Source: Streptococcus infantarius subsp. infantarius ATCC BAA-102 (lineage in GTDB: Bacteria; Bacillota; Bacilli; Lactobacillales; Streptococcaceae). Taken from it: DNA of 64,000 bases. Where the stretch lies: positions 80,902 to 144,901 of the forward strand of contig NZ_DS572691.1 of NCBI RefSeq assembly GCF_000154985.1, given 5' to 3'. The translations under genes were made by a program, and so were the position numbers. The notes beneath the pieces are model-generated. The model was given only the letters and a program-made list of their open reading frames with translations, had not been told where the DNA came from and did not search any database. Every line of letters starts with the position of its first letter. Position 1 is the stretch's first letter. Shown in pieces: positions 1 to 64,000 of this stretch.

Positions 1-603
1 CTTATCCAATATGGTTTTACGTGATGTCAATCATTTTGTAGAGGAAGTACTTTTAAAGATCATGCAAAAAGATTTCCATGTGATGCTTGACGACCTTCGT
101 GGAGTCAAGGAAAAAATTGATGATTTAGACTCAAAAATATCAACGTCCGGTTCACTCAGACCAACGTTTGGTGATTTATTAACTCTTCAAAAATACATGA
201 TAGCTTTGTCAACAACTTATAAAGCTAACCATAAAGCGCTTGATTTCATTAAAAAAATTTCACAACTATTGACGATATTGATTTTAGTACTAAAAAAATA
301 ATTGATGAGTTATATGATACAAGTGATACAATGGATAGAATCATTTTAGGTTACAGCCAATATTTGGATAATTTGGAAAATATGATAAACAATATGATTT
401 CGTATCAGCTAAACATGATTATGAAAACCCTAACCGAGATATCAATTGTTTTGACTATTCCAGCAATGATTTTTGGTTTTTGGGGAATCAATGTCCATGT
501 CCCGTTTGAAAAGTCTTCTTATGGTGTTTTAGCCGTATTGATTATCTCTGCTATACTAAGTCTAATTTGCTGGTTTTTGCTGAGACGCAAAACATATTTG
601 TAA
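1..603 (+). pseudogene. CorA-family Mg2+ transporter remnant, partial and frameshifted
   Basis: Two consecutive reading frames (11-301 and about 255-603) together give the C-terminal half of a CorA-type divalent cation channel: a long helical stalk region, then two hydrophobic segments around GFWGIN, which takes the place of the family YGMN signature. The frame changes near the A-rich run at 250-270; reading on in the second frame restores continuity (STKKIIDELYDTSDTMDR). The 5' end lies outside the window. The altered signature and the frameshift argue for a dead gene. A complete corA lies at 34708-35652, so the function is probably covered. Confidence 0.75.
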
Positions 604-724
604 AGTATTTGTGATACCCCAGTATGATTTAAAGCAGAATTTCTTTGTTGGCTTATTAAAAGGCTGATTCCTTTCAATAATTGAATAGCTTCAGCGGCTA
701 CCTTCACAGTATGAGAGTTAGAAT

Positions 725-1131
725 ATTCAAAGGGCGCTGATGTCAAGATTATGGACAGTATCATCAGCTTTTGAAGCAACATCATGAAGATCAGCCATTG
801 ATTATTGTTGCTGGTGGAATTGGCATTACACCGTTTATATCTATTGCTCAAATGGCAGTGGAAAGACAACAAACAGTGACGTTTCTTTACTCAACTAAAC
901 ACGAAAAGGATGCTATTTATTTAGATGAATTGACGAAGTTTAATCAAAGCGATATTTATTTCAAACATCAAGTAGGGCGGTTTTCTGATACACAAATTGT
1001 GGACATAATGTAAAAAAATGGTATCTATTTGCTAGCTGGTCCGCATGCCATGACCAAATATTGGCGAAATTTTTTTGAAAAATAGAGGCGTGGTGGATAG
1101 CAGTATTTATTTTGAACCCTTTGAGTGGTAA
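725..1131 (+). pseudogene. Ferredoxin/ferric-reductase-like NAD-binding domain remnant
   Basis: The frame beginning near 755 encodes LIIVAGGIGITPFISIA, the classic nucleotide-binding motif of FNR-like flavin reductases, then a typical FLYSTKHEKDA strand. TAA at 1011-1013 interrupts it; the same frame continues as NGIYLLAGPHAMTKYW, the expected AGP..M motif of the family, to a stop near 1083. A +1 frame then supplies a C-terminal tail ending in EPFEW at 1131. Upstream, GADVKIM is recognisable in another frame. The gene therefore has at least one nonsense codon and two frameshifts and has lost its FAD domain. The family passes electrons from NAD(P)H to an acceptor; none is likely here. Confidence 0.75.
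733..752 (+). repeat. Left copy of a 20-bp perfect inverted repeat
   Basis: GGCGCTGATGTCAAGATTAT here is found as its exact reverse complement at 1710-1729. Similarity stops on both sides. The left copy overlaps the decayed reductase coding region. Confidence 0.8.
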
Positions 1132-1226
1132 GCCGATAAGCTATTAGCAGCTATTAATGTAAAGGAAAGCACATTATGTTAACTCGAAATTACTAACAAT
1201 TCTAATGTTAGAAAGGTAGACAAAAA

Positions 1227-1568
1227 ATGAGGCTATGGCACGAATCGTTAATTACAAAATTACCACGTCAACAATTGCTTGGACAACATAGAGAGTGCTG
1301 TGCACTTCGTGGCGGCGGGTGGGGGAAAAGGCACGCAACAGTGGATTATGTCTTTATTTACTCTCCATATAAATTGTTTAGATACCACAAATTAGTTATG
1401 ACGGAGATGTTAAATCGCGGATACAAACCGAATGAAAATTGGCTAAATCCTTTGTATCGTGGAAATAATATGATTCCTTATAAGTCCCTGCCTATTGAAG
1501 TATCAACTTATCCTATTTATCCTGAACACGACCATAATTATTTAATTGAATGTATTGAAATAAAATAA
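1227..1568 (+). CDS. TIGR02328-type conserved protein, pyrimidine-dimer DNA glycosylase superfamily
   Basis: 113 residues, apparently complete, starting MRLWHESLITKLPRQQLLGQ after a GAAAGG ribosome binding site at 1211-1216. The N-terminal (M)RLWH..LI..LPRQQLLGQHRE block and the WGKRHATVDYVF segment fit the family annotated as TIGR02328, related to T4 endonuclease V-like pyrimidine dimer glycosylases. The biochemical role of the short bacterial members is not established, so repair activity is inference. It stands alone between pseudogenes, with no operon partners, and seems to be an intact survivor in a decaying region. Confidence 0.7.
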   Translation: MRLWHESLITKLPRQQLLGQHRECCALRGGGWGKRHATVDYVFIYSPYKLFRYHKLVMTEMLNRGYKPNENWLNPLYRGNNMIPYKSLPIEVSTYPIYPEHDHNYLIECIEIK

Positions 1569-1900
1569 AAACATCATTCGTTGTGGGGTTACACACGAAC
1601 AATTGCACAAGACTTATAAGAGATATTTTCTAAGTATAAGTTTAATTTTGGATAAAAGAGTTATAAATAGAGTGAAAATAATTAGTAATAGACAAGTTGT
1701 CTTTGGAAAATAATCTTGACATCAGCGCCGTCCACATAAAAAGTATTTATCTAAAATCAACTTTAATACTATTAACAATGAAAAGGAATATTTATAATTA
1801 TCTGGTTATGTACTAGTTACCAGACTAGGTTGTCGCTACATTTGAATTTGAAAAAGGTCTATAATTACATAATAACCCCTCAAAAAGACTATTAAAGAAG
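1569..1900. other. Non-coding stretch, no gene recognised
   Basis: AT-rich sequence with stops in all frames. It contains the right copy of the 20-bp inverted repeat (1710-1729) and a weak CTGGT...ACCAG inverted repeat near 1802-1822. The 9-mer AGTTACCAG occurs here (near 1814) and again at 1912. No promoter or RNA family was recognised. Confidence 0.5.
1710..1729 (-). repeat. Right copy of the 20-bp perfect inverted repeat
   Basis: ATAATCTTGACATCAGCGCC is the reverse complement of 733-752. The pair brackets about 1 kb that includes the reductase remnant and the TIGR02328 gene. No transposase lies between. Confidence 0.8.
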
Positions 1901-1941
1901 CCCATGTTATCCAGTTACCAGGTAATGGGGGTTGTTTTTTT
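1901..1941 (+). terminator. Putative intrinsic terminator
   Basis: Interrupted stem CCCA..TTA/TAATGGG (901-909 with 923-929 of the 1000s block) followed by a T tract at 1935-1941. Probably the end of the transcript of the TIGR02328 gene. Confidence 0.45.
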
Positions 1942-1979
1942 ATAAAATGATATAATACTCCCTAGATAGGAGAAAACGT

Positions 1980-2195
1980 ATGTCTAGACAAAAAAGGTCG
2001 AGTAGACATTCTAAGAAAAGAAAGCTTGTCTCTTGTTTTTTTGGTTTACATGGGAGTGTTTGTACTTTTTTTAAAAGGGTAGAAATACTGGAAAAAGATT
2101 GTAGAGGTATTAAAAAAAAGAAAATGTGGCAGTTCTTGATATCGAGCATGGCTATTCTATATTTTCAACAAAAGAAGAAGCTTAAGCAGAGTTGA
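1980..2195 (+). pseudogene. Small membrane protein remnant, several frameshifts
   Basis: TATAAT at about 1949-1954 and AGGAG just before ATG 1980 give good start signals. The frame begins with a basic tail (MSRQKRSSRHSKKRKLV). It then reads through low-quality sequence, whereas the +1 frame gives a clean transmembrane helix (LSLVFLVYMGVFVLFL), and a third frame near 2134-2180 gives VAVLDIEHGYSIFSTKEEA before a stop. This points to a short single-pass membrane protein broken by at least two indels. The family is not recognised. The 71-residue translation of the open frame is probably not a functional product. Confidence 0.5.
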
Positions 2196-2216
2196 TCTAC
2201 TGCTTAAGCTTTTTTA
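2178..2216. terminator. Bidirectional intrinsic terminator
   Basis: Perfect 12-bp stem AAGCTTAAGCAG / CTGCTTAAGCTT (2178-2189 with 2200-2211) and a T run to 2215. The stop codon of the convergent acetyltransferase gene (2204-2206) lies inside the hairpin, so it can serve both strands. Confidence 0.9.
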
Positions 2217-2656
2217 CTTATTAAGGATTTTTCAACCGTAATGTGTTGGATACCAGCTTCTTCGAAGATTTGGCCGACTTCTTGATAGCCATTATTGAGA
2301 TAGAACTTAAGTGCCCTTAGTTGAGCATGGAGAGAAATAGATTTGAAGCCCTGCTCTTGAGCGAAATCTTCAGCCTCTTTTAGGAGGATGCTACCCAGAC
2401 CTTGACCTTGGTAGTTATCGAGCACGGCCATGCGTTGGAGTGTAACTTGTGTCAAGTCTATGTTAGGAAGTAGTCGTACGGTTGCTGTAGCCTGGCCCTT
2501 GTCATCATAGAGGACAAAGTGAATGCAGTAGGCTTCATTGGCATCAATATCGACGGAGCGAGGAACTCCTTGGACCTTAACGAAAACGGTGTTTCGAATA
2601 GCCACAGCATCTAGATAAGTCTCTGAAAGTGTATCTCTTGTATGTTTGATAATCAT
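2204..2656 (-). CDS. GNAT family N-acetyltransferase
   Basis: 150 residues from the preferred start MIIKHTRDTL at 2656; 12 further upstream codons are open, but they overlap a TATAAT box at 2673-2678 and so are unlikely to be translated. The acetyl-CoA binding motif A is visible as LQRMAVLDNYQGQGLGSILLKEAE (Q-G-Q-G-L-G), with conserved ALKFYLNNGYQEVG near the C terminus, typical of ElaA/GNAT-type acetyltransferases. The fold transfers acetyl from acetyl-CoA to an amine; the substrate cannot be read from sequence. The gene seems monocistronic and ends inside the bidirectional hairpin at 2178-2211. Confidence 0.8.
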   Translation of the reverse strand: MIIKHTRDTLSETYLDAVAIRNTVFVKVQGVPRSVDIDANEAYCIHFVLYDDKGQATATVRLLPNIDLTQVTLQRMAVLDNYQGQGLGSILLKEAEDFAQEQGFKSISLHAQLRALKFYLNNGYQEVGQIFEEAGIQHITVEKSLISKKA

Positions 2657-2706
2657 AGGAATAGTGTAGCAAAGATTATAGTCTATCATCAAGTTTTTGA
2701 TAGGTT

Positions 2707-3489
2707 TTATGCTTTAATTTTTCGGCTGTTTGCATCTTGGATAGGACGGTTATTTTCAAATCCAAGAGTTTGGGAGAATTTTTCCACCTGTTCCTTACTG
2801 ACAGTTTCTTGGCTTTTGAAGACAATCCAGTTAACACCTTCAGTACAAGGTGGTGTTGTCAATGAGCCTTCAAAGTTGTAATAGTCCTTGTTTTCAGGAT
2901 AGAAATCATCAAGTGAGATAGCCTGAGATAAATCCGTTTCAGTATTGGCGGCTTGAGGCATTTTATCCCAGGTTAATTGCAAGGCTTGGCTTTTATCTCC
3001 ATAGTTATAGAGAACTGAGACAACTGTGATTTTTCCATTATCCGTCTTGTAGACGAAATGCCCTTCGAGAGGATAGGTTTTGCCATCTATTTCATTCTCA
3101 GCTGGTGCGTGAAAATGGAATTGTTGCAACTTGTAAACTTCCTTACCAATTGTTAGGGTATTCTTTGGATTTTTAAAGCTGACTTCAATGGTGTGACCAT
3201 TGTTCTTAACATGGGCTTCTGATTCTTGATTATTAAGGTTTAGTTCTGGAAGATCAACGTCCTCAGCTCCTGTGATATTAATGGGAGATTGTTCCTTACC
3301 CGTCTTGCTGAGTTCACAATCTTTAGAAAGGTCACCCCAATGTTCAGGACCAGTTATACCCGTATAGCCCCATTGGACCTCTTAAGACTTAGAGGTTTTA
3401 CTTTTAGTTTCAGACTGGAAGGCTACGAGTAGGATGGTAGCTGCTATAAGAGACAATAATCCAATTAGCTTAAAACTTTTCTTATTCAT
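2707..3489 (-). pseudogene. cah: Alpha-class carbonic anhydrase with an early nonsense codon
   Basis: From ATG 3489 (GGGAGAAAAG upstream) the frame encodes a signal peptide (MNKKSFKLIGLLSLIAATIL), then TAA at 3382-3384 (codon 36), after which the same frame continues for about 224 more codons. All alpha carbonic anhydrase landmarks follow: EHWGDLS, a Cys before QSPINI, QFHFHAPAEN (two zinc histidines), EGHFVYK (third histidine), and LTTPPCTEGVNW with the second disulfide Cys. Family members hydrate CO2 outside the cell membrane. Apart from the single stop the gene looks intact, so it is either a recent pseudogene or a sequencing error. Internal initiation would yield an unexported protein. 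Confidence 0.85.
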
Positions 3490-3715
3490 CTTTTCTCCCT
3501 ATAGGCTGTTATTTTTGTCATGACTGCTAGTTGACCTGTTATTTGTAAACTAGCAGTCAGACGGTGACAGGGTGTTATTTCTCTAAGGTACTTCTGAAAG
3601 TGAAGTGTTTGGAGAAACCGAACAGAAACACCTTTATTTTATAGATAATATGAAAGATAGTCGAATATAAATTATAGTTTATTTAGAAAATTATAATGAA
3701 AAGCAAGTGTTTTAC

Positions 3716-3745
3716 AAAAAGAAAAGAACTCGCTATTGCGAGCTC
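3716..3745 (-). terminator. Intrinsic terminator of pflB
   Basis: Stem GAACTCGC-TATT-GCGAGCTC (3726-3745), followed on the minus strand by a U tract from the A-rich run at 3716-3725. It lies 10 bp beyond the pflB stop codon. Confidence 0.85.
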
Positions 3746-3755
3746 TTTATTCATT

Positions 3756-6065
3756 TTATCCCAAAGCATCATCCATTGAAAGAACTTCGTGGAAGACACG
3801 TTGTGTCAATTCAGTTTTTTGTTCTGGAGTGAGGTATTTAGTGTTTACACAGTATCCAGAGATACGAACGATAACATCTTCACCATTCATAATCTTGTCA
3901 TAAACATCTTTAAGGTCCATGACGTTCAAGTTAACGTGTTGTCCACCGTTTTCGAAGTAACCATCAAGGATAGTTACCAAGTTATCAACTTGTTCATCAA
4001 ATGTCTTACCAAGAGCGCGTGGAGAAACTTGAGTTGTAAGTGAGATACCATCTGCAGCATATGAGAAGTCAAGGCTTGCAAGAGAGTTCAAGTTTTGTAA
4101 CCAACCACCACGAGCTTTGTTAGATGGGTTGGCACCTGGTGAGAAGAATTCAAGTTTAGAAAGGTTTACGGTACCATCTTCGTTGAGGTAAACACCTTTG
4201 TGAACTGGAGAGTTACCAGTTTGTTTAGAGTAAGCAACGTTTGAAGTGATTGTAAGAAGTGAAACTGTAGCTTCTGCATCTTTGTAGAGTTTGTGGCTAC
4301 GAAGACGAGTAGTGTAAGCCTCTACCAACCATTCGGCAAGTTCGTTAGAACGAGGGTCATCTTCACCCCAACGAGGGAAGTCACCAGTTGTTTCGTAGTC
4401 GTAGATGTAACCATCTTCGTCACGGATTGGTTTAACGGTAGCATATTTGATTGCTGACAAAGTATCAACGGTATTAGCGAAACCACAGATACCGAATCCC
4501 ATGTTGGCACGTTGTTTAGTTGGCAAGAATGCCATTTGAACAGCTTCGTAGTTGTATTTATCAGTCATGTAGTGAATGATGTTAAGAGCATCTACGTAAG
4601 TTGAAGTCAACCAATCAAGAGATTTTTCAAAGTTAGCTTTAACAGTTTCGAAATCAAGGATTTCGTCACGAACTGGTTCGATGTCAAATACTTTGTAGTC
4701 TTTGTGAACATCATCGTAACCACCGTTTAAACCAGTAAGAAGAGCTTTAAGGACGTTTACACGAGCACCAAAGTATTGGATGTTGTGACGTTGTTCTTCG
4801 TTTTCTGGGTCAAGTGGTGATACACAACATGAGATACATGACATTTCACCATAACCGTCTTTAGCCATTGTTGTTACACCTTCGTATTGGATTGAAGAGT
4901 GTTTGTGTGACATTTTCATACAGTAGCGACGGAATGAATATGGCAATTTATCAGTCCAAAGAACTGTCAAGTTTGGTTCTGGAGCGTTACCGATGTTGTC
5001 AAGTGTGTGCAAGAAACGGTAGTCCATTTTAGTAACACGGTGACGACCGTCAGCACCCATACCAGCCATAGACGTAGTGATGAATGTTGGGTCACCAGAG
5101 TAAAGTTCGTCGTAAGCTTTAGTACGAGCAAATTTTACAGTACGAAGTTTCAAGACAAAGTCATCAACAAATTCTTGGATTTCTGATTCTGTGAAAGTAC
5201 CACGAGCAAGGTCACGTTCAGCAAAGATATCAAGAACGATTGGCACACGTCCAAGAGAAGTAGCAGCACCGTTGATAACACGACATACGGCCATGAAGGC
5301 GATGTTTACCCATTGGATAGCTTCTTTAACGTTCATGGCTGGTTTACGGACATCAACACCGTAAAGATCACCAAGTTTAACAACTTCACCAAGAGCTTGG
5401 TATTGCATGTTAACTTCTTCGCGCAGACGAATAGATTCTTCGTCGATTTCAGTGATAGCGTTCCAGTCGTTAACTTTTTCTTGCATCAAGTAGTCTGCAC
5501 CATAAAGAGCAAGACGAGCATAAACACCGATGATACGTCCACGTGAGTAAGCATCTGGAAGACCAGTTACTGTGTGAGCGTGACGGGCACGGCGGATATT
5601 AGATGTATAAGCGCGGAAAATTCCGTCATTTACTGTAGTAGTGTATTTTGTGAAAATTTCATGAACAGCAGGATCTGGTTCATAACCATGTTCTTTAAGT
5701 GCTGTTTCTGCCATACGGATACCACCTTTTGGCATGAAATTCAATTTGAACAACTCATCATTTTGAATACCGTAGATTAATTCATCGTCTTTTGAAATAT
5801 AGCCGGCAGGAATATCTGCGATTGATGTTGGACGAGTGTCCATTGGGAAACGAGTTGCTTCGTATTTAGCTTTAGTGTCTTCAATGATTTTCTTGATTTT
5901 AAGAGAGCGTTCAGTAGCTGGTGCTAAGAAGCTTTCATCACCATCATATGGTGTGTAGTTAGCTTGAACGAAGCGAGAAACGCTGGCTTTTTCTTTCCAG
6001 TCAGTACCTTTAAAGCCTTCCCAGGCTTTTTCAAAAACATCTGCATTTGTTTTAACAGTCGCCAT
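3756..6065 (-). CDS. pflB: Pyruvate formate-lyase (formate C-acetyltransferase)
   Basis: 769 residues, normal for streptococcal PFL. The enzyme cleaves pyruvate with CoA to acetyl-CoA and formate in anaerobic mixed-acid fermentation in the cytoplasm. The paired active-site cysteines are in [12 protein letters not shown] and the glycyl-radical site is near the C terminus in [19 protein letters not shown]. The start is fixed by TAAGGAGAAATCTCATT before ATG 6065. It is monocistronic with its own terminator; the activating enzyme PflA is not in the window. A cre-like palindrome lies about 70-80 bp upstream (6133-6148), which fits the known CcpA control of pfl in streptococci. Confidence 0.97.
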
Positions 6066-6132
6066 AATGAGATTTCTCCTTAAATTCTAGTAACAAGTCA
6101 TCTATTACATTTACAAGTATAAGTTTAGCACA

Positions 6133-6148
6133 AAGGAAGCGTTTTCCC
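6133..6148. promoter_or_regulatory. cre-like CcpA site upstream of pflB
   Basis: AAGGAAGCGTTTTCCC resembles the catabolite-response element consensus WTGNAARCGNWWWCAW, with mismatches at the second position and at the end. It has an internal GGAA...TTCC dyad. An adjoining CCCAAT...ATTGGG inverted repeat spans 6146-6164. A TATACT box on the minus strand follows before pflB. Confidence 0.5.
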
Positions 6149-6277
6149 AATCGAAAAAATTGGGAAAACAAGAATCTTTTATAGTACAGTTTCATAAAAT
6201 CGGGTAGCTGTACTAGAAATTTGTAAGTTTTGCTTGAAAGCAATGAAAATTGTTATAATAGAGTTAGAAAGGACTGG

Positions 6278-7372
6278 ATGATGCTTATTTTTCCATTAAT
6301 TAATGACACTTCTCGAAAAATTATTCACATTGACATGGATGCCTTTTTTGCATCAGTGGAAGAAAGAGATAATCCAGACCTCAAAGGGAAGCCTGTGATT
6401 ATCGGTTCTGATCCGCGTAAGACAGGTGGACGAGGCGTCGTATCGACATGTAACTATGAAGCCAGAAAATTCGGCGTTCATTCTGCCATGTCTTCAAAAG
6501 AAGCTTACGAGCGTTGTCCACAGGCTATTTTTATTTCTGGAAATTATCAGAAATACCGAGAAATCGGAATGCAAATTCGTGAGATTCTCAGACGTTACAC
6601 AGATCTTGTTGAGCCCATGTCGATTGATGAGGCTTACTTGGATGTGACTGAAAATAAGCGTGGCACCAAGTCAGCGATTAAAATCGCTAAAATGATTCAA
6701 TATGATATTTGGCAAGAAGTTCGCTTGACTTGTTCAGCCGGTGTCTCTTATAACAAATTTCTAGCTAAACTAGCTTCGGATTATGATAAACCGAAAGGTT
6801 TAACCTTAGTATTGCCAGAAGATGCGCAGGATTTCTTGAAAAAATTACCAATTGAAAAGTTTCATGGTGTTGGTAAAAAATCAGTTGAAAAACTACATCA
6901 AATGGGTGTTTTTACGGGGGCGGATTTATTAGAAATACCAGAGATGACCTTGATTGATCATTTCGGGCGCTTTGGTTATGATTTGTACCGTAAAGCGCGA
7001 GGTATTTCAAATTCACCAGTCAGACCCAATCGTATTCGAAAATCTATTGGGAGTGAACGGACCTACAGTAAATTACTGTACAAGGATGCTGATATTAAGT
7101 CGGAGATTTCAAAAAATACACGTCGAGTTGTGGACAGCTTAATGCGAAATAATAAAGTTGGTCGCATTGTTGTTTTGAAGGTTCGATACGCGGATTTTTC
7201 GACTTTAACCAAGCGTAAAACACTAGATGAAGTCACCAATGATTTTGAGGTGATTGACCAATCTGCTCATGCGATATTTGACAGCTTAGAAGAATCAAAA
7301 TCTGGTGTGCGTCTTCTGGGGGTTACTATCACGGGATTAGAAGATAATATTCGTCCATTAAATCTCTTTTAA
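6278..7372 (+). CDS. dinB: DNA polymerase IV (Y-family translesion polymerase)
   Basis: About 364 residues from ATG 6278 (or the adjacent ATG 6281); AAAGGA at 6268-6273 and TATAAT at 6254-6259 rule out the open codons before it. Y-family motifs: [19 protein letters not shown] (first catalytic Asp), the [13 protein letters not shown] fingers motif, and [14 protein letters not shown] (the second catalytic Asp-Glu). [20 protein letters not shown] is the thumb helix-hairpin region, and a little-finger domain follows. It performs error-prone bypass of damaged template. The promoter lies very close to the gene, so the 5' leader should be only about 10-15 nt. It is divergent from pflB. Confidence 0.95.
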
Positions 7373-7373
7373 A

Positions 7374-7416
7374 AATTAAAATACCGTCTTAGCTCAAGTT
7401 CTGAGACGGTATTTGA
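7374..7416. terminator. Bidirectional intrinsic terminator
   Basis: ATACCGTCT / AGACGGTAT stem (7381-7389 with 7404-7412) between dinB and the convergent membrane protein gene. The U tract is strong on the minus strand (A-rich 7370-7380) and weaker on the plus strand. Confidence 0.8.
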
Positions 7417-7427
7417 TTTCTTAAAAG

Positions 7428-7928
7428 TTATTGATTAACACTTTCAGAATCAGTCTCATCGTCTTCTTTGTCTAATAGCTGTGCTGCTTTGTTGTACACA
7501 TAAGCATAAAGCCCCAAAAAGACAAGTGGCAAAACGATATTGAATGGTGAAAGTGGAATATTAAGATATACACTCAAGGCAAAGCTTGCAAGATTGTAAA
7601 CAACAGTATAAATCAAGGCAATGCGGTAAGGTGATAAACTTGGAGCATTGTCTTTGATTTTTAATAAGTTTTTGAATGCTAAAACAGCTACAATGATGTT
7701 AATAACAAGAGCAATAACTGCAATGATAACAATGCCAACATTGGTAGAAGCTTCAAGAATTCGGAATTTCTCAGCATCAAGTTGTTCTTTAAACTTATCA
7801 AGGTTATTAACGACGATATAATGGCTAATAACACTCCAAACTTTGCTTAGCGCAGCAAGAACATTTACCCAAGCGATAAAAAGCGTCCAAGAACGCAAAG
7901 ATTGACGAATTTTTTCATAAGAAACCAT
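7428..7928 (-). CDS. Multi-pass membrane protein of unknown function
   Basis: 166 residues with about four hydrophobic segments (roughly residues 12-32, 58-88, 105-124 and 129-147) and an acidic C-terminal tail (DKEDDETDSESVNQ). AGGAGG precedes ATG 7928 with suitable spacing. No catalytic motif or named family was recognised. It stands alone between dinB and recD2, with its own terminator. An integral cytoplasmic-membrane protein is all that can be supported. Confidence 0.7.
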   Translation of the reverse strand: MVSYEKIRQSLRSWTLFIAWVNVLAALSKVWSVISHYIVVNNLDKFKEQLDAEKFRILEASTNVGIVIIAVIALVINIIVAVLAFKNLLKIKDNAPSLSPYRIALIYTVVYNLASFALSVYLNIPLSPFNIVLPLVFLGLYAYVYNKAAQLLDKEDDETDSESVNQ

Positions 7929-8140
7929 TTCAAACCTCCTAAAAACAATGGTAATCCTATTATGATAGTACAGATATTATAACACAATTTCCTTATATGT
8001 AAACACTTTTCTGTCAAGAGATGTTATATCAAGAAACCCTTTAGTTTCAAGGATTAAATCGTTTTAAGCCTCTAAATGTTTTAAGTGTAAAGCTATTCTA
8101 TCATCTGAAAATTCATATTTATACAAAATAAATGCATAAG

Positions 8141-8178
8141 AAAAACTAGGAATTTAGTGCTAAATTAACCTAGTTTTT
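8141..8178. terminator. Bidirectional intrinsic terminator of recD2
   Basis: AAAAACTAGG/CCTAGTTTTT with inner AATTTAG/CTAAATT forms a long hairpin flanked by A and T runs, 6 bp past the recD2 stop. No gene was seen at 7929-8140. Confidence 0.9.
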
Positions 8179-8183
8179 TATTA

Positions 8184-10652
8184 TTACTTTTTGAAAAATT
8201 GTTCGATATCTTCTTGAGTGATACCAATCATTGGATCAATAAATGGAAGATTTTCTTCTGTTAGACGGTATTCTTTGACGTTATCTGGTTTGTCTTCGTT
8301 AAAATCAAGGCTAAGTTGAACAACTTTTTCGGATTTTTCTTCTTCAATGTGAGCAGAAGAAGAAATTGCTTTATCTTCTAGTGGCTCATTTTGGCTTTCT
8401 TTTGCTTCGTCTGGATTTTCTATCGTTTCTGAGTTGTCAAGGTCTTCTGGATTTGTTGTGAAGCGTTGGACGAGATAAGTCTTGCGTTTAGAGCCTTCAT
8501 TTTTTATGGCGTAATCAAAGGCAGCAATCTCTCCCAACATGACTAATTTACTCTTAGAGCGGGTAATAGCTGTGTAAATCAGATTGCGTTGCAAAAGACG
8601 ACGACTTTGGTGCGTAATTGGCAGAATAACTACTTGGAATTCACTCCCTTGTGATTTGTGAATGGACATGGCGTAGGCAAGCGTGATTTTGTGCCATTCG
8701 TTACGAGGGTAAATCACTTCAGTCCCGTCAAAAGACATGTAGAGTTCATCTTGTTTTGATTCAGTGTATTTGGCAGGAATCAAGTCTGTGATATAGCCGA
8801 TGTCTCCGTTAAAGACATTGAGCTCGGCATCATTAATCAAATGAAGAACTTTGTCCCCCTTACGGAAATTCATATCACCAAAAGCAAAGGATAATTGGTC
8901 ACCGAGTGGATTAAGCAAATCTTGAATGATTGTATTGAGGCGGTTAATGCCGGCAGCACCACGGTACATAGGCGCAAGAATTTGAATTTCTTGAGGGCTA
9001 ATGCCACTTTTAATAGCTGCGCTGACAATTTTCGGAATCATCTCAGGAATATATTGAGCGCCAGCTTCAAAGTAAGAACGGTCCGCTTTTTTCTGAGTGA
9101 AATCAGCTGGCAAGATGCCTTGTCTCATCTGATTAGCTAGTGTGACAATGGTTGAGTATTCAGATTGCCTAAAGATTTTTGTCAGTGCTATTTGCGGCAG
9201 TGTTTTGATTTTAAGTAAATCAGCTAGCACTTGCCCAGGGCCAACGGATGGAAGTTGGTCGCTATCACCAACGATAATGACTTGAGTATTTGATGAAATG
9301 GAGCTAAAGAGCTGATTGGCTAGCCAAGTATCTACCATTGAAAATTCATCGATGATAATCAAATCACAGTCCAAATAATCATCCATGGCTTGATAATCAT
9401 TGTCGCCGTTTAAGCCAAGATGACGGTGGATGGTTGCACTTGGAAGCCCAGTTAATTCGTTCATGCGACGTGCCGCGCGACCTGTTGGTGCAGCAAGAAC
9501 AATTGGGATATCCTTCTTCTCTAAATCAATGCCGTGTAAATCAGCATAAGCAGCAATCAAACCGTTAATAACAGTTGTTTTACCAGTCCCTGGTCCACCA
9601 GTTAGAATGAAAACTTTGCTTTGAAGAGCTTCTTTAATGGCATTTTTTTGGACAGCGTCATAAGAAATACCAAAGGTGTCTTCGATATCTTCAATTTCTT
9701 CTTGTAAGTCTTGGTCTGAAAATTGTTTAGTTAATGGAGTGTCAAGGATGCGTGTTAGATTTTTCTTGATACCAGCTTCGGCATAAAACAGTGTGTTATC
9801 AAAGATTTTTGTGCCGATGTTTTGCACCTTGTCTTCAGCGATAAGCGTAGATAATTCTTTAGCAACAGCAGCAGGGTCTAGCTCAATTTGGCGGGCTTCT
9901 TCCAAAATGGTAATAGTATTTTCTAGTAAATCACGCGCCTCAACGTAAGTATCCCCATTTTCAACCGAGGTTTCAAATAAGCTGTGAACGAGTGCGGCAC
10001 GGAAACGCTGCGGTGCATCTGCCTCAATGCCCAATTGTTCGGCGAGCTGGTCCGCAATTTTAAAGCCGATACCTTGAATATCTTCGACCAGTTGATAAGG
10101 ATTTTCTTGGATAATCTCTAAACTTTCTTCCTTATAATGATTGAAAATATCAATAGCCACACGATTGGTTAAGCCGTATTCGGCAAGTTTTGAGAGGATT
10201 TGCTCAGTTCCATAGTTAAGTTTTAATTTGGCAACAAAATTATCACGATTTTCTTTAGAGAGTCCAGAAATACTCTCAAGCTTACTAGGATCTTCCAAGA
10301 TTTTATCAATCGTGTTATCGCCGTAGAGTTGGACAATTTTCTCAGCTGTCTTTTTACCGATGCCTTTAAAGTTGTCACTTGAAAAGTACTTGATGAGTCC
10401 AGAAGACGTTGGTTTTGTTCGCTCGTATCGGGTAACTTTTAGCTGTTCACCATATTTTGGATGCTGGGTTAATTCTCCCCAGAAGGTGTAATTTTCGCCT
10501 TCGATGACATCAGTAATGGTTCCTGTGACAATGATTTCAAAATCATCAAAGTCAGAATCGGTATCTTCGATTTCGAGTAATATGATTTTAAAGAAGTTAC
10601 TGGCATTTTCAAAAATAATACGGTCAATAGCGCCAGAAAAGAAGTATTCCAT
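8184..10652 (-). CDS. recD2: RecD2-type ATP-dependent 5'-3' DNA helicase
   Basis: 822 residues, usual for the RecBC-independent RecD2/TraA-like SF1B helicases of Firmicutes. The N-terminal third holds the OB-like and helix-hairpin-helix region (FKGIGKKTAEKIV, ISGLSKENRD, IQGIGFKIADQL). Walker A is GGPGTGKTTVINGL, Walker B is DLIIIDEFSMVD, motif III is VGDSDQLPSVGPG, and the C-terminal helicase motif is TLAYAMSIHKSQGSEF followed by YTAITRSK. It is thought to act in DNA repair and replication-fork maintenance. The C terminus has an acidic low-complexity linker (around residues 735-785). Monocistronic, with its own terminator. Confidence 0.95.
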   Translation of the reverse strand: MEYFFSGAIDRIIFENASNFFKIILLEIEDTDSDFDDFEIIVTGTITDVIEGENYTFWGELTQHPKYGEQLKVTRYERTKPTSSGLIKYFSSDNFKGIGKKTAEKIVQLYGDNTIDKILEDPSKLESISGLSKENRDNFVAKLKLNYGTEQILSKLAEYGLTNRVAIDIFNHYKEESLEIIQENPYQLVEDIQGIGFKIADQLAEQLGIEADAPQRFRAALVHSLFETSVENGDTYVEARDLLENTITILEEARQIELDPAAVAKELSTLIAEDKVQNIGTKIFDNTLFYAEAGIKKNLTRILDTPLTKQFSDQDLQEEIEDIEDTFGISYDAVQKNAIKEALQSKVFILTGGPGTGKTTVINGLIAAYADLHGIDLEKKDIPIVLAAPTGRAARRMNELTGLPSATIHRHLGLNGDNDYQAMDDYLDCDLIIIDEFSMVDTWLANQLFSSISSNTQVIIVGDSDQLPSVGPGQVLADLLKIKTLPQIALTKIFRQSEYSTIVTLANQMRQGILPADFTQKKADRSYFEAGAQYIPEMIPKIVSAAIKSGISPQEIQILAPMYRGAAGINRLNTIIQDLLNPLGDQLSFAFGDMNFRKGDKVLHLINDAELNVFNGDIGYITDLIPAKYTESKQDELYMSFDGTEVIYPRNEWHKITLAYAMSIHKSQGSEFQVVILPITHQSRRLLQRNLIYTAITRSKSKLVMLGEIAAFDYAIKNEGSKRKTYLVQRFTTNPEDLDNSETIENPDEAKESQNEPLEDKAISSSAHIEEEKSEKVVQLSLDFNEDKPDNVKEYRLTEENLPFIDPMIGITQEDIEQFFKK

Positions 10653-10723
10653 AAGTCATCCTTACTTGATTGTTATAGTGGCTTTATTATATCATTCGCC
10701 AATGTGATAGACAAACATCGCAT

Positions 10724-10755
10724 TAAAAAGACCTAACTCGTGTGAGTTAAGTCTT
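10724..10755 (-). terminator. Intrinsic terminator of rnhC-lepB
   Basis: AAGACTTAACTC / GAGTTAGGTCTT stem on the minus strand, followed by a U run (A run at 10725-10729). Confidence 0.85.
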
Positions 10756-10763
10756 CGTTGAAT

Positions 10764-11357
10764 TTAGTTGACGTCTCCAATTTTTGAGAGTGGCCAGAAG
10801 CGGAATTTGACTTCGCCGATGATAGCTGATTTTTTGAAGGAACCAACTTCACGGCTGTCTTTTGAAACGATGCGGTCATCTCCAAGCAAGAAATACTGAT
10901 TTTTTGGAACTTTGACGGTAAATTCAGTGCTGCCATCTTTAGCAGTGGTGAAGGCATCAGAGTTTTCAGCTAGTTGTTGGAATAAGGTGTTGTAAGAGTA
11001 AATGTCTTGTAAATCATCATCTTCAAAAGCTTTTTGGTACTTGTCCAGGTAAGGTTCACTTGTCTTTTTACCGTTGACGTAAAGAACATCATCTTTATAG
11101 GTAATGGTATCACCTGGGAGTCCGATAACACGTTTAACGATTTCTTTGGTTTTGTTGCCTTCTTTTTCCTTAGCTACAACAATATCAAAGCGATCGATTT
11201 TGGCAGTTCTTAGAACGATTAGGCGTTCTCCGTCAGCCAGCGTAGGGTCCATAGAATGACCGTCAACACTCACAGGCTGGATAAGGAAAAGGCGAACAAG
11301 ACCAAGGGCGATTAAAAAGAGGATAGAGGGTCCCCATTCTTTGATGAATTGTTTCAT
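10764..11357 (-). CDS. lepB: Signal peptidase I
   Basis: 197 residues. One N-terminal transmembrane helix (about residues 9-27) anchors a catalytic domain outside the membrane. The nucleophile Ser lies in VSVDGHSMDPTL and the general base Lys in VKRVIGLPGDTI; LGDDRIVSKDSREVG is the conserved box E. It removes signal peptides from Sec-exported proteins. Its start lies 16 bp after the rnhC stop, so the two form an operon. A second, more divergent signal peptidase is encoded at 28730-29314; this one is the housekeeping copy. Confidence 0.95.
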   Translation of the reverse strand: MKQFIKEWGPSILFLIALGLVRLFLIQPVSVDGHSMDPTLADGERLIVLRTAKIDRFDIVVAKEKEGNKTKEIVKRVIGLPGDTITYKDDVLYVNGKKTSEPYLDKYQKAFEDDDLQDIYSYNTLFQQLAENSDAFTTAKDGSTEFTVKVPKNQYFLLGDDRIVSKDSREVGSFKKSAIIGEVKFRFWPLSKIGDVN

Positions 11358-11373
11358 AATTGGTTCCTCAATG

Positions 11374-12273
11374 TTATTTTTTTAATAAATTTTGTGCTTT
11401 TTGGGTGTTTGCAAAGTGGAGTTTTGCAGTGTGTTCTAAGCCAGGCATGCCGTAAGCTGCTAGGATTTGACTAGCTACTTTATCGGATTTGCTACCAGCA
11501 CCGCTTGGAAGTTTGTACTGTACTTCTTGGCTTAGCTTATCTAAATTCTCCAAGAAAAGGTTACGGGCGATAATGGAGCTAACTGCGACAGCAAGGTATT
11601 TCCCTTCAGCCTTTTCTTCTAGCGTTAGAGGATTGTCAAAGTGATTTACCTCATTTTTGAGGTATTTTTCGTAATTTTGACGGCTAGTAAAAGCATCAAT
11701 CACGATTTTTTCAGGTTTTACGCCATCTTGCAGTAGCAGATAAATAGCTTGATTATGAAGAGCTACTTTTACAGAGACTGCATTGTGCATCTTACCTTTT
11801 CCAACGACTTGGTTGTATTTTTGAGGGGACAATAGCAGAGCTTTATGCTTGATTTTCTCTTCTAAGATTGGGGCGATTTGGCGAATTTTACTATCCGTTA
11901 AATTCTTAGAATCATCGACACCAAGTTTCTTTAGCAGCGCGTGGTCATCAGGAGTTACAAAACTAGCAACAACCGCTAAGCCACCAAAGTAAGAACCGTT
12001 GCCGACTTCATCTGAACCGATTAAAGGCATGACTTGACCAGCCTTAGTATTCTGCGTGTCTTCTGACGCTTGATAACCAAATTGGCTAGCGACTTCTTGT
12101 GCAGCATTTCCTTGAAAAACGACTTTACCAGAGGTGTAAGCAAGGACTGTAACGCCATTTACTTTTGCGGCAAAAGTGACGTAGGGATTATTGTTTGTGA
12201 CTTGTTTGCCAACTAGTGTTTTAATGAGGTTTTGCAAGTCAATTTTCCCTAGTTTCATAACAATTGTATTCAT
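11374..12273 (-). CDS. rnhC: Ribonuclease HIII
   Basis: 299 residues, matching Firmicutes RNase HIII. It carries an N-terminal TBP-like substrate-binding domain (residues 1-85) and a catalytic domain beginning [17 protein letters not shown], where DEVG holds the first two acidic catalytic residues. The third Asp is in the [11 protein letters not shown] region and the fourth in VIDAFTS. It cleaves the RNA strand of RNA-DNA hybrids. No clear Shine-Dalgarno precedes ATG 12273, and TACAAT (12280-12285 on the minus strand) lies only 6 bp upstream, so the message may be nearly leaderless or start at the internal Met 6. First gene of the rnhC-lepB operon, divergent from zapA. Confidence 0.95.
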
Positions 12274-12392
12274 AATTTTATTGTAACATAAAAAGATGAC
12301 AAGGTGGCAAAATAGCCTGTTGAAACTGGGATTTTCACGCTTTCATTTTACGAAATGTTTATTTTAAGGTATAATGTCAAAGAGGTGACTAT

Positions 12393-12701
12393 ATGGAAAG
12401 TAAAAATCGTTATAAATTCGTCTTTGGAGAAAAGTCGCTCACATTGACAACAGATAAGGATAACCTCTTCATGGAGGAAGTTGAGCGTGTAGCCAAAGAA
12501 AAATATAATACAATCAAAGAAAAATTACCACAAGCTGATAATGAAACGATTGCTATTTTGATGGCTCTCAATTCGCTTTCAACTCAGCTTAGTCGTGAGA
12601 TTGAAGTTGAAAAAATGGAAAAAGAATTGACGGCTCTCCGTTCTGAGGCGATTGACGATATTAAGGAGAAAGCCAGCAAATCTGATTCTGATGAGGAATA
12701 A
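12393..12701 (+). CDS. zapA: Cell division protein ZapA
   Basis: 102 residues: an N-terminal beta-rich head (NRYKFVFGEKSLTLTTDKDN) and a long C-terminal coiled coil rich in Glu and Lys, as in ZapA/YshA, which bundles FtsZ filaments at midcell. TATAAT at about 12370 and GAGGTGA before ATG 12393 mark promoter and start. cvpA follows after 3 bp, the usual streptococcal zapA-cvpA-mutS2 order. Confidence 0.88.
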   Translation: MESKNRYKFVFGEKSLTLTTDKDNLFMEEVERVAKEKYNTIKEKLPQADNETIAILMALNSLSTQLSREIEVEKMEKELTALRSEAIDDIKEKASKSDSDEE

Positions 12702-12704
12702 TAT

Positions 12705-13253
12705 ATGTTATCAGTTTTTATTTTGCTGATTTTAGCTTGGCATTTTTATATTGGCTATTCACGAGGTATTATCTTACAAGCTTACTATTTTGTAGCAAGT
12801 ATTGTGTCATTAGTCGTGGCTAGTCGCTTTTATCAAGCATTGTCTGAAGAGATTACTTTATGGATTCCTTACTCAAATGCAGGGCAAGGTGCCAGCATGA
12901 ATTTTTTCACGGACGTTAATATTTTTGATTTAGATAGAGTTTATTATGCTGGGGTGGCTTTCACAGCTATTTACATGTTAGTTTATGCCATCTTTCGTTT
13001 TATAGGGATTTTGGTGCATCTGGCACCAGTTCACCATTTTGATAGTGTCAAGCTTAATTGTCTTAGCGGCATCATGGCTGTTTTGGTAGCTTTAGTCTTC
13101 TTTGGCTTAGTCTTGACATTACTTGCAACTGTCCCGATGTCAATGGTTCAAAATCTTCTCTCAAGCAGCTGGATTGCACGTTTGATTATTAATTATTTCC
13201 AACCATTGACAGGTGTTATTAAGGCACTTTGGGTAACAGCCATTTTAGGATAA
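12705..13253 (+). CDS. cvpA: CvpA family membrane protein
   Basis: 182 residues with about four transmembrane segments (residues 2-20, 26-42, 84-106 and 118-142 approximately). The family is named after E. coli CvpA, required for colicin V production; in Gram-positives the role is unclear. It starts 3 bp after zapA and is surely co-transcribed with it. A short hairpin terminator follows at 13258-13280, so mutS2 probably depends on its own promoter. Confidence 0.85.
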   Translation: MLSVFILLILAWHFYIGYSRGIILQAYYFVASIVSLVVASRFYQALSEEITLWIPYSNAGQGASMNFFTDVNIFDLDRVYYAGVAFTAIYMLVYAIFRFIGILVHLAPVHHFDSVKLNCLSGIMAVLVALVFFGLVLTLLATVPMSMVQNLLSSSWIARLIINYFQPLTGVIKALWVTAILG

Positions 13254-13257
13254 GAAG

Positions 13258-13280
13258 AAGGGCGTTTAGCCCTTATTTTT
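13258..13280 (+). terminator. Intrinsic terminator after cvpA
   Basis: AAGGGC / GCCCTT stem (13258-13263 with 13269-13274), then ATTTTTG. Confidence 0.65.
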
Positions 13281-13329
13281 GTATGAACATGAGTGTGCTA
13301 AAAGAGCACTAGAATAAGGTAAGTTTTGG

Positions 13330-13335
13330 TATAAT
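13330..13335 (+). promoter_or_regulatory. Extended -10 promoter of mutS2
   Basis: TGGTATAAT with a perfect TATAAT only 6 bp before the mutS2 ATG at 13342. Transcription would start at or within a base or two of the start codon. Confidence 0.6.
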
Positions 13336-13341
13336 AGTGAT

Positions 13342-15678
13342 ATGAATAACAGAATTTTAGAACAGTTAGAATTTGATAAAGTCAAGCAACTTTTTGCTGG
13401 CTATTTACAAACTGAACAAGGGCAAGATGAATTGCGTAAGCTTGCTCCGATGACAGATTCTGACCGTATCTCACGTTCTTTTGCTGAAATGTCAGATATG
13501 GAGCAGATTTTTGTTGAGCAACATGGCTTTGGTTTAGGCAGTTTACGTGATATTTCTGAAAGCATGCGCCGCTTGGAATTAGATGCGGATGTCAATGTTT
13601 CAGAGATTATTGATATTAAAAAAATCTTGCAAGTATCAGCAGAAGTTAAGCATTTCTATAACGATTTGGAAAATGTTAACTTGACGGCTTTAAACACTCT
13701 TTTTGAGAAAATTGAGCTTTTGCCAAGTCTGCAAGGAAATTTGCAAGCCATTAACGATGGTGGATTTATTGAGAATTTTGCAAGTCATGAATTAGACCGT
13801 ATTCGTCGTCAAATCAATCATGATGAAAGCAGAGTTCGTCAAGTCTTGCAGGACATTTTGAAAAAGCAAGCTGACCATTTGACAGAGACTTTGATTGCTA
13901 GTCGTAATGGCCGTGCAGTTTTACCTGTGAAAAATAGCTACCGCAATCGCATCTCAGGGGTTGTGCATGATATTTCAGCATCAGGAAGCACGGTTTATAT
14001 TGAGCCGCGTGCAGTGGTGCAACTAAATGAAGAAATCACACAATTACGCGCAGATGAACGCCATGAAATGGCTCGTATTTTACGCGAATTGTCAAATATG
14101 CTTCGCCCTCATACTAATATTATTCGAAATAATGCTTGGGTTTTGGGACATTTGGATTTTGTGCGTGCAAAATTCCTCTTCATGCAAGAAAACAAAGCAG
14201 TTGTTCCACAGTTATCCACAGATAAGACTGTGCAGCTCTTGCAAGCCCGTCACCCACTGTTGATAAATCCAGTCGCAAATGACTTGCATTTCTTAGATGA
14301 ATTGACAGTTATCGTCATCACTGGTCCAAATACTGGTGGTAAGACGGTTATGTTGAAAACTTTGGGATTAGCGCAGCTAATGGCACAATCAGGACTTCCA
14401 ATCCTAGCTGACAAAGGTAGTAAAGTCGCTGTTTTCAATGAGATTTTTGCTGATATCGGTGATGAACAATCTATCGAGCAAAGCTTGTCAACATTCTCAA
14501 GCCATATGACAAATATTGTGGATATCTTGGCGGCAGCTGACAAAGATAGTTTGGTACTTGTGGATGAATTGGGGGCAGGTACTGATCCGCAAGAAGGAGC
14601 TAGCCTTGCCATTTCAATCTTGGAGCATTTGCGTTTGACACAAGTGAAAACCATGGCAACAACTCACTATCCTGAACTAAAAGCTTACGGCATCGAGACA
14701 GAGTTTGTTGAAAATGCCAGCATGGAATTTGACACAGAGACTTTGAGTCCGACTTATCATTTCATGCAAGGTGTGCCAGGGCGTTCAAATGCCTTTGAAA
14801 TTGTCCGTCGATTAGGTCTTGCTGAAGTGATTGTCAATGAAGCAGAGCGTTTGACGGATTCTGATACAGATGTTAACCGCATCATCGAGCGTTTGGAAGA
14901 ACAAACGCATGAAAGTCGTAAACGTCTTGACCACATCAAAGAAGTAGAGCAAGATAACCTCAAATTCAACCGTGCAGTCAAGAAACTTTATAACGAATTC
15001 TCACACGCCAAAGATAAAGAACTTGAAAAGGCTTCTGCTAAGGCACAAGAAATTGTGGATAAAGCCATGGCTGAAAGTGAAGAAATCCTTAAAAATCTTC
15101 ACCACAAAGCAAGCCTTAAACCACATGAAGTCATTGAAGCTAAAAGTCAGTTGAAAAAATTAGCACCTGAAGTTGATTTATCGAAAAATAAAGTTCTTAA
15201 GAAAGCCAAGAAATTGCGTGCACCGCGCGTGGGTGATGACATTATCGTCACAGCTTACGGTCAACGCGGAACCTTGATTAACCAAACCAAGAATGGTAAA
15301 TGGGAAGCACAAGTTGGTCTTATTAAGATGACGCTTAAAGAAGACGAATTTAGCCTTGTCAAAGTTCAAGAAGAAGAACAAAAACCGAAGAAAAAACAAG
15401 TTCATGTGGTTAAGAAAAGCAAGAAATCTGCTGGACCACGTGCTCGACTTGACCTTCGTGGTAAACGTTATGAAGAAGCCATGCAAGAATTGGACGAATT
15501 TATCGACCAAGCCTTGCTTAACAACATGGCTCAAGTTGATATTATTCACGGTATCGGAACAGGTGTTATCCGTGAAGGGGTCACAAAATACCTTCGTCGC
15601 AACAAACACGTCAAATCATTCGGCTACGCCCCACAAAACGCAGGTGGCAGTGGCTGTACCATTGCAAATCTAGGGTAA
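13342..15678 (+). CDS. mutS2: MutS2 endonuclease / ribosome-rescue ATPase
   Basis: 778 residues, normal for MutS2. Core and clamp region is residues 1-310. The ABC-type ATPase has Walker [19 protein letters not shown], a STFSSHM signature, Walker [17 protein letters not shown], and the [11 protein letters not shown] switch. A KOW-like segment ([16 protein letters not shown]) follows. A C-terminal Smr domain starts near residue 705 ([16 protein letters not shown], with HGIGTGVIR). MutS2 has been linked to suppression of recombination and to sensing collided ribosomes. No Shine-Dalgarno is visible and the -10 box almost touches the ATG, so translation may start on a leaderless mRNA. Confidence 0.96.
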
Positions 15679-15704
15679 AAAAACTGTCCAGTGGACAGTT
15701 TTTT
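15677..15704 (+). terminator. Intrinsic terminator of mutS2
   Basis: AAAAAACTGTCCAGTGGACAGTTTTTT, a near-perfect palindrome starting at the stop codon and followed by a T run. Confidence 0.85.
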
Positions 15705-15716
15705 CTGTGAATAGAC

Positions 15717-15744
15717 AAAAACCTGCAATTTTGCAGGCTTTTTA
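15717..15744. terminator. Bidirectional terminator between mutS2 and nadA
   Basis: CCTGCAA / TTGCAGG stem (15722-15728 with 15731-15737) flanked by AAAA and CTTTTT. It ends the nadA transcript on the minus strand. Confidence 0.75.
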
Positions 15745-15766
15745 AATGTAGAAAATGCAAATAAAT

Positions 15767-16687
15767 TTATTTTTGTCCAAGCAGGATCATTTGGTCGATG
15801 GCATGACGGGCACCTTTAATAGTGTCTTCGTCAAGCTCAATCTCTTCACCTGCTCGTCCAAGTAAACAGTTGTAAATGTCAGCTAGAGTTGTCATTTTCA
15901 TGTTATGACAAACACATTCAGTTGATAATAAATAGAAGCGTTTATCAGGGCATTCAAATTGTAAATGCTCAACAATACTGCTTTCAGTACCAATGATAAA
16001 TTCTTTGTCAGTGCTATTTTTAGCGTAAGCCATGATTTCTGTAGTACTTCCAGCAAAATCTGCCAACTCAGTAACCTCAGCTAGACATTCTGGGTGAACC
16101 AGTACTTTAGCATTTGGGTGAGCTTCACGTGCTTTGAGCACATCGCGTTTACGCATGCGCATGTGTGTTGGGCAACCACCTTTGAAAAATTCAAATTGCT
16201 TATCAGGACATTGTTCAGCGACCCATTGACCAAGGTTGCGGTCTGGAACAAAAAGAATCTTATCGTTGTCAATGTTGTTGATAATTTTAACAGCTGAAGA
16301 AGATGTGACGCAGACATCGACCATTGTTTTCACTTCTGAAGTGGTGTTGATATAAGCAACGGTAGTGTAGTCTGGGTGAGCATCTTTTAGCCAAGTAACG
16401 ATTTTTTTATCAATTTGAGCGGCCATTGGGCAACCAGCCATTGGGTTGGCTAGAAGAGCTGTTTTTTCCGGTGATAAAACTTTAACGGTTTCTGCCATAA
16501 AGCGCACCCCACACATCATGATGGTACCTTGTGGTGCTTTGGCAGCATATTTACTTAAAGCAAAAGAATCGCCTACAAAATCGGCAACTTCCCAAATGTC
16601 GTGACTTTGGTAGGCGTGTGCTAAAATACAAACTCCTTTGTCTTTTTTGAGACGTAAAATTTCGTCTTGCATCTCTCTTGTATTCAT
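15767..16687 (-). CDS. nadA: Quinolinate synthase NadA
   Basis: 306 residues. It condenses iminoaspartate (from NadB) with dihydroxyacetone phosphate to quinolinate, using an oxygen-sensitive [4Fe-4S] cluster. Three conserved cysteine sites are visible: TIMMCGVRFMAETVKVL, VHPECLAEV and LLSTECVCHNM. Also typical are ILAHAYQSHDIWEVADFVGDS near the N terminus and the GTESSIVEHL motif. It is divergent from nadB-nadC and shares a repeat-rich control region with them. Its promoter (TTGACA, 17 bp, TATAAT on the minus strand) overlaps those repeats. Confidence 0.96.
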   Translation of the reverse strand: MNTREMQDEILRLKKDKGVCILAHAYQSHDIWEVADFVGDSFALSKYAAKAPQGTIMMCGVRFMAETVKVLSPEKTALLANPMAGCPMAAQIDKKIVTWLKDAHPDYTTVAYINTTSEVKTMVDVCVTSSSAVKIINNIDNDKILFVPDRNLGQWVAEQCPDKQFEFFKGGCPTHMRMRKRDVLKAREAHPNAKVLVHPECLAEVTELADFAGSTTEIMAYAKNSTDKEFIIGTESSIVEHLQFECPDKRFYLLSTECVCHNMKMTTLADIYNCLLGRAGEEIELDEDTIKGARHAIDQMILLGQK

Positions 16688-16728
16688 TATATGTTTATGG
16701 GATCCTCCTAGGATTGTCTTAGTTATAT

Positions 16729-16817
16729 ATTATAGTACCGAGTCAAGAATGTGTCAAGACACCTGTAAATAAATTTTAATTGGGTGTCTTGTCATGTGTC
16801 TTGATTAGTGGTAAAAT
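16729..16817. promoter_or_regulatory. Divergent nadA / nadBC promoters with overlapping operator repeats
   Basis: Minus strand: -10 TATAAT (16729-16734) and -35 TTGACA (16752-16757), spacer 17. Plus strand: -35 TTGTCA (16789-16794) and -10 TAAAAT (16812-16817), spacer 17. GTGTC-AA-GACAC (16751-16762) and direct repeats of GTGTCTTG (16784-16791, 16796-16803) cover both -35 boxes. A repressor site for a nicotinate-responsive regulator such as NiaR is the likely reading. The regulator gene is not in the window, and assigning these repeats to NiaR is inference. Confidence 0.65.
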
Positions 16818-17022
16818 ATGTTCTAAGTCGTATGATCTTAATTGATAAGAGTTGATTGAAAAAGTTCCTAAAGACTGATTTAAGTAAGCCTCGCATTGAT
16901 ATCATACAGAAAATGAGAAGCTTATGCTTAGGTCAGTTGATGATGGTATTCTAGGAATTCTTTTTTTATCTGACTCACCAAATGGATTGTTTATTCAACA
17001 ATCGTTAAAAAAGAAGGTTTGT

Positions 17023-18327
17023 ATGAAAACAAATGTACTTATTGTCGGTAGTGGTTGTTCAGGACTTTATACGGCCCTTAATTTGCCACAAGAACTTCAA
17101 ATTACTATTATCTCTAAAGATACATTAGAACACAGTGATTCTTTCTTGGCACAAGGTGGTATTTGCATGTTGAAAGACGAGTCTGACTACGACTCATTCT
17201 TTGAAGATACTTTGCGTGCTGGTCACTACAAAAATGACAAGGTTTCTGTTGATTTGATGATTAAGTCATCGCCTGATGTTATCAAAGATTTGATTAGTTA
17301 CGGTGTTGATTTTCAACGTGATGAAAATGGTAACCTTGCTTTCACTCGTGAAGGTGCTCACTCTGATAAACGTATTCTTTTTTACCAAGATACTACAGGT
17401 AAAGAAATCACAAGCAGATTGTTAGCTGCGGTCAAAAAACGTCCAAATATTACCTTGATGGAACACACTTGTCTTCTTGATATCTTGGAAGAAGATAACC
17501 GTTGTTATGGTGGTGTGGTCCGTCTTGAAAATGGTGATTTGCAAAAAATCACAGCTGATGTGACTGTTCTTGCTAGTGGTGGTGTTGGTGGTTTGTACAA
17601 AAATAGTACTAACTTCAAGCATTTGACTGGTGATGCGCTAGCTATTTCCCTAAAACATGATATTGAGCTTAAGGACATGTCTTATGTACAAATTCACCCA
17701 ACAACCCTTTACCAAGAAAATCCAAAAGAACGTTCATTCTTGATTTCTGAGTCCGTTCGTGGTGAAGGAGCTCTTCTTTACGATAAAAATATGAATCGTT
17801 TTGTCGATGAATTGCAACCGCGTGATGTGGTAGCACAAGCCATTTTAAAACAAATGGAAAAAGACGGGACAGACCACGTCTGGGAAGATTTGCGTACCAT
17901 TCCGAAAAAAGAATTGGAAGAACATTTCCCAAATATCTTGGCACACTGTCGTGAGTCTGGTTACGACCCATTCACAGAATGTATTCCAGTTGTGCCAGCA
18001 CAGCATTATTTCATGGGTGGTATCAAGGTTAATCACCATAGTAAGACAAGTATGGACTTCCTTTATGCTGTTGGTGAAACAGCTTGTAATGGGGTTCACG
18101 GTCAAAACCGTTTAGCAAGTAATTCTCTTCTTGAAAGTCTTGTTTTTGCAAAACGCGCAGCTAAGGACTTGGTTGCTAAGTATGAGAGTGTATCCGTGCT
18201 TCCAAAAACTTTGGCTGAGCTTGATTTGCTAGATTATCAAGATGACGATATCTTGGCAGACGACTATAAAAAATTAGTTGTTGAAAAATTAACAGAAAAT
18301 AATCAACTAGAAACTGTTATCGGTTAA
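17023..18327 (+). CDS. nadB: L-aspartate oxidase NadB, short form
   Basis: 434 residues from ATG 17023, where MKTNVLIVGSGCSGLYTALN supplies the FAD GxGxxG motif. AAGAAGG lies upstream, and 33 extra open codons before it look non-coding. It oxidises L-aspartate to iminoaspartate, the first step of de novo NAD synthesis. Conserved blocks: SFLAQGGI, EGAHSDKRILFYQDTTGKEI, IHPTTLY, SESVRGEGALL, GGIKVNHHSKTSM, and GVHGQNRLASNSLLES. The E. coli enzyme is about 540 residues; the missing part is the C-terminal helical domain, as in other short Gram-positive NadB proteins. A leader of about 200 nt separates promoter and start codon. Confidence 0.93.
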   Translation: MKTNVLIVGSGCSGLYTALNLPQELQITIISKDTLEHSDSFLAQGGICMLKDESDYDSFFEDTLRAGHYKNDKVSVDLMIKSSPDVIKDLISYGVDFQRDENGNLAFTREGAHSDKRILFYQDTTGKEITSRLLAAVKKRPNITLMEHTCLLDILEEDNRCYGGVVRLENGDLQKITADVTVLASGGVGGLYKNSTNFKHLTGDALAISLKHDIELKDMSYVQIHPTTLYQENPKERSFLISESVRGEGALLYDKNMNRFVDELQPRDVVAQAILKQMEKDGTDHVWEDLRTIPKKELEEHFPNILAHCRESGYDPFTECIPVVPAQHYFMGGIKVNHHSKTSMDFLYAVGETACNGVHGQNRLASNSLLESLVFAKRAAKDLVAKYESVSVLPKTLAELDLLDYQDDDILADDYKKLVVEKLTENNQLETVIG

Positions 18328-18352
18328 TGGTTGTGAGATATGAGAAAGGATA

Positions 18353-19213
18353 ATGATGTTAGATCCAATTACCCTAAAATTAAATGTTGATCCGTTGATT
18401 TTGAGCGCTCTTTCAGAAGACATCAATAACGAAGACGTGTCAACTAACAGTGTCATGTCAGAAAATGTAGCTGGTCAAGTTGACTTGATTTGTAAAGAAG
18501 ATGGGATTATCTGTGGGCTTCCTGTTTTCGAGCGCGTCTTTTATTTGCTTGACCCACAAACAAAGTTTGACGTTTTGGTGAAAGATGGCGACGCTGTTAA
18601 GGAGGGACAAAAGCTTGGCACAGTCTACGGTGACATCCGTGTGCTTCTATCAGGAGAACGTACAGCACTGAACTATCTGCAACGCATGAGTGGGATTGCG
18701 ACTTATACACATGAAATGGCTGATCTTCTAAAAGACAGTCCGATCACGCTTCTTGATTCACGTAAGACCACACCAAATAACCGTATTTTTGAAAAATACG
18801 CTGTTAAAATCGGTGGCGGTAAAAACCATCGTTACAACTTGTCTGACGGTGTCCTTTTGAAAGATAATCACATCGGTGCTGCTGGTGGTGTTAAAGAAAC
18901 TGTTCTTGCTGCTAAAGATTATGCACCATCTGTCCGTAAAATTGAAATTGAAGTGGAAACACTTGAGATGGTTAAAGAAGCAGTTGAAGCGGGTGCCGAT
19001 ATTATCATGCTTGATAACATGGACCATGACCAAATGCAAGAAGCTGTTGCTTTGATTGCAGGCAGAGCAGAAATTGAAATTTCTGGTAATGTGACTAAGG
19101 CTAATGTCGCTTCTTACTTGGACTTGGACGTTCAGTACGTCTCAAGTGGTGCCCTTACTCACTCCGCTAAAATATTGGATTTATCTCTTAAAAATCTGCA
19201 TCCTGTTTGTTGA
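18353..19213 (+). CDS. nadC: Nicotinate-nucleotide diphosphorylase (quinolinate phosphoribosyltransferase)
   Basis: 286 residues. It converts quinolinate and PRPP to nicotinate mononucleotide. Recognisable: SGERTALNYLQRMSGIAT, LLDSRKTTPNNR, KIGGGKNHRYNLSDGVLLKDNH (PRPP and quinolinate site), IEIEVETLEM and ISGNVTKANV. GAAAGGA upstream suits the second of two adjacent ATGs (18356) slightly better than the first. It follows nadB by 25 bp and completes the nadBC operon opposite nadA. A bidirectional terminator follows. Confidence 0.95.
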   Translation: MMLDPITLKLNVDPLILSALSEDINNEDVSTNSVMSENVAGQVDLICKEDGIICGLPVFERVFYLLDPQTKFDVLVKDGDAVKEGQKLGTVYGDIRVLLSGERTALNYLQRMSGIATYTHEMADLLKDSPITLLDSRKTTPNNRIFEKYAVKIGGGKNHRYNLSDGVLLKDNHIGAAGGVKETVLAAKDYAPSVRKIEIEVETLEMVKEAVEAGADIIMLDNMDHDQMQEAVALIAGRAEIEISGNVTKANVASYLDLDVQYVSSGALTHSAKILDLSLKNLHPVC

Positions 19214-19253
19214 TAAATAAGTGGATAAGTTTTAAGGCAAAAAATTATTGTTC

Positions 19254-19289
19254 AAAAAAATCCCCAGCTCGATTGAGTTGGGGATTTTG
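19254..19289. terminator. Bidirectional terminator between nadC and the PAP2 gene
   Basis: CCCCAGCTC / GAGTTGGGG stem (19262-19270 with 19275-19283) flanked by A-rich and ATTTTG sequences. Confidence 0.85.
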
Positions 19290-19298
19290 TGTTGATAA

Positions 19299-19796
19299 CT
19301 AAAAAAGAAAAAGTAATAATCCACAGATGATGCCAATAAGATAACCAGCCGCAACATCATGCGGGTAGTGAACTCCACCAATGACACGGCAAATAGCGAT
19401 GACTAGCGATAAAACAAGGAAAAGAATTCCTAAAATCGGATTTAGTCGCAAAACAGCCATGCTGATAATCGTTGCTGAAAAGACGTGGCGACTTGGCATG
19501 GATTGCCCTTGGGTATCTTTTTGGATGAGGGGATTAATCTGCCAAGCCTCGTAAGGACGTGGTACGTTAATCATCTTTCGCATCAAGGATACAAGGATAA
19601 ACGACACTCCAGGGATAAAGATAGCTGGGATAAGTTGGCTTTGCTGTTTGACAAAAAGGTAAATAAGCAGTAGCGGATAGACCAGATACATGACCGCTGT
19701 TAATAGTCTGTTGATAAGTCTCAAACTGTGGACAGCGCGTGGATTTTTTCGGATTGGGTCAGTTATTTTGGCATAAAAATCAGCGTAATTTTTCAT
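19299..19796 (-). CDS. PAP2 family membrane phosphatase
   Basis: About 165 residues from MKNYADFYAK (ATG 19796), chosen because AGAGGAAGCCT precedes it; 13 upstream codons are open but lack a site. The three phosphatidic-acid-phosphatase motifs are present: KMINVPRPYE, PSRHVFSA, and CRVIGGVHYPHDVAAGY, with the catalytic His and Asp. Four to five hydrophobic helices surround them. Members dephosphorylate lipid phosphates such as undecaprenyl pyrophosphate or phosphatidate at the outer membrane face. The substrate is not determinable here. Confidence 0.88.
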   Translation of the reverse strand: MKNYADFYAKITDPIRKNPRAVHSLRLINRLLTAVMYLVYPLLLIYLFVKQQSQLIPAIFIPGVSFILVSLMRKMINVPRPYEAWQINPLIQKDTQGQSMPSRHVFSATIISMAVLRLNPILGILFLVLSLVIAICRVIGGVHYPHDVAAGYLIGIICGLLLFLF

Positions 19797-20037
19797 AGGC
19801 TTCCTCTGAGTAATGATAATTTTATTATAGCACATGAGCTAGAATAGGGGGAAAATGATAATTTTTCCAAAAAAAGAAAATTCCGTAGCAATTAGTTGTC
19901 AAAATGGTAAATTTCCCGTAAAATAGGCTCATAAACTAATAGAAAAGGAAAAAGAACTTTGGGATGCTTGGTTGATTCGTATCCGTTTTTTCATGAAAAA
20001 CAAGTCAGTCCATCTGGGAGTTCAAGGTAATTACATT

Positions 20038-20352
20038 ATGGCACACAATATTACTGATGCTACATTCGAAGCAGAAACAAATGAAGGTCTTGTCCTTGTT
20101 GACTTTTGGGCAACTTGGTGTGGTCCATGCTTGATGCAAGCTCCAATCTTGGAACAGTTGTCAGAAGAAATGGATGAGGACGAGCTTAAAATCGTTAAAA
20201 TCGATGTTGATGAAAACCCAGAAACAGCTCAAAAATTCGGTATCATGTCAATCCCAACATTGCTTTTCAAAAAAGATGGCGAAGTTGTGAAACAAGTCGC
20301 TGGTGTTCACACTAAAGACCAAATCAAAGCAATCGTTGCTGAATTGAGCTAA
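20038..20352 (+). CDS. trxA: Thioredoxin
   Basis: 104 residues starting MAHNITDATFEAETNEG at ATG 20038; the 22 upstream open codons do not resemble thioredoxin. The redox site is WATWCGPCLMQAP. The cis-proline motif is SIPTLLFKKDG. It keeps cytoplasmic protein disulfides reduced and supplies electrons to ribonucleotide reductase and peroxidases. Single gene with a strong terminator. Confidence 0.95.
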   Translation: MAHNITDATFEAETNEGLVLVDFWATWCGPCLMQAPILEQLSEEMDEDELKIVKIDVDENPETAQKFGIMSIPTLLFKKDGEVVKQVAGVHTKDQIKAIVAELS

Positions 20353-20372
20353 TTAAGTATTTATAGATGACA

Positions 20373-20400
20373 AACTCCCGAAATTTTTCGGGAGTTTTTT
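20373..20400 (+). terminator. Intrinsic terminator of trxA
   Basis: AACTCCCGAAA / TTTCGGGAGTT stem followed by TTTTTT. Confidence 0.9.
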
Positions 20401-20460
20401 GGTGTTAGAAATAGTATAATGGTAAAAAAGCTAAAGAAAAGGATTTTAGGAGGACGTGAG

Positions 20461-20910
20461 ATGAATTTCTATAATTTAGATTACATTACGCAGCATCAGT
20501 CTTTTAATCTGGTTTTGAGGTCTGTGATTTTGATTGTCTTGCTTGCTATTGTGATGTTGACAAGTCTGCACTACATGCGAAATAGGCTGAAGACGCGTCT
20601 TCGCGATATTAGTATTGGTATCGTGGTGTTGATGTTCATTCTTCTGGGGATTCAAGTTGAAGATTACATGCAAAATAACCATGATTTTTCGCAGTCACAA
20701 GTTCTTGTCAAATTCATCAAAAGTGTGGCTACGGATAACGATTTAAAACCTGAGGATGTCTTAGTCAATTCAACGACCTTAAAAGATGGTATCATTGTAC
20801 GCTATAATAAGGAGGACTATACTGTTCATCTGAATGATGATAATAATTCTTACACACTTGAGCGCACACACGTGATTGATCACCGTATTTACCTTAATGG
20901 AGGAAAATAG
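20461..20910 (+). CDS. DUF3290 family membrane protein
   Basis: 149 residues from ATG 20461, preceded by TTAGGAGGACGTGAG and a TATAAT box near 20413. Two transmembrane helices (about residues 18-36 and 47-62) are followed by a soluble domain with many Asn and Asp. It matches the DUF3290 pattern (YNLDYITQHQ, then ISIGIVVLMFILLGIQVEDYMQNN). The gene is linked to a DUF421 protein 3 bp downstream, as elsewhere in lactobacilli and streptococci. Function unknown; a two-component membrane complex is inferred from the constant pairing. Confidence 0.8.
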   Translation: MNFYNLDYITQHQSFNLVLRSVILIVLLAIVMLTSLHYMRNRLKTRLRDISIGIVVLMFILLGIQVEDYMQNNHDFSQSQVLVKFIKSVATDNDLKPEDVLVNSTTLKDGIIVRYNKEDYTVHLNDDNNSYTLERTHVIDHRIYLNGGK

Positions 20911-20913
20911 CTG

Positions 20914-21549
20914 ATGAATATGTATCTTTTAGTCAGTATCAAGTTTTTACTAGGGATTTTGGCGACCATTCTACAGATTAATGTTCTTGGAAAATATGAA
21001 TTCTCGGCAAATACTCCACTTAATCAGATTCAAAACTTTGTTCTTGGTGGTATTATCGGTGGTGTGATTTACAACAGTTCAATTTCAATTTCAACCTTTT
21101 TGATTATTTTGTTGATTTGGTCTTTGGTGGTTATTATCGTAAAACTTTTGATTAACAATAAATACATTAAATCTCTTGTTGTGGGAAATCCAGTAATTTT
21201 GATCAAAGACGGCAAAGTGAATGTGGAAAATTGTGCACAACTAGGTGTTACAGCAGACCAGCTGATGCTCCATTTGAGAATGGAAGGTTTGAATTCGACC
21301 CAAGATGTCAAGAGTGCCATCATGGAGCCAAATGGGAAGCTAACGGTTCTAGATAAAAATTCGGAAAATCCGAAGTTTCCACTGATTAGCAATGGTCGCA
21401 TTAATTATGATGTCTTAGAATTAATCAATCAGGATGAAGAGTGGCTGCTAGAAAAACTTAAGGAACAAAATATTGATAACCCTAGAGAAATCTTTTTAGC
21501 TGAATACTTAAATGGAAAATTGTACCTGGTTCCCTATTCAGAAAAATAA
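20914..21549 (+). CDS. DUF421 (YetF-like) membrane protein
   Basis: 211 residues. Three N-terminal hydrophobic segments (up to about residue 80) are followed by a cytoplasmic domain containing GNPVILIKDGKVNVENCAQL and LHLRMEGLNSTQDVKSAIMEPNGKL, characteristic of DUF421/YetF proteins. GGAGGAAAATAGCTG sets the start. It follows the DUF3290 gene after 3 bp and ends at a terminator, so the pair forms a bicistronic unit. Some YetF homologues have been linked to spore or envelope properties in Bacillus; no role is assigned here. Confidence 0.82.
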   Translation: MNMYLLVSIKFLLGILATILQINVLGKYEFSANTPLNQIQNFVLGGIIGGVIYNSSISISTFLIILLIWSLVVIIVKLLINNKYIKSLVVGNPVILIKDGKVNVENCAQLGVTADQLMLHLRMEGLNSTQDVKSAIMEPNGKLTVLDKNSENPKFPLISNGRINYDVLELINQDEEWLLEKLKEQNIDNPREIFLAEYLNGKLYLVPYSEK

Positions 21550-21561
21550 AATTGATAAAAT

Positions 21562-21585
21562 CACCAGATTTTCTGGTGTTTTTTC
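21562..21585 (+). terminator. Intrinsic terminator of the DUF3290-DUF421 operon
   Basis: CACCAGA-TTT-TCTGGTG stem followed by TTTTTTC. Confidence 0.85.
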
Positions 21586-21621
21586 TTTTCTTTTTCGAAT
21601 AAATAAGTAGGAGGAAAAGAG

Positions 21622-22002
21622 ATGCGACTTGTAACGATTTTTTGCTTGTTATTGCTAGCCTCTTTATTTCATTGTGGGGATGCTAAAGCTGAAACGGCAG
21701 ATAATATTCAATTTGTAAGTCTTGATGAGGTCAAGGGTAAAATGGCAGCTAAAGAGGACTTTTATTTGTTGATTGGTCGACTTGATAATGTTGATACTCA
21801 AAATGCTTTAGACAGACTCAGTCAAATTGACCAAGTGATTTATTGCCTTGATACCAAAGATATTGATTATGTTGCTTACAAAAAATTTGCCAAGAAATAC
21901 AATATCAGAACCATGACACACTTGACACATTTTCGTGGAAAGTATCAGTTTGCAGTAGCTAATGTCCTAACAGCTGACCTAGCAGGATTTTTCGCGGTTT
22001 AA
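21622..22002 (+). CDS. Exported thioredoxin-fold-like protein of unknown function
   Basis: 126 residues after a strong AGGAGG site. An N-terminal signal sequence (MRLVTIFCLLLLASLFHCGD, likely cleaved after DAKAE) precedes a domain resembling the thioredoxin-like bacteriocin-transport accessory group (FYLLIGRLDN..., YKKFAKKYNIRTMTHLTHFRGKY), but no CxxC is present, so disulfide chemistry is unlikely. A Cys at residue 18 lacks a convincing lipobox. Function unknown; probably secreted. Confidence 0.6.
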   Translation: MRLVTIFCLLLLASLFHCGDAKAETADNIQFVSLDEVKGKMAAKEDFYLLIGRLDNVDTQNALDRLSQIDQVIYCLDTKDIDYVAYKKFAKKYNIRTMTHLTHFRGKYQFAVANVLTADLAGFFAV

Positions 22003-22044
22003 GTTAAAATCTGTTAACTTCTTTAAAATTTGTTATACTAAAGC

Positions 22045-22128
22045 TGACATAAAAACACATCACAGTTGGTAGTCTGTGAGTACAACATGTATCAGTAACC
22101 TTCCCCTTCCGAGGTCGTCCATTGTCAA
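22045..22128 (+). ncRNA. yjdF-motif (azaaromatic-sensing) riboswitch
   Basis: A TATACT box (22034-22039) leads into a leader with TGACA (22045-22049) pairing to TGTCA (22123-22127). It has a CACAG/CTGTG hairpin (22061-22076 area), AGTAACC, and GAGGTCGTC near the 3' side, as in the yjdF RNA motif. It directly precedes a gene for a YjdF family protein, the usual partner. CCTTCCCC (22099-22106) can also pair with the AAGGAGGGG ribosome binding site (22136-22144), which suggests translational control. Confidence 0.75.
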
Positions 22129-22149
22129 TTTTTTTAAGGAGGGGCTGTT

Positions 22150-22578
22150 ATGAAAATGACAGTATATTTTGATGGGGCATTTTGGTCGGCTTTGATTGAA
22201 TTTACGGATTCGAAGAAACGTTACAAGGCTTTTCGTTACGTGTTCGGTAAAGAGCCAAAGGATGATGATATTCTAAACTTTATTGATGTTTCTTTGGGAA
22301 AATGGCTGCGCAGGTATGATAAGGTTGAAGTAAGCTCTGAGTTTTCAGCGCCAGCTATTTCACAGAAAAAACGAAATCCAAAACGAGTGCAACGTGATAT
22401 CAATAAGGCAAAGTATAAGCCTGTGGTGTCAACGAAAGCTCAGCTTGCTATGCAGGAAGTGCGTGAGGAAGTCAAGAAAGCTCAAAAGTCTAAGCAAAAG
22501 GTGAAACGTGAGCTAGAAAAGGAACGAAAATACTTGCTTAGGCAAGAAAAGCGTCATCAGAAAAAGCGGGGACATTGA
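22150..22578 (+). CDS. yjdF: YjdF family protein (DUF2992)
   Basis: 142 residues starting MKMTVYFDGAFWSALIEFTD after AAGGAGGGG. The N-terminal half is a small beta-rich domain typical of YjdF. The C-terminal half is a highly basic, Lys/Gln-rich helix (KAQKSKQKVKRELEKERKY). The biochemical function is unknown; its association with a riboswitch that binds planar azaaromatic compounds suggests a role in coping with toxic or signalling heterocycles. Monocistronic. Confidence 0.85.
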   Translation: MKMTVYFDGAFWSALIEFTDSKKRYKAFRYVFGKEPKDDDILNFIDVSLGKWLRRYDKVEVSSEFSAPAISQKKRNPKRVQRDINKAKYKPVVSTKAQLAMQEVREEVKKAQKSKQKVKRELEKERKYLLRQEKRHQKKRGH

Positions 22579-22611
22579 AAAGAAAAAAGTTTAAGTTTTA
22601 TATAAGAAAAA

Positions 22612-22752
22612 ATTCAGTTTGGCTTAAGCTAGTCTGGCTATACTATAGTCAATCCTAAATAAACTTTCTTTTTCATAGTTGTAGCAGCTGTTGACATAAA
22701 GTAGCTGTTGCGAATCTCCTAGAAATTCCAGATTTTAAATCTGGAATTTTTT
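22612..22752 (+). ncRNA. Candidate CiaR-dependent small RNA
   Basis: No ORF fits 22579-22889. ATTCAG-N5-CTTAAG (22612-22628) lies 10 bp before TATACT (22639-22644), which resembles the NTTAAG-N5-WTTAAG CiaR box of streptococcal csRNA promoters with one mismatch. A transcript from about 22651 would contain partly repeated AGCAGCTGTTG/GTAGCTGTTGC, the anti-Shine-Dalgarno-like ATCTCCT, and a strong terminator (AAATTCCAGATTT / AAATCTGGAATTT then T6) ending near 22752, about 100 nt. An additional TTTAAG-N5-TATAAG lies at 22590-22606. Confidence 0.5.
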
Positions 22753-22804
22753 GTATGTAAAAGGATTTGGTGTTTTTTCTAAGCTGTTAAAAGATTGTGA
22801 ATAA

Positions 22805-22846
22805 CGAAAAAAAGCACCCTTTATCTTGGCGTATAGGGTGCTTTTC
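22805..22846 (-). terminator. Intrinsic terminator of the flavoprotein reductase operon
   Basis: AAAAGCACCCT / AGGGTGCTTTT stem (22810-22820 with 22835-22845), with a U run on the minus strand. Confidence 0.85.
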
Positions 22847-22889
22847 TTATGCCTAGAATATTAATTCTATTCTCCTTGGTGTTGACTAT

Positions 22890-25304
22890 TTAATCAAGAT
22901 ACTCAGCGATGGCTGTATCAGTTGCGATACGTCCAAATGTGAAGATGTCTGTTAGTGAGTTACCACCGAGTCGGTTACCTGCGTGGAGTCCACCTGCAAC
23001 TTCACCAGCAGCAAAGAGACCTTTGATAATTTTGCCATCTTCGTTGATGACATGGGCGTGAGTATCGATTTTTAGACCACCCATCGTGTGGTGTGTGGCT
23101 GGTTTACGTGGTGTTGCGTAGAATGGTGCTTTTTCGACTTTGAGGTCGAAGGCACCTTTGTCAAATTCAGGGTCATGACCAGCGTCAACGTATGAATTGT
23201 AATTGGTGATTGTTTCTACCAAAGTAGCGGGGTCAATGTTGATTTGTTCTGACAATTCTTCCAAGGTATTAGCCTTAAAGAGGGTACCTGCTTCAACTTG
23301 GGCATCAATTTTTTCTTGGCTAGTGTTGTAGGCTGTTTCTTTGATGTTTTCATCTGCGATGAGATAGAAGAGACCACCGTTATCAATAGCTGCTTGTGAT
23401 AATTGGTCACGGCTACCGTATTCATCGACGAAGCGTTTACCTTTGGTGTTGACCATGATGAAGTTTGCTGGCGGAACTTGCAAACCTGTGAAGAGAGCAC
23501 CAGTCACTGGGTCTGATACTGGCATCATTTGGCTAAAGCCCATACCAACAAGGTCTGCACCGACAGATTGACCAAGTAGGATACCGTCACCAGTTGCAGC
23601 AGAGGTATTTGAAGTAGCAATATTATCATCAATTTCTGACCAGTAAGTGTTGTATTTTTGGAGCATTTTAGTATTAGCTGCAAATCCACCTGTTGTCAAA
23701 ATCACAGCTTTACCATTGACGGTAATAGTTTGTCCATTGCGTCCGCTACCTTTGACACCTGTGATGACACCATCGGTTACAACGAGTTCTTTAACCTGGG
23801 TATCTGTTAGAATGATTCCTCCGTTTTTCAAAACAAAATCTTTCAAAACAGCGATGTAGGCAACGCCCATTGGAACTTTTGGTTTATGACCACGACGCCA
23901 AATAGCACCAACTGGCATAGTTACTTCGTCACGTAAGAATTCAACACCGATATTTTCAAGCCAATAAACAGATTCAAGAGCACGTTCTGTTAAGACGCGA
24001 ATGAGTTCGTAGTTTCCGTGAATTTCGTGACCTTTGAGGTCTTTGCGTTTACCGCCAAGATAAGTTTGGATGCGGTAGGGAAGTTTTGAGTCAAAGAGGT
24101 AAGTTGGGTCTTTGAGGTATTCTTCAATTTCAGTCTTAAGAGCACGGAAATCTGGCAAGAATTCAGGGTCAATAGTTGACTTATCAATGTCATGAAGTTC
24201 TTGCAAATTGTGAGCTTCACCAGGATTAGCAGGAAATGTATTTTGCCAAGTAGGGTCAGGTACATTCATTGGACCACCAGCGCGGACAGTGTTTCCGCCG
24301 ACTGCTGGGAATTTTTCAACGAGGATGACTTTTTTACCAGCTTGAAGGGCTCGAGCAGCTGCTATCAAACCAGCACCTCCCCCACCGACAATGACAAGTT
24401 CTGTGTCGTAAGTTTTGTCTTCTTTATCAAGAGCTGAAGGAGCTTTTGGACGTGAACGAAGGGCGTCAGGATTAGCACCAGCTTGGCGCACCGCACGCGC
24501 GCCCCCATTTAGGACACCTTTTGAAGTAACTGAAGCACCAGAAATGGCATCGACATTAAGGGTTTGACCTTCGATGATTTCGTCTGGAATACGGGTGAAG
24601 ACCACATCAGCAATACCGCCAGTTTCACCAGAAGAATCAATATCAATAGCTTCGATGCGTTCTTCTGAAAGGGTTACTGACATTGGTAGGTCACCGTTGT
24701 GACCGACAGTAGTGACGTGATAAGTACCGGGTTCAAATCGTACGTCTTCAGGTTGGTTGAGCTGATTAGCAATATTGGCAAAGCGAATAAAGCGGAAGAA
24801 GCAAGATTCTAGGAAATCAATGGTTCCTTGGTCTTTAAGGTCGCCATTTTCATCAAAGGCATGTTGGACACGCCCAAGTAAAAATTCACTACCAGGCATG
24901 ACAACAGCATTAACTCCTGGGGCGTCTAGAATTTGACGTAGGTGAAGTTGTGCGCGTGAAGAACCTTGAACATCATATGAAGCTCCCACAATCATAATTG
25001 GCTTGCCTGTCAAAGGGTGAATGTTAAATGACAACCATTCGATAAGACTGTTTAGGCTTGATGGAATGGTGTGATTGTGTTCTGGTGTAGCGATGATAAC
25101 CCCATCAGCTTCAGTGATTTTAGTGTTGAAAGTTTGGATAACAGCAGACTCTGTTTGGTCATCAGTTTCATTAAACATTGGAACATCAGTGATTTCCAGA
25201 ATCTCAATGTCTGCTTCTTTGGCAAAATGTTTTGCCATGTATTTGAGTAGAAGTCGGTTGTATGAGTGTTTGGCATTTGTTCCGACGATGGCAACTAATT
25301 TCAT
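22890..25304 (-). CDS. Three-domain flavoprotein: FMN reductase + FMN-binding + fumarate/acrylate reductase-like FAD domain
   Basis: 804 residues from ATG 25304, set by AGGAGGTTTATT. Residues 1-185 are an NADPH-dependent FMN reductase domain ([23 protein letters not shown]). Residues about 200-285 are an FMN-binding domain whose [10 protein letters not shown] fits the covalent flavinylation motif used by ApbE. Residues about 300-804 are a flavocytochrome-c-type FAD domain ([57 protein letters not shown]). Cytoplasmic NADH-dependent acrylate and related reductases of Vibrio share this order. It has no signal peptide, so it probably reduces fumarate or another enoate with NADH as a soluble electron sink. 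ApbE is not in the window. Confidence 0.85.
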
Positions 25305-25314
25305 AATAAACCTC

Positions 25315-25913
25315 CTAGTCTTTTTCCCAAGCAAAAGCTTTTTTACGGTTGGTATTAGCTTTGCTGACAACTTGATTGGTAATATCTACAAAAGCTAGAA
25401 ATTCCTTGAAATTATCTTCAAGTTCAGCGACTTTTTCAGGATTATTGAGATTAAAATTGTCATCTAACACTTGTTCGGAATGACCAAGAAGAAATTCTGT
25501 GCCAGGCATGATGCGAGCTTTCAATTCAGGGGCATCCAAGATTTGACGAAGATGTGCTTGTGCGCGTGATGTTTCTAGTGCTCCAAGAGAAGCTCCTACA
25601 ATCATGGTTGGTTTATTGATTAGCGCACGACTTGTGTAGGCAATCCATTCAAGAGCAGAAGATAGCGGTGCTGGAATGGTATGGTCATACTCAGGTGTAG
25701 CGATGATAACCCCGTCTGCGCTAGCAATTTTTTCAGAAAATGCAGCAACAACAGCAGGAGCAATCTTATCCTCAGGTTCATTGAAGGCAGGCAAATCCTT
25801 GATTTCAAGCAGTTCAATGTCGGCCACATCAGCAAAATGCTTAGCCATAAATTTTAACAACTTACGGTTTGTTGAACGAGTTGAATTTGTCCAACAATAG
25901 CAACTAATTTCAT
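25315..25913 (-). pseudogene. NADPH-dependent FMN reductase, 1-bp frameshift at codon 8-9
   Basis: AAAGGAG precedes ATG 25913 and MKLVAIVG, the same start as the downstream fusion protein. One base is missing near 25890-25893: frame 0 then runs to a stop, while the next frame continues TNSTRSTNRKLLKFMAKHF and stays open for about 190 residues with the typical [23 protein letters not shown] flavodoxin-like motif. It closely resembles domain 1 of the downstream gene, 10 bp away, indicating domain duplication within an operon. Either a genuine recent frameshift or a base-calling error. The only open alternative start lacks the FMN phosphate loop. Confidence 0.75.
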
Positions 25914-25965
25914 ATAGTCAACTCCTTTTACACAAATAATTACCTTTATCATACTCCTTTTTCAA

Positions 25966-25986
25966 AATAATTGAAAACGTTTTTGT
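25966..25986. promoter_or_regulatory. cre-like palindrome upstream of the FMN reductase operon
   Basis: TTGAAAACGTTTTTGT (about 25969-25984) contains an AAAACGTTTT palindrome and matches most of the CcpA cre core. On the minus strand it overlaps the region expected for the -35 of a promoter with -10 TATGAT. Confidence 0.4.
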
Positions 25987-26030
25987 TATAGGAGAGGAAA
26001 GTATCATTTTTTAAGAATATAGTATGACAA

Positions 26031-26060
26031 GAAAAAGAGCCCTGAAACATCAGGGCTCTT
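26031..26060 (-). terminator. Intrinsic terminator of mutY
   Basis: AAGAGCCCTG-N6-CAGGGCTCTT perfect 10-bp stem (26035-26044 with 26051-26060) followed on the minus strand by a U run. Confidence 0.85.
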
Positions 26061-26155
26061 ACTTAAGGATACGTTTTTAATATCTGTGAACGATTCATCT
26101 TGAGATATTATCATTAGGAATGGCTATATTATAGAAGGCTTTCCTTAAATTGGTC

Positions 26156-27304
26156 TTAATCAATTTTCTTAAGATATTCTGCCAGCATCTTCTTTTGTGG
26201 TGTAGCCATGGGATAATCTTGAAGTTGGTCTAGTGAGACCCATCGGAGTTCTTTGTCTTTGGAAACTTCATCTGAAGTTACCATGCCTTCAATGAGCTCA
26301 ATAGTCCATTTTTGGTGGCTAAAGGTGTGCTTGACTGGGCTAAATTCTCGCTTAGTCCAATCAGGAGTGACTTGGTAATCCTTTTCAAAAAGTGCTTTTT
26401 GTGAGACGGTTTTAAGAGAAGCAGTATTTTTTTCAAATAAATCTAGCTGCTGTCCGATAAAGTCTGTCTCCACGATTGGAAATGACCAGAAGCCGCCAAG
26501 CAAGCGCCCATCAAGATTTTTTTCTAATAAGAAATCACCGCCGTTATTTCGAATGACAAAAGCTTGAAGCTGTAGCGGCTTGGGCTTTTTCTTAGGCAGT
26601 TTAATGGGGTATTTGTCATAAGTCCCGTGTAAATAAGCTGCACTGAAAAAGCGAATCGGAGACTCATCTGGACGAGGATTCTTGGCTGATTCGATATCAG
26701 TCCCCAGATCCATCAGTGCTTGGTTAAAATCCCCAGGACGTTCTGGATCAATTAAGATTTCCATAATTGCCTGGAAAATCTTGCGATTTTTGGGTTCACC
26801 AATATCATAATTGACTTCAAAAAGGCGCGCCATGACGCGCATAACATTCCCATCAACAGCAGGTTCAGCAAGTCCAAAAGCAATACTAGAAATAGCTCCA
26901 GCAGTGTAAGGACCAATACCTTTTAAAGAAAGAATATCCTTGTGATTATCTGGAAAAACACCATCAAATTTTACCATGATTTCTTGCGCAGCCTTTTGCA
27001 TGTTGCGCACGCGAGAGTAGTAACCAAGCCCTTCCCAAGCTTTTAGCAATTTATCCTCAGGAGCATTGGCTAAATCTTCAATCGTCGGGAACCATTTTAA
27101 AAAGCGTTCGTAATAAGGAATTACCGTCACCACTTGCGTCTGTTGCAGCATGATTTCAGAAATCCAGATAAAATAAGGATTCTTAGTTCTGCGCCAAGGT
27201 AGGTCGCGTTTTTCATTATCATACCAATTGAGCAGGGTACGGCGAAAAGAAGCAATCTTTTCATCGTCCCACATCTCAATCCCATAATCAGTTAAATTAA
27301 TCAT
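26156..27304 (-). CDS. mutY: A/G-specific adenine glycosylase MutY lacking the iron-sulfur cluster
   Basis: 382 residues. It removes adenine mispaired with 8-oxoguanine. The catalytic Glu is in WISEIMLQQTQV, the helix-hairpin-helix is LSLKGIGPYTAGAI, and the catalytic Asp is in AVDGNVMRVMAR. The C-terminal NUDIX-like 8-oxoG recognition domain spans about 235-380 (LLGGFWSFPIVE). The segment that normally carries the four [4Fe-4S] cysteines reads IESAKNPRPDESPIRFFSAA with no Cys, so this is a clusterless MutY as reported for some lactic acid bacteria. Monocistronic on the minus strand. Confidence 0.93.
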   Translation of the reverse strand: MINLTDYGIEMWDDEKIASFRRTLLNWYDNEKRDLPWRRTKNPYFIWISEIMLQQTQVVTVIPYYERFLKWFPTIEDLANAPEDKLLKAWEGLGYYSRVRNMQKAAQEIMVKFDGVFPDNHKDILSLKGIGPYTAGAISSIAFGLAEPAVDGNVMRVMARLFEVNYDIGEPKNRKIFQAIMEILIDPERPGDFNQALMDLGTDIESAKNPRPDESPIRFFSAAYLHGTYDKYPIKLPKKKPKPLQLQAFVIRNNGGDFLLEKNLDGRLLGGFWSFPIVETDFIGQQLDLFEKNTASLKTVSQKALFEKDYQVTPDWTKREFSPVKHTFSHQKWTIELIEGMVTSDEVSKDKELRWVSLDQLQDYPMATPQKKMLAEYLKKID

Positions 27305-27383
27305 GTTTCCATTTTAGCAAAGTTCATATCTTAAGGGTAATAAAAGTTCTTGGAAAAAATTTTTAATAAAAAGCACATATCTC

Positions 27384-27413
27384 TTGACAAAAGGTAAGCG
27401 GTTACATTATAAT
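27384..27413 (+). promoter_or_regulatory. Strong promoter with a cre site filling its spacer, upstream of the micro-ORF array
   Basis: TTGACA (27384-27389), 18-bp spacer, TATAAT (27408-27413). AGGTAAGCGGTTACAT (27392-27407) in the spacer matches the cre consensus WTGNAARCGNWWWCAW at every position but the second, and also has a GTAA-N4-TTAC dyad. CcpA bound here would block RNA polymerase, so the array is predicted to be repressed on glucose. Confidence 0.75.
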
Positions 27414-27466
27414 AAAAGTGTAAAGAAGGATGACAAAAGAAACGAAGTAAGGAGGTAACAGTTCTT

Positions 27467-27526
27467 ATGATGAAACCACATGTCGCCCGGTATAAAAATG
27501 GTGATAAAGTCTCTAGTCGGAGTTAA
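27467..27526 (+). CDS. Micro-ORF 1 of the YKNGD peptide array
   Basis: 19 codons, MMKPHVARYKNGDKVSSRS, preceded by AAGGAGGT at 27449-27456. It carries the shared ARYKNGD core, here followed by a six-residue basic/Ser tail. Codons of the core are CGG TAT AAA AAT GGT GAT. It is the first member after the cre-containing promoter. Function unknown; translation is inferred from the ribosome binding site and from the recurrence of the core. Confidence 0.65.
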   Translation: MMKPHVARYKNGDKVSSRS

Positions 27527-27564
27527 GTAGGCACAGTTAACTTTACGTTATGGAGGTGGCGCTT

Positions 27565-27606
27565 ATGTTGAAATTAAACTTAGGACGCTATAAAAATGGT
27601 GATTAG
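27565..27606 (+). CDS. Micro-ORF 2 of the YKNGD peptide array
   Basis: 13 codons, MLKLNLGRYKNGD, ending exactly at the motif. TGGAGGTGG at 27551-27559 and TTATG resemble the start region of the other members. Core codons CGC TAT AAA AAT GGT GAT. An in-frame ATG at 27550 overlaps the ribosome binding site and is not favoured. Confidence 0.68.
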   Translation: MLKLNLGRYKNGD

Positions 27607-27685
27607 TCACTTTGATTAGCCATAAAGATTTATACCTCAAATCTCAAAAAAATTTGTAACAAAAGAAACATCGGAGGAACGTCTT

Positions 27686-27727
27686 ATGTTGATGATGAAT
27701 GTAGGTTGTTACAAAAATGGAGACTAA
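27686..27727 (+). CDS. Micro-ORF 3 of the YKNGD peptide array
   Basis: 13 codons, MLMMNVGCYKNGD, after CGGAGGAAC. Arg of the core is replaced by Cys (TGT), a single-base change from CGT. Core codons TGT TAC AAA AAT GGA GAC differ at most third positions from members 1 and 2 while the protein motif is kept. Confidence 0.65.
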   Translation: MLMMNVGCYKNGD

Positions 27728-27750
27728 CAACTAGTTGAATTTAGGTCAAT

Positions 27751-27836
27751 GAAGGAGTGATGTCACATTTTAGATGAAGATATTAATTGGAAGTGAACGA
27801 TTAGAAATAGCTGGTGCAAGAAATAATACCGGTTGA
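27751..27836 (+). other. Possible atypical or degenerate unit in the peptide array
   Basis: GAAGGAGTGATG (27751-27762) looks like another ribosome binding site with start. The ATG at 27760 opens MSHFR only; the ATG at 27774 opens a 20-codon frame MKILIGSERLEIAGARNNTG with no YKNGD. A related GGAGTGAT signal recurs at 28137. It could be an unrelated leader peptide or a decayed member. Confidence 0.35.
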
Positions 27837-27917
27837 TCTTGTTGCTAGTAACAGTAGTAATCGAAAGGGCTTCTAATCATATTGCTTCCATGTTTGAAAA
27901 AAGCTTTTAATTTTTTA

Positions 27918-28031
27918 ATGAAAGTTGTGATAGATGTGAAAGCAATCAATGTAGGCCGTTACAAAAATGGAGACTCAAAAAAGATATGGCGACGAGTCAG
28001 TCGCCCTATCAAAAAAACAGAAAAAATTTGA
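27918..28031 (+). CDS. Micro-ORF 4 of the YKNGD peptide array, long form
   Basis: 37 codons from ATG 27918 (GTG 27927 is an alternative). MKVVIDVKAINVGRYKNGD is followed by an 18-residue strongly basic tail (SKKIWRRVSRPIKKTEKI). Core codons CGT TAC AAA AAT GGA GAC. The ribosome binding site is weaker than in the other members. The tail may be the result of a lost stop codon, since other members end at or shortly after GD. Confidence 0.6.
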   Translation: MKVVIDVKAINVGRYKNGDSKKIWRRVSRPIKKTEKI

Positions 28032-28077
28032 TTATTATCGTTGTTATGTGAGTATTTTCAATTAATGGAGGTATCTT

Positions 28078-28131
28078 ATGAACGTAGCAAGATATAAAAA
28101 TGGTGATACTTTAGCTAATTGCATAAAATAG
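28078..28131 (+). CDS. Micro-ORF 5 of the YKNGD peptide array
   Basis: 17 codons, MNVARYKNGDTLANCIK, after ATGGAGGT at 28065-28072. Core codons AGA TAT AAA AAT GGT GAT, using a different Arg codon family from the other copies. The shortest N-terminal part of the set (three residues before the core Arg). Confidence 0.65.
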   Translation: MNVARYKNGDTLANCIK

Positions 28132-28133
28132 CT

Positions 28134-28154
28134 AAAGGAGTGATACCAATGTAA
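28134..28154 (+). other. Start-stop element (ATG TAA) with a full ribosome binding site
   Basis: AAAGGAGTGATACCAATGTAA: an AAAGGAG site at correct spacing from an ATG (28149) immediately followed by TAA. Either a decayed array member or a ribosome-loading start-stop signal. Confidence 0.4.
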
Positions 28155-28192
28155 AAAAGTAGTGACAAAAAACTCATGGAGGTATATGTACA

Positions 28193-28249
28193 ATGCTGAA
28201 AATGAATTTAAATCGCTATAAAAACGGAGATAATAATCTAACAGACTAA
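28193..28249 (+). CDS. Micro-ORF 6 of the YKNGD peptide array
   Basis: 18 codons, MLKMNLNRYKNGDNNLTD, after TGGAGGTA at 28178-28185. Core codons CGC TAT AAA AAC GGA GAT. The N-terminal half resembles member 2 (MLKLNLG). Last member before the terminator at 28297-28330. Confidence 0.66.
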   Translation: MLKMNLNRYKNGDNNLTD

Positions 28250-28296
28250 CTCCTTATGAGAATGGTATGTTAGATAACATACGAAAAAATTTTTTT

Positions 28297-28330
28297 GAAG
28301 CTGAGATAAAAATTCTCGGCTTCTTTTTTA
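28297..28330 (+). terminator. Intrinsic terminator of the micro-ORF array
   Basis: GAAGC-T-GAGA / TCTC-G-GCTTC stem (28297-28306 with 28314-28323) and TTTTTT. It separates the array from the coiled-coil gene and argues against a coding start at 28267. Confidence 0.85.
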
Positions 28331-28433
28331 TGGCTTTAAAATTAAAGAATTGCCATTATCGAAAAATCAATGAAAAAACTTTAGAAAATCTACAGAAAAT
28401 CGTTGAGAGAAAAAAAGATTACAATAAAGTTAA

Positions 28434-28451
28434 TAGAAAGCGCTTTATAAT
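28434..28451 (+). promoter_or_regulatory. Possible -10 box with cre-like palindrome before the coiled-coil gene
   Basis: GAAAGCGCTTTATAAT holds the palindrome AAAGCGCTTT overlapping a TATAAT box (28446-28451). No well-spaced -35 is seen. It resembles a partial cre, matching the one that controls the array. Confidence 0.4.
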
Positions 28452-28473
28452 AAGTAGAAACGAGGCGATTTAT

Positions 28474-28743
28474 GTGGGAAAAGAAAAATTTCGAAGATTA
28501 AAACGTATCGAACTATATGAAATCATGCTAGCTCAGAGTAAAGAAATCGACCGATTAAGAGATGAATTGGCAAAAGCCAATGAAAAATTAGAAAATCAAG
28601 AGATAAAACTAGCCAACGCTAGTTCTATCGCAGAAGCTTCCCTTAGTTTGACGAATGTTTTTGAAGAAAGCCAAAAAGCAGCAGACTTGTATCTTAAGAA
28701 TGTCAAACAAATGAATGGAGAAGCGGAGTATGAAAAAGGATAA
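28474..28743 (+). CDS. Small coiled-coil protein of a Firmicutes surface-protein locus
   Basis: 89 residues if started at GTG 28474, which has a GAGG at suitable distance. The frame is open back to 28267 (ATG at 28330 is an alternative), but that part overlaps the array terminator and is compositionally unlike protein. The product is a heptad-rich helix (RIELYEIMLAQSKEIDRLRD) followed by IAEASLSLTNVFEESQKAADLYL, a pattern I associate with small proteins found next to signal peptidases and pilin-like surface proteins in Clostridia. The function is unknown. The 3' end overlaps the signal peptidase start by 14 bp, so the two are translationally coupled. Confidence 0.65.
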   Translation: MGKEKFRRLKRIELYEIMLAQSKEIDRLRDELAKANEKLENQEIKLANASSIAEASLSLTNVFEESQKAADLYLKNVKQMNGEAEYEKG

Positions 28744-29314
28744 CGAAATTACTCTTCCCACAACCAGTGAGATTGAAGAGTTATATAAAAAAGCGAAATA
28801 CCATAAACTTTTTACCGAGAAGATAAGAAGCACGGTTTTTATGTTAATTGTAGTAGCCGCCTTTGCGATTTTGGTAGCTATGCTTTACCTTCCAACCCTC
28901 AGGATCTATGGGAAATCCATGAAGGGGATGCTAGATAGTGGAGATGTGGTCTTGACAGTTAAAAGTAATCACTTTAGGACAGGAGACATCGTCGCTTTTT
29001 ATTACAACAACAATATTTTGGTAAAACGAGTTATTGCAGAATCGGGTGATTGGGTTAACATCACCAAGGATGGAACGGTTTATGTCAATAGCAAAAAAAT
29101 AAAAGAACCTTATATCGAACACAAATCTTATGGTGAGACAAACATTAAGTTTCCTTACCAAGTTCCAGAAAACCGTATTTTCGTTTTGGGAGAAAACCGT
29201 AGCGTTTCGATTGATTCACGAAATACTTCTGTTGGTACAGTTTCTTATGAACAATTAGTTGGTAAACTAATTTTTAGAATCTGGCCTTTATCAGATATTG
29301 GTACTCTAAATTAA
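28730..29314 (+). CDS. Signal peptidase I, pilus-locus type
   Basis: 194 residues from ATG 28730 (GGAG upstream), overlapping the preceding gene. A cytoplasmic tail precedes a transmembrane helix at about 33-55. The Ser nucleophile lies in IYGKSMKGML and the Lys base in ILVKRVIAESGDWV; box E is FVLGENRSVSIDSRNTSVG, with Asn in the usual Asp position. It differs clearly from LepB at 10764 and sits directly before a pilin-like surface protein, as accessory SipA-like peptidases do in pilus islands. It may process or help assemble that surface protein, which is now truncated. Confidence 0.85.
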   Translation: MKKDNEITLPTTSEIEELYKKAKYHKLFTEKIRSTVFMLIVVAAFAILVAMLYLPTLRIYGKSMKGMLDSGDVVLTVKSNHFRTGDIVAFYYNNNILVKRVIAESGDWVNITKDGTVYVNSKKIKEPYIEHKSYGETNIKFPYQVPENRIFVLGENRSVSIDSRNTSVGTVSYEQLVGKLIFRIWPLSDIGTLN

Positions 29315-29372
29315 AAGTAATTGTCGACATATTTTCACTGATGTTTTAGGAGGGAAGGAGAGTGAAAAATCG

Positions 29373-30250
29373 ATGAGAAATTTTTTTAGACGAAAAGATT
29401 TAATCAAGAATCATAAAAAACTCGCTACTTTCCTTGCCGTTATAGTAGCTCTGGTGACAGCTTATCTTTTGATTTTACCAGCTATCACTCTTGATAATAA
29501 GACTGCTTTGCAAGATCCTGGTATAGAAGTTGAACAAAGTAGTCAGTCGCCGCCATCACTACCGGCACCACAGGATAATCAGTTAGGATCTGCAACAGAA
29601 AGTTCCTCAGTTGATACGTCAAATAGCGGTGCTACACAAGCAGCAAGTGATGAGCCTGATTTGATCACACAAGCGACAACCTTGACAGCACAAAATCAAG
29701 ATTACACGATTAAAGCTGATGTTGATGAAAAGGCACAGTTGCCTAAGGATACGACATTGACCGTCAAGGAAATCAAAAATGACGATGCTGCTTATCAAGC
29801 GAATTATGAAAAAGTACAAAATTCTCTAGTAGGAAAGAACATCGAAAGTGTTCTTCTCTACGATATTTCTTTTGAATCAAATGGTCAAAAGGTTGAACCA
29901 AAAGCTGACGTTAAGGTGACAATCACACCGAAAGAAGCTGTGAATGCCAAAGATAACTTTGATGTTTTGCATTTTCCTGATGATGGTTCACAAGAAAATA
30001 TTTCGCAAAAAGATGTCAAAGAAATCGATCATAAGATTACATCAGTTTCTTTTGATAATAGTCAATTTTCAGCTTATGCCTTGGTAACATCAAGCAATCC
30101 TTCTGAGTCAAAAGCAAATCTTAATAAAGTTGGTGGTCCGAGATCAACAACTACTCATAATGTGACCTTCAAGTACACTGATAATGCAGGTGTTGAACAT
30201 GAAATGGCAACCGCACAAATTGTCGATGGAGGAATAATTTCAGTCTTCCC
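29373..30250 (+). pseudogene. Pilin-like surface protein, truncated by a deletion
   Basis: Begins MRNFFRRKDLIKNHKKLATF with one membrane-spanning export segment ending LLILPAITLD, a hallmark of large pilus-type surface proteins. A Ser/Pro/Gln-rich linker (residues 50-95) and about 170 residues of beta-sandwich-like sequence follow. It lacks the remaining domains and the LPxTG sorting signal: after TAQIVDGGIISV the frame enters sortase-gene sequence and stops at 30266. The protein cannot be wall-anchored and is probably non-functional, although the start and ribosome binding region (GGGAAGGAGAG) are intact. Confidence 0.8.
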
Positions 30251-30592
30251 AATCAAGATTATCTGACTTTAGTGACATGTACACCTTACGGGATAAATAC
30301 CCAACGTCTACTGGTACGCGGGCACCGCATTCCAAATGCTGATGGTGAAGCTAAGACCACTTCCGATGCCATGCAGCTCAATGCGTTATATATTGCACCG
30401 TTTATCGGTATTCCAATCTGCCTTGTTATTGTTATCTATATCTTTGTTACAACAAGTAGCAGGTACCTCAAACGTCATGGTGACCGAGTTGGTAAATACC
30501 TCAGTCAAAAGGGACTTAAACGACCACAAATGAACTCTAAAAACTACCAAGAAACGATTAATCAATTAAAAATAATTTTTAAGGATGATTAA
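30250..30592 (+). pseudogene. Class C sortase, 3' remnant
   Basis: The frame reads PNQDYLTLVTCTPYGINTQR, with the TLxTC catalytic Cys, then LLVRGHRIP with the conserved Arg, then a C-terminal membrane helix (LYIAPFIGIPICLVIVIYIFV) and a basic tail. All of this is typical of pilin-polymerising SrtC. The N-terminal two thirds, including the catalytic His, are gone. The breakpoint with the surface protein gene lies at about 30235-30255. An internal ATG (30272) lies after the catalytic Cys, so no active sortase can be made. Confidence 0.88.
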
Positions 30593-30602
30593 AAAAGAAT
30601 TG

Positions 30603-30630
30603 AAGATGAGCGATAAGCTCATCTTTTTTT
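30603..30630 (+). terminator. Intrinsic terminator after the sortase remnant
   Basis: AAGATGAGC / GCTCATCTT stem followed by TTTTT. Confidence 0.9.
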
Positions 30631-30765
30631 GTTACGCTTTCACAAAGTTTTTGTTAAGTCAATTTGAAGTTTATATTAAAAGTTAAATACAAGACTTAAT
30701 TTTGCAACAATTCATAAAATTTATGCTATAATTGGAGTTATACTAGCGAAAAGCGAGGTAAGAAT

Positions 30766-30930
30766 ATGTGGGTTGTTAGGAAGATGTACTGGCGCAGTGG
30801 TCAGCAGTTCGTTCAAGCACAAAAGATTTTTGAAAGTCGTGAAGAAGCAAATGCTTTTAGAAAAGAATTAGATTTTGCAACGGAGATTTATGAGACAAAC
30901 TTAGCCGTTTCTAATAAAGGCGATTTTTAA
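30766..30930 (+). CDS. Small basic/aromatic protein of unknown function (54 aa)
   Basis: 54 codons starting MWVVRKMYWRSGQQFVQAQK after GCGAGGTAAG, with an extended -10 (TGCTATAAT, 30727-30732) just upstream and an intrinsic terminator right behind. The remainder is a helical segment with IFESREEANAFRKEL. Good expression signals on both sides make it a real gene despite its size. No family recognised. Confidence 0.7.
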   Translation: MWVVRKMYWRSGQQFVQAQKIFESREEANAFRKELDFATEIYETNLAVSNKGDF

Positions 30931-30936
30931 GCAAAG

Positions 30937-30960
30937 AAGCAGAGCACACCTGCTTTTTTG
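30937..30960 (+). terminator. Intrinsic terminator of the 54-aa gene
   Basis: AAGCAG / CTGCTT short stem followed by TTTTTTG. Confidence 0.65.
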
Positions 30961-31067
30961 TTTTGGGGATTTTTGGGAAAATAAAATGGTAAAAAATTTA
31001 GGATAAAAACACTTTCTTTTCCGCATATCTCTTGCGCAATTTCTGAAGCTATAGTATAATGGTTTAT

Positions 31068-31125
31068 TGTGAGTATACCTCACTTACTCGTGATTTCGGT
31101 CACGGGTCATTAGACCAAAAGGAGG
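31068..31125 (+). ncRNA. rpsF operon leader (S6:S18-binding RNA motif)
   Basis: After TATAAT (31055-31060), the leader folds CGTGA-TTTCGG-TCACG (31089-31104) and GGTC-ATTA-GACC (31105-31116) just before the GGAGG of rpsF. A conserved unpaired CGG and the position in front of rpsF fit the leader through which S6-S18 autoregulate the operon in Firmicutes. Confidence 0.65.
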
Positions 31126-31135
31126 AAAAATATCA

Positions 31136-31426
31136 ATGGCTAAATACGAAATTCTTTACATTATTCGTCCAAACATTGAAGAAGAAGCTAAAAACGCTTT
31201 GGTAGCACGCTTTGACTCTATCTTGACTGACAACGGTGCAACTGTTGTTGAATCAAAAGACTGGGAAAAACGTCGTCTTGCATACGAAATCAAAGATTTC
31301 CGCGAAGGACTTTACCACGTTGTTAACGTTGAAGCAGAAGATGCTGTAGCTCTTAACGAGTTCGACCGTCTTTCAAAAATCAACGGTGACATTCTTCGTC
31401 ACATGATCGTTAAACTTGACGCGTAA
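31136..31426 (+). CDS. rpsF: 30S ribosomal protein S6
   Basis: 96 residues, [20 protein letters not shown], full length. It binds S18 and 16S rRNA in the platform of the small subunit. AAAGGAGG lies at the usual distance. First gene of the rpsF-ssb-rpsR operon, preceded by an autoregulatory leader. Confidence 0.98.
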
Positions 31427-31437
31427 GAAGGTATTTT

Positions 31438-31944
31438 ATGATTAATAATGTAGTACTTGTCGGTCGCATGACCCGCGATGCAGAACTCCGTTACACACCA
31501 TCTAATCAAGCAGTTGCGACATTTACACTTGCTGTAAACCGTAACTTCAAGAATCAAAATGGTGAACGCGAAGCAGATTTTATTAACTGTGTTATTTGGC
31601 GTCAGCAAGCTGAAAACTTGGCTAACTGGGCTAAAAAAGGTACATTGGTTGGTGTTACTGGTCGTATTCAGACTCGTAACTATGAAAACCAACAAGGCCA
31701 ACGTGTTTACATAACTGAGGTCGTTGCAGATAATTTCCAAATCTTGGAAAGTCGTGCTACACGTGAAGGTCAATCAAGTGGTTCTTACAACGGTGGATTT
31801 AACAACAATTCATCATTGGATGGATCTTCTAATGGTGGTTTCTCATCACAATCTTCACAACAAACACCTAACTTCGGTCGTGACGAAAGCCCATTTGGTA
31901 ATTCAAACCCAATGGATATTTCAGATGACGATCTTCCATTCTAA
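31438..31944 (+). CDS. ssb: Single-stranded DNA-binding protein
   Basis: 168 residues: an N-terminal OB fold ([37 protein letters not shown]), then a Gly/Ser/Asn/Gln-rich flexible linker (about 108-150) and the acidic tip [10 protein letters not shown] that recruits repair and replication proteins. It coats single-stranded DNA in replication, repair and recombination. Position between rpsF and rpsR is standard. Confidence 0.97.
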
Positions 31945-32004
31945 TGGATATGGACACCTCAAGTGTTAAACTTGAAACAACAATAATATAAAGGAGAATA
32001 AAAC

Positions 32005-32244
32005 ATGGCTCAACAACGTCGTGGCGGATTCAAACGCCGTAAAAAAGTTGATTACATCGCAGCTAACAAAATTGAATATGTTGATTACAAAGATACTGAG
32101 CTTCTTAGCCGTTTCGTTTCAGAACGTGGTAAAATTCTTCCACGTCGCGTAACTGGAACTTCAGCTAAAAACCAACGTAAAGTAACAACAGCTATCAAAC
32201 GCGCTCGCGTTATGGCTCTTATGCCATTCGTAAACGAAGACTAA
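32005..32244 (+). CDS. rpsR: 30S ribosomal protein S18
   Basis: 79 residues, [20 protein letters not shown], ending in the usual basic helix ([21 protein letters not shown]). Partner of S6 in the small-subunit platform. Preceded by AAAGGAG. Last gene of the operon, followed by a terminator. Confidence 0.98.
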
Positions 32245-32262
32245 TTCGTTGCGGTGAACAGA

Positions 32263-32293
32263 AAAAACGACTTCGAAAGAGGTCGTTTTTTTG
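32263..32293 (+). terminator. Intrinsic terminator of rpsF-ssb-rpsR
   Basis: AAAAACGAC / GTCGTTTTT stem with a T run. Confidence 0.9.
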
Positions 32294-32313
32294 TGTGGAA
32301 AAATTTTTTTGAG

Positions 32314-32378
32314 TTTACAAGTTGAAATTATTGTTTTATAATAATTTCAAGAATATGATTGTTGTAAAACAATAATTT
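32314..32378 (+). promoter_or_regulatory. Promoter and 14-bp inverted repeat of the first DUF2975/Cro-like module
   Basis: TTTACA (32314-32319), 17-bp spacer, TATAAT (32337-32342). AAATTATTGTTTTA (32325-32338) and its exact complement TAAAACAATAATTT (32365-32378) flank the transcription start. The first arm covers the -10, so a dimeric regulator bound here should repress; the encoded Cro-like protein is the natural candidate. Confidence 0.7.
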
Positions 32379-32390
32379 AGAGGGAGACTT

Positions 32391-32915
32391 ATGAAAGAGA
32401 TTGCTTTAAAAGTTGGAAGAGAAGTTGTTAAGATAATATGCTATTTATCGATTGTAGGTATGATTTTGATGGGATTTGGTATCTTTGCAGTGTTTTTTGC
32501 TGGGCAAAATCATGGTGGCCTATTTACTTTGGATTATGGTTATCAAAGAGTTCAGGTCTCTGTTTGGATTCCGATTGTTGTCTTAATAATGGCTATGATT
32601 ATTTTTTATCTTCTATTTAGGATAATGCGAGCTTTGGATAAGTTGTTGATAAATTTTCAAGATGAAGAGTATTTTTGCTCCGAAAACATCAATTTGCTTT
32701 CTAAAGTTCTTCTTTATCAGATTTTATTCACAGGAATTCAATTGCTTGTTAATATCTTGCTTAATTTTTCTAAAATAGCAGATACAAGTAGCTTATTTGA
32801 TTTATCTTTTAAAGATTATCTTGTGAATATTGTTTTTATCATTATCAATGATATTGCTATTGTTGTGCTAAAACGTGGTTATGAATTGCAAAAAGATCAC
32901 GATGAGATTATTTGA
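32391..32915 (+). CDS. DUF2975 family membrane protein
   Basis: 174 residues with four predicted transmembrane helices (about 12-36, 55-78, 103-125 and 141-160), after GAGGGAGACTT. The pattern of membrane helices with FQDEEYFCSENINLL between helices 2 and 3 matches DUF2975 proteins. Its stop is directly followed by a Cro/C1-type regulator gene (ATG 32917), the normal DUF2975-HTH arrangement. A related module lies at 58693-59911. Function unknown; possibly a membrane partner or sensor for the regulator. Confidence 0.8.
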   Translation: MKEIALKVGREVVKIICYLSIVGMILMGFGIFAVFFAGQNHGGLFTLDYGYQRVQVSVWIPIVVLIMAMIIFYLLFRIMRALDKLLINFQDEEYFCSENINLLSKVLLYQILFTGIQLLVNILLNFSKIADTSSLFDLSFKDYLVNIVFIIINDIAIVVLKRGYELQKDHDEII

Positions 32916-32916
32916 T

Positions 32917-33141
32917 ATGGAAGAAATAAAAGTACATTTAGATAAGGTGTTAAAATCAAGAAATATCACCTCTAAGGAGCTGGCTGAGAAAATAGGAATC
33001 ACTGAGGCAAATTTGTCTATTCTGAAGACTGGAAAGGCAAAAGGGGTCAGGTTTAATACCTTGATGAGTATTTGTAGAGAGTTGAATTGTCAGCCGGGAG
33101 ATATTTTAGAATATAGGAGAGATTATGGTGAAAGTAATTGA
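32917..33141 (+). CDS. Cro/C1-type (YozG-like) transcriptional regulator
   Basis: 74 residues from ATG 32917, one base after the DUF2975 stop codon. The HTH is ITSKELAEKIGITEANLSIL, with the following KTGKAKGVRFNTLMSICREL and the CQPGDILEY signature of the short YozG/XRE subgroup. It probably regulates its own operon through the 14-bp inverted repeat at 32325-32378. The paralogue at 59702-59911 shares most of this sequence. The C-terminal end overlaps the start of a decayed lipoprotein gene. Confidence 0.88.
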   Translation: MEEIKVHLDKVLKSRNITSKELAEKIGITEANLSILKTGKAKGVRFNTLMSICRELNCQPGDILEYRRDYGESN

Positions 33142-33575
33142 GGGTTTGGGAGTGACTTTATTATTTGGACTGTTATCGGGTTGTGGCATTATCTCAGAAG
33201 CTACTTATGATACCGCTCCGCTGGTGCCATTAAAAACTGAAAGTAGTCAAGCTTATCAAAGTGAAGAATAACTAAATGTTAAAAATATTTTGGTGGTAAA
33301 TAAAGACGAGGTTTTACCTTTAGAGAATCACTTTTCTGGGACAGTATATATCATGTTTACAAAAGAAGATCTGAAAAAAGGTCTGAAGACTGATTTTTTA
33401 CTGAATGACAAATCATTAACAGATGTTAAAGAAGACAGTCAGGATGATTTCAATATTCGTTACCACAAGAAAACATATTTCTCAGACTAAAAAAATTACG
33501 ATTGAAAATCTTGATCAGATTAAAATGACCTCAACTTGGTCAGATGACGTTGTTTTGAGTTTGCGTTCTAAGTAA
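33125..33575 (+). pseudogene. Small lipoprotein, nonsense codon and frameshift
   Basis: ATG 33125 overlaps the end of the regulator gene and opens a signal peptide with lipobox LLSGC (Cys 20). TAA at 33269-33271 interrupts the frame after 48 codons; the same frame resumes (LNVKNILVVNKDEVLPLENH) to a stop at 33490. A shifted frame after the A-rich stretch near 33480-33495 supplies ITIENLDQIKMTSTWSDDVV and a stop at 33575. The original was a lipoprotein of about 150 residues with no recognised family. A third member of the DUF2975-regulator operon, now lost. Confidence 0.65.
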
Positions 33576-33620
33576 AAAATAACCTCACTAAACCTTATGC
33601 TTAGTGAGGTTATTTTTATT
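33574..33620. terminator. Bidirectional terminator
   Basis: Perfect 14-bp stem AATAACCTCACTAA / TTAGTGAGGTTATT (33578-33591 with 33601-33614), flanked by A and T runs. Serves the lipoprotein remnant and the convergent DUF1129 gene. Confidence 0.92.
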
Positions 33621-34272
33621 GTTGTGGTGTCATTGCGTTTAGGATATTGTATTTCTTTTGTAGGAAATAACGTCCGACAAGTGACACAGCACCGATGATT
33701 AACATGACGATTGGTGGTAATTGTGGGTTAAGAACGGCTGGTAAGAATGCAGTTGCTGTGTATAGGAGAACCCAACCAAGCATTGCTAAACCAAGTACAA
33801 GGAAAGTTTTTTTCCAACCTGGTCGTTCGCTCTTAGGTTTACCAGCGAAGCGATAGATGAAGTGGTAAGTTGCGTACATAGCAGCACCCCCACCAAAACC
33901 AAGGGCAAGAAGTGAGAAAAGTCCAGAGCTAGTTGCTGCTGAATTAAAGAACCCCATAAGGGCGTTAAGTAGAGCAACGATTCCGATGAAAAGAAGTGAT
34001 GTATCTAACCACATTAACCAAGGGTTATCATTTTTCTTTTCTTGGTTTGCTTTAGCATCAGAAGCTTTTTCAGTGAAAGAAGCAGCCCAAACCGTTGGTG
34101 CACCAAGAAGGGCACGAGCAGTTAAGCCTTTTTTCTGATTTTCAATGATTGTTGGTAAAACTTCTTCCAAAATTGCTTGGATTTCTTCGTCAGATTTACC
34201 ATCTTCAATCAATTGATTAGTAGCAATGTGAATAAATTCTTGGTTCTTTTTAGTAAGATTAGTTAAATCCAT
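33616..34272 (-). CDS. DUF1129 family membrane protein
   Basis: 218 residues. A soluble N-terminal part (residues 1-75, LTKKNQEFIHIATNQLIEDGKSDEEIQAILEE) is followed by four or five transmembrane helices. ACAGGAGAATATTT precedes ATG 34272. It matches DUF1129 proteins of lactic acid bacteria, function unknown. It is downstream of corA on the same strand; 435 bp of structured, repeat-containing sequence separate the two genes. Confidence 0.82.
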   Translation of the reverse strand: MDLTNLTKKNQEFIHIATNQLIEDGKSDEEIQAILEEVLPTIIENQKKGLTARALLGAPTVWAASFTEKASDAKANQEKKNDNPWLMWLDTSLLFIGIVALLNALMGFFNSAATSSGLFSLLALGFGGGAAMYATYHFIYRFAGKPKSERPGWKKTFLVLGLAMLGWVLLYTATAFLPAVLNPQLPPIVMLIIGAVSLVGRYFLQKKYNILNAMTPQQ

Positions 34273-34311
34273 AAATATTCTCCTGTATAAGGTCTTATAA
34301 GATAAAGCCAG

Positions 34312-34356
34312 TTATTAGTTAGAGAAAACAAAACCTTTGGTTTTTCTAACTAATAA
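34312..34356 (-). promoter_or_regulatory. 12-bp-stem hairpin in the leader of the DUF1129 gene
   Basis: TTATTAGTTAGA (34312-34323) pairs perfectly with TCTAACTAATAA (34345-34356). It lies 40 bp before the DUF1129 start codon and could act as an attenuator or processing site. Confidence 0.5.
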
Positions 34357-34390
34357 ATGCCTAAAATTTCATTTTCAATAAAGTCACAAC

Positions 34391-34700
34391 GAGAGAGAAA
34401 CGATTCGATAATAATCGCTTTTCAAACTAGTCAGAGAGTTAGGAAAGCTCCAACAAAATTACGACATGAGTAAAGCAATTCGATAATAATTGCTTTACAA
34501 ATAGTGAGCTGCCTAGGAAGAATCCTGATAGATTCTTCCGTATTTCTGTTAGCGACTTTAGTTGCGTAAGTAGGTGATGGTTGTTAAGACGAGAGAAGAG
34601 TGATTCGATATTAATCACTTTTCGAGCTAGTAAGTGGTTTAGGTTGTCTCAAAATAGAGACAATCGTATTTTTACTAGTAACTTTAGTTACAGTAAAAAT
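34391..34700 (-). repeat. Tandem covarying hairpin units between corA and the DUF1129 gene
   Basis: Three units each contain a stem-loop with loop CGATAAT/CGATATT: CGATT/AATCG (34401-34417), TAAAGCAATT/AATTGCTTTA (34471-34497) and AGTGATT/AATCACT (34599-34619). The stem sequences differ but stay complementary. Each is followed by a related tract (ACTAGTCAG.., ATAGTGAG.., CTAGTAAG.. then TAGG). Units 2 and 3 add a second hairpin (GGAAGAATC/GATTCTTCC at 34516-34539; TTGTCTC/GAGACAA at 34634-34653) and an AACTTTAGTT-type hairpin (34552-34565, 34665-34695). No ORF. Structured RNA is the likely reading. Confidence 0.65.
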
Positions 34701-34707
34701 TAATCAA

Positions 34708-35652
34708 TTAAAACCATTTCTTCCTGAAGAAGTAGAATACCACGGACAAGCTCATGGCAGCGGCGATGAAGACGATGTACCAAAAGGCATGTGGTAGACC
34801 ATTTAATGGTAACCAGTTGTTTTGGAAGTTCATCCCGTAGGCAGAGAAGATAACCGTTGGAATATCAAGTGCCATGGTCATCAAAGCCAAGGTTTTCATG
34901 ATGGTATTCTGGTTGTTGTTGATGATTGAAGCGGTTGTTTCAGTCATGGCATTCAAGACATTTTCATAAATGCTAGCCATCTCAATCGCCTGTTGTGTTT
35001 CAATCAAAGTATCTTCAAGCAAATCTTCGTCTTCGATGTATTTTTTCAAAGAGCTGGTACTACTCGAAAGTTTTTTAACGATACGTTCATTGAATTTCAA
35101 TGAGGCTTTCAAGTAGACGATAGATTTTTCAAGCTCCATCATGTCGATGAGTTGTTCATTACGTGTGGCATTTTCCAATTCTGCTTCGATTCGGTCACTT
35201 TGACGGTCGATAGAACGAAGGGCTGTTAGGAATAGCTCTGCGTTACGATAAAGCAGTTGGAAAACAAAGCGTGTCTTCATGAAGGTATAGAAGTTTTTCA
35301 CACGACGATTGAAGAAGTTATCAAATAAGGTTAATTCTTGTAAACACGTTGTGATAACAGCGTTGTCAGTTACGATGATACCTAGTGGAATTGTCACATA
35401 ATAGCTTTTGTTATTACGTTCTTCGTAGGTTGGTACGTCGACGATAATCAAAGTGTAATCGTCTTCGACAGAAATACGTGATGTTTCTTCAAGGTCGAGT
35501 GGCGCACGAAGGTCTGTGATATCGATATTAAATTGTTCGGCTAAACTCACAGACTCTTCCTGGGAGGGGTTAACTAAATTAATCCAAGCTCCTGGCTCGA
35601 ATGTATTGATTTCTTTAAACTCTAACGCTGTTGATAGAAACATTTGTTCCAT
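34708..35652 (-). CDS. corA: CorA family magnesium/cobalt transporter
   Basis: 314 residues from ATG 35652, placed by AAAGGAGGGG; 11 more upstream codons are open but precede that site. A large cytoplasmic domain with long helices is followed by two C-terminal transmembrane helices separated by YGMNF, the CorA selectivity signature. It forms a pentameric Mg2+ channel in the cytoplasmic membrane. A TATAAT on the minus strand near 35812 predicts a leader of about 150 nt with a strong hairpin. Confidence 0.93.
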   Translation of the reverse strand: MEQMFLSTALEFKEINTFEPGAWINLVNPSQEESVSLAEQFNIDITDLRAPLDLEETSRISVEDDYTLIIVDVPTYEERNNKSYYVTIPLGIIVTDNAVITTCLQELTLFDNFFNRRVKNFYTFMKTRFVFQLLYRNAELFLTALRSIDRQSDRIEAELENATRNEQLIDMMELEKSIVYLKASLKFNERIVKKLSSSTSSLKKYIEDEDLLEDTLIETQQAIEMASIYENVLNAMTETTASIINNNQNTIMKTLALMTMALDIPTVIFSAYGMNFQNNWLPLNGLPHAFWYIVFIAAAMSLSVVFYFFRKKWF

Positions 35653-35682
35653 AAAAACAACCCCTCCTTTTGCGATGAGATA

Positions 35683-35746
35683 CAAGAACTATTAAACTAT
35701 GATAACTAGTTAGGACCACCAGCGATAGTGCCGTCTTTAGTTCTTG
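35683..35746 (-). promoter_or_regulatory. Structured 5' leader of corA
   Basis: CAAGAACTA (35683-35691) pairs with TAGTTCTTG (35738-35746) to enclose about 46 nt with further short pairings (CAC..GTG). It lies between the predicted promoter and the AAAGGAGGGG of corA. No known Mg2+ riboswitch consensus was recognised. Confidence 0.4.
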
Positions 35747-35857
35747 TTCAATGATTTTTTTAAGTTGTAAAATAATCTCTTTTTAGACAAAATTCTACGT
35801 ACTAGTCTATTATACTACAATTAGCAGTTTTTGGGGACAGAGAAAAGTAGAAAATTT

Positions 35858-35936
35858 GTTATAATGAAATAAGAAGAAAATGTACTCGCAAAGAAAGGAT
35901 GGAAAGCTAAGCGTGGCCTAGTGTCAAGCTTAGCTT
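35858..35936 (+). promoter_or_regulatory. uvrA promoter and hairpin between ribosome binding site and start
   Basis: Extended -10 TGTTATAAT (TATAAT 35860-35865). AAAGGA lies at about 35894-35899, 50 bp before the ATG, but a perfect 9-bp stem AAGCTAAGC (35904-35912) / GCTTAGCTT (35928-35936) lies between them. Folding it brings the AAAGGA to about 17 nt from the start codon. Confidence 0.5.
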
Positions 35937-35948
35937 ATCTCATAGATT

Positions 35949-38774
35949 ATGCAAGATAAATTGATTATTCGTGGGGCTCGTGCCCACAATTTAAAAAATG
36001 TCAATGTTGAGATTCCGCGGGACAAATTAGTTGTTGTGACTGGTTTGTCGGGGTCTGGAAAATCAAGTTTGGCATTTGATACGATTTACGCAGAAGGGCA
36101 ACGTCGTTACGTTGAAAGCTTGTCTGCTTATGCCCGCATGTTTCTTGGTAATATGGAAAAACCAGATGTGGATTCGATTGAAGGTCTTAGCCCAGCTATT
36201 TCCATTGACCAAAAAACAACAAGTAAAAACCCGCGCTCTACTGTAGGAACAACGACAGAAATCAATGATTATCTGCGCCTTTTGTACGCTCGTGTGGGGA
36301 CGCCTTACTGTATTAATGGGCACGGTGCTATTACGGCATCATCTGTTGAACAGATTGTTGATAAGGTATTGGAATTACCTGAGCGCACAAGAATGCAAAT
36401 TTTAGCGCCTGTTGTGCGTCGCAAAAAAGGTCAACACAAGACGATTTTTGATCGCATTCAAAAAGATGGTTATGTACGTGTACGCGTGGATGGTGACATT
36501 TTTGATATTTCAGAAGTTCCTGAGTTATCTAAGAGTAAAATACACAACATCGAGATTGTCGTGGACCGTTTGATTAATAAAGAGGGCATTCGTTCACGTC
36601 TTTTTGATTCTGTGGAAGCAGCCCTTCGTTTGGCAGATGGTTATGTCATTATCGATACCATGGATGGCAATGAATTGCTTTTTTCTGAACATTATTCATG
36701 TCCAGTATGTGGCTTTACTGTTCCCGAATTAGAACCACGTTTATTTTCATTTAATGCGCCATTTGGTTCATGTCCAACCTGTGATGGTTTGGGAAATAAA
36801 TTGGAAGTCGACTTGGATTTGGTGATTCCTGACCGCAGTAAAACGCTTCGTGAGGGGGCTTTAGCACCATGGAATCCAATCTCATCAAACTACTATCCTG
36901 CTATGCTTGAGCAAGCTATGGAAACTTTTGGTGTTGATATGGATACGCCTTTTGAAGACTTGACTGAAGAAGAGCAAAATCTTGTACTTTACGGTTCTGG
37001 TGAGCGTGAATTCCATTTCCACTATGTCAATGATTTCGGTGGTGAACGCAATATTGATCTTCCTTTTGAGGGTGTTGTTAACAATATCAATCGTCGTTAC
37101 CATGAGACAAATAGTGATTTTACCCGCAATGTCATGCGCGGCTACATGAATGAATTGCCATGTCCAACTTGTCATGGTTACCGTTTGAATAATCAAGCGC
37201 TCTGTGTTCGTGTGGGTGGTGAAAATGGTTTGAATATTGGGCAAGTGTCTGATTTGTCAGTTGCTGACCACTTGGAACTCTTGAATCATCTAGAACTCTC
37301 TGAAAATGAAAAAACGATTGCCACACCAATCGTTAAGGAAATCAAAGACCGTTTAACTTTCTTAAATAACGTGGGATTGAATTATTTGACCTTGTCACGT
37401 TCTGCGGGGACTTTGTCAGGTGGTGAAAGTCAACGTATTCGCTTGGCGACACAAATTGGTTCAAACTTGTCGGGTGTCCTTTATATCCTTGATGAACCGT
37501 CAATTGGTCTTCATCAACGTGACAATGATCGCTTGATTGATAGCTTGAAGAAGATGCGTGATCTTGGTAATACCTTGATTGTTGTTGAACACGATGAAGA
37601 CACTATGCGTCAAGCTGACTGGCTGATTGATGTCGGACCAGGTGCGGGTGAATTTGGTGGACAAATCGTGGCATCTGGTACGCCAGAAGATGTTGCCAAA
37701 AATAAAAAATCAATTACAGGGCAGTATTTGTCTGGAGCAAAAGAAATTCCTGTGCCACTAGAACGTCGTAAAGGAAATGGGCGCGTGCTTGGTGTCAAAG
37801 GTGCTTCTGAAAATAACCTGCAAAATATTGATGTGACTTTCCCACTTGGTAAATTCATTGCGGTGACAGGTGTTTCGGGTTCTGGAAAATCAACCTTGGT
37901 TAACAGTATTTTGAAAAAAGCTGTTGCTCAAAAATTGAATCGCAATTCTGCCAAACCTGGTAAACACAAGGCACTTGAGGGCATTGAAAACATTGAACGC
38001 TTGATTGACATTGACCAAAGCCCAATCGGTCGTACGCCGCGTTCAAATCCTGCAACTTACACAGGTGTTTTTGATGATATTCGTGACCTTTTTGCTAAGA
38101 CCAATGAAGCTAAGATTCGTGGTTACAAAAAAGGACGTTTCTCATTTAACGTCAAAGGTGGACGTTGCGAGGCTTGCTCTGGTGACGGAATTATCAAGAT
38201 TGAAATGCACTTCTTGCCAGATGTTTACGTACCTTGCGAGGTTTGTCATGGCACACGTTATAACAGTGAAACGCTTGAAGTTCATTACAAAGACAAAAAT
38301 ATCGCTGAAATTCTTGATATGACAGTCAATGATGCGGTTGAATTCTTTGCACCAATCCCTAAAATCGCACGCAAATTGCAAACTATCAAAGACGTTGGAC
38401 TTGGTTATGTTACTCTTGGACAACCAGCCACAACACTGTCTGGTGGTGAAGCACAGCGTATGAAATTAGCGAGTGAACTTCACAAACGCTCAACTGGTAA
38501 GAGCCTTTATATCCTTGATGAACCAACGACAGGTCTTCACACAGATGACATTGCTCGTCTACTTAAAGTCCTTCAACGTTTCGTGGATGATGGAAATACC
38601 GTGCTTGTTATTGAACACAATCTTGATGTGATTAAGACAGCTGACTATATTATCGACCTTGGACCAGAAGGCGGTGTTGGTGGCGGACAAATCGTTGCCA
38701 CAGGCACACCAGAAGAAGTCGCCAAAGTCAAAGAATCCTTCACAGGACAATATTTGAAAGATAAATTGAAGTAA
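35949..38774 (+). CDS. uvrA: Excinuclease ABC subunit A
   Basis: 941 residues, full length. It scans DNA for bulky lesions and loads UvrB in nucleotide excision repair. Two ABC ATPase halves: Walker [18 protein letters not shown] and [15 protein letters not shown]; signatures [13 protein letters not shown] and [13 protein letters not shown]; Walker [13 protein letters not shown] and [12 protein letters not shown]. Zinc modules are [16 protein letters not shown] and [36 protein letters not shown] is the conserved N terminus, so ATG 35949 is right even though no ribosome binding site is adjacent. Confidence 0.98.
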
Positions 38775-38780
38775 AAAAGT

Positions 38781-38808
38781 CCAGGTAAGTTATCTTGCCT
38801 GGCTTTTG
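38781..38808 (+). terminator. Intrinsic terminator of uvrA
   Basis: CCAGGTAAG / CTTGCCTGG stem followed by CTTTTG. Confidence 0.75.
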
Positions 38809-38875
38809 TGTTATATGGAGCCAATTTATGGGGAACGGCGCAGTTCTGCTGCTGTTGAGATTTATTGGAGGATTT

Positions 38876-40127
38876 ATGTCTTATTCAAAAGAAGTTAATC
38901 GGTATGTTTTTCCGTTGATTGCAACAAATATTGCACAGCTTTTGATTAATCAATTGTCACTGCATTTTGCGGTTAATGACTCAAGCGTGGCACTTTCTGG
39001 AATATCTGTGATTCAAAATTTCTTGTTTGACTTTGGTGGGATTTTAGGCGCTTTTAGCTTATCCTTTAATATCAAAGGGGCGCAAGCTTTTGCGGAAAAT
39101 GACAAGAAGCATTTTAAAGATTTGTTTAAGTCCTCTTTATTACTTGATGTGGTGATAGGTGCTAGCTTTTTAGTTCTATGTGTAGTTTTTAGAAAATCTT
39201 TTTTACGTTTATTTTATGGATTTTCAGGAGAATTGCTTGGCTTATCAACACTTTATCTCGTTATTATGTCACCGTATATTCTTCTGACCTTGTTAACATT
39301 TTTGTTGACAAATGTTTTAAAAGTTGAAAACCAAACCGATTTTTTGGATTGGGCTTGTTAGCTCGCTGCTTGATGTGGTGATGAATTACTATCTGGTTCT
39401 AATTTTTGGAGTGAAGGGTGCAGCGATTTCGGCTATAACTTCTTTGTTTTTAGTGGTTTTGGCTTATTTTTATTTAGTTCATGATGTGATTTTTGAGGCT
39501 TTGAAATCTCAGTCAACTTGTAAAAAAGAGTTAATTCTTTTTGGGATTCCTTTAACCATTCAGGCAATTTTTGAGAGTGTTCTTTTTATCATGGCATTTG
39601 ATGCTTTGATGGGAAGATAGGGGTTAGAAATTCTCTCTATCTATGCAGTGATTAGTCAGCTATTTTCAATAGTTCGTTTGCCTGCTTATATGTATGCTGG
39701 TACGGTTTCTGTCTTTTTGCCGCAGGCTAGTCAAAAGCATGAAAATAAGTCATTTATGCGCGTGATTTATCGAAATAGTTATCTAATGAGTTTTGGATTT
39801 GCTGTGATAGTGACGCTTTGTGCTAATGTCTTTGCAAACTTTTTATCAAGTCAAATCAATACAAATATCATTGCGCTTACGGCATTTACTATGCTAGTCA
39901 TGGCAGCCACACCACTTTACGAAAGTTCAAAAATGCTTCTGCAAAGTTGTCATGCTGAAAAATGGGTGGTCAGTATGACGACTGTGGTCAATCTGCTAAG
40001 CATCGCTGTTTTACTAATCATTCAATTTCTGGGTCTTCAAAGCTACCAATCGCTTTATTTTATTTACGGCTTAAGCCTAGTTATTCTAAGTATTTTGTTC
40101 ATCAAAAAAGCAAATTCAATAACTTAA
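38876..40127 (+). pseudogene. MATE family multidrug efflux transporter, frameshift and nonsense
   Basis: GGAGGATTT precedes ATG 38876 (MSYSKEVNRYVFPLIATNIA). The frame encodes helices 1-5, then shifts near 39330-39340; the next frame continues (IFWIGLVSSLLDVVMNYYLV) to TAG at 39618-39620 and, past that stop, resumes in the same frame (GLEILSIYAVISQLFSIVRL) to 40127. Together about 415 residues, the size of a MATE drug/Na+ antiporter. At least two inactivating changes make it a pseudogene. Confidence 0.88.
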
Positions 40128-40150
40128 AAGAACCTGATGGTTCTTTTTTT
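40126..40150 (+). terminator. Intrinsic terminator after the MATE remnant
   Basis: AAAAGAACC-TGAT-GGTTCTTTT with a T run. Confidence 0.85.
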
Positions 40151-40262
40151 ACGATAAAATTGATTTACCAGATAAGTATTTTGTGAAAAAAACGTGAAAA
40201 AGGCGATCGTTTCAAGGATTTTCTGGTATAATTATTTTAAAAAACGAGTGAGGGAGAGTTTC

Positions 40263-41324
40263 ATGTTAGCAAGACTGAAAAGATTTGATGCTAAGTTAGA
40301 TGAAAAAGAGCTGGACGCCATGTTGGTGACTGGTCAAAATAATATTTATTATTTGACAGGTTTTTGGGGGACAGCAGCAACTGTCTTTATTTCCAAAACA
40401 CGTCGTTTGTTCGTAACGGATGCTCGCTACACTTTGATTGCTAAGCAAACGGTTCAAGGATTTGATATCATCGAAAGCAGAGATGCACTTTCTGAAATTG
40501 CTAAGGCGATTGCGTCTGATGCGATTTCGACGATTGGTTTTGATAGTCAGGTGTCATTTGCTTATTATCAGACTTTGCAGGGTGTGTTTGCAGGTTATGA
40601 TTTGGTAGCTACGACGAATTTCATGGAAGAATTACGCATGATTAAAGATACTTCTGAAATTGCGACCATCCGAAAAGCTTGTTCGATTTCTGACCGTGCC
40701 TTTACAGACATGCTTGATTTCATCAAACCTGGGCAAACAACAGAATTGCAAGTAGCAAACTTCCTTGATTTTCGTATGCGGGAGTACGGAGCTTCTGGGG
40801 TATCTTTTGAAACCATTGCAGTATCAGGTTACCGCTCTGCTATGCCTCACGGCGTAGCCAGTGAGAAAGTTATCCAGTCAGGCGAAACCTTGACCCTCGA
40901 TTTTGGTTGCTACTACAATCATTATGTCAGCGACATGACGCGTACCATCCATATTGGTGAGACGACTGACGAAGAGCGTGAGATTTATGATGTGGTTTTG
41001 CGCGCTAATCAAGCTGTGATTGATTCGGTCAAAGCTGGTATGACACGCCGTGATTATGATAAGCTAGCGCGTGATGTGATTGAAAAAGCTGGTTATGGTG
41101 AGCACTTCACACACGGAATTGGTCATGGAATTGGACTTGATATTCACGAAATCCCATTCTTTGGAAATTCTGATGAATTGGTTGAAGTCGGCATGACCAT
41201 CACCGATGAACCAGGCATATACCTTGATAACAAATACGGTGTGCGTATCGAAGATGACCTTGTGGTCACTGAAAAAGGGTGCGAGGTTCTGACCTTGGCA
41301 CCGAAAGAATTGATTGTCTTGTAA
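40263..41324 (+). CDS. pepP: M24 family Xaa-Pro peptidase
   Basis: 353 residues from MLARLKRFDAKLDEKELDAM (ATG 40263); TATAAT near 40226 and GAGGGAGAG before the ATG exclude the 23 upstream codons. An N-terminal creatinase-like domain (1-120) precedes the pita-bread metallopeptidase fold. Metal ligands: Asp in LDFGCYYNHYVSDMTRT, His in HGIGHGIGLDIHE, Glu in TDEPGIYL and RIEDDLVV. It cleaves peptides next to proline in the cytoplasm. Aminopeptidase P and prolidase-type YpdF cannot be separated with certainty, so the symbol is tentative. Confidence 0.85.
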   Translation: MLARLKRFDAKLDEKELDAMLVTGQNNIYYLTGFWGTAATVFISKTRRLFVTDARYTLIAKQTVQGFDIIESRDALSEIAKAIASDAISTIGFDSQVSFAYYQTLQGVFAGYDLVATTNFMEELRMIKDTSEIATIRKACSISDRAFTDMLDFIKPGQTTELQVANFLDFRMREYGASGVSFETIAVSGYRSAMPHGVASEKVIQSGETLTLDFGCYYNHYVSDMTRTIHIGETTDEEREIYDVVLRANQAVIDSVKAGMTRRDYDKLARDVIEKAGYGEHFTHGIGHGIGLDIHEIPFFGNSDELVEVGMTITDEPGIYLDNKYGVRIEDDLVVTEKGCEVLTLAPKELIVL

Positions 41325-41354
41325 TCACTATGCGTTTAGAAAAGGAGGAAAACA

Positions 41355-41819
41355 ATGACTGAAAGACTTTCTTGGGAAGATTATTTTATGGCAAATGCGG
41401 AGTTGATTTCAAAACGCTCAACTTGTGATCGTGCCTTTGTCGGAGCTGTTTTGGTTAAAGATAATCGTATCATCGCCACTGGTTACAATGGTGGTGTTTC
41501 TGAAACTGATAACTGTAGCGAAGCAGGACATAAAATGGAAGACGGTCATTGTATTCGTACCGTTCACGCTGAAATGAATGCTCTTATCCAGTGTGCTAAA
41601 GAAGGTATCTCAACCAAAGGCACAGAAATTTACGTGACCCATTTTCCGTGTATCAACTGTACCAAAGCGCTTCTTCAGGCAGGGATTAAGAAGATTACTT
41701 ACAAAACAGCTTACCGCATGCATCCATTTGCTATCGAATTGATGAAACAAAAAGGTGTCGAATGCGTTCAGCACGATGTCCCAGAAGTGAGACTTGGCAT
41801 GGATGATTTTGATGACTAA
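41355..41819 (+). CDS. comEB: dCMP deaminase / ComE operon protein 2
   Basis: 154 residues after AAAGGAGG. Zinc deaminase motifs: the catalytic [13 protein letters not shown] (His ligand, Glu proton donor) and [13 protein letters not shown] (two Cys ligands). It deaminates dCMP to dUMP for dTTP synthesis; in naturally competent Firmicutes the gene is called comEB. Followed by a bidirectional terminator. Confidence 0.93.
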
Positions 41820-41855
41820 TAAAAAGAGCACTCAAAAGAAGTGCTCTTTTAGTCT
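41820..41855. terminator. Bidirectional terminator after comEB
   Basis: AAAAGAGCACT / AGTGCTCTTTT 11-bp stem (41822-41832 with 41840-41850). Confidence 0.88.
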
Positions 41856-41874
41856 TTTTAGTTCAATTTATCTT

Positions 41875-42171
41875 TTAGAATTTTTTCATCAACTTCGGAA
41901 GCTGGCGTCCAACCTTTTTTAACAAATCATTGATGTAAAAGTTGTTGTATAAAATAGCAAAAGCAATGTTTAAGCCAAGTCCGATGCCAGTATCAACATT
42001 AAGGCTTAGTGAGAGCATTCCCCCTAAAATCATTGCTCCAAGCATAATGCCAAGCCATTTCCAATCTTTACGAAAAAGTGGCACAAAGCAATAAAAGAAT
42101 AGCGTTGTCCAGCTGAAACCAACTTTAACTTCTTTAATCTCTCCCTCTGGACTCTCAAGTTTCACTTTCAT
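41875..42171 (-). CDS. Small membrane protein of unknown function
   Basis: 98 residues. A short N-terminal hydrophilic part (MKVKLESPEGEIKEVKVGFS) is followed by hydrophobic segments at about 20-34, 41-58 and 62-80 and a basic tail. The WTTLFFYCFVPLFRKDWKW pattern recalls DUF2628-like small membrane proteins. GGGAGATTT precedes the start on the minus strand. No partner gene. Confidence 0.65.
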   Translation of the reverse strand: MKVKLESPEGEIKEVKVGFSWTTLFFYCFVPLFRKDWKWLGIMLGAMILGGMLSLSLNVDTGIGLGLNIAFAILYNNFYINDLLKKVGRQLPKLMKKF

Positions 42172-42354
42172 ATTCAGTAAATCTCCCTTTTTAATAAATT
42201 TCTAGTGTTTTATTGTATCAAAATTGGATTTTTTTAACAATGAAGTCTAAAATAGTAGGAGAGGGTTATTCTTTTGAAACCCAAAAAGATTTGAGCCATA
42301 ACGTATTTTATGGTAAAATGAAGTGATAAATAATTTATAAGAGGTAATTAATAA

Positions 42355-42915
42355 ATGATTGAAGCAAGTAAGCTTAGAGCAGGTATGACTTTCGTAACAT
42401 CTGATGGAAAACTCATCAAAGTTCTCGAAGCAAGCCACCACAAACCAGGTAAAGGTAACACAGTTATGCGTATGAAACTCCGTGACGTACGTACTAGTTC
42501 AACATTCGATACAACTTACCGTCCAGAAGAAAAATTCGAACAAGCAATCATCGAAACACGTGCTGCACAATACCTTTACAAAATGGATGACACAGCATAC
42601 TTCATGGATTCTGAAAGCTACGAACAATATGAAATTCCAGTTGCTAACGTAGAACAAGAATTGCTTTACATTCTTGAAAACTCAGAAGTTAAAATCCAAT
42701 TCTACGGAACTGAAGTTATCGGTGTAACTGTTCCTACAACTGTTGAATTGACAGTTACTGATACTCAACCATCAATCAAAGGTGCTACAGTTACTGGTTC
42801 TGGTAAACCTGCAACTCTTGAAACAGGTCTTGTTGTTAACGTACCAGACTTTATCGAAATCGGTCAAAAATTGGTAATCAATACGCAAGAAGGTACTTAC
42901 GTATCACGTGCCTAA
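42355..42915 (+). CDS. efp: Translation elongation factor P
   Basis: 186 residues, starting [20 protein letters not shown]. It relieves ribosome stalling at polyproline. The modification loop reads HHKPGKGNT, with Lys at the position that is modified in other bacteria; the three beta-barrel domains and the C-terminal [18 protein letters not shown] are intact. TAAAAT near 42312 and AGAGGTAAT mark promoter and start. First gene of an efp-asp23-nusB cluster. Confidence 0.97.
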
Positions 42916-42925
42916 ACTTGCCAAT

Positions 42926-42950
42926 AGAGAGGGCACCGCTCTCTTTACTT
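42926..42950 (+). terminator. Weak hairpin between efp and the Asp23 gene
   Basis: AGAGAG-N7-CTCTCT stem followed by TTTACTTTTT. It may partly terminate efp transcripts inside the cluster. Confidence 0.45.
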
Positions 42951-42985
42951 TTTAATCCTTAAATTTAATTAGAAAGGAAATGCTT

Positions 42986-43375
42986 ATGACAACTGAAAAT
43001 ATTGGTGATATTGTTATTTCACCACGAGTACTAGAAGTTATCACAGGTATTGCTGCAACAAAAGTTGATGGCGTTCACTCACTTCGTAACAAAGCCATGA
43101 CTGATACTTTCAGCAAAACAGTTTTAGGTAAAGGTGTTTACCTTCAAACAGAAGAAGATGGTACAGTTAACGCTGATATCTATGTATATCTTCAATACGG
43201 TGTCAACGTTCCTGCTGTTTCAATGGCTATCCAAAAAGCTGTTAAAGCTGCAGTTTACGAAATGGCAGAAGTGACTATTTCATCTGTCAACATTCACGTT
43301 GAAGGAATCGTTCCTGAAAAAACACCAAAACCTGATTTGAAAGCATTGTTTGACGAGGATTTCTTGGATGACTAA
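42986..43375 (+). CDS. Asp23/Gls24 family envelope stress protein
   Basis: 129 residues from [20 protein letters not shown] (ATG 42986, best spaced to GAAAGGA; ATG 42980 is too close). The family domain continues through [10 protein letters not shown] and [26 protein letters not shown]. Members (YqhY/Asp23) are linked to envelope stress and, for YqhY, to acetyl-CoA carboxylase control. Its last bases overlap the nusB start (ATGACTAA), showing translational coupling. Confidence 0.9.
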
Positions 43376-43796
43376 TAACTTTACAAATTCAAGACGTGAC
43401 CTTCGTGAGCGTGCCTTCCAGGCACTCTTTAGCCTCGAATTTGGTGGAGAATATTTGCAAGCAGCTGAATTTGCTTACACTTATGATAAGACTGTCGAAG
43501 AAGACGAAGAAGTTCAAGTTCCAGTATTTCTTCTAAATCTTGTTAAAGGTGTTTGTGATTTGCAATCAGAACTTGATCAACAAATCGAAGCACACTTAAA
43601 ATCAGGCTGGTCACTAGAACGTTTAACGTTGACTGATAAAGCTTTACTTCGTTTAGGTCTTTACGAAGTAAAATATTTCGAAGAAACACCAGGTCGTGTT
43701 GCGGTCAATGAAATCATTGAAATCGCTAAGAAATATTCAGACGAAACATCAGCAAAATTTGTCAATGGTTTATTGAGTCAGTTTGTTACTGAATAA
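43368..43796 (+). CDS. nusB: Transcription antitermination factor NusB
   Basis: 142 residues from ATG 43368, which overlaps the previous stop codon. [20 protein letters not shown] is the RNA-binding N terminus; [41 protein letters not shown]-type sequence is the conserved C terminus with FVNGLLSQF at the end. It joins NusE (S10) in antitermination of rRNA transcription. Last gene of the cluster, with a strong terminator. Confidence 0.95.
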
Positions 43797-43797
43797 T

Positions 43798-43828
43798 AAA
43801 AAAGAGATGCTATACACATCTCTTTTTT
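43798..43828 (+). terminator. Intrinsic terminator of nusB
   Basis: AAAAGAGATG-N7-CATCTCTTTT stem with a T run. Confidence 0.88.
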
Positions 43829-43883
43829 GTTGTGTGGATAAGTAAAAAGTGTAATATAAAAGAATAGGCTTAGCCTGTTCTTT

Positions 43884-44845
43884 TTAAATGCTTCCCCCAG
43901 GAATCAATGAGATAGGTAAAATGTAGTCTTTATTTGTTTTTTCACCTTTGATGCGTTTTAGGAGAATATCGACAAGTAGACTTGCGATTTCATCGATTGG
44001 TTGACGGATAGTAGTCAACTGTGGGAAGTAACTTTCAATGAATGATGTGCCATCATAACCAATGATTTTCAAATCATCAGGGATGTTCATATCTAGCTGT
44101 TTAGCGATTTTCATTGTCAAAATGGCTGTCAAATCATCTGAAACAAATATCCCATCTGGACGATTGCTTGCGAGGATTGATTTAATTTCCATTTCACGTC
44201 GAATTGCGGATAAGTTGTTAGGAACTTTAAAGATTTCTCCGTGAGGAATTTGGAATGAAAATCCAAGTGCACGTAATTCGGTTGGTGAGTCAGTATTATC
44301 TTGCCCTGTAATCATGATGATGTTTTCGCAACCATTTTTTTGAAGCGTGCGAGCAGCCAGTTTTCCACCTTCAAAGTTGTCTGAAGCAACGACAGGGACG
44401 TTTGGAGCTAGGTTCCTATCGAAAGCAATAATTGGTGCACTGACGCGCTCGTAATCATCGATGCCAAGGTTGTGACTAGATGAAATGATGCCGTCAACTT
44501 GGTTAGCTTCAAGCATTTCAATGTATTCACGTTCTTTGGTTGGGTCATTTTCGCTGTTGCAGATAATCGTTTTATAACCACGTTTGAATAACTCGATTTC
44601 AAGATATTCAATTAACTCAGAATAAAAGATATTACTAATATTAGGAAGATTAAGCCGATAAGTTGGGCTGATTTTCCTTGGAGTCCACGGGCGAGGTTGT
44701 TTGGTTTATATCCCAAAGTTCTCATGGCCTCTTGGACTTTTTGTTTTGTCTTCTCTGACAAATAACCTTTGTTGTTGATAACGCGTGAAACGGTTGTTGG
44801 GCTTACCCCAGCAAGTTCAGCAACGTCAGTTAATTTTGCTACCAT
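43884..44845 (-). pseudogene. scrR: Sucrose operon repressor ScrR (LacI family), frameshifted
   Basis: The N terminus (MVAKLTDVAELAGVSPTTVS) is a LacI-type HTH with the hinge helix GYKPNNLARGLQG. After SAQLIGLIF the frame is lost near 44643-44646, where TTCCTAAT stands for an expected TTCCCTAAT (one C missing). The shifted frame continues NISNIFYSELIEYLEIELFK and then about 210 residues of ligand-binding domain to 43884. The truncated product of 77 residues would bind DNA at best weakly, without inducer control. It begins one base after the scrB stop codon, so scrB-scrR is an operon. A genuine frameshift would leave the sucrose genes constitutive. Confidence 0.85.
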
Positions 44846-44846
44846 A

Positions 44847-46286
44847 TTAGTATTTCAAATCAAAGTATGTACCAGTGACGTCTCCAGATTTAAGTGTAAT
44901 TCCGTTTTGACCAGCTTCTGGGAAGATACGGCTAGTAAATACTTTTTCTCCTTTATTGATAAAGATTTCAATGATCGAATTATCTACAAAAATATTGGCT
45001 GTTGTTTCTTTCGTATCGATTGTACATTCTCGAGTAGTACCAAATTTTGTAGTGTATTGAACACCGGCTTTACTGCGGTCAAGGATAATTTTACCGTCTT
45101 TAGTATCTACAGTCAAGCTGAGTCCATTTCCTTTGTCATCAGCAAAAAGCAGAAGTTCTGATTTTTGATTTGCAGGAAATGTTAACTCTAACTCATAAGT
45201 ATTGTTTGTTTGTGCTTTGTCAGCGAAAGCTTCAGAAGAATTACGAAGAGAAGTGATTGCCTCAACTGGGTATTGATAAAGTTTACCATCTTTAATAGAA
45301 AGTTTTTTAACAAGACTAAGAGCACCTTGGTAATCGTATTGGTCAGTTGGATAGTCGATGTCAGGAAGTCCAATCCAGCTAACAGCAAGCGCACGTCCGT
45401 CAGGGGCGTTGAATGCTTGAGTCGCATAGGCTTCAAAACCGTAATCAAGATTTTGAATGTCAGAAGCTCCGACTAGTTTTGCATTTTCTGCGTCAAACGA
45501 TTGATATACTTTGTAGGTATTTGGGTAAATGTTGCGATAATCAAGTTCAGCTTTATCAAGTCCTTGTGGACAGTAGATAAGAACTGGTTTATCATCAACA
45601 AAAACAAGGTTTGGACACTCAATCATGTACTCTGAACCACTGTTATCAAAGTCAAGATTTCCAACTTCTTCCCAATTTTCGACGTTGTTGTCAACAGCTT
45701 TGTAAAGTTTCACGAAGCCTGATTCGTCAAGGTTTTGAGCGCCTACGATTGCGTAGAATTGACCTTTATAGTTGAAGATTTGTGGGTCACGGAAGTGCTC
45801 TGTTGCATCTTCTGGTTGGCGGATAAGAACGTCATCCATTTTAGTGATCTTGTGGTCTTTATCCATCCAAGCACCGATTTGAAGTGGGTCACGTACCCAG
45901 TTTTCGTCACGAACATTTCCTGTATAGAACAAGAAGAGTTTGTCATTGATTTCATAGGCAGAACCAGAGTAAGCTCCGTGGCTATCGTTTTTAGTGTCAG
46001 GGCGAAGTTCTACATTAGTTTCATGGAAATGAACCAAGTCTTCAGATTCAGTGTGAACCCATTGTTTTAGGCCGTGAGCAGCGCCAAAAGGCCAATTTTG
46101 ATAGAACAATGTATATTTGCCGTTAAAGTATGAGAAACCGTTAGGGTCATTTAATAGTCCAGTTTTAGGCTCGATGTGGTAGCTGGTATGCCAAGGTGAT
46201 TTTTTCACATTTTCAGTGATTTTAACAACCTCTTCCTCGCTCCAATCAGCGTAAGCACGGTATCGTACTTCTTGAGGTAAATTCAT
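44847..46286 (-). CDS. scrB: Sucrose-6-phosphate hydrolase (GH32)
   Basis: 479 residues. It hydrolyses sucrose 6-phosphate, delivered by the ScrA PTS, to glucose 6-phosphate and fructose. GH32 motifs: HIEPKTGLLNDPNGFSYFNG (the nucleophile Asp is in NDPNG), HFRDPQIF (RDP transition-state motif) and YMIECPNL (EC acid/base Glu). AAAGGAGAAAAAT precedes ATG 46286. It is divergent from scrA and shares operator-like sequences with it. Confidence 0.96.
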   Translation of the reverse strand: MNLPQEVRYRAYADWSEEEVVKITENVKKSPWHTSYHIEPKTGLLNDPNGFSYFNGKYTLFYQNWPFGAAHGLKQWVHTESEDLVHFHETNVELRPDTKNDSHGAYSGSAYEINDKLFLFYTGNVRDENWVRDPLQIGAWMDKDHKITKMDDVLIRQPEDATEHFRDPQIFNYKGQFYAIVGAQNLDESGFVKLYKAVDNNVENWEEVGNLDFDNSGSEYMIECPNLVFVDDKPVLIYCPQGLDKAELDYRNIYPNTYKVYQSFDAENAKLVGASDIQNLDYGFEAYATQAFNAPDGRALAVSWIGLPDIDYPTDQYDYQGALSLVKKLSIKDGKLYQYPVEAITSLRNSSEAFADKAQTNNTYELELTFPANQKSELLLFADDKGNGLSLTVDTKDGKIILDRSKAGVQYTTKFGTTRECTIDTKETTANIFVDNSIIEIFINKGEKVFTSRIFPEAGQNGITLKSGDVTGTYFDLKY

Positions 46287-46324
46287 ATTTTTCTCCTTTT
46301 GTTAATCTATCTACAACTAATATA

Positions 46325-46443
46325 GTAAACGTTTTCCGCCTAAAAATCAATTATTTTCCCGCAAAAAGAAAAAAATATGATAAACGCTTGACATAAAGCG
46401 TTTTTATGATAAAATGTAAATGTAGTTAAGTGAAACGCTTACA
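46325..46443. promoter_or_regulatory. Divergent scrB / scrA control region with LacI-type operators
   Basis: Operator-like palindromes GTAAACGTTTTCC (46325-46337), TAAACGC...GCGTTTTTA (46381-46406) and TGAAACGCTTACA (46431-46443). scrA: TTGACA (46388-46393), 16 bp, TAAAAT (46410-46415). scrB on the minus strand: TTGATT, 17 bp, TACTAT overlapping the first palindrome. ScrR and/or CcpA are the expected binders. Confidence 0.75.
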
Positions 46444-46486
46444 ACCAAGCTTACAAAAGTAATTTTATATAAAGGAGTTTTTGCAA

Positions 46487-48394
46487 ATGGATAACGCACA
46501 GATTGCAAAAGAGATTGTTGCTGCTTTAGGTGGCCTCGAAAACGTACGCAGTGTCGCTCACTGTGCCACACGTTTACGTGTTATGGTTGTTGATGAAGCA
46601 AAAATCGACAAAGACAAAATTGAAAATCTTGACAAAGTTCAAGGAGCTTTCTTCAACTCAGGACAATACCAAATTATCTTTGGTACTGGTCTAGTTAACA
46701 AAATGTACGATGAAGTTGTTGCTCTTGGTTTGCCAACAGCTTCAAAAGATGAACAAAAAGCAGAAGCTGCTAAACAAGGAAATTGGTTCCAACGCGCTGT
46801 CCGTTCATTCGGTGACGTATTTGTTCCATTGCTTCCAGCTATCGTAGCGACTGGTCTTTTCATGGGTATCCGCGGAGCTATCAACAATGATACAATTCTA
46901 GGACTCTTCGGAACAACATCAGAAGCTTTCTCATCTTCAAACTTTTACACATACACTGTTGTATTAACAGATACAGCCTTTGCATTCTTCCCAGCTTTGA
47001 TTTGCTGGTCTGCATTTAACGTATTTGGTGGAAGTCCAATCGTAGGTCTTGTTCTTGGACTTATGATGGTTAACAACTCACTTCCAAATGCTTGGGATGT
47101 TGTCTCAAAAGCTGCAGAACCAATTAACTTCTTTGGATTCATTCCAGTTGTTGGTTACCAAAACTCAGTTCTTCCAGCATTCTTCGTAGGTTTGCTTGGT
47201 GCGAAACTTGAAAAATGGTTGCACAAAAAAATTCCAGATGTGCTTGACCTTTTGTTGGTTCCATTCTTGACATTCTTGGTAATGTCAATCTTGGCACTCT
47301 TTGTCATTGGTCCAGTTTTCCATACTGTTGAAAACTATGTTCTTGCAGGAACTAAATTCTTGCTTAGCTTGCCATTTGGTCTTTCTGGTCTTATTCTTGG
47401 TGGTATTCACCAAATTATCGTGGTTACAGGTGTTCACCACATCTTCAACTTGCTTGAATCACAATTGATTGCTGCTGATGGTAAAGACCCATTCAACGCT
47501 ATCATCACAGCTGCAATGACTGCCCAAGCTGGTGCAACTCTTGCTGTTGGTGTTAAAACAAAAGATGCTAAACTTAAAGCTCTTGCTTTCCCAGCTGCTC
47601 TTTCTGCAGGACTTGGTATCACTGAACCAGCTATCTTCGGTGTAAACTTACGTTTTGGTAAACCATTTGTATTAGGTCTTGCGGCTGGTGCTTGTGGTGG
47701 TTGGTTGGCTTCAATCTTCAACCTTGCTGGTACTGGTTTTGGTATTACAATTATCCCTGGTACTCTTCTTTACTTGAATGGTCAAGTTCTTAAATATGTC
47801 ATCATGGTTCTTGCAACTACAGCTCTTGCCTTTGTATTGACTTACATGTTCGGTTACGAAGATGATACAAAAGACGTTAAAGCTGCTAAAGAAGCAAAAG
47901 AAGTAGCTGAAGAAGTTACTGCACTTTCTCAAGCTGGTGTTTCTGAAGAAACAGTTGTAAGCCCACTTTCAGGCCAATCTGTTGAACTTTCTGCAGTTAA
48001 TGACCCAGTCTTCTCATCAGGTGCTATGGGTAAAGGTATCGCTATTAAACCAAACGGTGACACAGTTTACTCACCAGTTGATGGTACTGTTCAACTTGCC
48101 TTTGAAACAGGTCATGCTTATGGTTTGAAATCTGACAATGGTGCTGAAATCCTTATCCACATCGGTATTGATACTGTCTCAATGGCTGGTAAAGGATTTA
48201 ACCAAAAAGTTGCTGCTAACCAAAAAGTTAAAAAAGGTGATGTTCTTGGAACATTTGACCGCGCAGCTATTGCAGAAGCAGGTCTTGATGATACAACAAT
48301 GATTATCGTGACAAACACAGCTGACTACCAAGAAGTAACACCAGTTGCTCAAGGTGAACTTGCTGAAGGTGCTGTGTTACTTGAACTTAAATAA
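46487..48394 (+). CDS. scrA: PTS sucrose-specific transporter EIIBCA
   Basis: 635 residues from ATG 46487 (AAAGGAG upstream; a TTG six bases earlier is open). Order B-C-A: EIIB residues 1-90, with phosphorylated Cys in VAHCATRLRVM; EIIC about 105-455, with some ten membrane helices and GITEPAIFGVNLRFGKPF; EIIA about 480-635, with the active-site His in ILIHIGIDTVSMAGKG. It takes up sucrose as sucrose 6-phosphate using PEP-derived phosphate. Divergent from scrBR, followed by scrK. Confidence 0.96.
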   Translation: MDNAQIAKEIVAALGGLENVRSVAHCATRLRVMVVDEAKIDKDKIENLDKVQGAFFNSGQYQIIFGTGLVNKMYDEVVALGLPTASKDEQKAEAAKQGNWFQRAVRSFGDVFVPLLPAIVATGLFMGIRGAINNDTILGLFGTTSEAFSSSNFYTYTVVLTDTAFAFFPALICWSAFNVFGGSPIVGLVLGLMMVNNSLPNAWDVVSKAAEPINFFGFIPVVGYQNSVLPAFFVGLLGAKLEKWLHKKIPDVLDLLLVPFLTFLVMSILALFVIGPVFHTVENYVLAGTKFLLSLPFGLSGLILGGIHQIIVVTGVHHIFNLLESQLIAADGKDPFNAIITAAMTAQAGATLAVGVKTKDAKLKALAFPAALSAGLGITEPAIFGVNLRFGKPFVLGLAAGACGGWLASIFNLAGTGFGITIIPGTLLYLNGQVLKYVIMVLATTALAFVLTYMFGYEDDTKDVKAAKEAKEVAEEVTALSQAGVSEETVVSPLSGQSVELSAVNDPVFSSGAMGKGIAIKPNGDTVYSPVDGTVQLAFETGHAYGLKSDNGAEILIHIGIDTVSMAGKGFNQKVAANQKVKKGDVLGTFDRAAIAEAGLDDTTMIIVTNTADYQEVTPVAQGELAEGAVLLELK

Positions 48395-48548
48395 GTATAT
48401 ATGTATATTTTAAGAGGTGTTTTTACACCTCTTTTTAAATGGAGTTAAAACCTTTGAAATAAGGTAATCTAAGCGTTTTTATTCTTGATATATCTTTTGA
48501 AATTTTGTATAATATTGTGTATAAAATAGCATTTAAAAGGGAGATAAC

Positions 48549-49430
48549 ATGACTAAATTATACGGTAGTGTCGAAGCAGGTGGAACAAAATTTGTTTGTG
48601 CTGTTGGTGACGAAAATTTCCAAGTTGTTGAAAAAGTTCAATTTCCAACAACAACACCTTACGAAACAATTGATAAAACAGTAGCTTTCTTCAAACGTTT
48701 TGAAGAAGATTTAGCTGGTATTGCCATTGGTTCTTTTGGTCCGATTGATATCGACCAAAATTCAGAAACTTATGGTTATATCACTTCAACTCCAAAACCA
48801 CATTGGGCTAATGTTGATTTGGTTGGCTTGATTTCAAAACACTTCAAAGTCCCATTTTATTTCACAACTGACGTTAATAGCTCAGCTTACGGTGAAACAA
48901 TTGTTCGTAAAGGTGTTAAGAGCCTTGTTTACTACACAATCGGTACTGGTATCGGTGCTGGCGCTATCCAAAATGGTCAATTCATCGGCGGTCTTGGTCA
49001 CACAGAAGTAGGTCACGTCTATGTTGCTCCACATTCACATGATGTTGCTAATAACTTTAGCGGCGTTTGCCCATTCCACAAAGGATGTCTTGAAGGTTTG
49101 GCAGCTGGTCCATCACTTGAAGCACGTACAGGTATTCGTGGTGAATTGATTGAACTTAACTCAGACGTGTGGGATGTTCAAGCTTACTACATCGCTCAAG
49201 CAGCTATTCAAGCAACACTTCTTTACCGTCCAGAAGTCATCGTATTTGGTGGTGGTGTTATGGCACAAGAACACATGTTAAAACGTGTTCGCGATAAATT
49301 TAAAGCTTTGTTAAATGATTATGTACCAGTTCCAGATGTTACTGAATATATCGTAACACCAGGAGTTGCTGAAAATGGTTCTGCAACACTTGGAAACTTT
49401 GCCTTAGCTAAGAAAGTTTCAGAACGTTAA
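48549..49430 (+). CDS. scrK: Fructokinase (ROK family)
   Basis: 293 residues. It phosphorylates the fructose released by ScrB. ROK features: N-terminal phosphate loop YGSVEAGGTKFVCAVGD, IGTGIGAGAIQNGQFIGGLGHTEVGH (catalytic region), and the zinc-binding CPFHKGCLEGLAAGP. A TATAAT near 48511 suggests its own promoter 150 bp after scrA. Monocistronic with a terminator. Confidence 0.95.
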   Translation: MTKLYGSVEAGGTKFVCAVGDENFQVVEKVQFPTTTPYETIDKTVAFFKRFEEDLAGIAIGSFGPIDIDQNSETYGYITSTPKPHWANVDLVGLISKHFKVPFYFTTDVNSSAYGETIVRKGVKSLVYYTIGTGIGAGAIQNGQFIGGLGHTEVGHVYVAPHSHDVANNFSGVCPFHKGCLEGLAAGPSLEARTGIRGELIELNSDVWDVQAYYIAQAAIQATLLYRPEVIVFGGGVMAQEHMLKRVRDKFKALLNDYVPVPDVTEYIVTPGVAENGSATLGNFALAKKVSER

Positions 49431-49457
49431 TTTATTTTGATTAACAAGATGTAAGTG

Positions 49458-49503
49458 AGATTGAGGAAAAGTCCTGCAGGGCTGCTCTTCAATCTTTTTT
49501 TAC
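49458..49503 (+). terminator. Intrinsic terminator of scrK
   Basis: AGATTGA (49458-49464) pairs with TCAATCT (49489-49495), enclosing CCTGCAGG, then T7. The remaining 49504-49727 region holds only the secA promoter area. Confidence 0.7.
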
Positions 49504-49727
49504 ACTGATAATTCCCGTGAAATACAGTGCTTTCTTGTTGTTAAGGTGAAAAAAGAGTATAATCGAAACAGGTGAATGCTCAGAAAATACTTAGAATGTT
49601 ATTAATAAATACTAAAAAATCATACCATTTTATCTAGTTTATGGATTAGTTGTCATGATAGCGTATTCTTGTATAGGAGCGCTTTTTATGATAAAATGTG
49701 ATGATAAGTTTATCGAAAGGAATTGGG

Positions 49728-52250
49728 ATGGCAAATATTCTACGAACTGTTATCGAAAACGATAAAGGCGAACTAAGAAAATTAGAAAAAATTGCAAAGA
49801 AAGTTGAGTCATACGCTGATGCGATGGCTGCTTTGTCTGATGAAGAATTAAAAGCAAAAACACCAGAATTCAAACAACGTTATCAAAATGGTGAAACGCT
49901 AGATCAGTTATTGCCAGAAGCTTTTGCGGTTGTTCGTGAAGCTGCAAAACGTGTTCTTGGGCTTTATCCATACCGTGTTCAAATCATGGGTGGTATTGTT
50001 ATGCACAATGGTGACGTGCCAGAAATGCGTACTGGTGAAGGTAAAACATTGACTGCGACTATGCCAGTTTACCTTAACGCCCTTGCTGGTGAAGGGGTCC
50101 ACGTTATCACGGTTAACGAATACCTTGCAACACGTGACGCAACTGAAATGGGTGAAGTATATAGCTGGTTGGGACTTTCTGTAGGAATCAACTTGTCTGC
50201 AAAATCACCATATGAAAAACGTGAAGCCTACAACTGTGATATCACTTATTCTACAAACTCAGAAATCGGTTTTGACTACCTTCGTGATAACATGGTTGTT
50301 CGTCAAGAAGATATGGTTCAACGTTCATTGAACTTTGCCTTGGTCGATGAAGTTGACTCTGTCTTGATTGATGAAGCAAGAACACCTTTGATTGTCTCTG
50401 GTCAAGTTACTTCAGAAACAAGTCAACTTTACATTCGTGCAGATAAATTCGTTAAAACACTTGAAAGTGTTGATTATGTCATTGATGTACCAACAAAAAC
50501 AATCGGTCTAACTGATAGTGGTATTGATAAAGCTGAAGAGTATTTCCACTTGGAAAATCTTTATGATTTGGAAAATGTTGCCTTAACACACTATATCGAT
50601 AACGCTCTTCGTGCTAACTATATTATGATTTTAGATATTGATTATGTGGTTAGTGAAAATGGTGAAATCTTGATTGTTGACCAATTTACTGGTCGTACAA
50701 TGGAAGGTCGTCGTTTCTCTGATGGTTTGCACCAAGCTATCGAAGCTAAAGAAGGTGTACGTATCCAAGAAGAATCTAAGACAAGTGCATCAATTACTTA
50801 CCAAAACATGTTCCGCATGTACAAAAAATTGGCAGGTATGACTGGTACAGCCAAAACTGAAGAAGAGGAATTCCGCGAAGTTTACAATATGCGCATTATT
50901 CCAATTCCAACAAACCGACCAGTAGCTCGTATTGACCATCCAGATTTGTTGTATCCAACACTTGCTTCTAAATTCCGAGCAGTGGTGGAAGATGTTAAAC
51001 GTCGTCATGCTAAAGGTCAACCTGTCTTGGTTGGTACGGTTTCCGTTGAAACATCAGACCTTATTTCTAAAAAATTGGTTGAAGCTGGTATTCCACACGA
51101 AGTCTTGAATGCTAAAAACCACTTTAAAGAAGCTCAAATCATCATGAACGCTGGTCAACGCGGTGCGGTTACAATCGCAACCAACATGGCTGGTCGTGGT
51201 ACAGATATCAAACTTGGCGAAGGGGTTCGTGAACTTGGTGGTCTTTGCGTTATCGGTACAGAACGTCACGAAAGCCGTCGTATTGATAATCAGCTTCGTG
51301 GACGTGCAGGTCGTCAAGGTGACCCAGGTGAATCACAATTTTACCTATCACTTGAAGATGATTTGATGCGTCGTTTCGGTTCAGATCGTATTAAAGCTTT
51401 CCTTGATCGCATGAACCTTGATGAAGAAGAAGCTGTTATCAAATCTAAGATGCTCACACGTCAAGTGGAATCAGCTCAAAAACGTGTTGAAGGTAACAAC
51501 TACGATATGCGTAAACAAGTCCTTCAATATGATGATGTGATGCGTGAACAGCGTGAAATCATTTATGCTGAACGTCACGATGTTATCACAGCAGACCGTG
51601 ATTTGGCACCTGAAATCAAAGCAATGATTAAACGTACAATTAATCGTGCTGTTGATGCACACAGCCGTGCAGACCGCGAAGAAGGTATCAAGGCTATCTT
51701 GAATTTTGCTAAATCAAACTTGGTTGAGGAAGATTCTATTAAACTAGCTGACCTTGAAAATTTAGAATTTGAAGAAATCAAAGAAGAACTTTACAAACGT
51801 GCTTTGGCAGTTTACGATGCTCAAATCGCTAAACTTCATGATGAAGAAGCTGTTAAAGAATTCCAAAAAGTTTTGATTTTGATGGTTGTGGATAACAAGT
51901 GGACAGATCACATCGATGCGCTTGATCAATTGCGTCAATCTGTTGGTTTGCGAGGATACGCTCAAAATAACCCTGTTGTTGAATACCAATCAGAAGGTTT
52001 TCGTATGTTCCAAGCTATGATTGGTGCTATTGAATTTGACGTGACACGTACAATGATGAAAGCAAAAATTCACCAACAAGAACGTGAACGCTCAACTGAA
52101 CGTGCAACAACAATGGCTGAAAAGAATATCTCTGTTCAACATGTTCAAGCACAATCTAATATCGATTACTCTAACGTTAAACGTAACGATTTGTGCCCAT
52201 GTGGATCAGGTAAAAAATTCAAAAATTGCCACGGTCGTAAACATTTTTAA
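49728..52250 (+). CDS. secA: Preprotein translocase ATPase SecA
   Basis: 840 residues from ATG 49728 (GAAAGGAATTGGG); ten upstream open codons are not typical. It drives Sec export through SecYEG. Walker A is [33 protein letters not shown] follows; the preprotein cross-linking domain spans about 225-350. The second NTPase domain has [16 protein letters not shown] and [14 protein letters not shown]-like sequence. The C-terminal zinc motif is [14 protein letters not shown]. Monocistronic start of a conserved streptococcal block. Confidence 0.98.
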
Positions 52251-52345
52251 AAAAGACAACAGAAAATTCTGACAATTCATTGAAAAACCTCTTGAAAATG
52301 GTATAATAGATGAAATCTTAACTAATTTCAGTAGAGGGAAAATAT

Positions 52346-53377
52346 ATGTCATTTAAAGCAACAAGTAAAAAGATTAATTTCGATGCTCTTAAAGAAGAAT
52401 CAAAATTAACTGGTAACGTTCTAGCTAAAAAAGAAGCTCGTGATCGCGAATTAGAAGCTATCATTAAAGGTGAAGATGACCGAGTTCTTTTGGTTATCGG
52501 CCCTTGCTCATCTGATAATGAAGATGCTGTGCTTGAATACGCTCGTCGTTTGGAAAAACTTCAAGAAGAAGTTAAAGACCGTGTCTTTATGGTAATGCGT
52601 GTTTACACAGCAAAACCACGTACGAATGGTGATGGTTATAAAGGTTTGATGCACCAACCTGATACATCAGAAGCACCAAGTTTGATTAACGGTATCAAAG
52701 CCGTTCGTCACCTTCATTATCGTGTGATTTCAGAGACTGGCTTAACAACAGCAGATGAAATGCTTTATCCAGAAAATCTTCCATTGGTAGATGATTTGGT
52801 TTCTTATATTGCTGTTGGTGCGCGTTCAGTTGAAGACCAACAACACCGCTTTGTTGCTTCAGGCATTAGTGTCCCAACAGGGATGAAAAATCCTACTTCA
52901 GGTAACTTGAATGTTATGTTTAATGGTATTTATGCCGCTCAAAATAAGCAATCATTCTTGTTTAACGGTGAAGAAGTAGAAACATCTGGTAATCCGTTTG
53001 CACACGCTATCCTTCGTGGTGCACTTAACGAATACGGTAAAAATGTACCAAACTATTACTACGATAATGTCATCGATACTATCGAACAATACGAAAAAAT
53101 GGGACTTGAAAATCCATTTATCGTTATCGATACTAACCATGACAACTCAGGAAAACAATATTTAGAACAAGTTCGTATTATCCGTCAAACATTGATTAAC
53201 CGTGATTGGAATGAAAAAATCAATAAATACGTTCGTGGTTTTATGATTGAATCATACTTGGAAGACGGACGTCAAGACAAACCTGAAGTTTTTGGTAAAT
53301 CAATCACAGACCCATGTCTTGGTTGGGACAATACCGAAAAACTTGTTCACGAAATTTACGATACACTAGGTAAATAA
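52346..53377 (+). CDS. DAHP synthase, first of two tandem copies
   Basis: 343 residues. It condenses phosphoenolpyruvate and erythrose 4-phosphate, the first step of the shikimate pathway. Type I (AroF/G/H) motifs: VIGPCSSDNEDAVLEYA, RVYTAKPRTNGDGYKGL, GARSVEDQQHRFVASG, KNPTSGNLNVMFNG and VIDTNHDNSGKQY. A TATAAT near 52303 and GAGGGAAAATAT mark the start. A second copy with the same signatures begins 3 bp downstream; the pair is common in streptococci and may differ in feedback inhibition, which cannot be read here. Confidence 0.94.
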   Translation: MSFKATSKKINFDALKEESKLTGNVLAKKEARDRELEAIIKGEDDRVLLVIGPCSSDNEDAVLEYARRLEKLQEEVKDRVFMVMRVYTAKPRTNGDGYKGLMHQPDTSEAPSLINGIKAVRHLHYRVISETGLTTADEMLYPENLPLVDDLVSYIAVGARSVEDQQHRFVASGISVPTGMKNPTSGNLNVMFNGIYAAQNKQSFLFNGEEVETSGNPFAHAILRGALNEYGKNVPNYYYDNVIDTIEQYEKMGLENPFIVIDTNHDNSGKQYLEQVRIIRQTLINRDWNEKINKYVRGFMIESYLEDGRQDKPEVFGKSITDPCLGWDNTEKLVHEIYDTLGK

Positions 53378-53380
53378 ATT

Positions 53381-54436
53381 ATGGGAATACATCAAAAAAG
53401 TGCAACAATTGATATTGCACAAGTCAAAGAACAATCAAAACTAGAAGGTGATTTTCTTGCTAAGAAAAAAGCACGTGATGCTGAATTGGCAAAGATCATC
53501 AAAGGTGAAGATGACCGTATTCTCTTGGTCATCGGTCCATGTTCATCTGATAATGAAGATGCTGTACTTGAATACGCTCATCGTTTAGCGAAAATTCAAG
53601 AAGAAGTAAAGGATAAGATTTTCATTGTCATGCGTGTTTATACAGCAAAACCGCGTACAAATGGTGATGGTTATAAAGGATTGATGCATCAGCCTGATAC
53701 GTCAAAACTTCCAAATTTGATTAATGGTGTTGCTGCTGTTCGTCATTTGCATTATCGTGTCATCACAGAAACTGGTTTGACGACTGCAGATGAGATGTTG
53801 TATCCTGATAACCTTACCTTGGTAGATGATTTGCTGTCATATCATGCTATTGGAGCTCGTTCGGTTGAAGACCAAGAGCACCGCTTTGTTGCCTCTGGAA
53901 TTGATGCCCCTGCAGGAATGAAAAATCCAACATCTGGTAATTTGAATGTGATGTTTAACGGTATTTATGCTGCACAAAATAAACAAAACTTCATCTACCA
54001 TAATGCAGAAGTTGAAACTGATGGTAATCCATTGGCGCATGCGATTCTTCGAGGTGCACTAACTGAGCATGGTGAAAATGTGCCAAACTACTATTACGAT
54101 GACTTGTTGAAAGCAATTGCTCATTACGAAAAAATGGGACTTGAAAATCCATTTATCGTTATTGATACGAACCATGACAATTCTGGTAAACAATATCTTG
54201 AACAAATCCGTATTGTACGTCAAACATTGATTAATCGCGACTGGAGTGATAAAATTAACAAGTATGTACGTGGATTCATGATTGAATCTTACTTGGAAGA
54301 TGGTCGCCAAGATACACCAGAGGTATTTGGAAAATCGATCACAGACCCATGTCTAGGATGGGATAAAACTGAAAAATTGATTCGTGAAATCCATGCAACC
54401 TTAAGTCATGATTCTTATGAGGAATTGCTATTCTAA
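53381..54436 (+). CDS. DAHP synthase, second of two tandem copies
   Basis: 351 residues, roughly 80 percent identical by eye to the preceding gene, with the same catalytic motifs (VIGPCSSDNEDAVLEYA, KPRTNGDGYKGLMHQPDTS, DTNHDNSGKQYLEQ) and an eight-residue longer C terminus. Divergence is concentrated in the N-terminal 30 residues and the 200-240 region. It begins 3 bp after the first copy and is co-transcribed. A weak hairpin (GGGGCTG/CAGCTCC, 54454-54478) without a good T run follows. Confidence 0.94.
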   Translation: MGIHQKSATIDIAQVKEQSKLEGDFLAKKKARDAELAKIIKGEDDRILLVIGPCSSDNEDAVLEYAHRLAKIQEEVKDKIFIVMRVYTAKPRTNGDGYKGLMHQPDTSKLPNLINGVAAVRHLHYRVITETGLTTADEMLYPDNLTLVDDLLSYHAIGARSVEDQEHRFVASGIDAPAGMKNPTSGNLNVMFNGIYAAQNKQNFIYHNAEVETDGNPLAHAILRGALTEHGENVPNYYYDDLLKAIAHYEKMGLENPFIVIDTNHDNSGKQYLEQIRIVRQTLINRDWSDKINKYVRGFMIESYLEDGRQDTPEVFGKSITDPCLGWDKTEKLIREIHATLSHDSYEELLF

Positions 54437-54557
54437 TTAATTGAATAACCTATGGGGCTGGGGATTTTTCTCAGCTCCTTAGTTTTGGAAATCATTAAGC
54501 GATTAAGCTGATAAGAGTTTTGACTTGGTTTAAAATCGTTTTTCACAAAGGAGACGT

Positions 54558-54917
54558 ATGATTATTGGTCATGGCATTGACTTGCAAGAAATAGATGCAA
54601 TCAAGCGAGCGTATGAGAAGAATAATAGATTTGCAAAGCGCGTGCTGACAGAAAAAGAATTTCAAGTTTTTTCAGGTTTTAAGGCTGAGAAAAGGCAAAT
54701 GGAATTTTTGGCAGGGCGTTGGGCTGCAAAAGAAGCTTTCGCTAAGGCAATGGGAACTGGAATTGGGACACTTGGTTTTCAAGATATTGAAATTTTGAAT
54801 AACCAGCTAGGTGCGCCTGAGATTACCCAGTCACCGTTTACGGGTAGATGCTTTATCTCACTTTCTCATACGGGGAATCTTGTGCAAGCCAGTGTTATCT
54901 TAGAAGATGATGAGTAA
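54558..54917 (+). CDS. acpS: Holo-[acyl-carrier-protein] synthase
   Basis: 119 residues. It transfers 4'-phosphopantetheine from CoA to apo-ACP. Signatures: [18 protein letters not shown] (metal-binding Asp), [21 protein letters not shown] (Glu and Lys) and [27 protein letters not shown] precedes ATG 54558. It stands directly before alr, the usual streptococcal acpS-alr order. Confidence 0.96.
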
Positions 54918-54984
54918 CAAACTTTTTGAAAAATGAAAAGTAGGATTAATCGAGAAATTTTTTACTAGCTTTGGAGGAGAAAAA

Positions 54985-56091
54985 ATGATTTCAAGTTTAC
55001 ACCGACCAACAAGAGCCTTAATTGATTTAGGGGCCATTTGTGACAATATTGAGACGGTTAAAGCTAATATTCCAGAAGGGAAAAAAGCTTTTGCGGTTGT
55101 TAAAGCTAATGCTTATGGACATGGTGCTAAAAAGGTTGCGCAAGCTGTGCATCACTTAGTTGACGGTTTTTGTGTATCAAATGTTGATGAAGCTCTTGAA
55201 CTTCGTGAAGCAGGTATTGAAGAAACTATCTTAATCTTGGGTGTCATCATGCCTAATGAAGTTGCTTTAGCACGTGATTACGACATTACCTTAACTGTTG
55301 CTAGCCAAGAATGGCTTGATTTAGCAAATGAACAAGACATCAGTCTTAAAGGGGTTAACGTTCATTTGAAAGTTGATTCTGGTATGGGACGTATTGGTGT
55401 GCGTAGTCTTGAAGAAGCTGAAAGCTTAATGGCTAACTTGAAAAAAGCTGGCGCTAATGTAGAAGGTATCTTCACTCACTTTGCTACAGCTGATGAAGCT
55501 GATAATACTAAATTTAATGAGCAATTGGCATTCTTTACAAATATTGTTAATAACTTGAGTGAAAAACCTGCTCTTGTTCATGCTAGTAACTCAGCGACAA
55601 GTATCTGGCACAGCGAAACAATCTTTAACATCGTCCGTCTTGGTATCGTGATGTACGGATTGAATCCAAGTGGAACAGATATTGCTCTTCCATATCCGAT
55701 TAAACCAGCTCTTAGCTTGGAATCAGCGCTTGTTCACGTGAAAACAATCCCAGCTGGTGCGACTGTTGGTTACGGTGCAACTTACACTGCTCAAAAAGAA
55801 GAATATATTGCGACTGTTCCAATTGGTTATGCTGATGGATGGACTCGTGATTTGCAAGGTTTCTCAGTTCTTGTGAATGGACAATTTTGTGAAATCGTTG
55901 GGCGCGTGTCAATGGACCAAATCACGATTCGTTTGCCAGAAAAATTCCCAATCGGTACTAAAGTAACTTTGATTGGTCAAGAAGGTGACAAGGCTATTTC
56001 AGCTACTGATTTGGCTCAAAAATGTGGTACTATCAATTATGAAGTACTTTGCCTTCTAAGTGATCGTATCCCACGTTTCTATTCAAAATAA
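54985..56091 (+). CDS. alr: Alanine racemase
   Basis: 368 residues. A PLP enzyme producing D-alanine for peptidoglycan. The PLP lysine is in [13 protein letters not shown]; the C-terminal catalytic Tyr is in [38 protein letters not shown] is typical of the C-terminal barrel. TTGGAGGAGA sets the start. It follows acpS and ends at a terminator. Confidence 0.97.
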
Positions 56092-56100
56092 GATAAAAAG

Positions 56101-56149
56101 GATTCTAGATTGTCGTGATTTTCTTACGACGATTTAGAATCTATTTTTT
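56101..56149 (+). terminator. Intrinsic terminator of alr
   Basis: GATTCTA...TAGAATC with inner ATTGTCGT/ACGACGAT pairing, then TATTTTTTG. Confidence 0.85.
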
Positions 56150-56176
56150 GTTATAATAGTAGCAAAGTGAGGTCTT

Positions 56177-58192
56177 ATGAATTTACAATCATCAATTGAG
56201 GAATTAAAAGGCTTAGGTCCTAAGTCGGCAGAAAAATTCCATAAATTAGACATTTATACGATTGAGGATTTGCTGCTTTATTATCCTTTTCGTTATGAAG
56301 ATTTTAAGAGCAAGAGTATTTTAGATTTAGTTGACGGGGAAAAAGCTGTTATTGTTGGAACAGTGGTAACACCAGCAAATGTCCAGTATTATGGCTATAA
56401 GCGTAATCGCCTGTCTTTTAAAATCAAACAAGGCGAGGCCGTTATTGCGATATCTTTTTTCAATCAGCCTTATTTGGCAGATAAAGTTGAGCTTGGCAGT
56501 GATGTAGCGATTTTCGGAAAATGGGATGCTCTAAAATCTGCAGTGACTGGTATGAAGATTTTAGCGCAGGTTGAAGATGATATGCAGCCTGTTTACCGTG
56601 TGGCACAGGGCATTTCGCAAAATGCTTTGATTAAAGCCATAAAATCCGCTTTTGCTCTTGGTGCACAAAATTGGTTGCCTGAGAATCTACCCCAAGTTTT
56701 TTTGGACAAATACCGTTTATTAGGTCGTGCAAAAGCAACAGAAGCCATGCATTTTCCAAAGGATTTAGCAGAATACAAACAAGCCCTTCGTCGTATAAAA
56801 TTTGAAGAACTTTTTTATTTTCAAATGAATCTGCAAGCCTTGAAGGCGGATAATAAATCAGAAGCTAACGGTCTTATGATTGCATACGATGAGCAAAAAG
56901 TGGCTGATAAGATAGCGAGTCTCCCTTTTGATTTAACGGGTGGGCAAAAGCGCAGCCTTAGTGATATTTTGTCTGATATGCGCTCTGGTGGGCATATGAA
57001 CCGTCTTTTGCAAGGGGATGTTGGTTCTGGTAAGACAGTGGTTGCAAGTCTTGCTATGTATGCGGCTTATACGGCAGGCTATCAGTCAGCCTTGATGGTG
57101 CCAACAGAAATCTTGGCAGAACAACATTTCGAGAGTTTAATGCAGCTGTTTCCTGACTTATCCATTGCTATCTTGACGTCAGGTATGAAGGCAGCTAATA
57201 AAAAAGCCGCTCTTGCTGCGATTGCGGATGGTTCTGTGGATATGATTGTGGGAACGCATGCGCTGATTCAAGATACGGTGAGTTACCATCGCCTAGGATT
57301 TGTTATTACAGATGAACAGCACCGTTTTGGGGTTAATCAACGTCGTATTTTCCGTGAAAAAGGTGAGAATCCTGATGTACTCATGATGACAGCGACACCT
57401 ATTCCACGTACGCTTGCTATTACTGCTTTTGGTGAAATGGATGTTTCCATTATTGATGAATTGCCTGCAGGTCGAAAACCAATTATTACACGCTGGGTTA
57501 AGCATGAGCAATTAGATATTGTCCTTGACTGGGTCAAAAAGGAATTGCCAAAAGGTGCGCAAGCCTATGTTATTTCACCTTTGATTGAGGAATCTGAATC
57601 TCTGGATTTGAAAAATGCGATTGCTTTGCATGAAGATTTGTCTGAGTATTTTGCGGATTGTGCCAATGTTGCCTTAATGCACGGACGCATGAAAAATGAA
57701 GAAAAAGAAGCTATCATGCAAGACTTTAAAGCTCAAAAGAGTCAAGTTCTGGTTTCAACGACGGTGATTGAAGTTGGGGTCAATGTGCCAAATGCAACTA
57801 TTATGATTATAATGGATGCTGATCGTTTTGGACTTAGTCAGCTACACCAGCTGCGCGGACGTGTTGGGCGTGGTGACAAGCAATCTTATGCGATTTTGGT
57901 TGCTAATCCAAAGACTGAGACAGGAAAAAAACGCATGAAAATCATGACAGAAACCACAGATGGTTTTGCACTGGCTGAAGCTGACCTTAAAATGCGTGGC
58001 TCTGGTGAAATTTTCGGAACACGACAATCTGGAATTCCAGAATTCCAAGTAGCAGATATTGTGGAAGATTATAATATTTTAGAAGAAGCTAGGCGAGTTG
58101 CCAGCCAGATCGTTTCAAATCCAAATTGGCGCCAAGAACCACAATGGCAAATCATCACTCAAAATCTCAAAGACAAAGGTAACTTTGATTAA
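56177..58192 (+). CDS. recG: ATP-dependent DNA helicase RecG
   Basis: 671 residues. It remodels stalled replication forks and Holliday junctions. The N-terminal wedge domain has an OB fold (ELKGLGPKSAEKFHKLDIYT). The helicase core has Walker A LLQGDVGSGKTVVASLA, motif II TDEQHRFGVNQRR, motif III MTATPIPRTLA, TTVIEVGVNVPNATIM and QLHQLRGRVGRGD. TATAAT near 56152 lies very close to the gene. Monocistronic with its own terminator. Confidence 0.97.
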   Translation: MNLQSSIEELKGLGPKSAEKFHKLDIYTIEDLLLYYPFRYEDFKSKSILDLVDGEKAVIVGTVVTPANVQYYGYKRNRLSFKIKQGEAVIAISFFNQPYLADKVELGSDVAIFGKWDALKSAVTGMKILAQVEDDMQPVYRVAQGISQNALIKAIKSAFALGAQNWLPENLPQVFLDKYRLLGRAKATEAMHFPKDLAEYKQALRRIKFEELFYFQMNLQALKADNKSEANGLMIAYDEQKVADKIASLPFDLTGGQKRSLSDILSDMRSGGHMNRLLQGDVGSGKTVVASLAMYAAYTAGYQSALMVPTEILAEQHFESLMQLFPDLSIAILTSGMKAANKKAALAAIADGSVDMIVGTHALIQDTVSYHRLGFVITDEQHRFGVNQRRIFREKGENPDVLMMTATPIPRTLAITAFGEMDVSIIDELPAGRKPIITRWVKHEQLDIVLDWVKKELPKGAQAYVISPLIEESESLDLKNAIALHEDLSEYFADCANVALMHGRMKNEEKEAIMQDFKAQKSQVLVSTTVIEVGVNVPNATIMIIMDADRFGLSQLHQLRGRVGRGDKQSYAILVANPKTETGKKRMKIMTETTDGFALAEADLKMRGSGEIFGTRQSGIPEFQVADIVEDYNILEEARRVASQIVSNPNWRQEPQWQIITQNLKDKGNFD

Positions 58193-58212
58193 GGTTTATG
58201 AAAGATTTCTAC

Positions 58213-58238
58213 AAGGAAAGCTTAAGCTTTCCTTTTTA
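58213..58238 (+). terminator. Intrinsic terminator of recG
   Basis: AAGGAAAGCTTAAGCTTTCCTT, perfectly palindromic, followed by TTT. Confidence 0.85.
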
Positions 58239-58424
58239 TAATGGCTTTACCAAATGAAAGATGAGGTAAGCTTATGATAATAAACGTAACTTATAAGATG
58301 ACATTTGCTAAAAAAATTGACGAGAAACCAGCTTACGGAAAGTAGGCTGAAAAAAAAGGACTCTTTTTTGATAAATGCTATGGCAGTAAAATCCTCAAAA
58401 GACATAAGACCATAGTGATAATTG
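58239..58424 (+). other. Non-coding stretch with a possible 23-codon micro-ORF
   Basis: An ATG at 58274 opens 23 codons (MIINVTYKMTFAKKIDEKPA then YGK and TAG) after GAGGTAAGC. The frame stays open beyond the TAG in a plausible but unrecognised sequence. It may be the remnant of a small gene. Nothing else is recognisable before the terminator at 58425. Confidence 0.35.
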
Positions 58425-58452
58425 GCTCAGTCGAATGTGACTGGGCTTTTTT
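58425..58452 (+). terminator. Intrinsic terminator
   Basis: GCTCAGTC-N6-GACTGGGC stem followed by TTTTTT. It would end the transcript of the 58274 micro-ORF. Confidence 0.75.
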
Positions 58453-58523
58453 AGTAACATTTGTTTGGAAAAGCCCTTGATTTTGGATAAAATCGTTGAA
58501 AATTACGCAAAAAAATAAAAAAA

Positions 58524-58593
58524 TATCGATTTTCGATAAAAAGTGTTGCAAAACGAAAAACTTGTGGTATACTAAATATATCGAAAAACGATA
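58524..58593 (+). promoter_or_regulatory. Promoter flanked by two TATCG-N5-CGATA palindromes
   Basis: TATCG-ATTTT-CGATA (58524-58538) lies upstream of, and TATCG-AAAAA-CGATA (58579-58593) downstream of, a promoter with TTGCAA and TATACT (58568-58573). Degenerate copies (TTTTCGAAAA near 58599; ATATCGCAAAACG near 58620) follow. The format suggests cooperative repression by the Cro-like protein encoded third in the operon. Confidence 0.75.
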
Positions 58594-58692
58594 AAAAATT
58601 TTCGAAAAAGAATAATTTAATATCGCAAAACGGATTTAACAATTGAGCTTAACCACAAATCCAATAGAAAAACATTTTTTAGGAGATTTATC

Positions 58693-59160
58693 ATGAACAC
58701 AAAAACTATCGAAACTGCTGCTAAAACTATTGCTAAAATTGCTATCAATATCACTATTGTAAGTCTCATTTTAATCATTCTTGCTGACTTTGCTTCACAT
58801 TTTTACGGTTACGATAAAATAGCTCTAGGTCAATACGGTATGATTGAGTGGGCAATTAGTAAGAGCCAACATACTTGGGGCATTACATTTTTGACTTGTC
58901 TGGTAAATGGTGCCATTATTTACGGACTTACTAAATTAAAAGCTTTCCTTTCTGATTTGACAGTTGCTGATATTTTTTCAGACCGTACTTATAGCTTTTT
59001 GAAAAAAGCAACTCTTTACACATTTGTGGTATCAGTTTTCCAAAACATCTTGACAAATGCTTCTAATACAAGTAATATGACAGTTGACTTTTCAGTTTGC
59101 GGCTTTTTGGTCCTTGCTGTTGTGATTAGTAAATGGCTTCGCACTCGTCGCTTAGCTTAA
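58693..59160 (+). CDS. DUF2975-like membrane protein, first copy of module 2
   Basis: 155 residues with four hydrophobic segments (about 15-37, 58-80, 100-118 and 131-148), after AGGAGATTTATC. The [20 protein letters not shown] segment between helices matches the DUF2975 pattern (short amphipathic loop before the last two helices). It is followed by a second, related gene and a Cro-like regulator, so this module has one more membrane component than that at 32391-33141. Function unknown. Confidence 0.72.
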
Positions 59161-59187
59161 TGGGAAAATAATTTTAAGGAGACAATC

Positions 59188-59691
59188 ATGAAGAAAACAA
59201 ACTATAAAGCGTTGAAAGTTGCCAATGTTGTGATTAATATTGCAATTGTCTTAATCGTTTTATCTACAGTAGTTGTTATTTCTCTTTCGTGGACACAACC
59301 TCATTTGAACTTGATGAATCAAGCTGGAGATGGTTTTTCATTTGATGTTAATATTCCAGAAAAACTTTTGCATTCACCATCATTTCTTAGTTTGTTTGCT
59401 GTAAATTCATGCCTTTGGATTGCGCTCCTTGTTTTTGTGAAAATGTTTTTCAAAAATATTATCGATAATAATATTTTTACTCCAGAAAATGTAAAATTGG
59501 CACGTTATGTTGAGTACAATTTTATTGCCCTTGCATTTTTAGATAGCTGGTTCCAAAGTTTGTGTTCTGGTTCAGGAGTTTTATCTTTTGTTAACTGGGC
59601 TTATCTAGTAGCGGCATTTGTTGTTTGGGTATTTTCAATAATTTTAAGAGAAGCTAATGTCATTGCTGAGGAAAATGAATTTACAATTTAG
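59188..59691 (+). CDS. DUF2975 family membrane protein, second copy of module 2
   Basis: 167 residues with four transmembrane helices (about 13-33, 68-86, 108-125 and 133-152). MFFKNIIDNNIFTPENVKLARY corresponds to the family loop. TAAGGAGACAATC precedes ATG 59188. The gene ends 10 bp before the regulator start, indicating one operon. It is more like the DUF2975 protein at 32391 than its immediate neighbour is. Confidence 0.78.
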   Translation: MKKTNYKALKVANVVINIAIVLIVLSTVVVISLSWTQPHLNLMNQAGDGFSFDVNIPEKLLHSPSFLSLFAVNSCLWIALLVFVKMFFKNIIDNNIFTPENVKLARYVEYNFIALAFLDSWFQSLCSGSGVLSFVNWAYLVAAFVVWVFSIILREANVIAEENEFTI

Positions 59692-59701
59692 AGGTAGTCA
59701 T

Positions 59702-59911
59702 ATGATTCAAATTAATCTTGATGTTGAATTAGCAAAACGAAAAATGAAATCAGGTGAATTAGCTGAACGTATCGGTATTACAAATGCTAATCTCTCTATC
59801 CTAAAAACAGGTAAAGCAAAAGCGGTTCGCTTAACGACCTTGGACGCTATTTGTCGTGAGTTAGGCTGTCAACCTGGTGATATTTTAGAATACATTCCTG
59901 ATGAAGAATAA
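59702..59911 (+). CDS. Cro/C1-type (YozG-like) transcriptional regulator
   Basis: 69 residues from MIQINLDVELAKRKMKSGEL, after TTAGAGGTAGTCAT. The HTH is KSGELAERIGITNANLSILK, with the CRELGCQPGDILEYIPDEE end. It is clearly paralogous to the protein at 32917-33141 (ANLSILKTGKAK and CQPGDILEY identical). The two operons carry different palindromes, so their DNA specificities have probably diverged. Its stop codon lies inside the terminator stem. Confidence 0.88.
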   Translation: MIQINLDVELAKRKMKSGELAERIGITNANLSILKTGKAKAVRLTTLDAICRELGCQPGDILEYIPDEE

Positions 59912-59954
59912 CGCTAAAAAGCTGAAGCAAATGCTTCAGCTTTTTAGCGTTATT
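59907..59954. terminator. Bidirectional terminator with a 22-bp perfect stem
   Basis: AATAACGCTAAAAAGCTGAA... pairs along its full length with its complement (59907-59928 with 59933-59954), loop AAAT. It serves the regulator operon and convergent ansA. Confidence 0.9.
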
Positions 59955-59961
59955 CACCTGA

Positions 59962-60924
59962 TTAACCTTCGATGTATTCTTTTAATTCTTGTCCTTTTAG
60001 ACCTGCATTTAAAGCGATGAGAAGTTTTAAGCGGGCTTTTTGGGCATTGAGCTCTTTGACGAACATAACCCCAGCGTTAGCGAGTTGAACCCCGCCTCCT
60101 TCGTAGGCATAAACAGGTTCAGCAATTCCGTTAAAGCAACGTGAGACAAGGACAACAGGGACGCCTTGCTTGATGAGGTCGTAGATTTCTTCGGCAGCGC
60201 GTGGTGGCATGTTTCCAGCACCAAGTGCTTCGATGACCACACCTTGAACGTTGCTTGGATTAAGGAAGCTAATGATACCATCGCCACCCATACCAGCATA
60301 GGCTCTGATAATTGGAACAGTACCTGAAATATCTTGTAAGTCAAAACGAACACGTGGCTCAGCTGTTCGGAAGAAGAGGATATCGTGTTTCATGATGATG
60401 CCTAAGGGTCCATGGATTGGTGTTTTAAAGGTTGAAACGTTAGTAGTATGAGTTTTTGTCACGTATTTTGCGGCGTGAATTTCATCGTTCATGACCACTA
60501 AAACGCCTTTACCAACTGCTTTTTCGTGACTCGCAACACGAAGGGCGCTGAGGTAATTGTAAACACCGTCACTCCCTAGTTCATTTGATGAGCGCATGGC
60601 ACCAGTGAGCACGATTGGGATGTTAGGAACTTCCATGGTATCAAGGAAATAAGCTGTTTCTTCAAGAGTATCTGTTCCGTGAGTGATAACCACACCATCA
60701 AAGTTGTCAGCTTCTTCTTTAATTTTTTGATAGAGTTTTAACATGTGTTTTGGTGTGATGTGAGGACTTGGAACATTAAAAAAATCAAGTGCTGTCACTT
60801 GGATATTATCGAGATTAACACCGACATGATTCATCGGATTATCATTTTCTGGGCGGACATGGCCAGCTTCGTCAGCCTGCATTGAAATGGTTCCACCCGT
60901 GTGCAAGACAAGGATTTTTTTCAT
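59962..60924 (-). CDS. ansA: L-asparaginase, type I (cytoplasmic)
   Basis: 320 residues. It hydrolyses asparagine to aspartate and ammonia. The two catalytic threonines lie in LVLHTGGTISMQADE and VVITHGTDTLEETAYFL; LTGAMRSSNELGSDG follows. No signal peptide, so it is the cytoplasmic type. GGAAGTTTTATTGTC precedes the ATG. Monocistronic. Confidence 0.94.
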   Translation of the reverse strand: MKKILVLHTGGTISMQADEAGHVRPENDNPMNHVGVNLDNIQVTALDFFNVPSPHITPKHMLKLYQKIKEEADNFDGVVITHGTDTLEETAYFLDTMEVPNIPIVLTGAMRSSNELGSDGVYNYLSALRVASHEKAVGKGVLVVMNDEIHAAKYVTKTHTTNVSTFKTPIHGPLGIIMKHDILFFRTAEPRVRFDLQDISGTVPIIRAYAGMGGDGIISFLNPSNVQGVVIEALGAGNMPPRAAEEIYDLIKQGVPVVLVSRCFNGIAEPVYAYEGGGVQLANAGVMFVKELNAQKARLKLLIALNAGLKGQELKEYIEG

Positions 60925-60994
60925 GACAATAAAACTTCCTTTTAAAAATGTGATATAATCTATTTTAACATAAAGAGGGAGGGCGAGAAACGGT

Positions 60995-62398
60995 TTGGCA
61001 ATAAAAGCAGTATTTTTTGATATTGATGGGACACTTTTGAATGATCGTAAGAATGTGCAACAATCGACCTTGAAAGCTATAAATAGTTTGAAAAAACAAG
61101 GAATTTTTGTGGGAGTGGCAACGGGACGTGGTCCAGGTTTTGTGCAACCATATCTAGAAAATCTTGGTTTGGATTTTGCGATTTCTTATAATGGTCAATA
61201 CATTTTTACACGAGATCAGGTGCTTTATCATAATCAAATGGCTGTGTCGACGGTTTATCGTTTGATTCGTTATGCCAATGATCATCGCCGTGAAATCTCT
61301 CTGGGAACAGCTTCAGGTTTGGTAGGCTCTCGTATTATCAACATGGGGACAAGTCGCTTTGGTCAAGTTGTCAGCACCCTTGTTCCGAAACGTTGGGCAA
61401 AAGCGGTGGAGCGCAGTTTTAAACACTTTATCCGACGTCTCAAACCACAAAATTTAAATGGGTTATTGGCGATTATGCGTCAACCGATTTATCAAGTGGT
61501 GTTTGTGGCAACTGAAGGTGAAACAGCTAATATTCAAAATGCTTTTCCTTGTATTAAAGTCACACGTAGTAGCCCTTATTCAGCTGACTTGATTTCAAAA
61601 GGACAATCCAAAGTCAAAGGAATTGAGCGAGTCGGTGAGATGTTTGGCTTTAGCCTAGATGAGGTCATGGCCTTTGGTGATTCTGATAATGATATTGAAA
61701 TGTTATCTGGTGTCGGTATTAGTGTTGCTATGGGAAATGCTATAGAGTCTGTCAAATCCGTAGCAACTTATACAACAGATACTAACAACAATGATGGTAT
61801 TTCAAAAGCTTTAGCTCACTACGGTTTGATTCATGCTGAAGTCGGTGAACGCTTTGATAGTCAAGATGACAACTTCAATAAAGTCAAAGATTTCCACCAT
61901 CAAATGGACGGAGAAACTTGCGAGACACCACGACTTTATGGTGTCGAAGAAGCTGATCATCGCTCAGACTTCAAGGTTGAAGAGATTGTCGAATTCTTGT
62001 ATGCGACAAGTAAAGGTAATCCACAAGCTTTCCAACAATCTGTAACCAATTTGCATGAAGCTGTTGATAAAGCTGTGACTAAGATTAAAAGTAAAGAACA
62101 CCCAGAAACACCGCTTGTCGGTCAGGTGGATGCTCTGACAGATTTATTATATCTGACTTATGGTTCCTTTGTTTTAATGGGGGTTGACCCAAAACCATTC
62201 TTTGATATTGTCCATGAATCAAATATGGGGAAAATCTTTCCGGATGGTCAAGCACACTTTGATCCAGTTACACATAAGATTTTAAAACCAGATGATTGGG
62301 AAGAAAAATTTGCACCAGAACCAGCAATTAAACGTGAGCTGGACCGACAAATTCAAAAATCATTAAATCGTAAAAAAAGAAACCAAGCTAGTCATTAG
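60995..62398 (+). CDS. Cof-type HAD phosphatase fused to a MazG-like pyrophosphohydrolase domain
   Basis: 467 residues from a TTG start (60995) after GAGGGAGGG. Residues 1-270 are a HAD-IIB phosphatase: AVFFDIDGTLLND (nucleophile Asp), VATGRGPGF, and MAFGDSDNDIEMLSGVG. Residues about 300-440 resemble the MazG/HisE-type all-alpha NTP pyrophosphohydrolase fold (EEIVEFLYATS, ALTDLLYLTYGSFVLMG, HESNMGKIFPDG). The combination suggests breakdown of a nucleotide and its phosphate product in one protein; the substrate is unknown. Similar fusions occur in other streptococci. Confidence 0.85.
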   Translation: MAIKAVFFDIDGTLLNDRKNVQQSTLKAINSLKKQGIFVGVATGRGPGFVQPYLENLGLDFAISYNGQYIFTRDQVLYHNQMAVSTVYRLIRYANDHRREISLGTASGLVGSRIINMGTSRFGQVVSTLVPKRWAKAVERSFKHFIRRLKPQNLNGLLAIMRQPIYQVVFVATEGETANIQNAFPCIKVTRSSPYSADLISKGQSKVKGIERVGEMFGFSLDEVMAFGDSDNDIEMLSGVGISVAMGNAIESVKSVATYTTDTNNNDGISKALAHYGLIHAEVGERFDSQDDNFNKVKDFHHQMDGETCETPRLYGVEEADHRSDFKVEEIVEFLYATSKGNPQAFQQSVTNLHEAVDKAVTKIKSKEHPETPLVGQVDALTDLLYLTYGSFVLMGVDPKPFFDIVHESNMGKIFPDGQAHFDPVTHKILKPDDWEEKFAPEPAIKRELDRQIQKSLNRKKRNQASH

Positions 62399-62416
62399 AC
62401 TAACTTGGCTTTTTTC
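62381..62416 (+). terminator. Intrinsic terminator of the HAD gene
   Basis: CCAAGCTAGTC-ATTA-GACTAACTTGG stem with one mismatch, then CTTTTTT. The stop codon lies in the stem. Confidence 0.85.
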
Positions 62417-62475
62417 GTAATTATAGAATAGTTGATTAAAAATTATTATTAAAGAGAATTGATATTACTCAAGAC

Positions 62476-62928
62476 TTAGAATGTCTTTTCGCTATCACGA
62501 ACAACTAGCAAATCGACTTTTGCATGGCGCATAATGTATTCTGATGAAGAACCGATAAGAAGTCGTTCAAAGGTATTAAGACCAGTTGCTCCGACCATAA
62601 TCAAATCAGCTTTTTCTTTATCAGGAATATCACGAGCTAGGAGTGTTTTTGGATTACCAAATTCAATAACTTGTTTGATTTTAGTTAATCCTTTATCGCG
62701 AGCTTGTTTTTCGTAGTCATCCAATACTTCTTCAGCTTCTTGTTCGAGTTTTTCATAGACATAAGTATCGAAAGTAGCTACACTTTGAAGTGCGCGTGTA
62801 TCAATGACATGTGTAAGTAGTAACTCTGCGTTATTGCGAAGTGCAATGTTTACCCCTTTTTCAAAAGCCAATTCTGATTCGTAAGAACCATCAATAGCAA
62901 TTAGGATTTTTTCATAATGATGTGACAT
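62476..62928 (-). CDS. Universal stress protein UspA family
   Basis: 150 residues. N-terminal KILIAIDGSYESELAFEKGV and the ATP-binding GATGLNTFERLLIGSSSEYIM (G2xG9xG(S/T)) put it in the ATP-binding USP class. Such proteins help survival under starvation and acid or oxidative stress. AAGGAGGCAGCTT precedes the start on the minus strand. Its upstream region is about 300 bp long with a hairpin and a cre-like palindrome. Confidence 0.9.
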   Translation of the reverse strand: MSHHYEKILIAIDGSYESELAFEKGVNIALRNNAELLLTHVIDTRALQSVATFDTYVYEKLEQEAEEVLDDYEKQARDKGLTKIKQVIEFGNPKTLLARDIPDKEKADLIMVGATGLNTFERLLIGSSSEYIMRHAKVDLLVVRDSEKTF

Positions 62929-63247
62929 AAGCTGCCTCCTTAATTATGCTAGCAAGAGCGTAAAAGTGAGCGAAAACGTAGACTGGTAAGAAATCTTGGT
63001 TTTTATCGAGAACTAAGGTTAGTTATCCGTCAGCTGTTAGTAAGTTAACAGCCTTGCGCATTCCAAACTTCCTGCCCATATCAATAATTTTAATAAGCTA
63101 GTCGGGATAAGATAATCAAACGTTAACCGCTTACAATTATCATAATAAATATCCCTAAAATTATTATACTCTATTTGGTTGAAAAATGAAAGCGTTTAAG
63201 GAATTTTTCTGAATATTTTTGCTATAATGGTAAAAGTGAGGAAAAGT
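62929..63247 (-). promoter_or_regulatory. Long uspA upstream region with hairpin and cre-like site
   Basis: No gene was seen. GCTGTTA / TAACAGC (63033-63039 with 63046-63052) would form a hairpin in the uspA leader. GTTAACCGCTTACA (63122-63135; TGTAAGCGGTTAAC on the minus strand) resembles the cre half present in the array promoter at 27392-27407. TATGAT on the minus strand lies beside it. Confidence 0.4.
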
Positions 63248-64000
63248 ATGATTAAAGATATAAAATCGGTTTTAAAAGATTTGAATCTACACAAGTATAT
63301 TTATGTCTTAAGAATAAGTATTCTCCAGTTTTTAATGACGACAATTGGCGCTTATGGATTGTCCCTTATTTTAAGAGTTATCTTGATTAGTTCAAATATT
63401 CCAGGAATGACAACGGATAATATCGTAAGCTTTTTAACGAAACCTCTAACTCTAGCTGTCCTTTTTGTGTATTTTTTGTTGCTCGCATTCTTGGTTTATC
63501 TAGAATTCTCTTTATTAGTAGAAATCATTGAGTGTAAGGAAGCTAAATTAGGAGTGAGACTTTTTTATTTTAAGGAAAGAAGCTATCATTTTTTAAAATC
63601 TATTTTAGGTTGGCATTTTTTAGCTTTTCTCTTCTATTTGATATTAACAATTCCCTTTGTAGAATTTTTGGTGTCATCAGCTTTGTTAGAAAGTCTTTAT
63701 ATTCCTAATTTTATTTCTGGAGAGCTTGTGAAGTCCACAAATGGAAAAATAATTTATTTTGGATTATATGCTATCTTTGCTTACTTCAATCTTCGTTTTA
63801 TCTACGCCCTTCCTTTGGCGGTGACTAAGAAAGACAATCGCTTTGCGGTTGCATTGAAAGAATCTTGGTGGTTGACTAGGGGAACGAAAATCTTTCGAGT
63901 GTTGGGCTTTGCTTCTGTTATTTTAATTATCGTGGCTATTATCAGCCTTTTAAGTGCTGCGGGAATTGGTTTAGCAGCTTTGGTTGATGGCTGTGAGAAG
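63248..64000 (+). CDS. Glycerophosphodiester phosphodiesterase-type membrane domain protein, 3' truncated by the window
   Basis: 251 codons are open from ATG 63248 (GTGAGGAAAAGT) to the window edge. At least five hydrophobic helices (about 20-45, 65-90, 115-140, 165-185 and 215-240) surround the motif FAVALKESWWLTRGTKIFRV. This pattern fits the N-terminal membrane domain (GPDPase_memb) placed before a glycerophosphodiester phosphodiesterase catalytic domain in streptococci. The catalytic part would lie outside the window, so the assignment is provisional. Confidence 0.7.
   Translation, partial: MIKDIKSVLKDLNLHKYIYVLRISILQFLMTTIGAYGLSLILRVILISSNIPGMTTDNIVSFLTKPLTLAVLFVYFLLLAFLVYLEFSLLVEIIECKEAKLGVRLFYFKERSYHFLKSILGWHFLAFLFYLILTIPFVEFLVSSALLESLYIPNFISGELVKSTNGKIIYFGLYAIFAYFNLRFIYALPLAVTKKDNRFAVALKESWWLTRGTKIFRVLGFASVILIIVAIISLLSAAGIGLAALVDGCEK

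Follow-up and report, generated by a model that had tools for sequence, protein, structure and literature searches.

RYKNGD micro-ORFs of Streptococcus and other Firmicutes as a candidate family of leader peptides acting through the ribosomes that read them

The array of six micro-ORFs that lies between the divergent mutY and a small coiled-coil gene in a 64-kb stretch of Streptococcus infantarius subsp. infantarius DNA (hereafter, the window) belongs to a family with the consensus M-x3-[ND]-x2-RYKNGD and a peptide of about 13 amino acids. Judging from comparative sequence analysis, RYKNGD looks like an undescribed leader-peptide family that would act through the ribosome reading it, and we put the probability that its members are translated, cis-acting leaders of the attenuation kind at roughly 0.55. 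The free tail of the peptide, the peak of RNA structure behind the core, and the single copies found before genes of exported or membrane proteins point to leaders acting during their own synthesis. A mostly fixed distance from the start codon, a free tail, selection on the peptide, and structure within reach of the ribosome are traits of nascent-peptide attenuation leaders.

The leader peptides known so far serve, for the most part, a single gene family each, for example genes of resistance, of amino-acid metabolism or of secretion. RYKNGD precedes many unrelated genes of exported or membrane proteins in distant Firmicutes, several times in some genomes, and forms tandem arrays in streptococci. 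If RYKNGD stalls ribosomes, it would constitute a portable regulatory module. Whole regulons may be unannotated because such ORFs are too short for the usual gene finders.

The micro-ORF array and selection on its peptide

On re-reading the sequence, we recovered the six plus-strand ORFs at 27467-28249 in full, with the motifs and the variation at synonymous codon positions that the initial annotation described. The pattern TAYAARAAYGGNGAY matches six times in the window, each time on the plus strand and within this span, while 100 dinucleotide shuffles of the window gave a mean of 0.01 matches and a maximum of 1. These counts, together with the core pN/pS values given below, led us to reject chance or a DNA repeat as the origin of the array. 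The Shine-Dalgarno (SD) sequences were also described correctly, with GGAGG at normal spacing in 5/6 micro-ORFs, but the length of 37 codons assigned to ORF4 is probably too great. The ATG at 27918 lacks an SD, and the GTG at 27936 puts seven residues ahead of the core; because this equals the usual spacing of the family, a GTG start and a length of 31 codons are more likely. The cysteine of copy 3 looks like a change specific to the window, since arginine occupies this position in all six aligned relatives. Counterparts of ORF4 are decayed in L090 and carry one core change in L033. The window is akin to S. equinus and shares 92.4% identity with strain Sb05 along 7.3 kb.

Table 1. Positions of the array, its flanking gene and its putative regulatory elements within the window
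Feature	Positions	Strand	Basis or remark
mutY, divergent neighbour upstream of the array	26156..27304	-	Pfam HhH-GPD + NUDIX_4
Putative sigma70 promoter TTGACA-18-TATAAT of the array	27384..27413	+	Direct reading; layout common to most streptococcal arrays
cre-like site GGTAAGCGGTTACA in the promoter spacer	27393..27406	+	1 mismatch to TGWAANCGNTNWCA
Micro-ORF 1 MMKPHVARYKNGDKVSSRS	27467..27526	+	ORF reading
Micro-ORF 2 MLKLNLGRYKNGD	27565..27606	+	ORF reading
Micro-ORF 3 MLMMNVGCYKNGD, GCYKNGD	27686..27727	+	R-to-C in the window alone among 7 aligned
Micro-ORF 4 MKAINVGRYKNGDSKKIWRRVSRPIKKTEKI	27936..28031	+	Probable GTG start
Hairpin GATATGGCGAC...GTCGCCCTATC, 8 nt past the core of ORF4	27983..28010	+	z -5.4
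Micro-ORF 5 MNVARYKNGDTLANCIK	28078..28131	+	ORF reading
Covarying hairpin directly after the ORF5 D codon	28108..28138	+	3' arm covers AAGG of the following SD; z -3.5
SD + start-stop element GGAGTGATACCAATGTAA	28137..28154	+	Start-stop in 16/22 elements
Micro-ORF 6 MLKMNLNRYKNGDNNLTD	28193..28249	+	ORF reading
Anti-SD-like element CTCCTTATGA that follows the last copy	28250..28259	+	Near the array end in 21/35 arrays
Predicted intrinsic terminator of the array	28295..28333	+	dG -15.6

Codon comparisons indicate that the core is under amino-acid selection and that the tail is free. Among 196 distinct copies, arginine is encoded by AGG, AGA, CGG, CGC, CGT and CGA, and alternative codons are also used at the other core residues; exactly seven residues precede the core in 153 of these copies, and 0-24 residues follow it. 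For the copies with seven residues before the core (98 streptococcal and 55 others), core pN/pS is 0.033 and 0.038, respectively, with synonymous differences near saturation. The corresponding values are 0.87 and 0.90 for the tail, and 0.59 and 0.84 for the residues before the core. The low core values are partly favoured by the fact that the copies were found by their motif. Since such sampling lowers core pN, we also aligned the window, copy by copy, to six relatives: 12/208 core codon comparisons are non-synonymous versus 51/196 for the tail. Of these 12 differences, six are the R-to-C change of the window and four belong to one decayed copy. The earlier claim that selection acts on the translated product is supported by these values.

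The motif was also said to belong to no named family, which agrees with our searches: Pfam, NCBIfam and PHROGs gave no match above cut-off for the seven members of at least 20 aa, shorter ones being unscannable. The array has no Rfam match at gathering score (the best E, 0.027, belongs to a model of a small nucleolar RNA and falls well short of its cut-off), and no known arrest motif was recognised in the RYKNGD peptide. Searches of the main text of open-licence PMC papers, for the motif and for related themes, brought up no description of it among the papers listed; there, YKNGD appears in four unrelated papers and RYKNGD in none. Large microbiome small-protein surveys may list RYKNGD as an unnamed cluster.

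Spread, promoters and neighbours of the streptococcal arrays

A pattern encoding RYKNGD matched in 26/117 related genomes, of which 15 had more than one matching place; it should be noted that single matches mean little, because a reversed control pattern matched 20/117 genomes, once each. Arrays in Streptococcus hold 2-8 copies. The 29 stretches around pattern matches contained 14 arrays of 2-6 copies, 13 of which lie beside mutY (12 arrays) or have rpsF-ssb-rpsR at most 6 kb downstream (9 arrays), with both features in 8; these neighbours were recognised by eye, except for mutY of the window (Pfam). Scanning named genomes with a pattern that included SD, start codon and spacing yielded 54 stretches, 35 from Streptococcus and 19 from other Firmicutes. 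A search of streptococcal genomes with a profile, coupled with inspection of neighbours, had been suggested at the outset. Our profile A1 matched 72/197 Streptococcus genomes at E <= 0.1 and 44 at E <= 0.001, with up to 8 matches per genome. Matches were found in 5/398 Bacilli genomes at E <= 0.001 (one outside Streptococcus), in 16/195 genomes from the family to which the Erysipelotrichaceae genome G625 (source of L097) belongs, and in 38/130 from that of the Anaerococcus genome G626 (source of L098). A plasmid search with the array as query gave no match.

The promoter region of the arrays is conserved. A cre-like site with at most two mismatches to TGWAANCGNTNWCA, which we take to be the cre consensus, lies within 110 nt upstream of 35/37 arrays, against 2.95 expected from shuffles, and in 32/37 the distance from its start to the -10 hexamer is 15 nt. 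The 37 are streptococcal arrays of at least two copies and include close relatives, such as L219 and L220; in the collation of upstream sequences that showed the promoter layout, arrays sharing their first copy were merged, whereby L034 dropped out. This conservation backs the hint of glucose-dependent expression in the initial annotation. Outside Streptococcus, cre-like sites at the same threshold are weakly enriched (22/68 vs 7.15 expected). A terminator follows within 260 nt of 29/35 streptococcal arrays (the 37 minus two at contig ends) vs 15/140 shuffles. With its own promoter and a following terminator, the window array looks like a separate transcript, and streptococcal arrays have no obvious target gene within the same transcript.

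These features raise the question of a stand-alone regulatory RNA, in which CTCCTTATGA, the start-stop elements and the hairpins would form the functional structure and the micro-ORFs would merely load ribosomes. The conserved non-coding elements, promoter and terminator would suit such an RNA. Selection on the peptide, with arginine specified through both AGR and CGN, would not, nor would the single copies that also exist ahead of exported or membrane protein genes, and we consider this reading very improbable.

Several minor features of the streptococcal loci were noted. A conserved stretch resembling GTAGGCA...ACTTTACA lies behind the first micro-ORF in many arrays (e.g., window positions 27527-27547). 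L067 and L087 each have, ahead of what is recognised as copy 1, an SD-led copy of the motif with ATA in place of the start codon, which would be an unusual start or else a sign of decay. L047, L050 and L217 carry a lone MLKMNMSRYKNGD micro-ORF in a long intergenic stretch of similar sequence, located 0.9-1 kb upstream of a PTS-like gene in L047 and L217 (identified by eye).

The neighbours also bear on the suggestion that the array encodes RiPP-like, signalling or immunity peptides, which we do not uphold. When ORFs around the 14 arrays were read by eye, no maturase or exporter was conserved and only mutY and rpsF-ssb-rpsR recurred, and a RiPP precursor was rejected on this ground. The free tail, the RNA structure peaking behind the core, and single copies before exported-protein genes elsewhere likewise speak against a RiPP or signalling role. 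We share the doubt of the initial annotation about an SHP- or ComS-type pheromone: the core is polar, and no receptor gene was seen at the mutY-rpsF arrays. The Rgg/ComR type was rejected for the same reasons; RRNPP-type neighbours were noted just at L046, L048, L049 and L052. In streptococcal L046 the motif adjoins what is presumably an RRNPP-type regulator and a Phr-like ORF. In L048, L049 and L052, decayed RYKNGD copies lie between a lactococcin 972-type gene and quorum-sensing genes that we assume to be TprA/PhrA-like.

Downstream genes and RNA structure behind the core

Outside Streptococcus, copies are mostly single and stand ahead of exported or membrane protein genes. We retained 71 distinct non-streptococcal copies (SD score >=4, core at residue 3-13, duplicates removed); the counts leave out degenerate copies, namely those of L048, L049 and L052, copy 1 of L067 and of L087, and the YSNGD copies of L036 and L112. 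An SD-led ORF follows in the same orientation within 200 nt in 58/71 cases, with a median gap of 57 nt, a layout that the streptococcal arrays do not generally show. A hydrophobic N-terminus, indicating a signal peptide or membrane segment, is encoded by 55/58 of these next genes vs 86/260 control ORFs (p 2.5e-19), where next genes had to encode at least 30 aa and possess an SD, and controls came from the same loci, encoded at least 80 aa and were not required to have an SD. The Erysipelotrichaceae genome G625 alone has 11 matches, most of which precede various genes for exported proteins or small membrane proteins.

In a scan of ten next-gene proteins, one passed the Pfam cut-off as a lactococcin 972 bacteriocin, another is weakly similar to it, and the remaining proteins have no match above cut-off. 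A general lactococcin 972 leader was rejected as an explanation, because RYKNGD occurs at 4/45 lactococcin 972 loci examined, a subset of the matches beyond which further ones were listed; RYKNGD is thus not part of the lactococcin 972 system in general. Some copies do precede lactococcin 972-type genes, which brings them close to the TprA/PhrA and lactococcin 972-type loci in the available excerpts of two reports (PMC6753895, PMC11796350). A phage family was also rejected, as the one match in the viral_contigs scan is a copy of a Peptoniphilus-type cassette. In this cassette, seen at L081, L105 and L114 in genomes of Peptoniphilus type and on a single viral contig, an XRE-type regulator, an RYKNGD leader and an exported protein occur together beside phage tail or tape-measure genes, as recognised by eye; the regulator is cut short in L081.

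RNA structure is concentrated directly behind the core. For 36-nt folding segments starting at the core end, mean z is -1.16 in 138 streptococcal copies and -0.85 in 67 others, vs -0.08 and -0.09 when segments start 12 nt further on. In both sets the means are lowest for segments that start at the core end or no more than 6 nt from it, and they are near zero 12-18 nt beyond; 45-nt segments agree on the position of the peak. Weaker structure elsewhere was seen in the streptococcal set, with z of -0.44 at 18 nt before the core end and -0.34 at +30 (36-nt segments), and -0.45 at +40 (45-nt segments). A clear post-core hairpin is present in 19/67 non-streptococcal sites. An intrinsic terminator is predicted between the core and the next gene in 9/69 non-streptococcal sites vs 7/345 shuffles, and 8/9 of these terminators start 0-14 nt behind the core.

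In the window, the post-core hairpin is not significant in four of the six copies, the exceptions being ORF4 and ORF5. The arms of the ORF4 hairpin differ in L033 and L090 in a manner that looks compensatory by eye. The hairpin behind ORF5 represents a recurrent streptococcal element, in which a hairpin directly behind the D codon is followed by an SD and then often by a start-stop pair. The pair is ATG-TAA in 14 elements, GTG-TAA in one (L227) and ATG-TAG in one (L063); the other 6 of the 22 have ATGCC. Changes in these hairpins affect both arms (A-U/U-A, A-U/G-U/G-C). The summed pairing score over 23 elements (21 of the 22 in the start-stop set, with the near-duplicate L220 omitted, and two more) is 167, vs a mean of 144 and a maximum of 165 in 200 arm-swaps; scores are positive in 19/23 elements and 0 or less in 4/23. 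Correspondence between GGN in the core and a downstream TCNCC, with 12 matching and 1 mismatching among 134 streptococcal copies and neither among 52 others, is suggestive only.

A different reading takes the peptide for a free product that works in trans, whether as a signal, intracellular or exported, or as a helper of the exported protein encoded on the same message, with arrays raising the dose. Selection at the peptide level, arrays whose own transcript offers no obvious target gene, and the motif beside the presumed RRNPP-type regulator and Phr-like ORF of L046, with decayed copies in a similar setting at L048, L049 and L052, are all consistent with it. Yet several observations would not be expected of such a peptide: tails of 0-24 residues are free, RNA structure peaks immediately past the core, neither exporter nor maturase was seen to be conserved around the 14 arrays, and several dispersed copies precede different genes in one genome. 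In our opinion, action in trans is unlikely.

Proposed mechanism and comparison with known systems

In the cis-acting leader model that we favour, a ribosome would initiate at the strong SD and make about 13 residues, and the nascent peptide would pause or stall it at the end of [ND]xxRYKNGD. The held ribosome would cover the RNA just downstream and keep the hairpin open, and the hairpin would form once the ribosome moved on. Where this hairpin is a putative terminator, as in some operons, pausing would let transcription run on into the gene of the exported protein; certain streptococcal copies would have it cover the SD of the start-stop element. The streptococcal arrays would be stand-alone transcripts of 2-8 leaders behind a cre-like promoter. 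Translation itself, stalling, the condition sensed, the sign of regulation and the targets of the arrays are the parts of this scheme that we infer.

Several observations count against the model. The simplest version, in which masking of the leader would free the SD of the next gene, was not supported: over 55 sites the change was -0.009, compared with +0.042 for shuffles, a difference contrary to the one expected (p 0.01). Strong post-core hairpins are found in just two of the six window copies, and outside Streptococcus most sites lack a clear terminator and most lack a clear post-core hairpin, as the counts above indicate. The poorly pairing elements, the weaker structure elsewhere in the streptococcal set, and the want of an obvious array target and of a recognised arrest motif weigh in the same direction. 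Some copies also decay, such as the ORF4 counterparts of L090 and L033.

For copies with no terminator, message stabilisation is an alternative. Leaders of erm genes and SD-type stabilisers in Bacillus protect the message from 5' exonuclease; by analogy, the RYKNGD message could be shielded by a ribosome sitting on its short, strong-SD ORF close to the 5' end, with hairpins adding protection. This reading would account for the strong SD and for the promoter-like -10 hexamers seen by eye close upstream of some copies, and it needs neither a terminator nor an SD switch, which are absent at most sites. A conserved peptide, however, is not required unless the peptide holds the ribosome, and terminators directly behind the core are left unexplained; we regard a stabilising role of this kind as quite unlikely.

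The closest known counterpart of the proposed leaders is the streptococcal MsrDL, for which the available part of the source describes a stalled ribosome that obstructs a Rho-independent terminator (PMC10314930). Like MsrDL, RYKNGD is a short SD-led ORF ahead of a gene, and in terminator-bearing copies a held ribosome would obstruct the terminator directly downstream in the same way (PMC10314930, in the part available). The obstruction model would thus fit these copies and would not explain the many with no terminator. Unlike what is available on MsrDL, no resistance gene was seen downstream of RYKNGD, most sites have no terminator, the core is conserved over a longer stretch, the tail is free, and tandem arrays occur. 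For Erm-type leaders we assume the same likeness and the same differences. A further parallel is offered by uORFC-6-1, uORFC-8-2, uORFC-13-1 and odc1, short ORFs beside RNA structure and before a regulated gene (PMC8632094, available excerpts). In those excerpts they differ from RYKNGD in their genes and taxa, and are not described as tandem.

A bolder extension of the leader model, which we offer tentatively and would not ourselves expect to hold, is that RYKNGD might define a new class of arrest peptide tying exported competition proteins to the state of the ribosome, common to Bacilli, Erysipelotrichaceae and the family of Peptoniphilus and Anaerococcus. Each streptococcal array might then be a string of arrest sites that stands alone under catabolite regulation and, with no target gene of its own, serves to titrate or report this state.

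Two further observations concern the window outside the array. Behind a signal peptidase gene, a 297-aa ORF and then a 106-aa ORF occupy 29373-30592 on the plus strand, where the relatives L031 and L033 have a single ORF of 1646 and 1641 aa, respectively; this surface-protein gene looks broken in the window. Finally, an azaaromatic (yjdF) riboswitch at 22039-22138 lies directly 5' of a DUF2992 gene, a known pairing; the two together occupy 22039-22578 on the plus strand.
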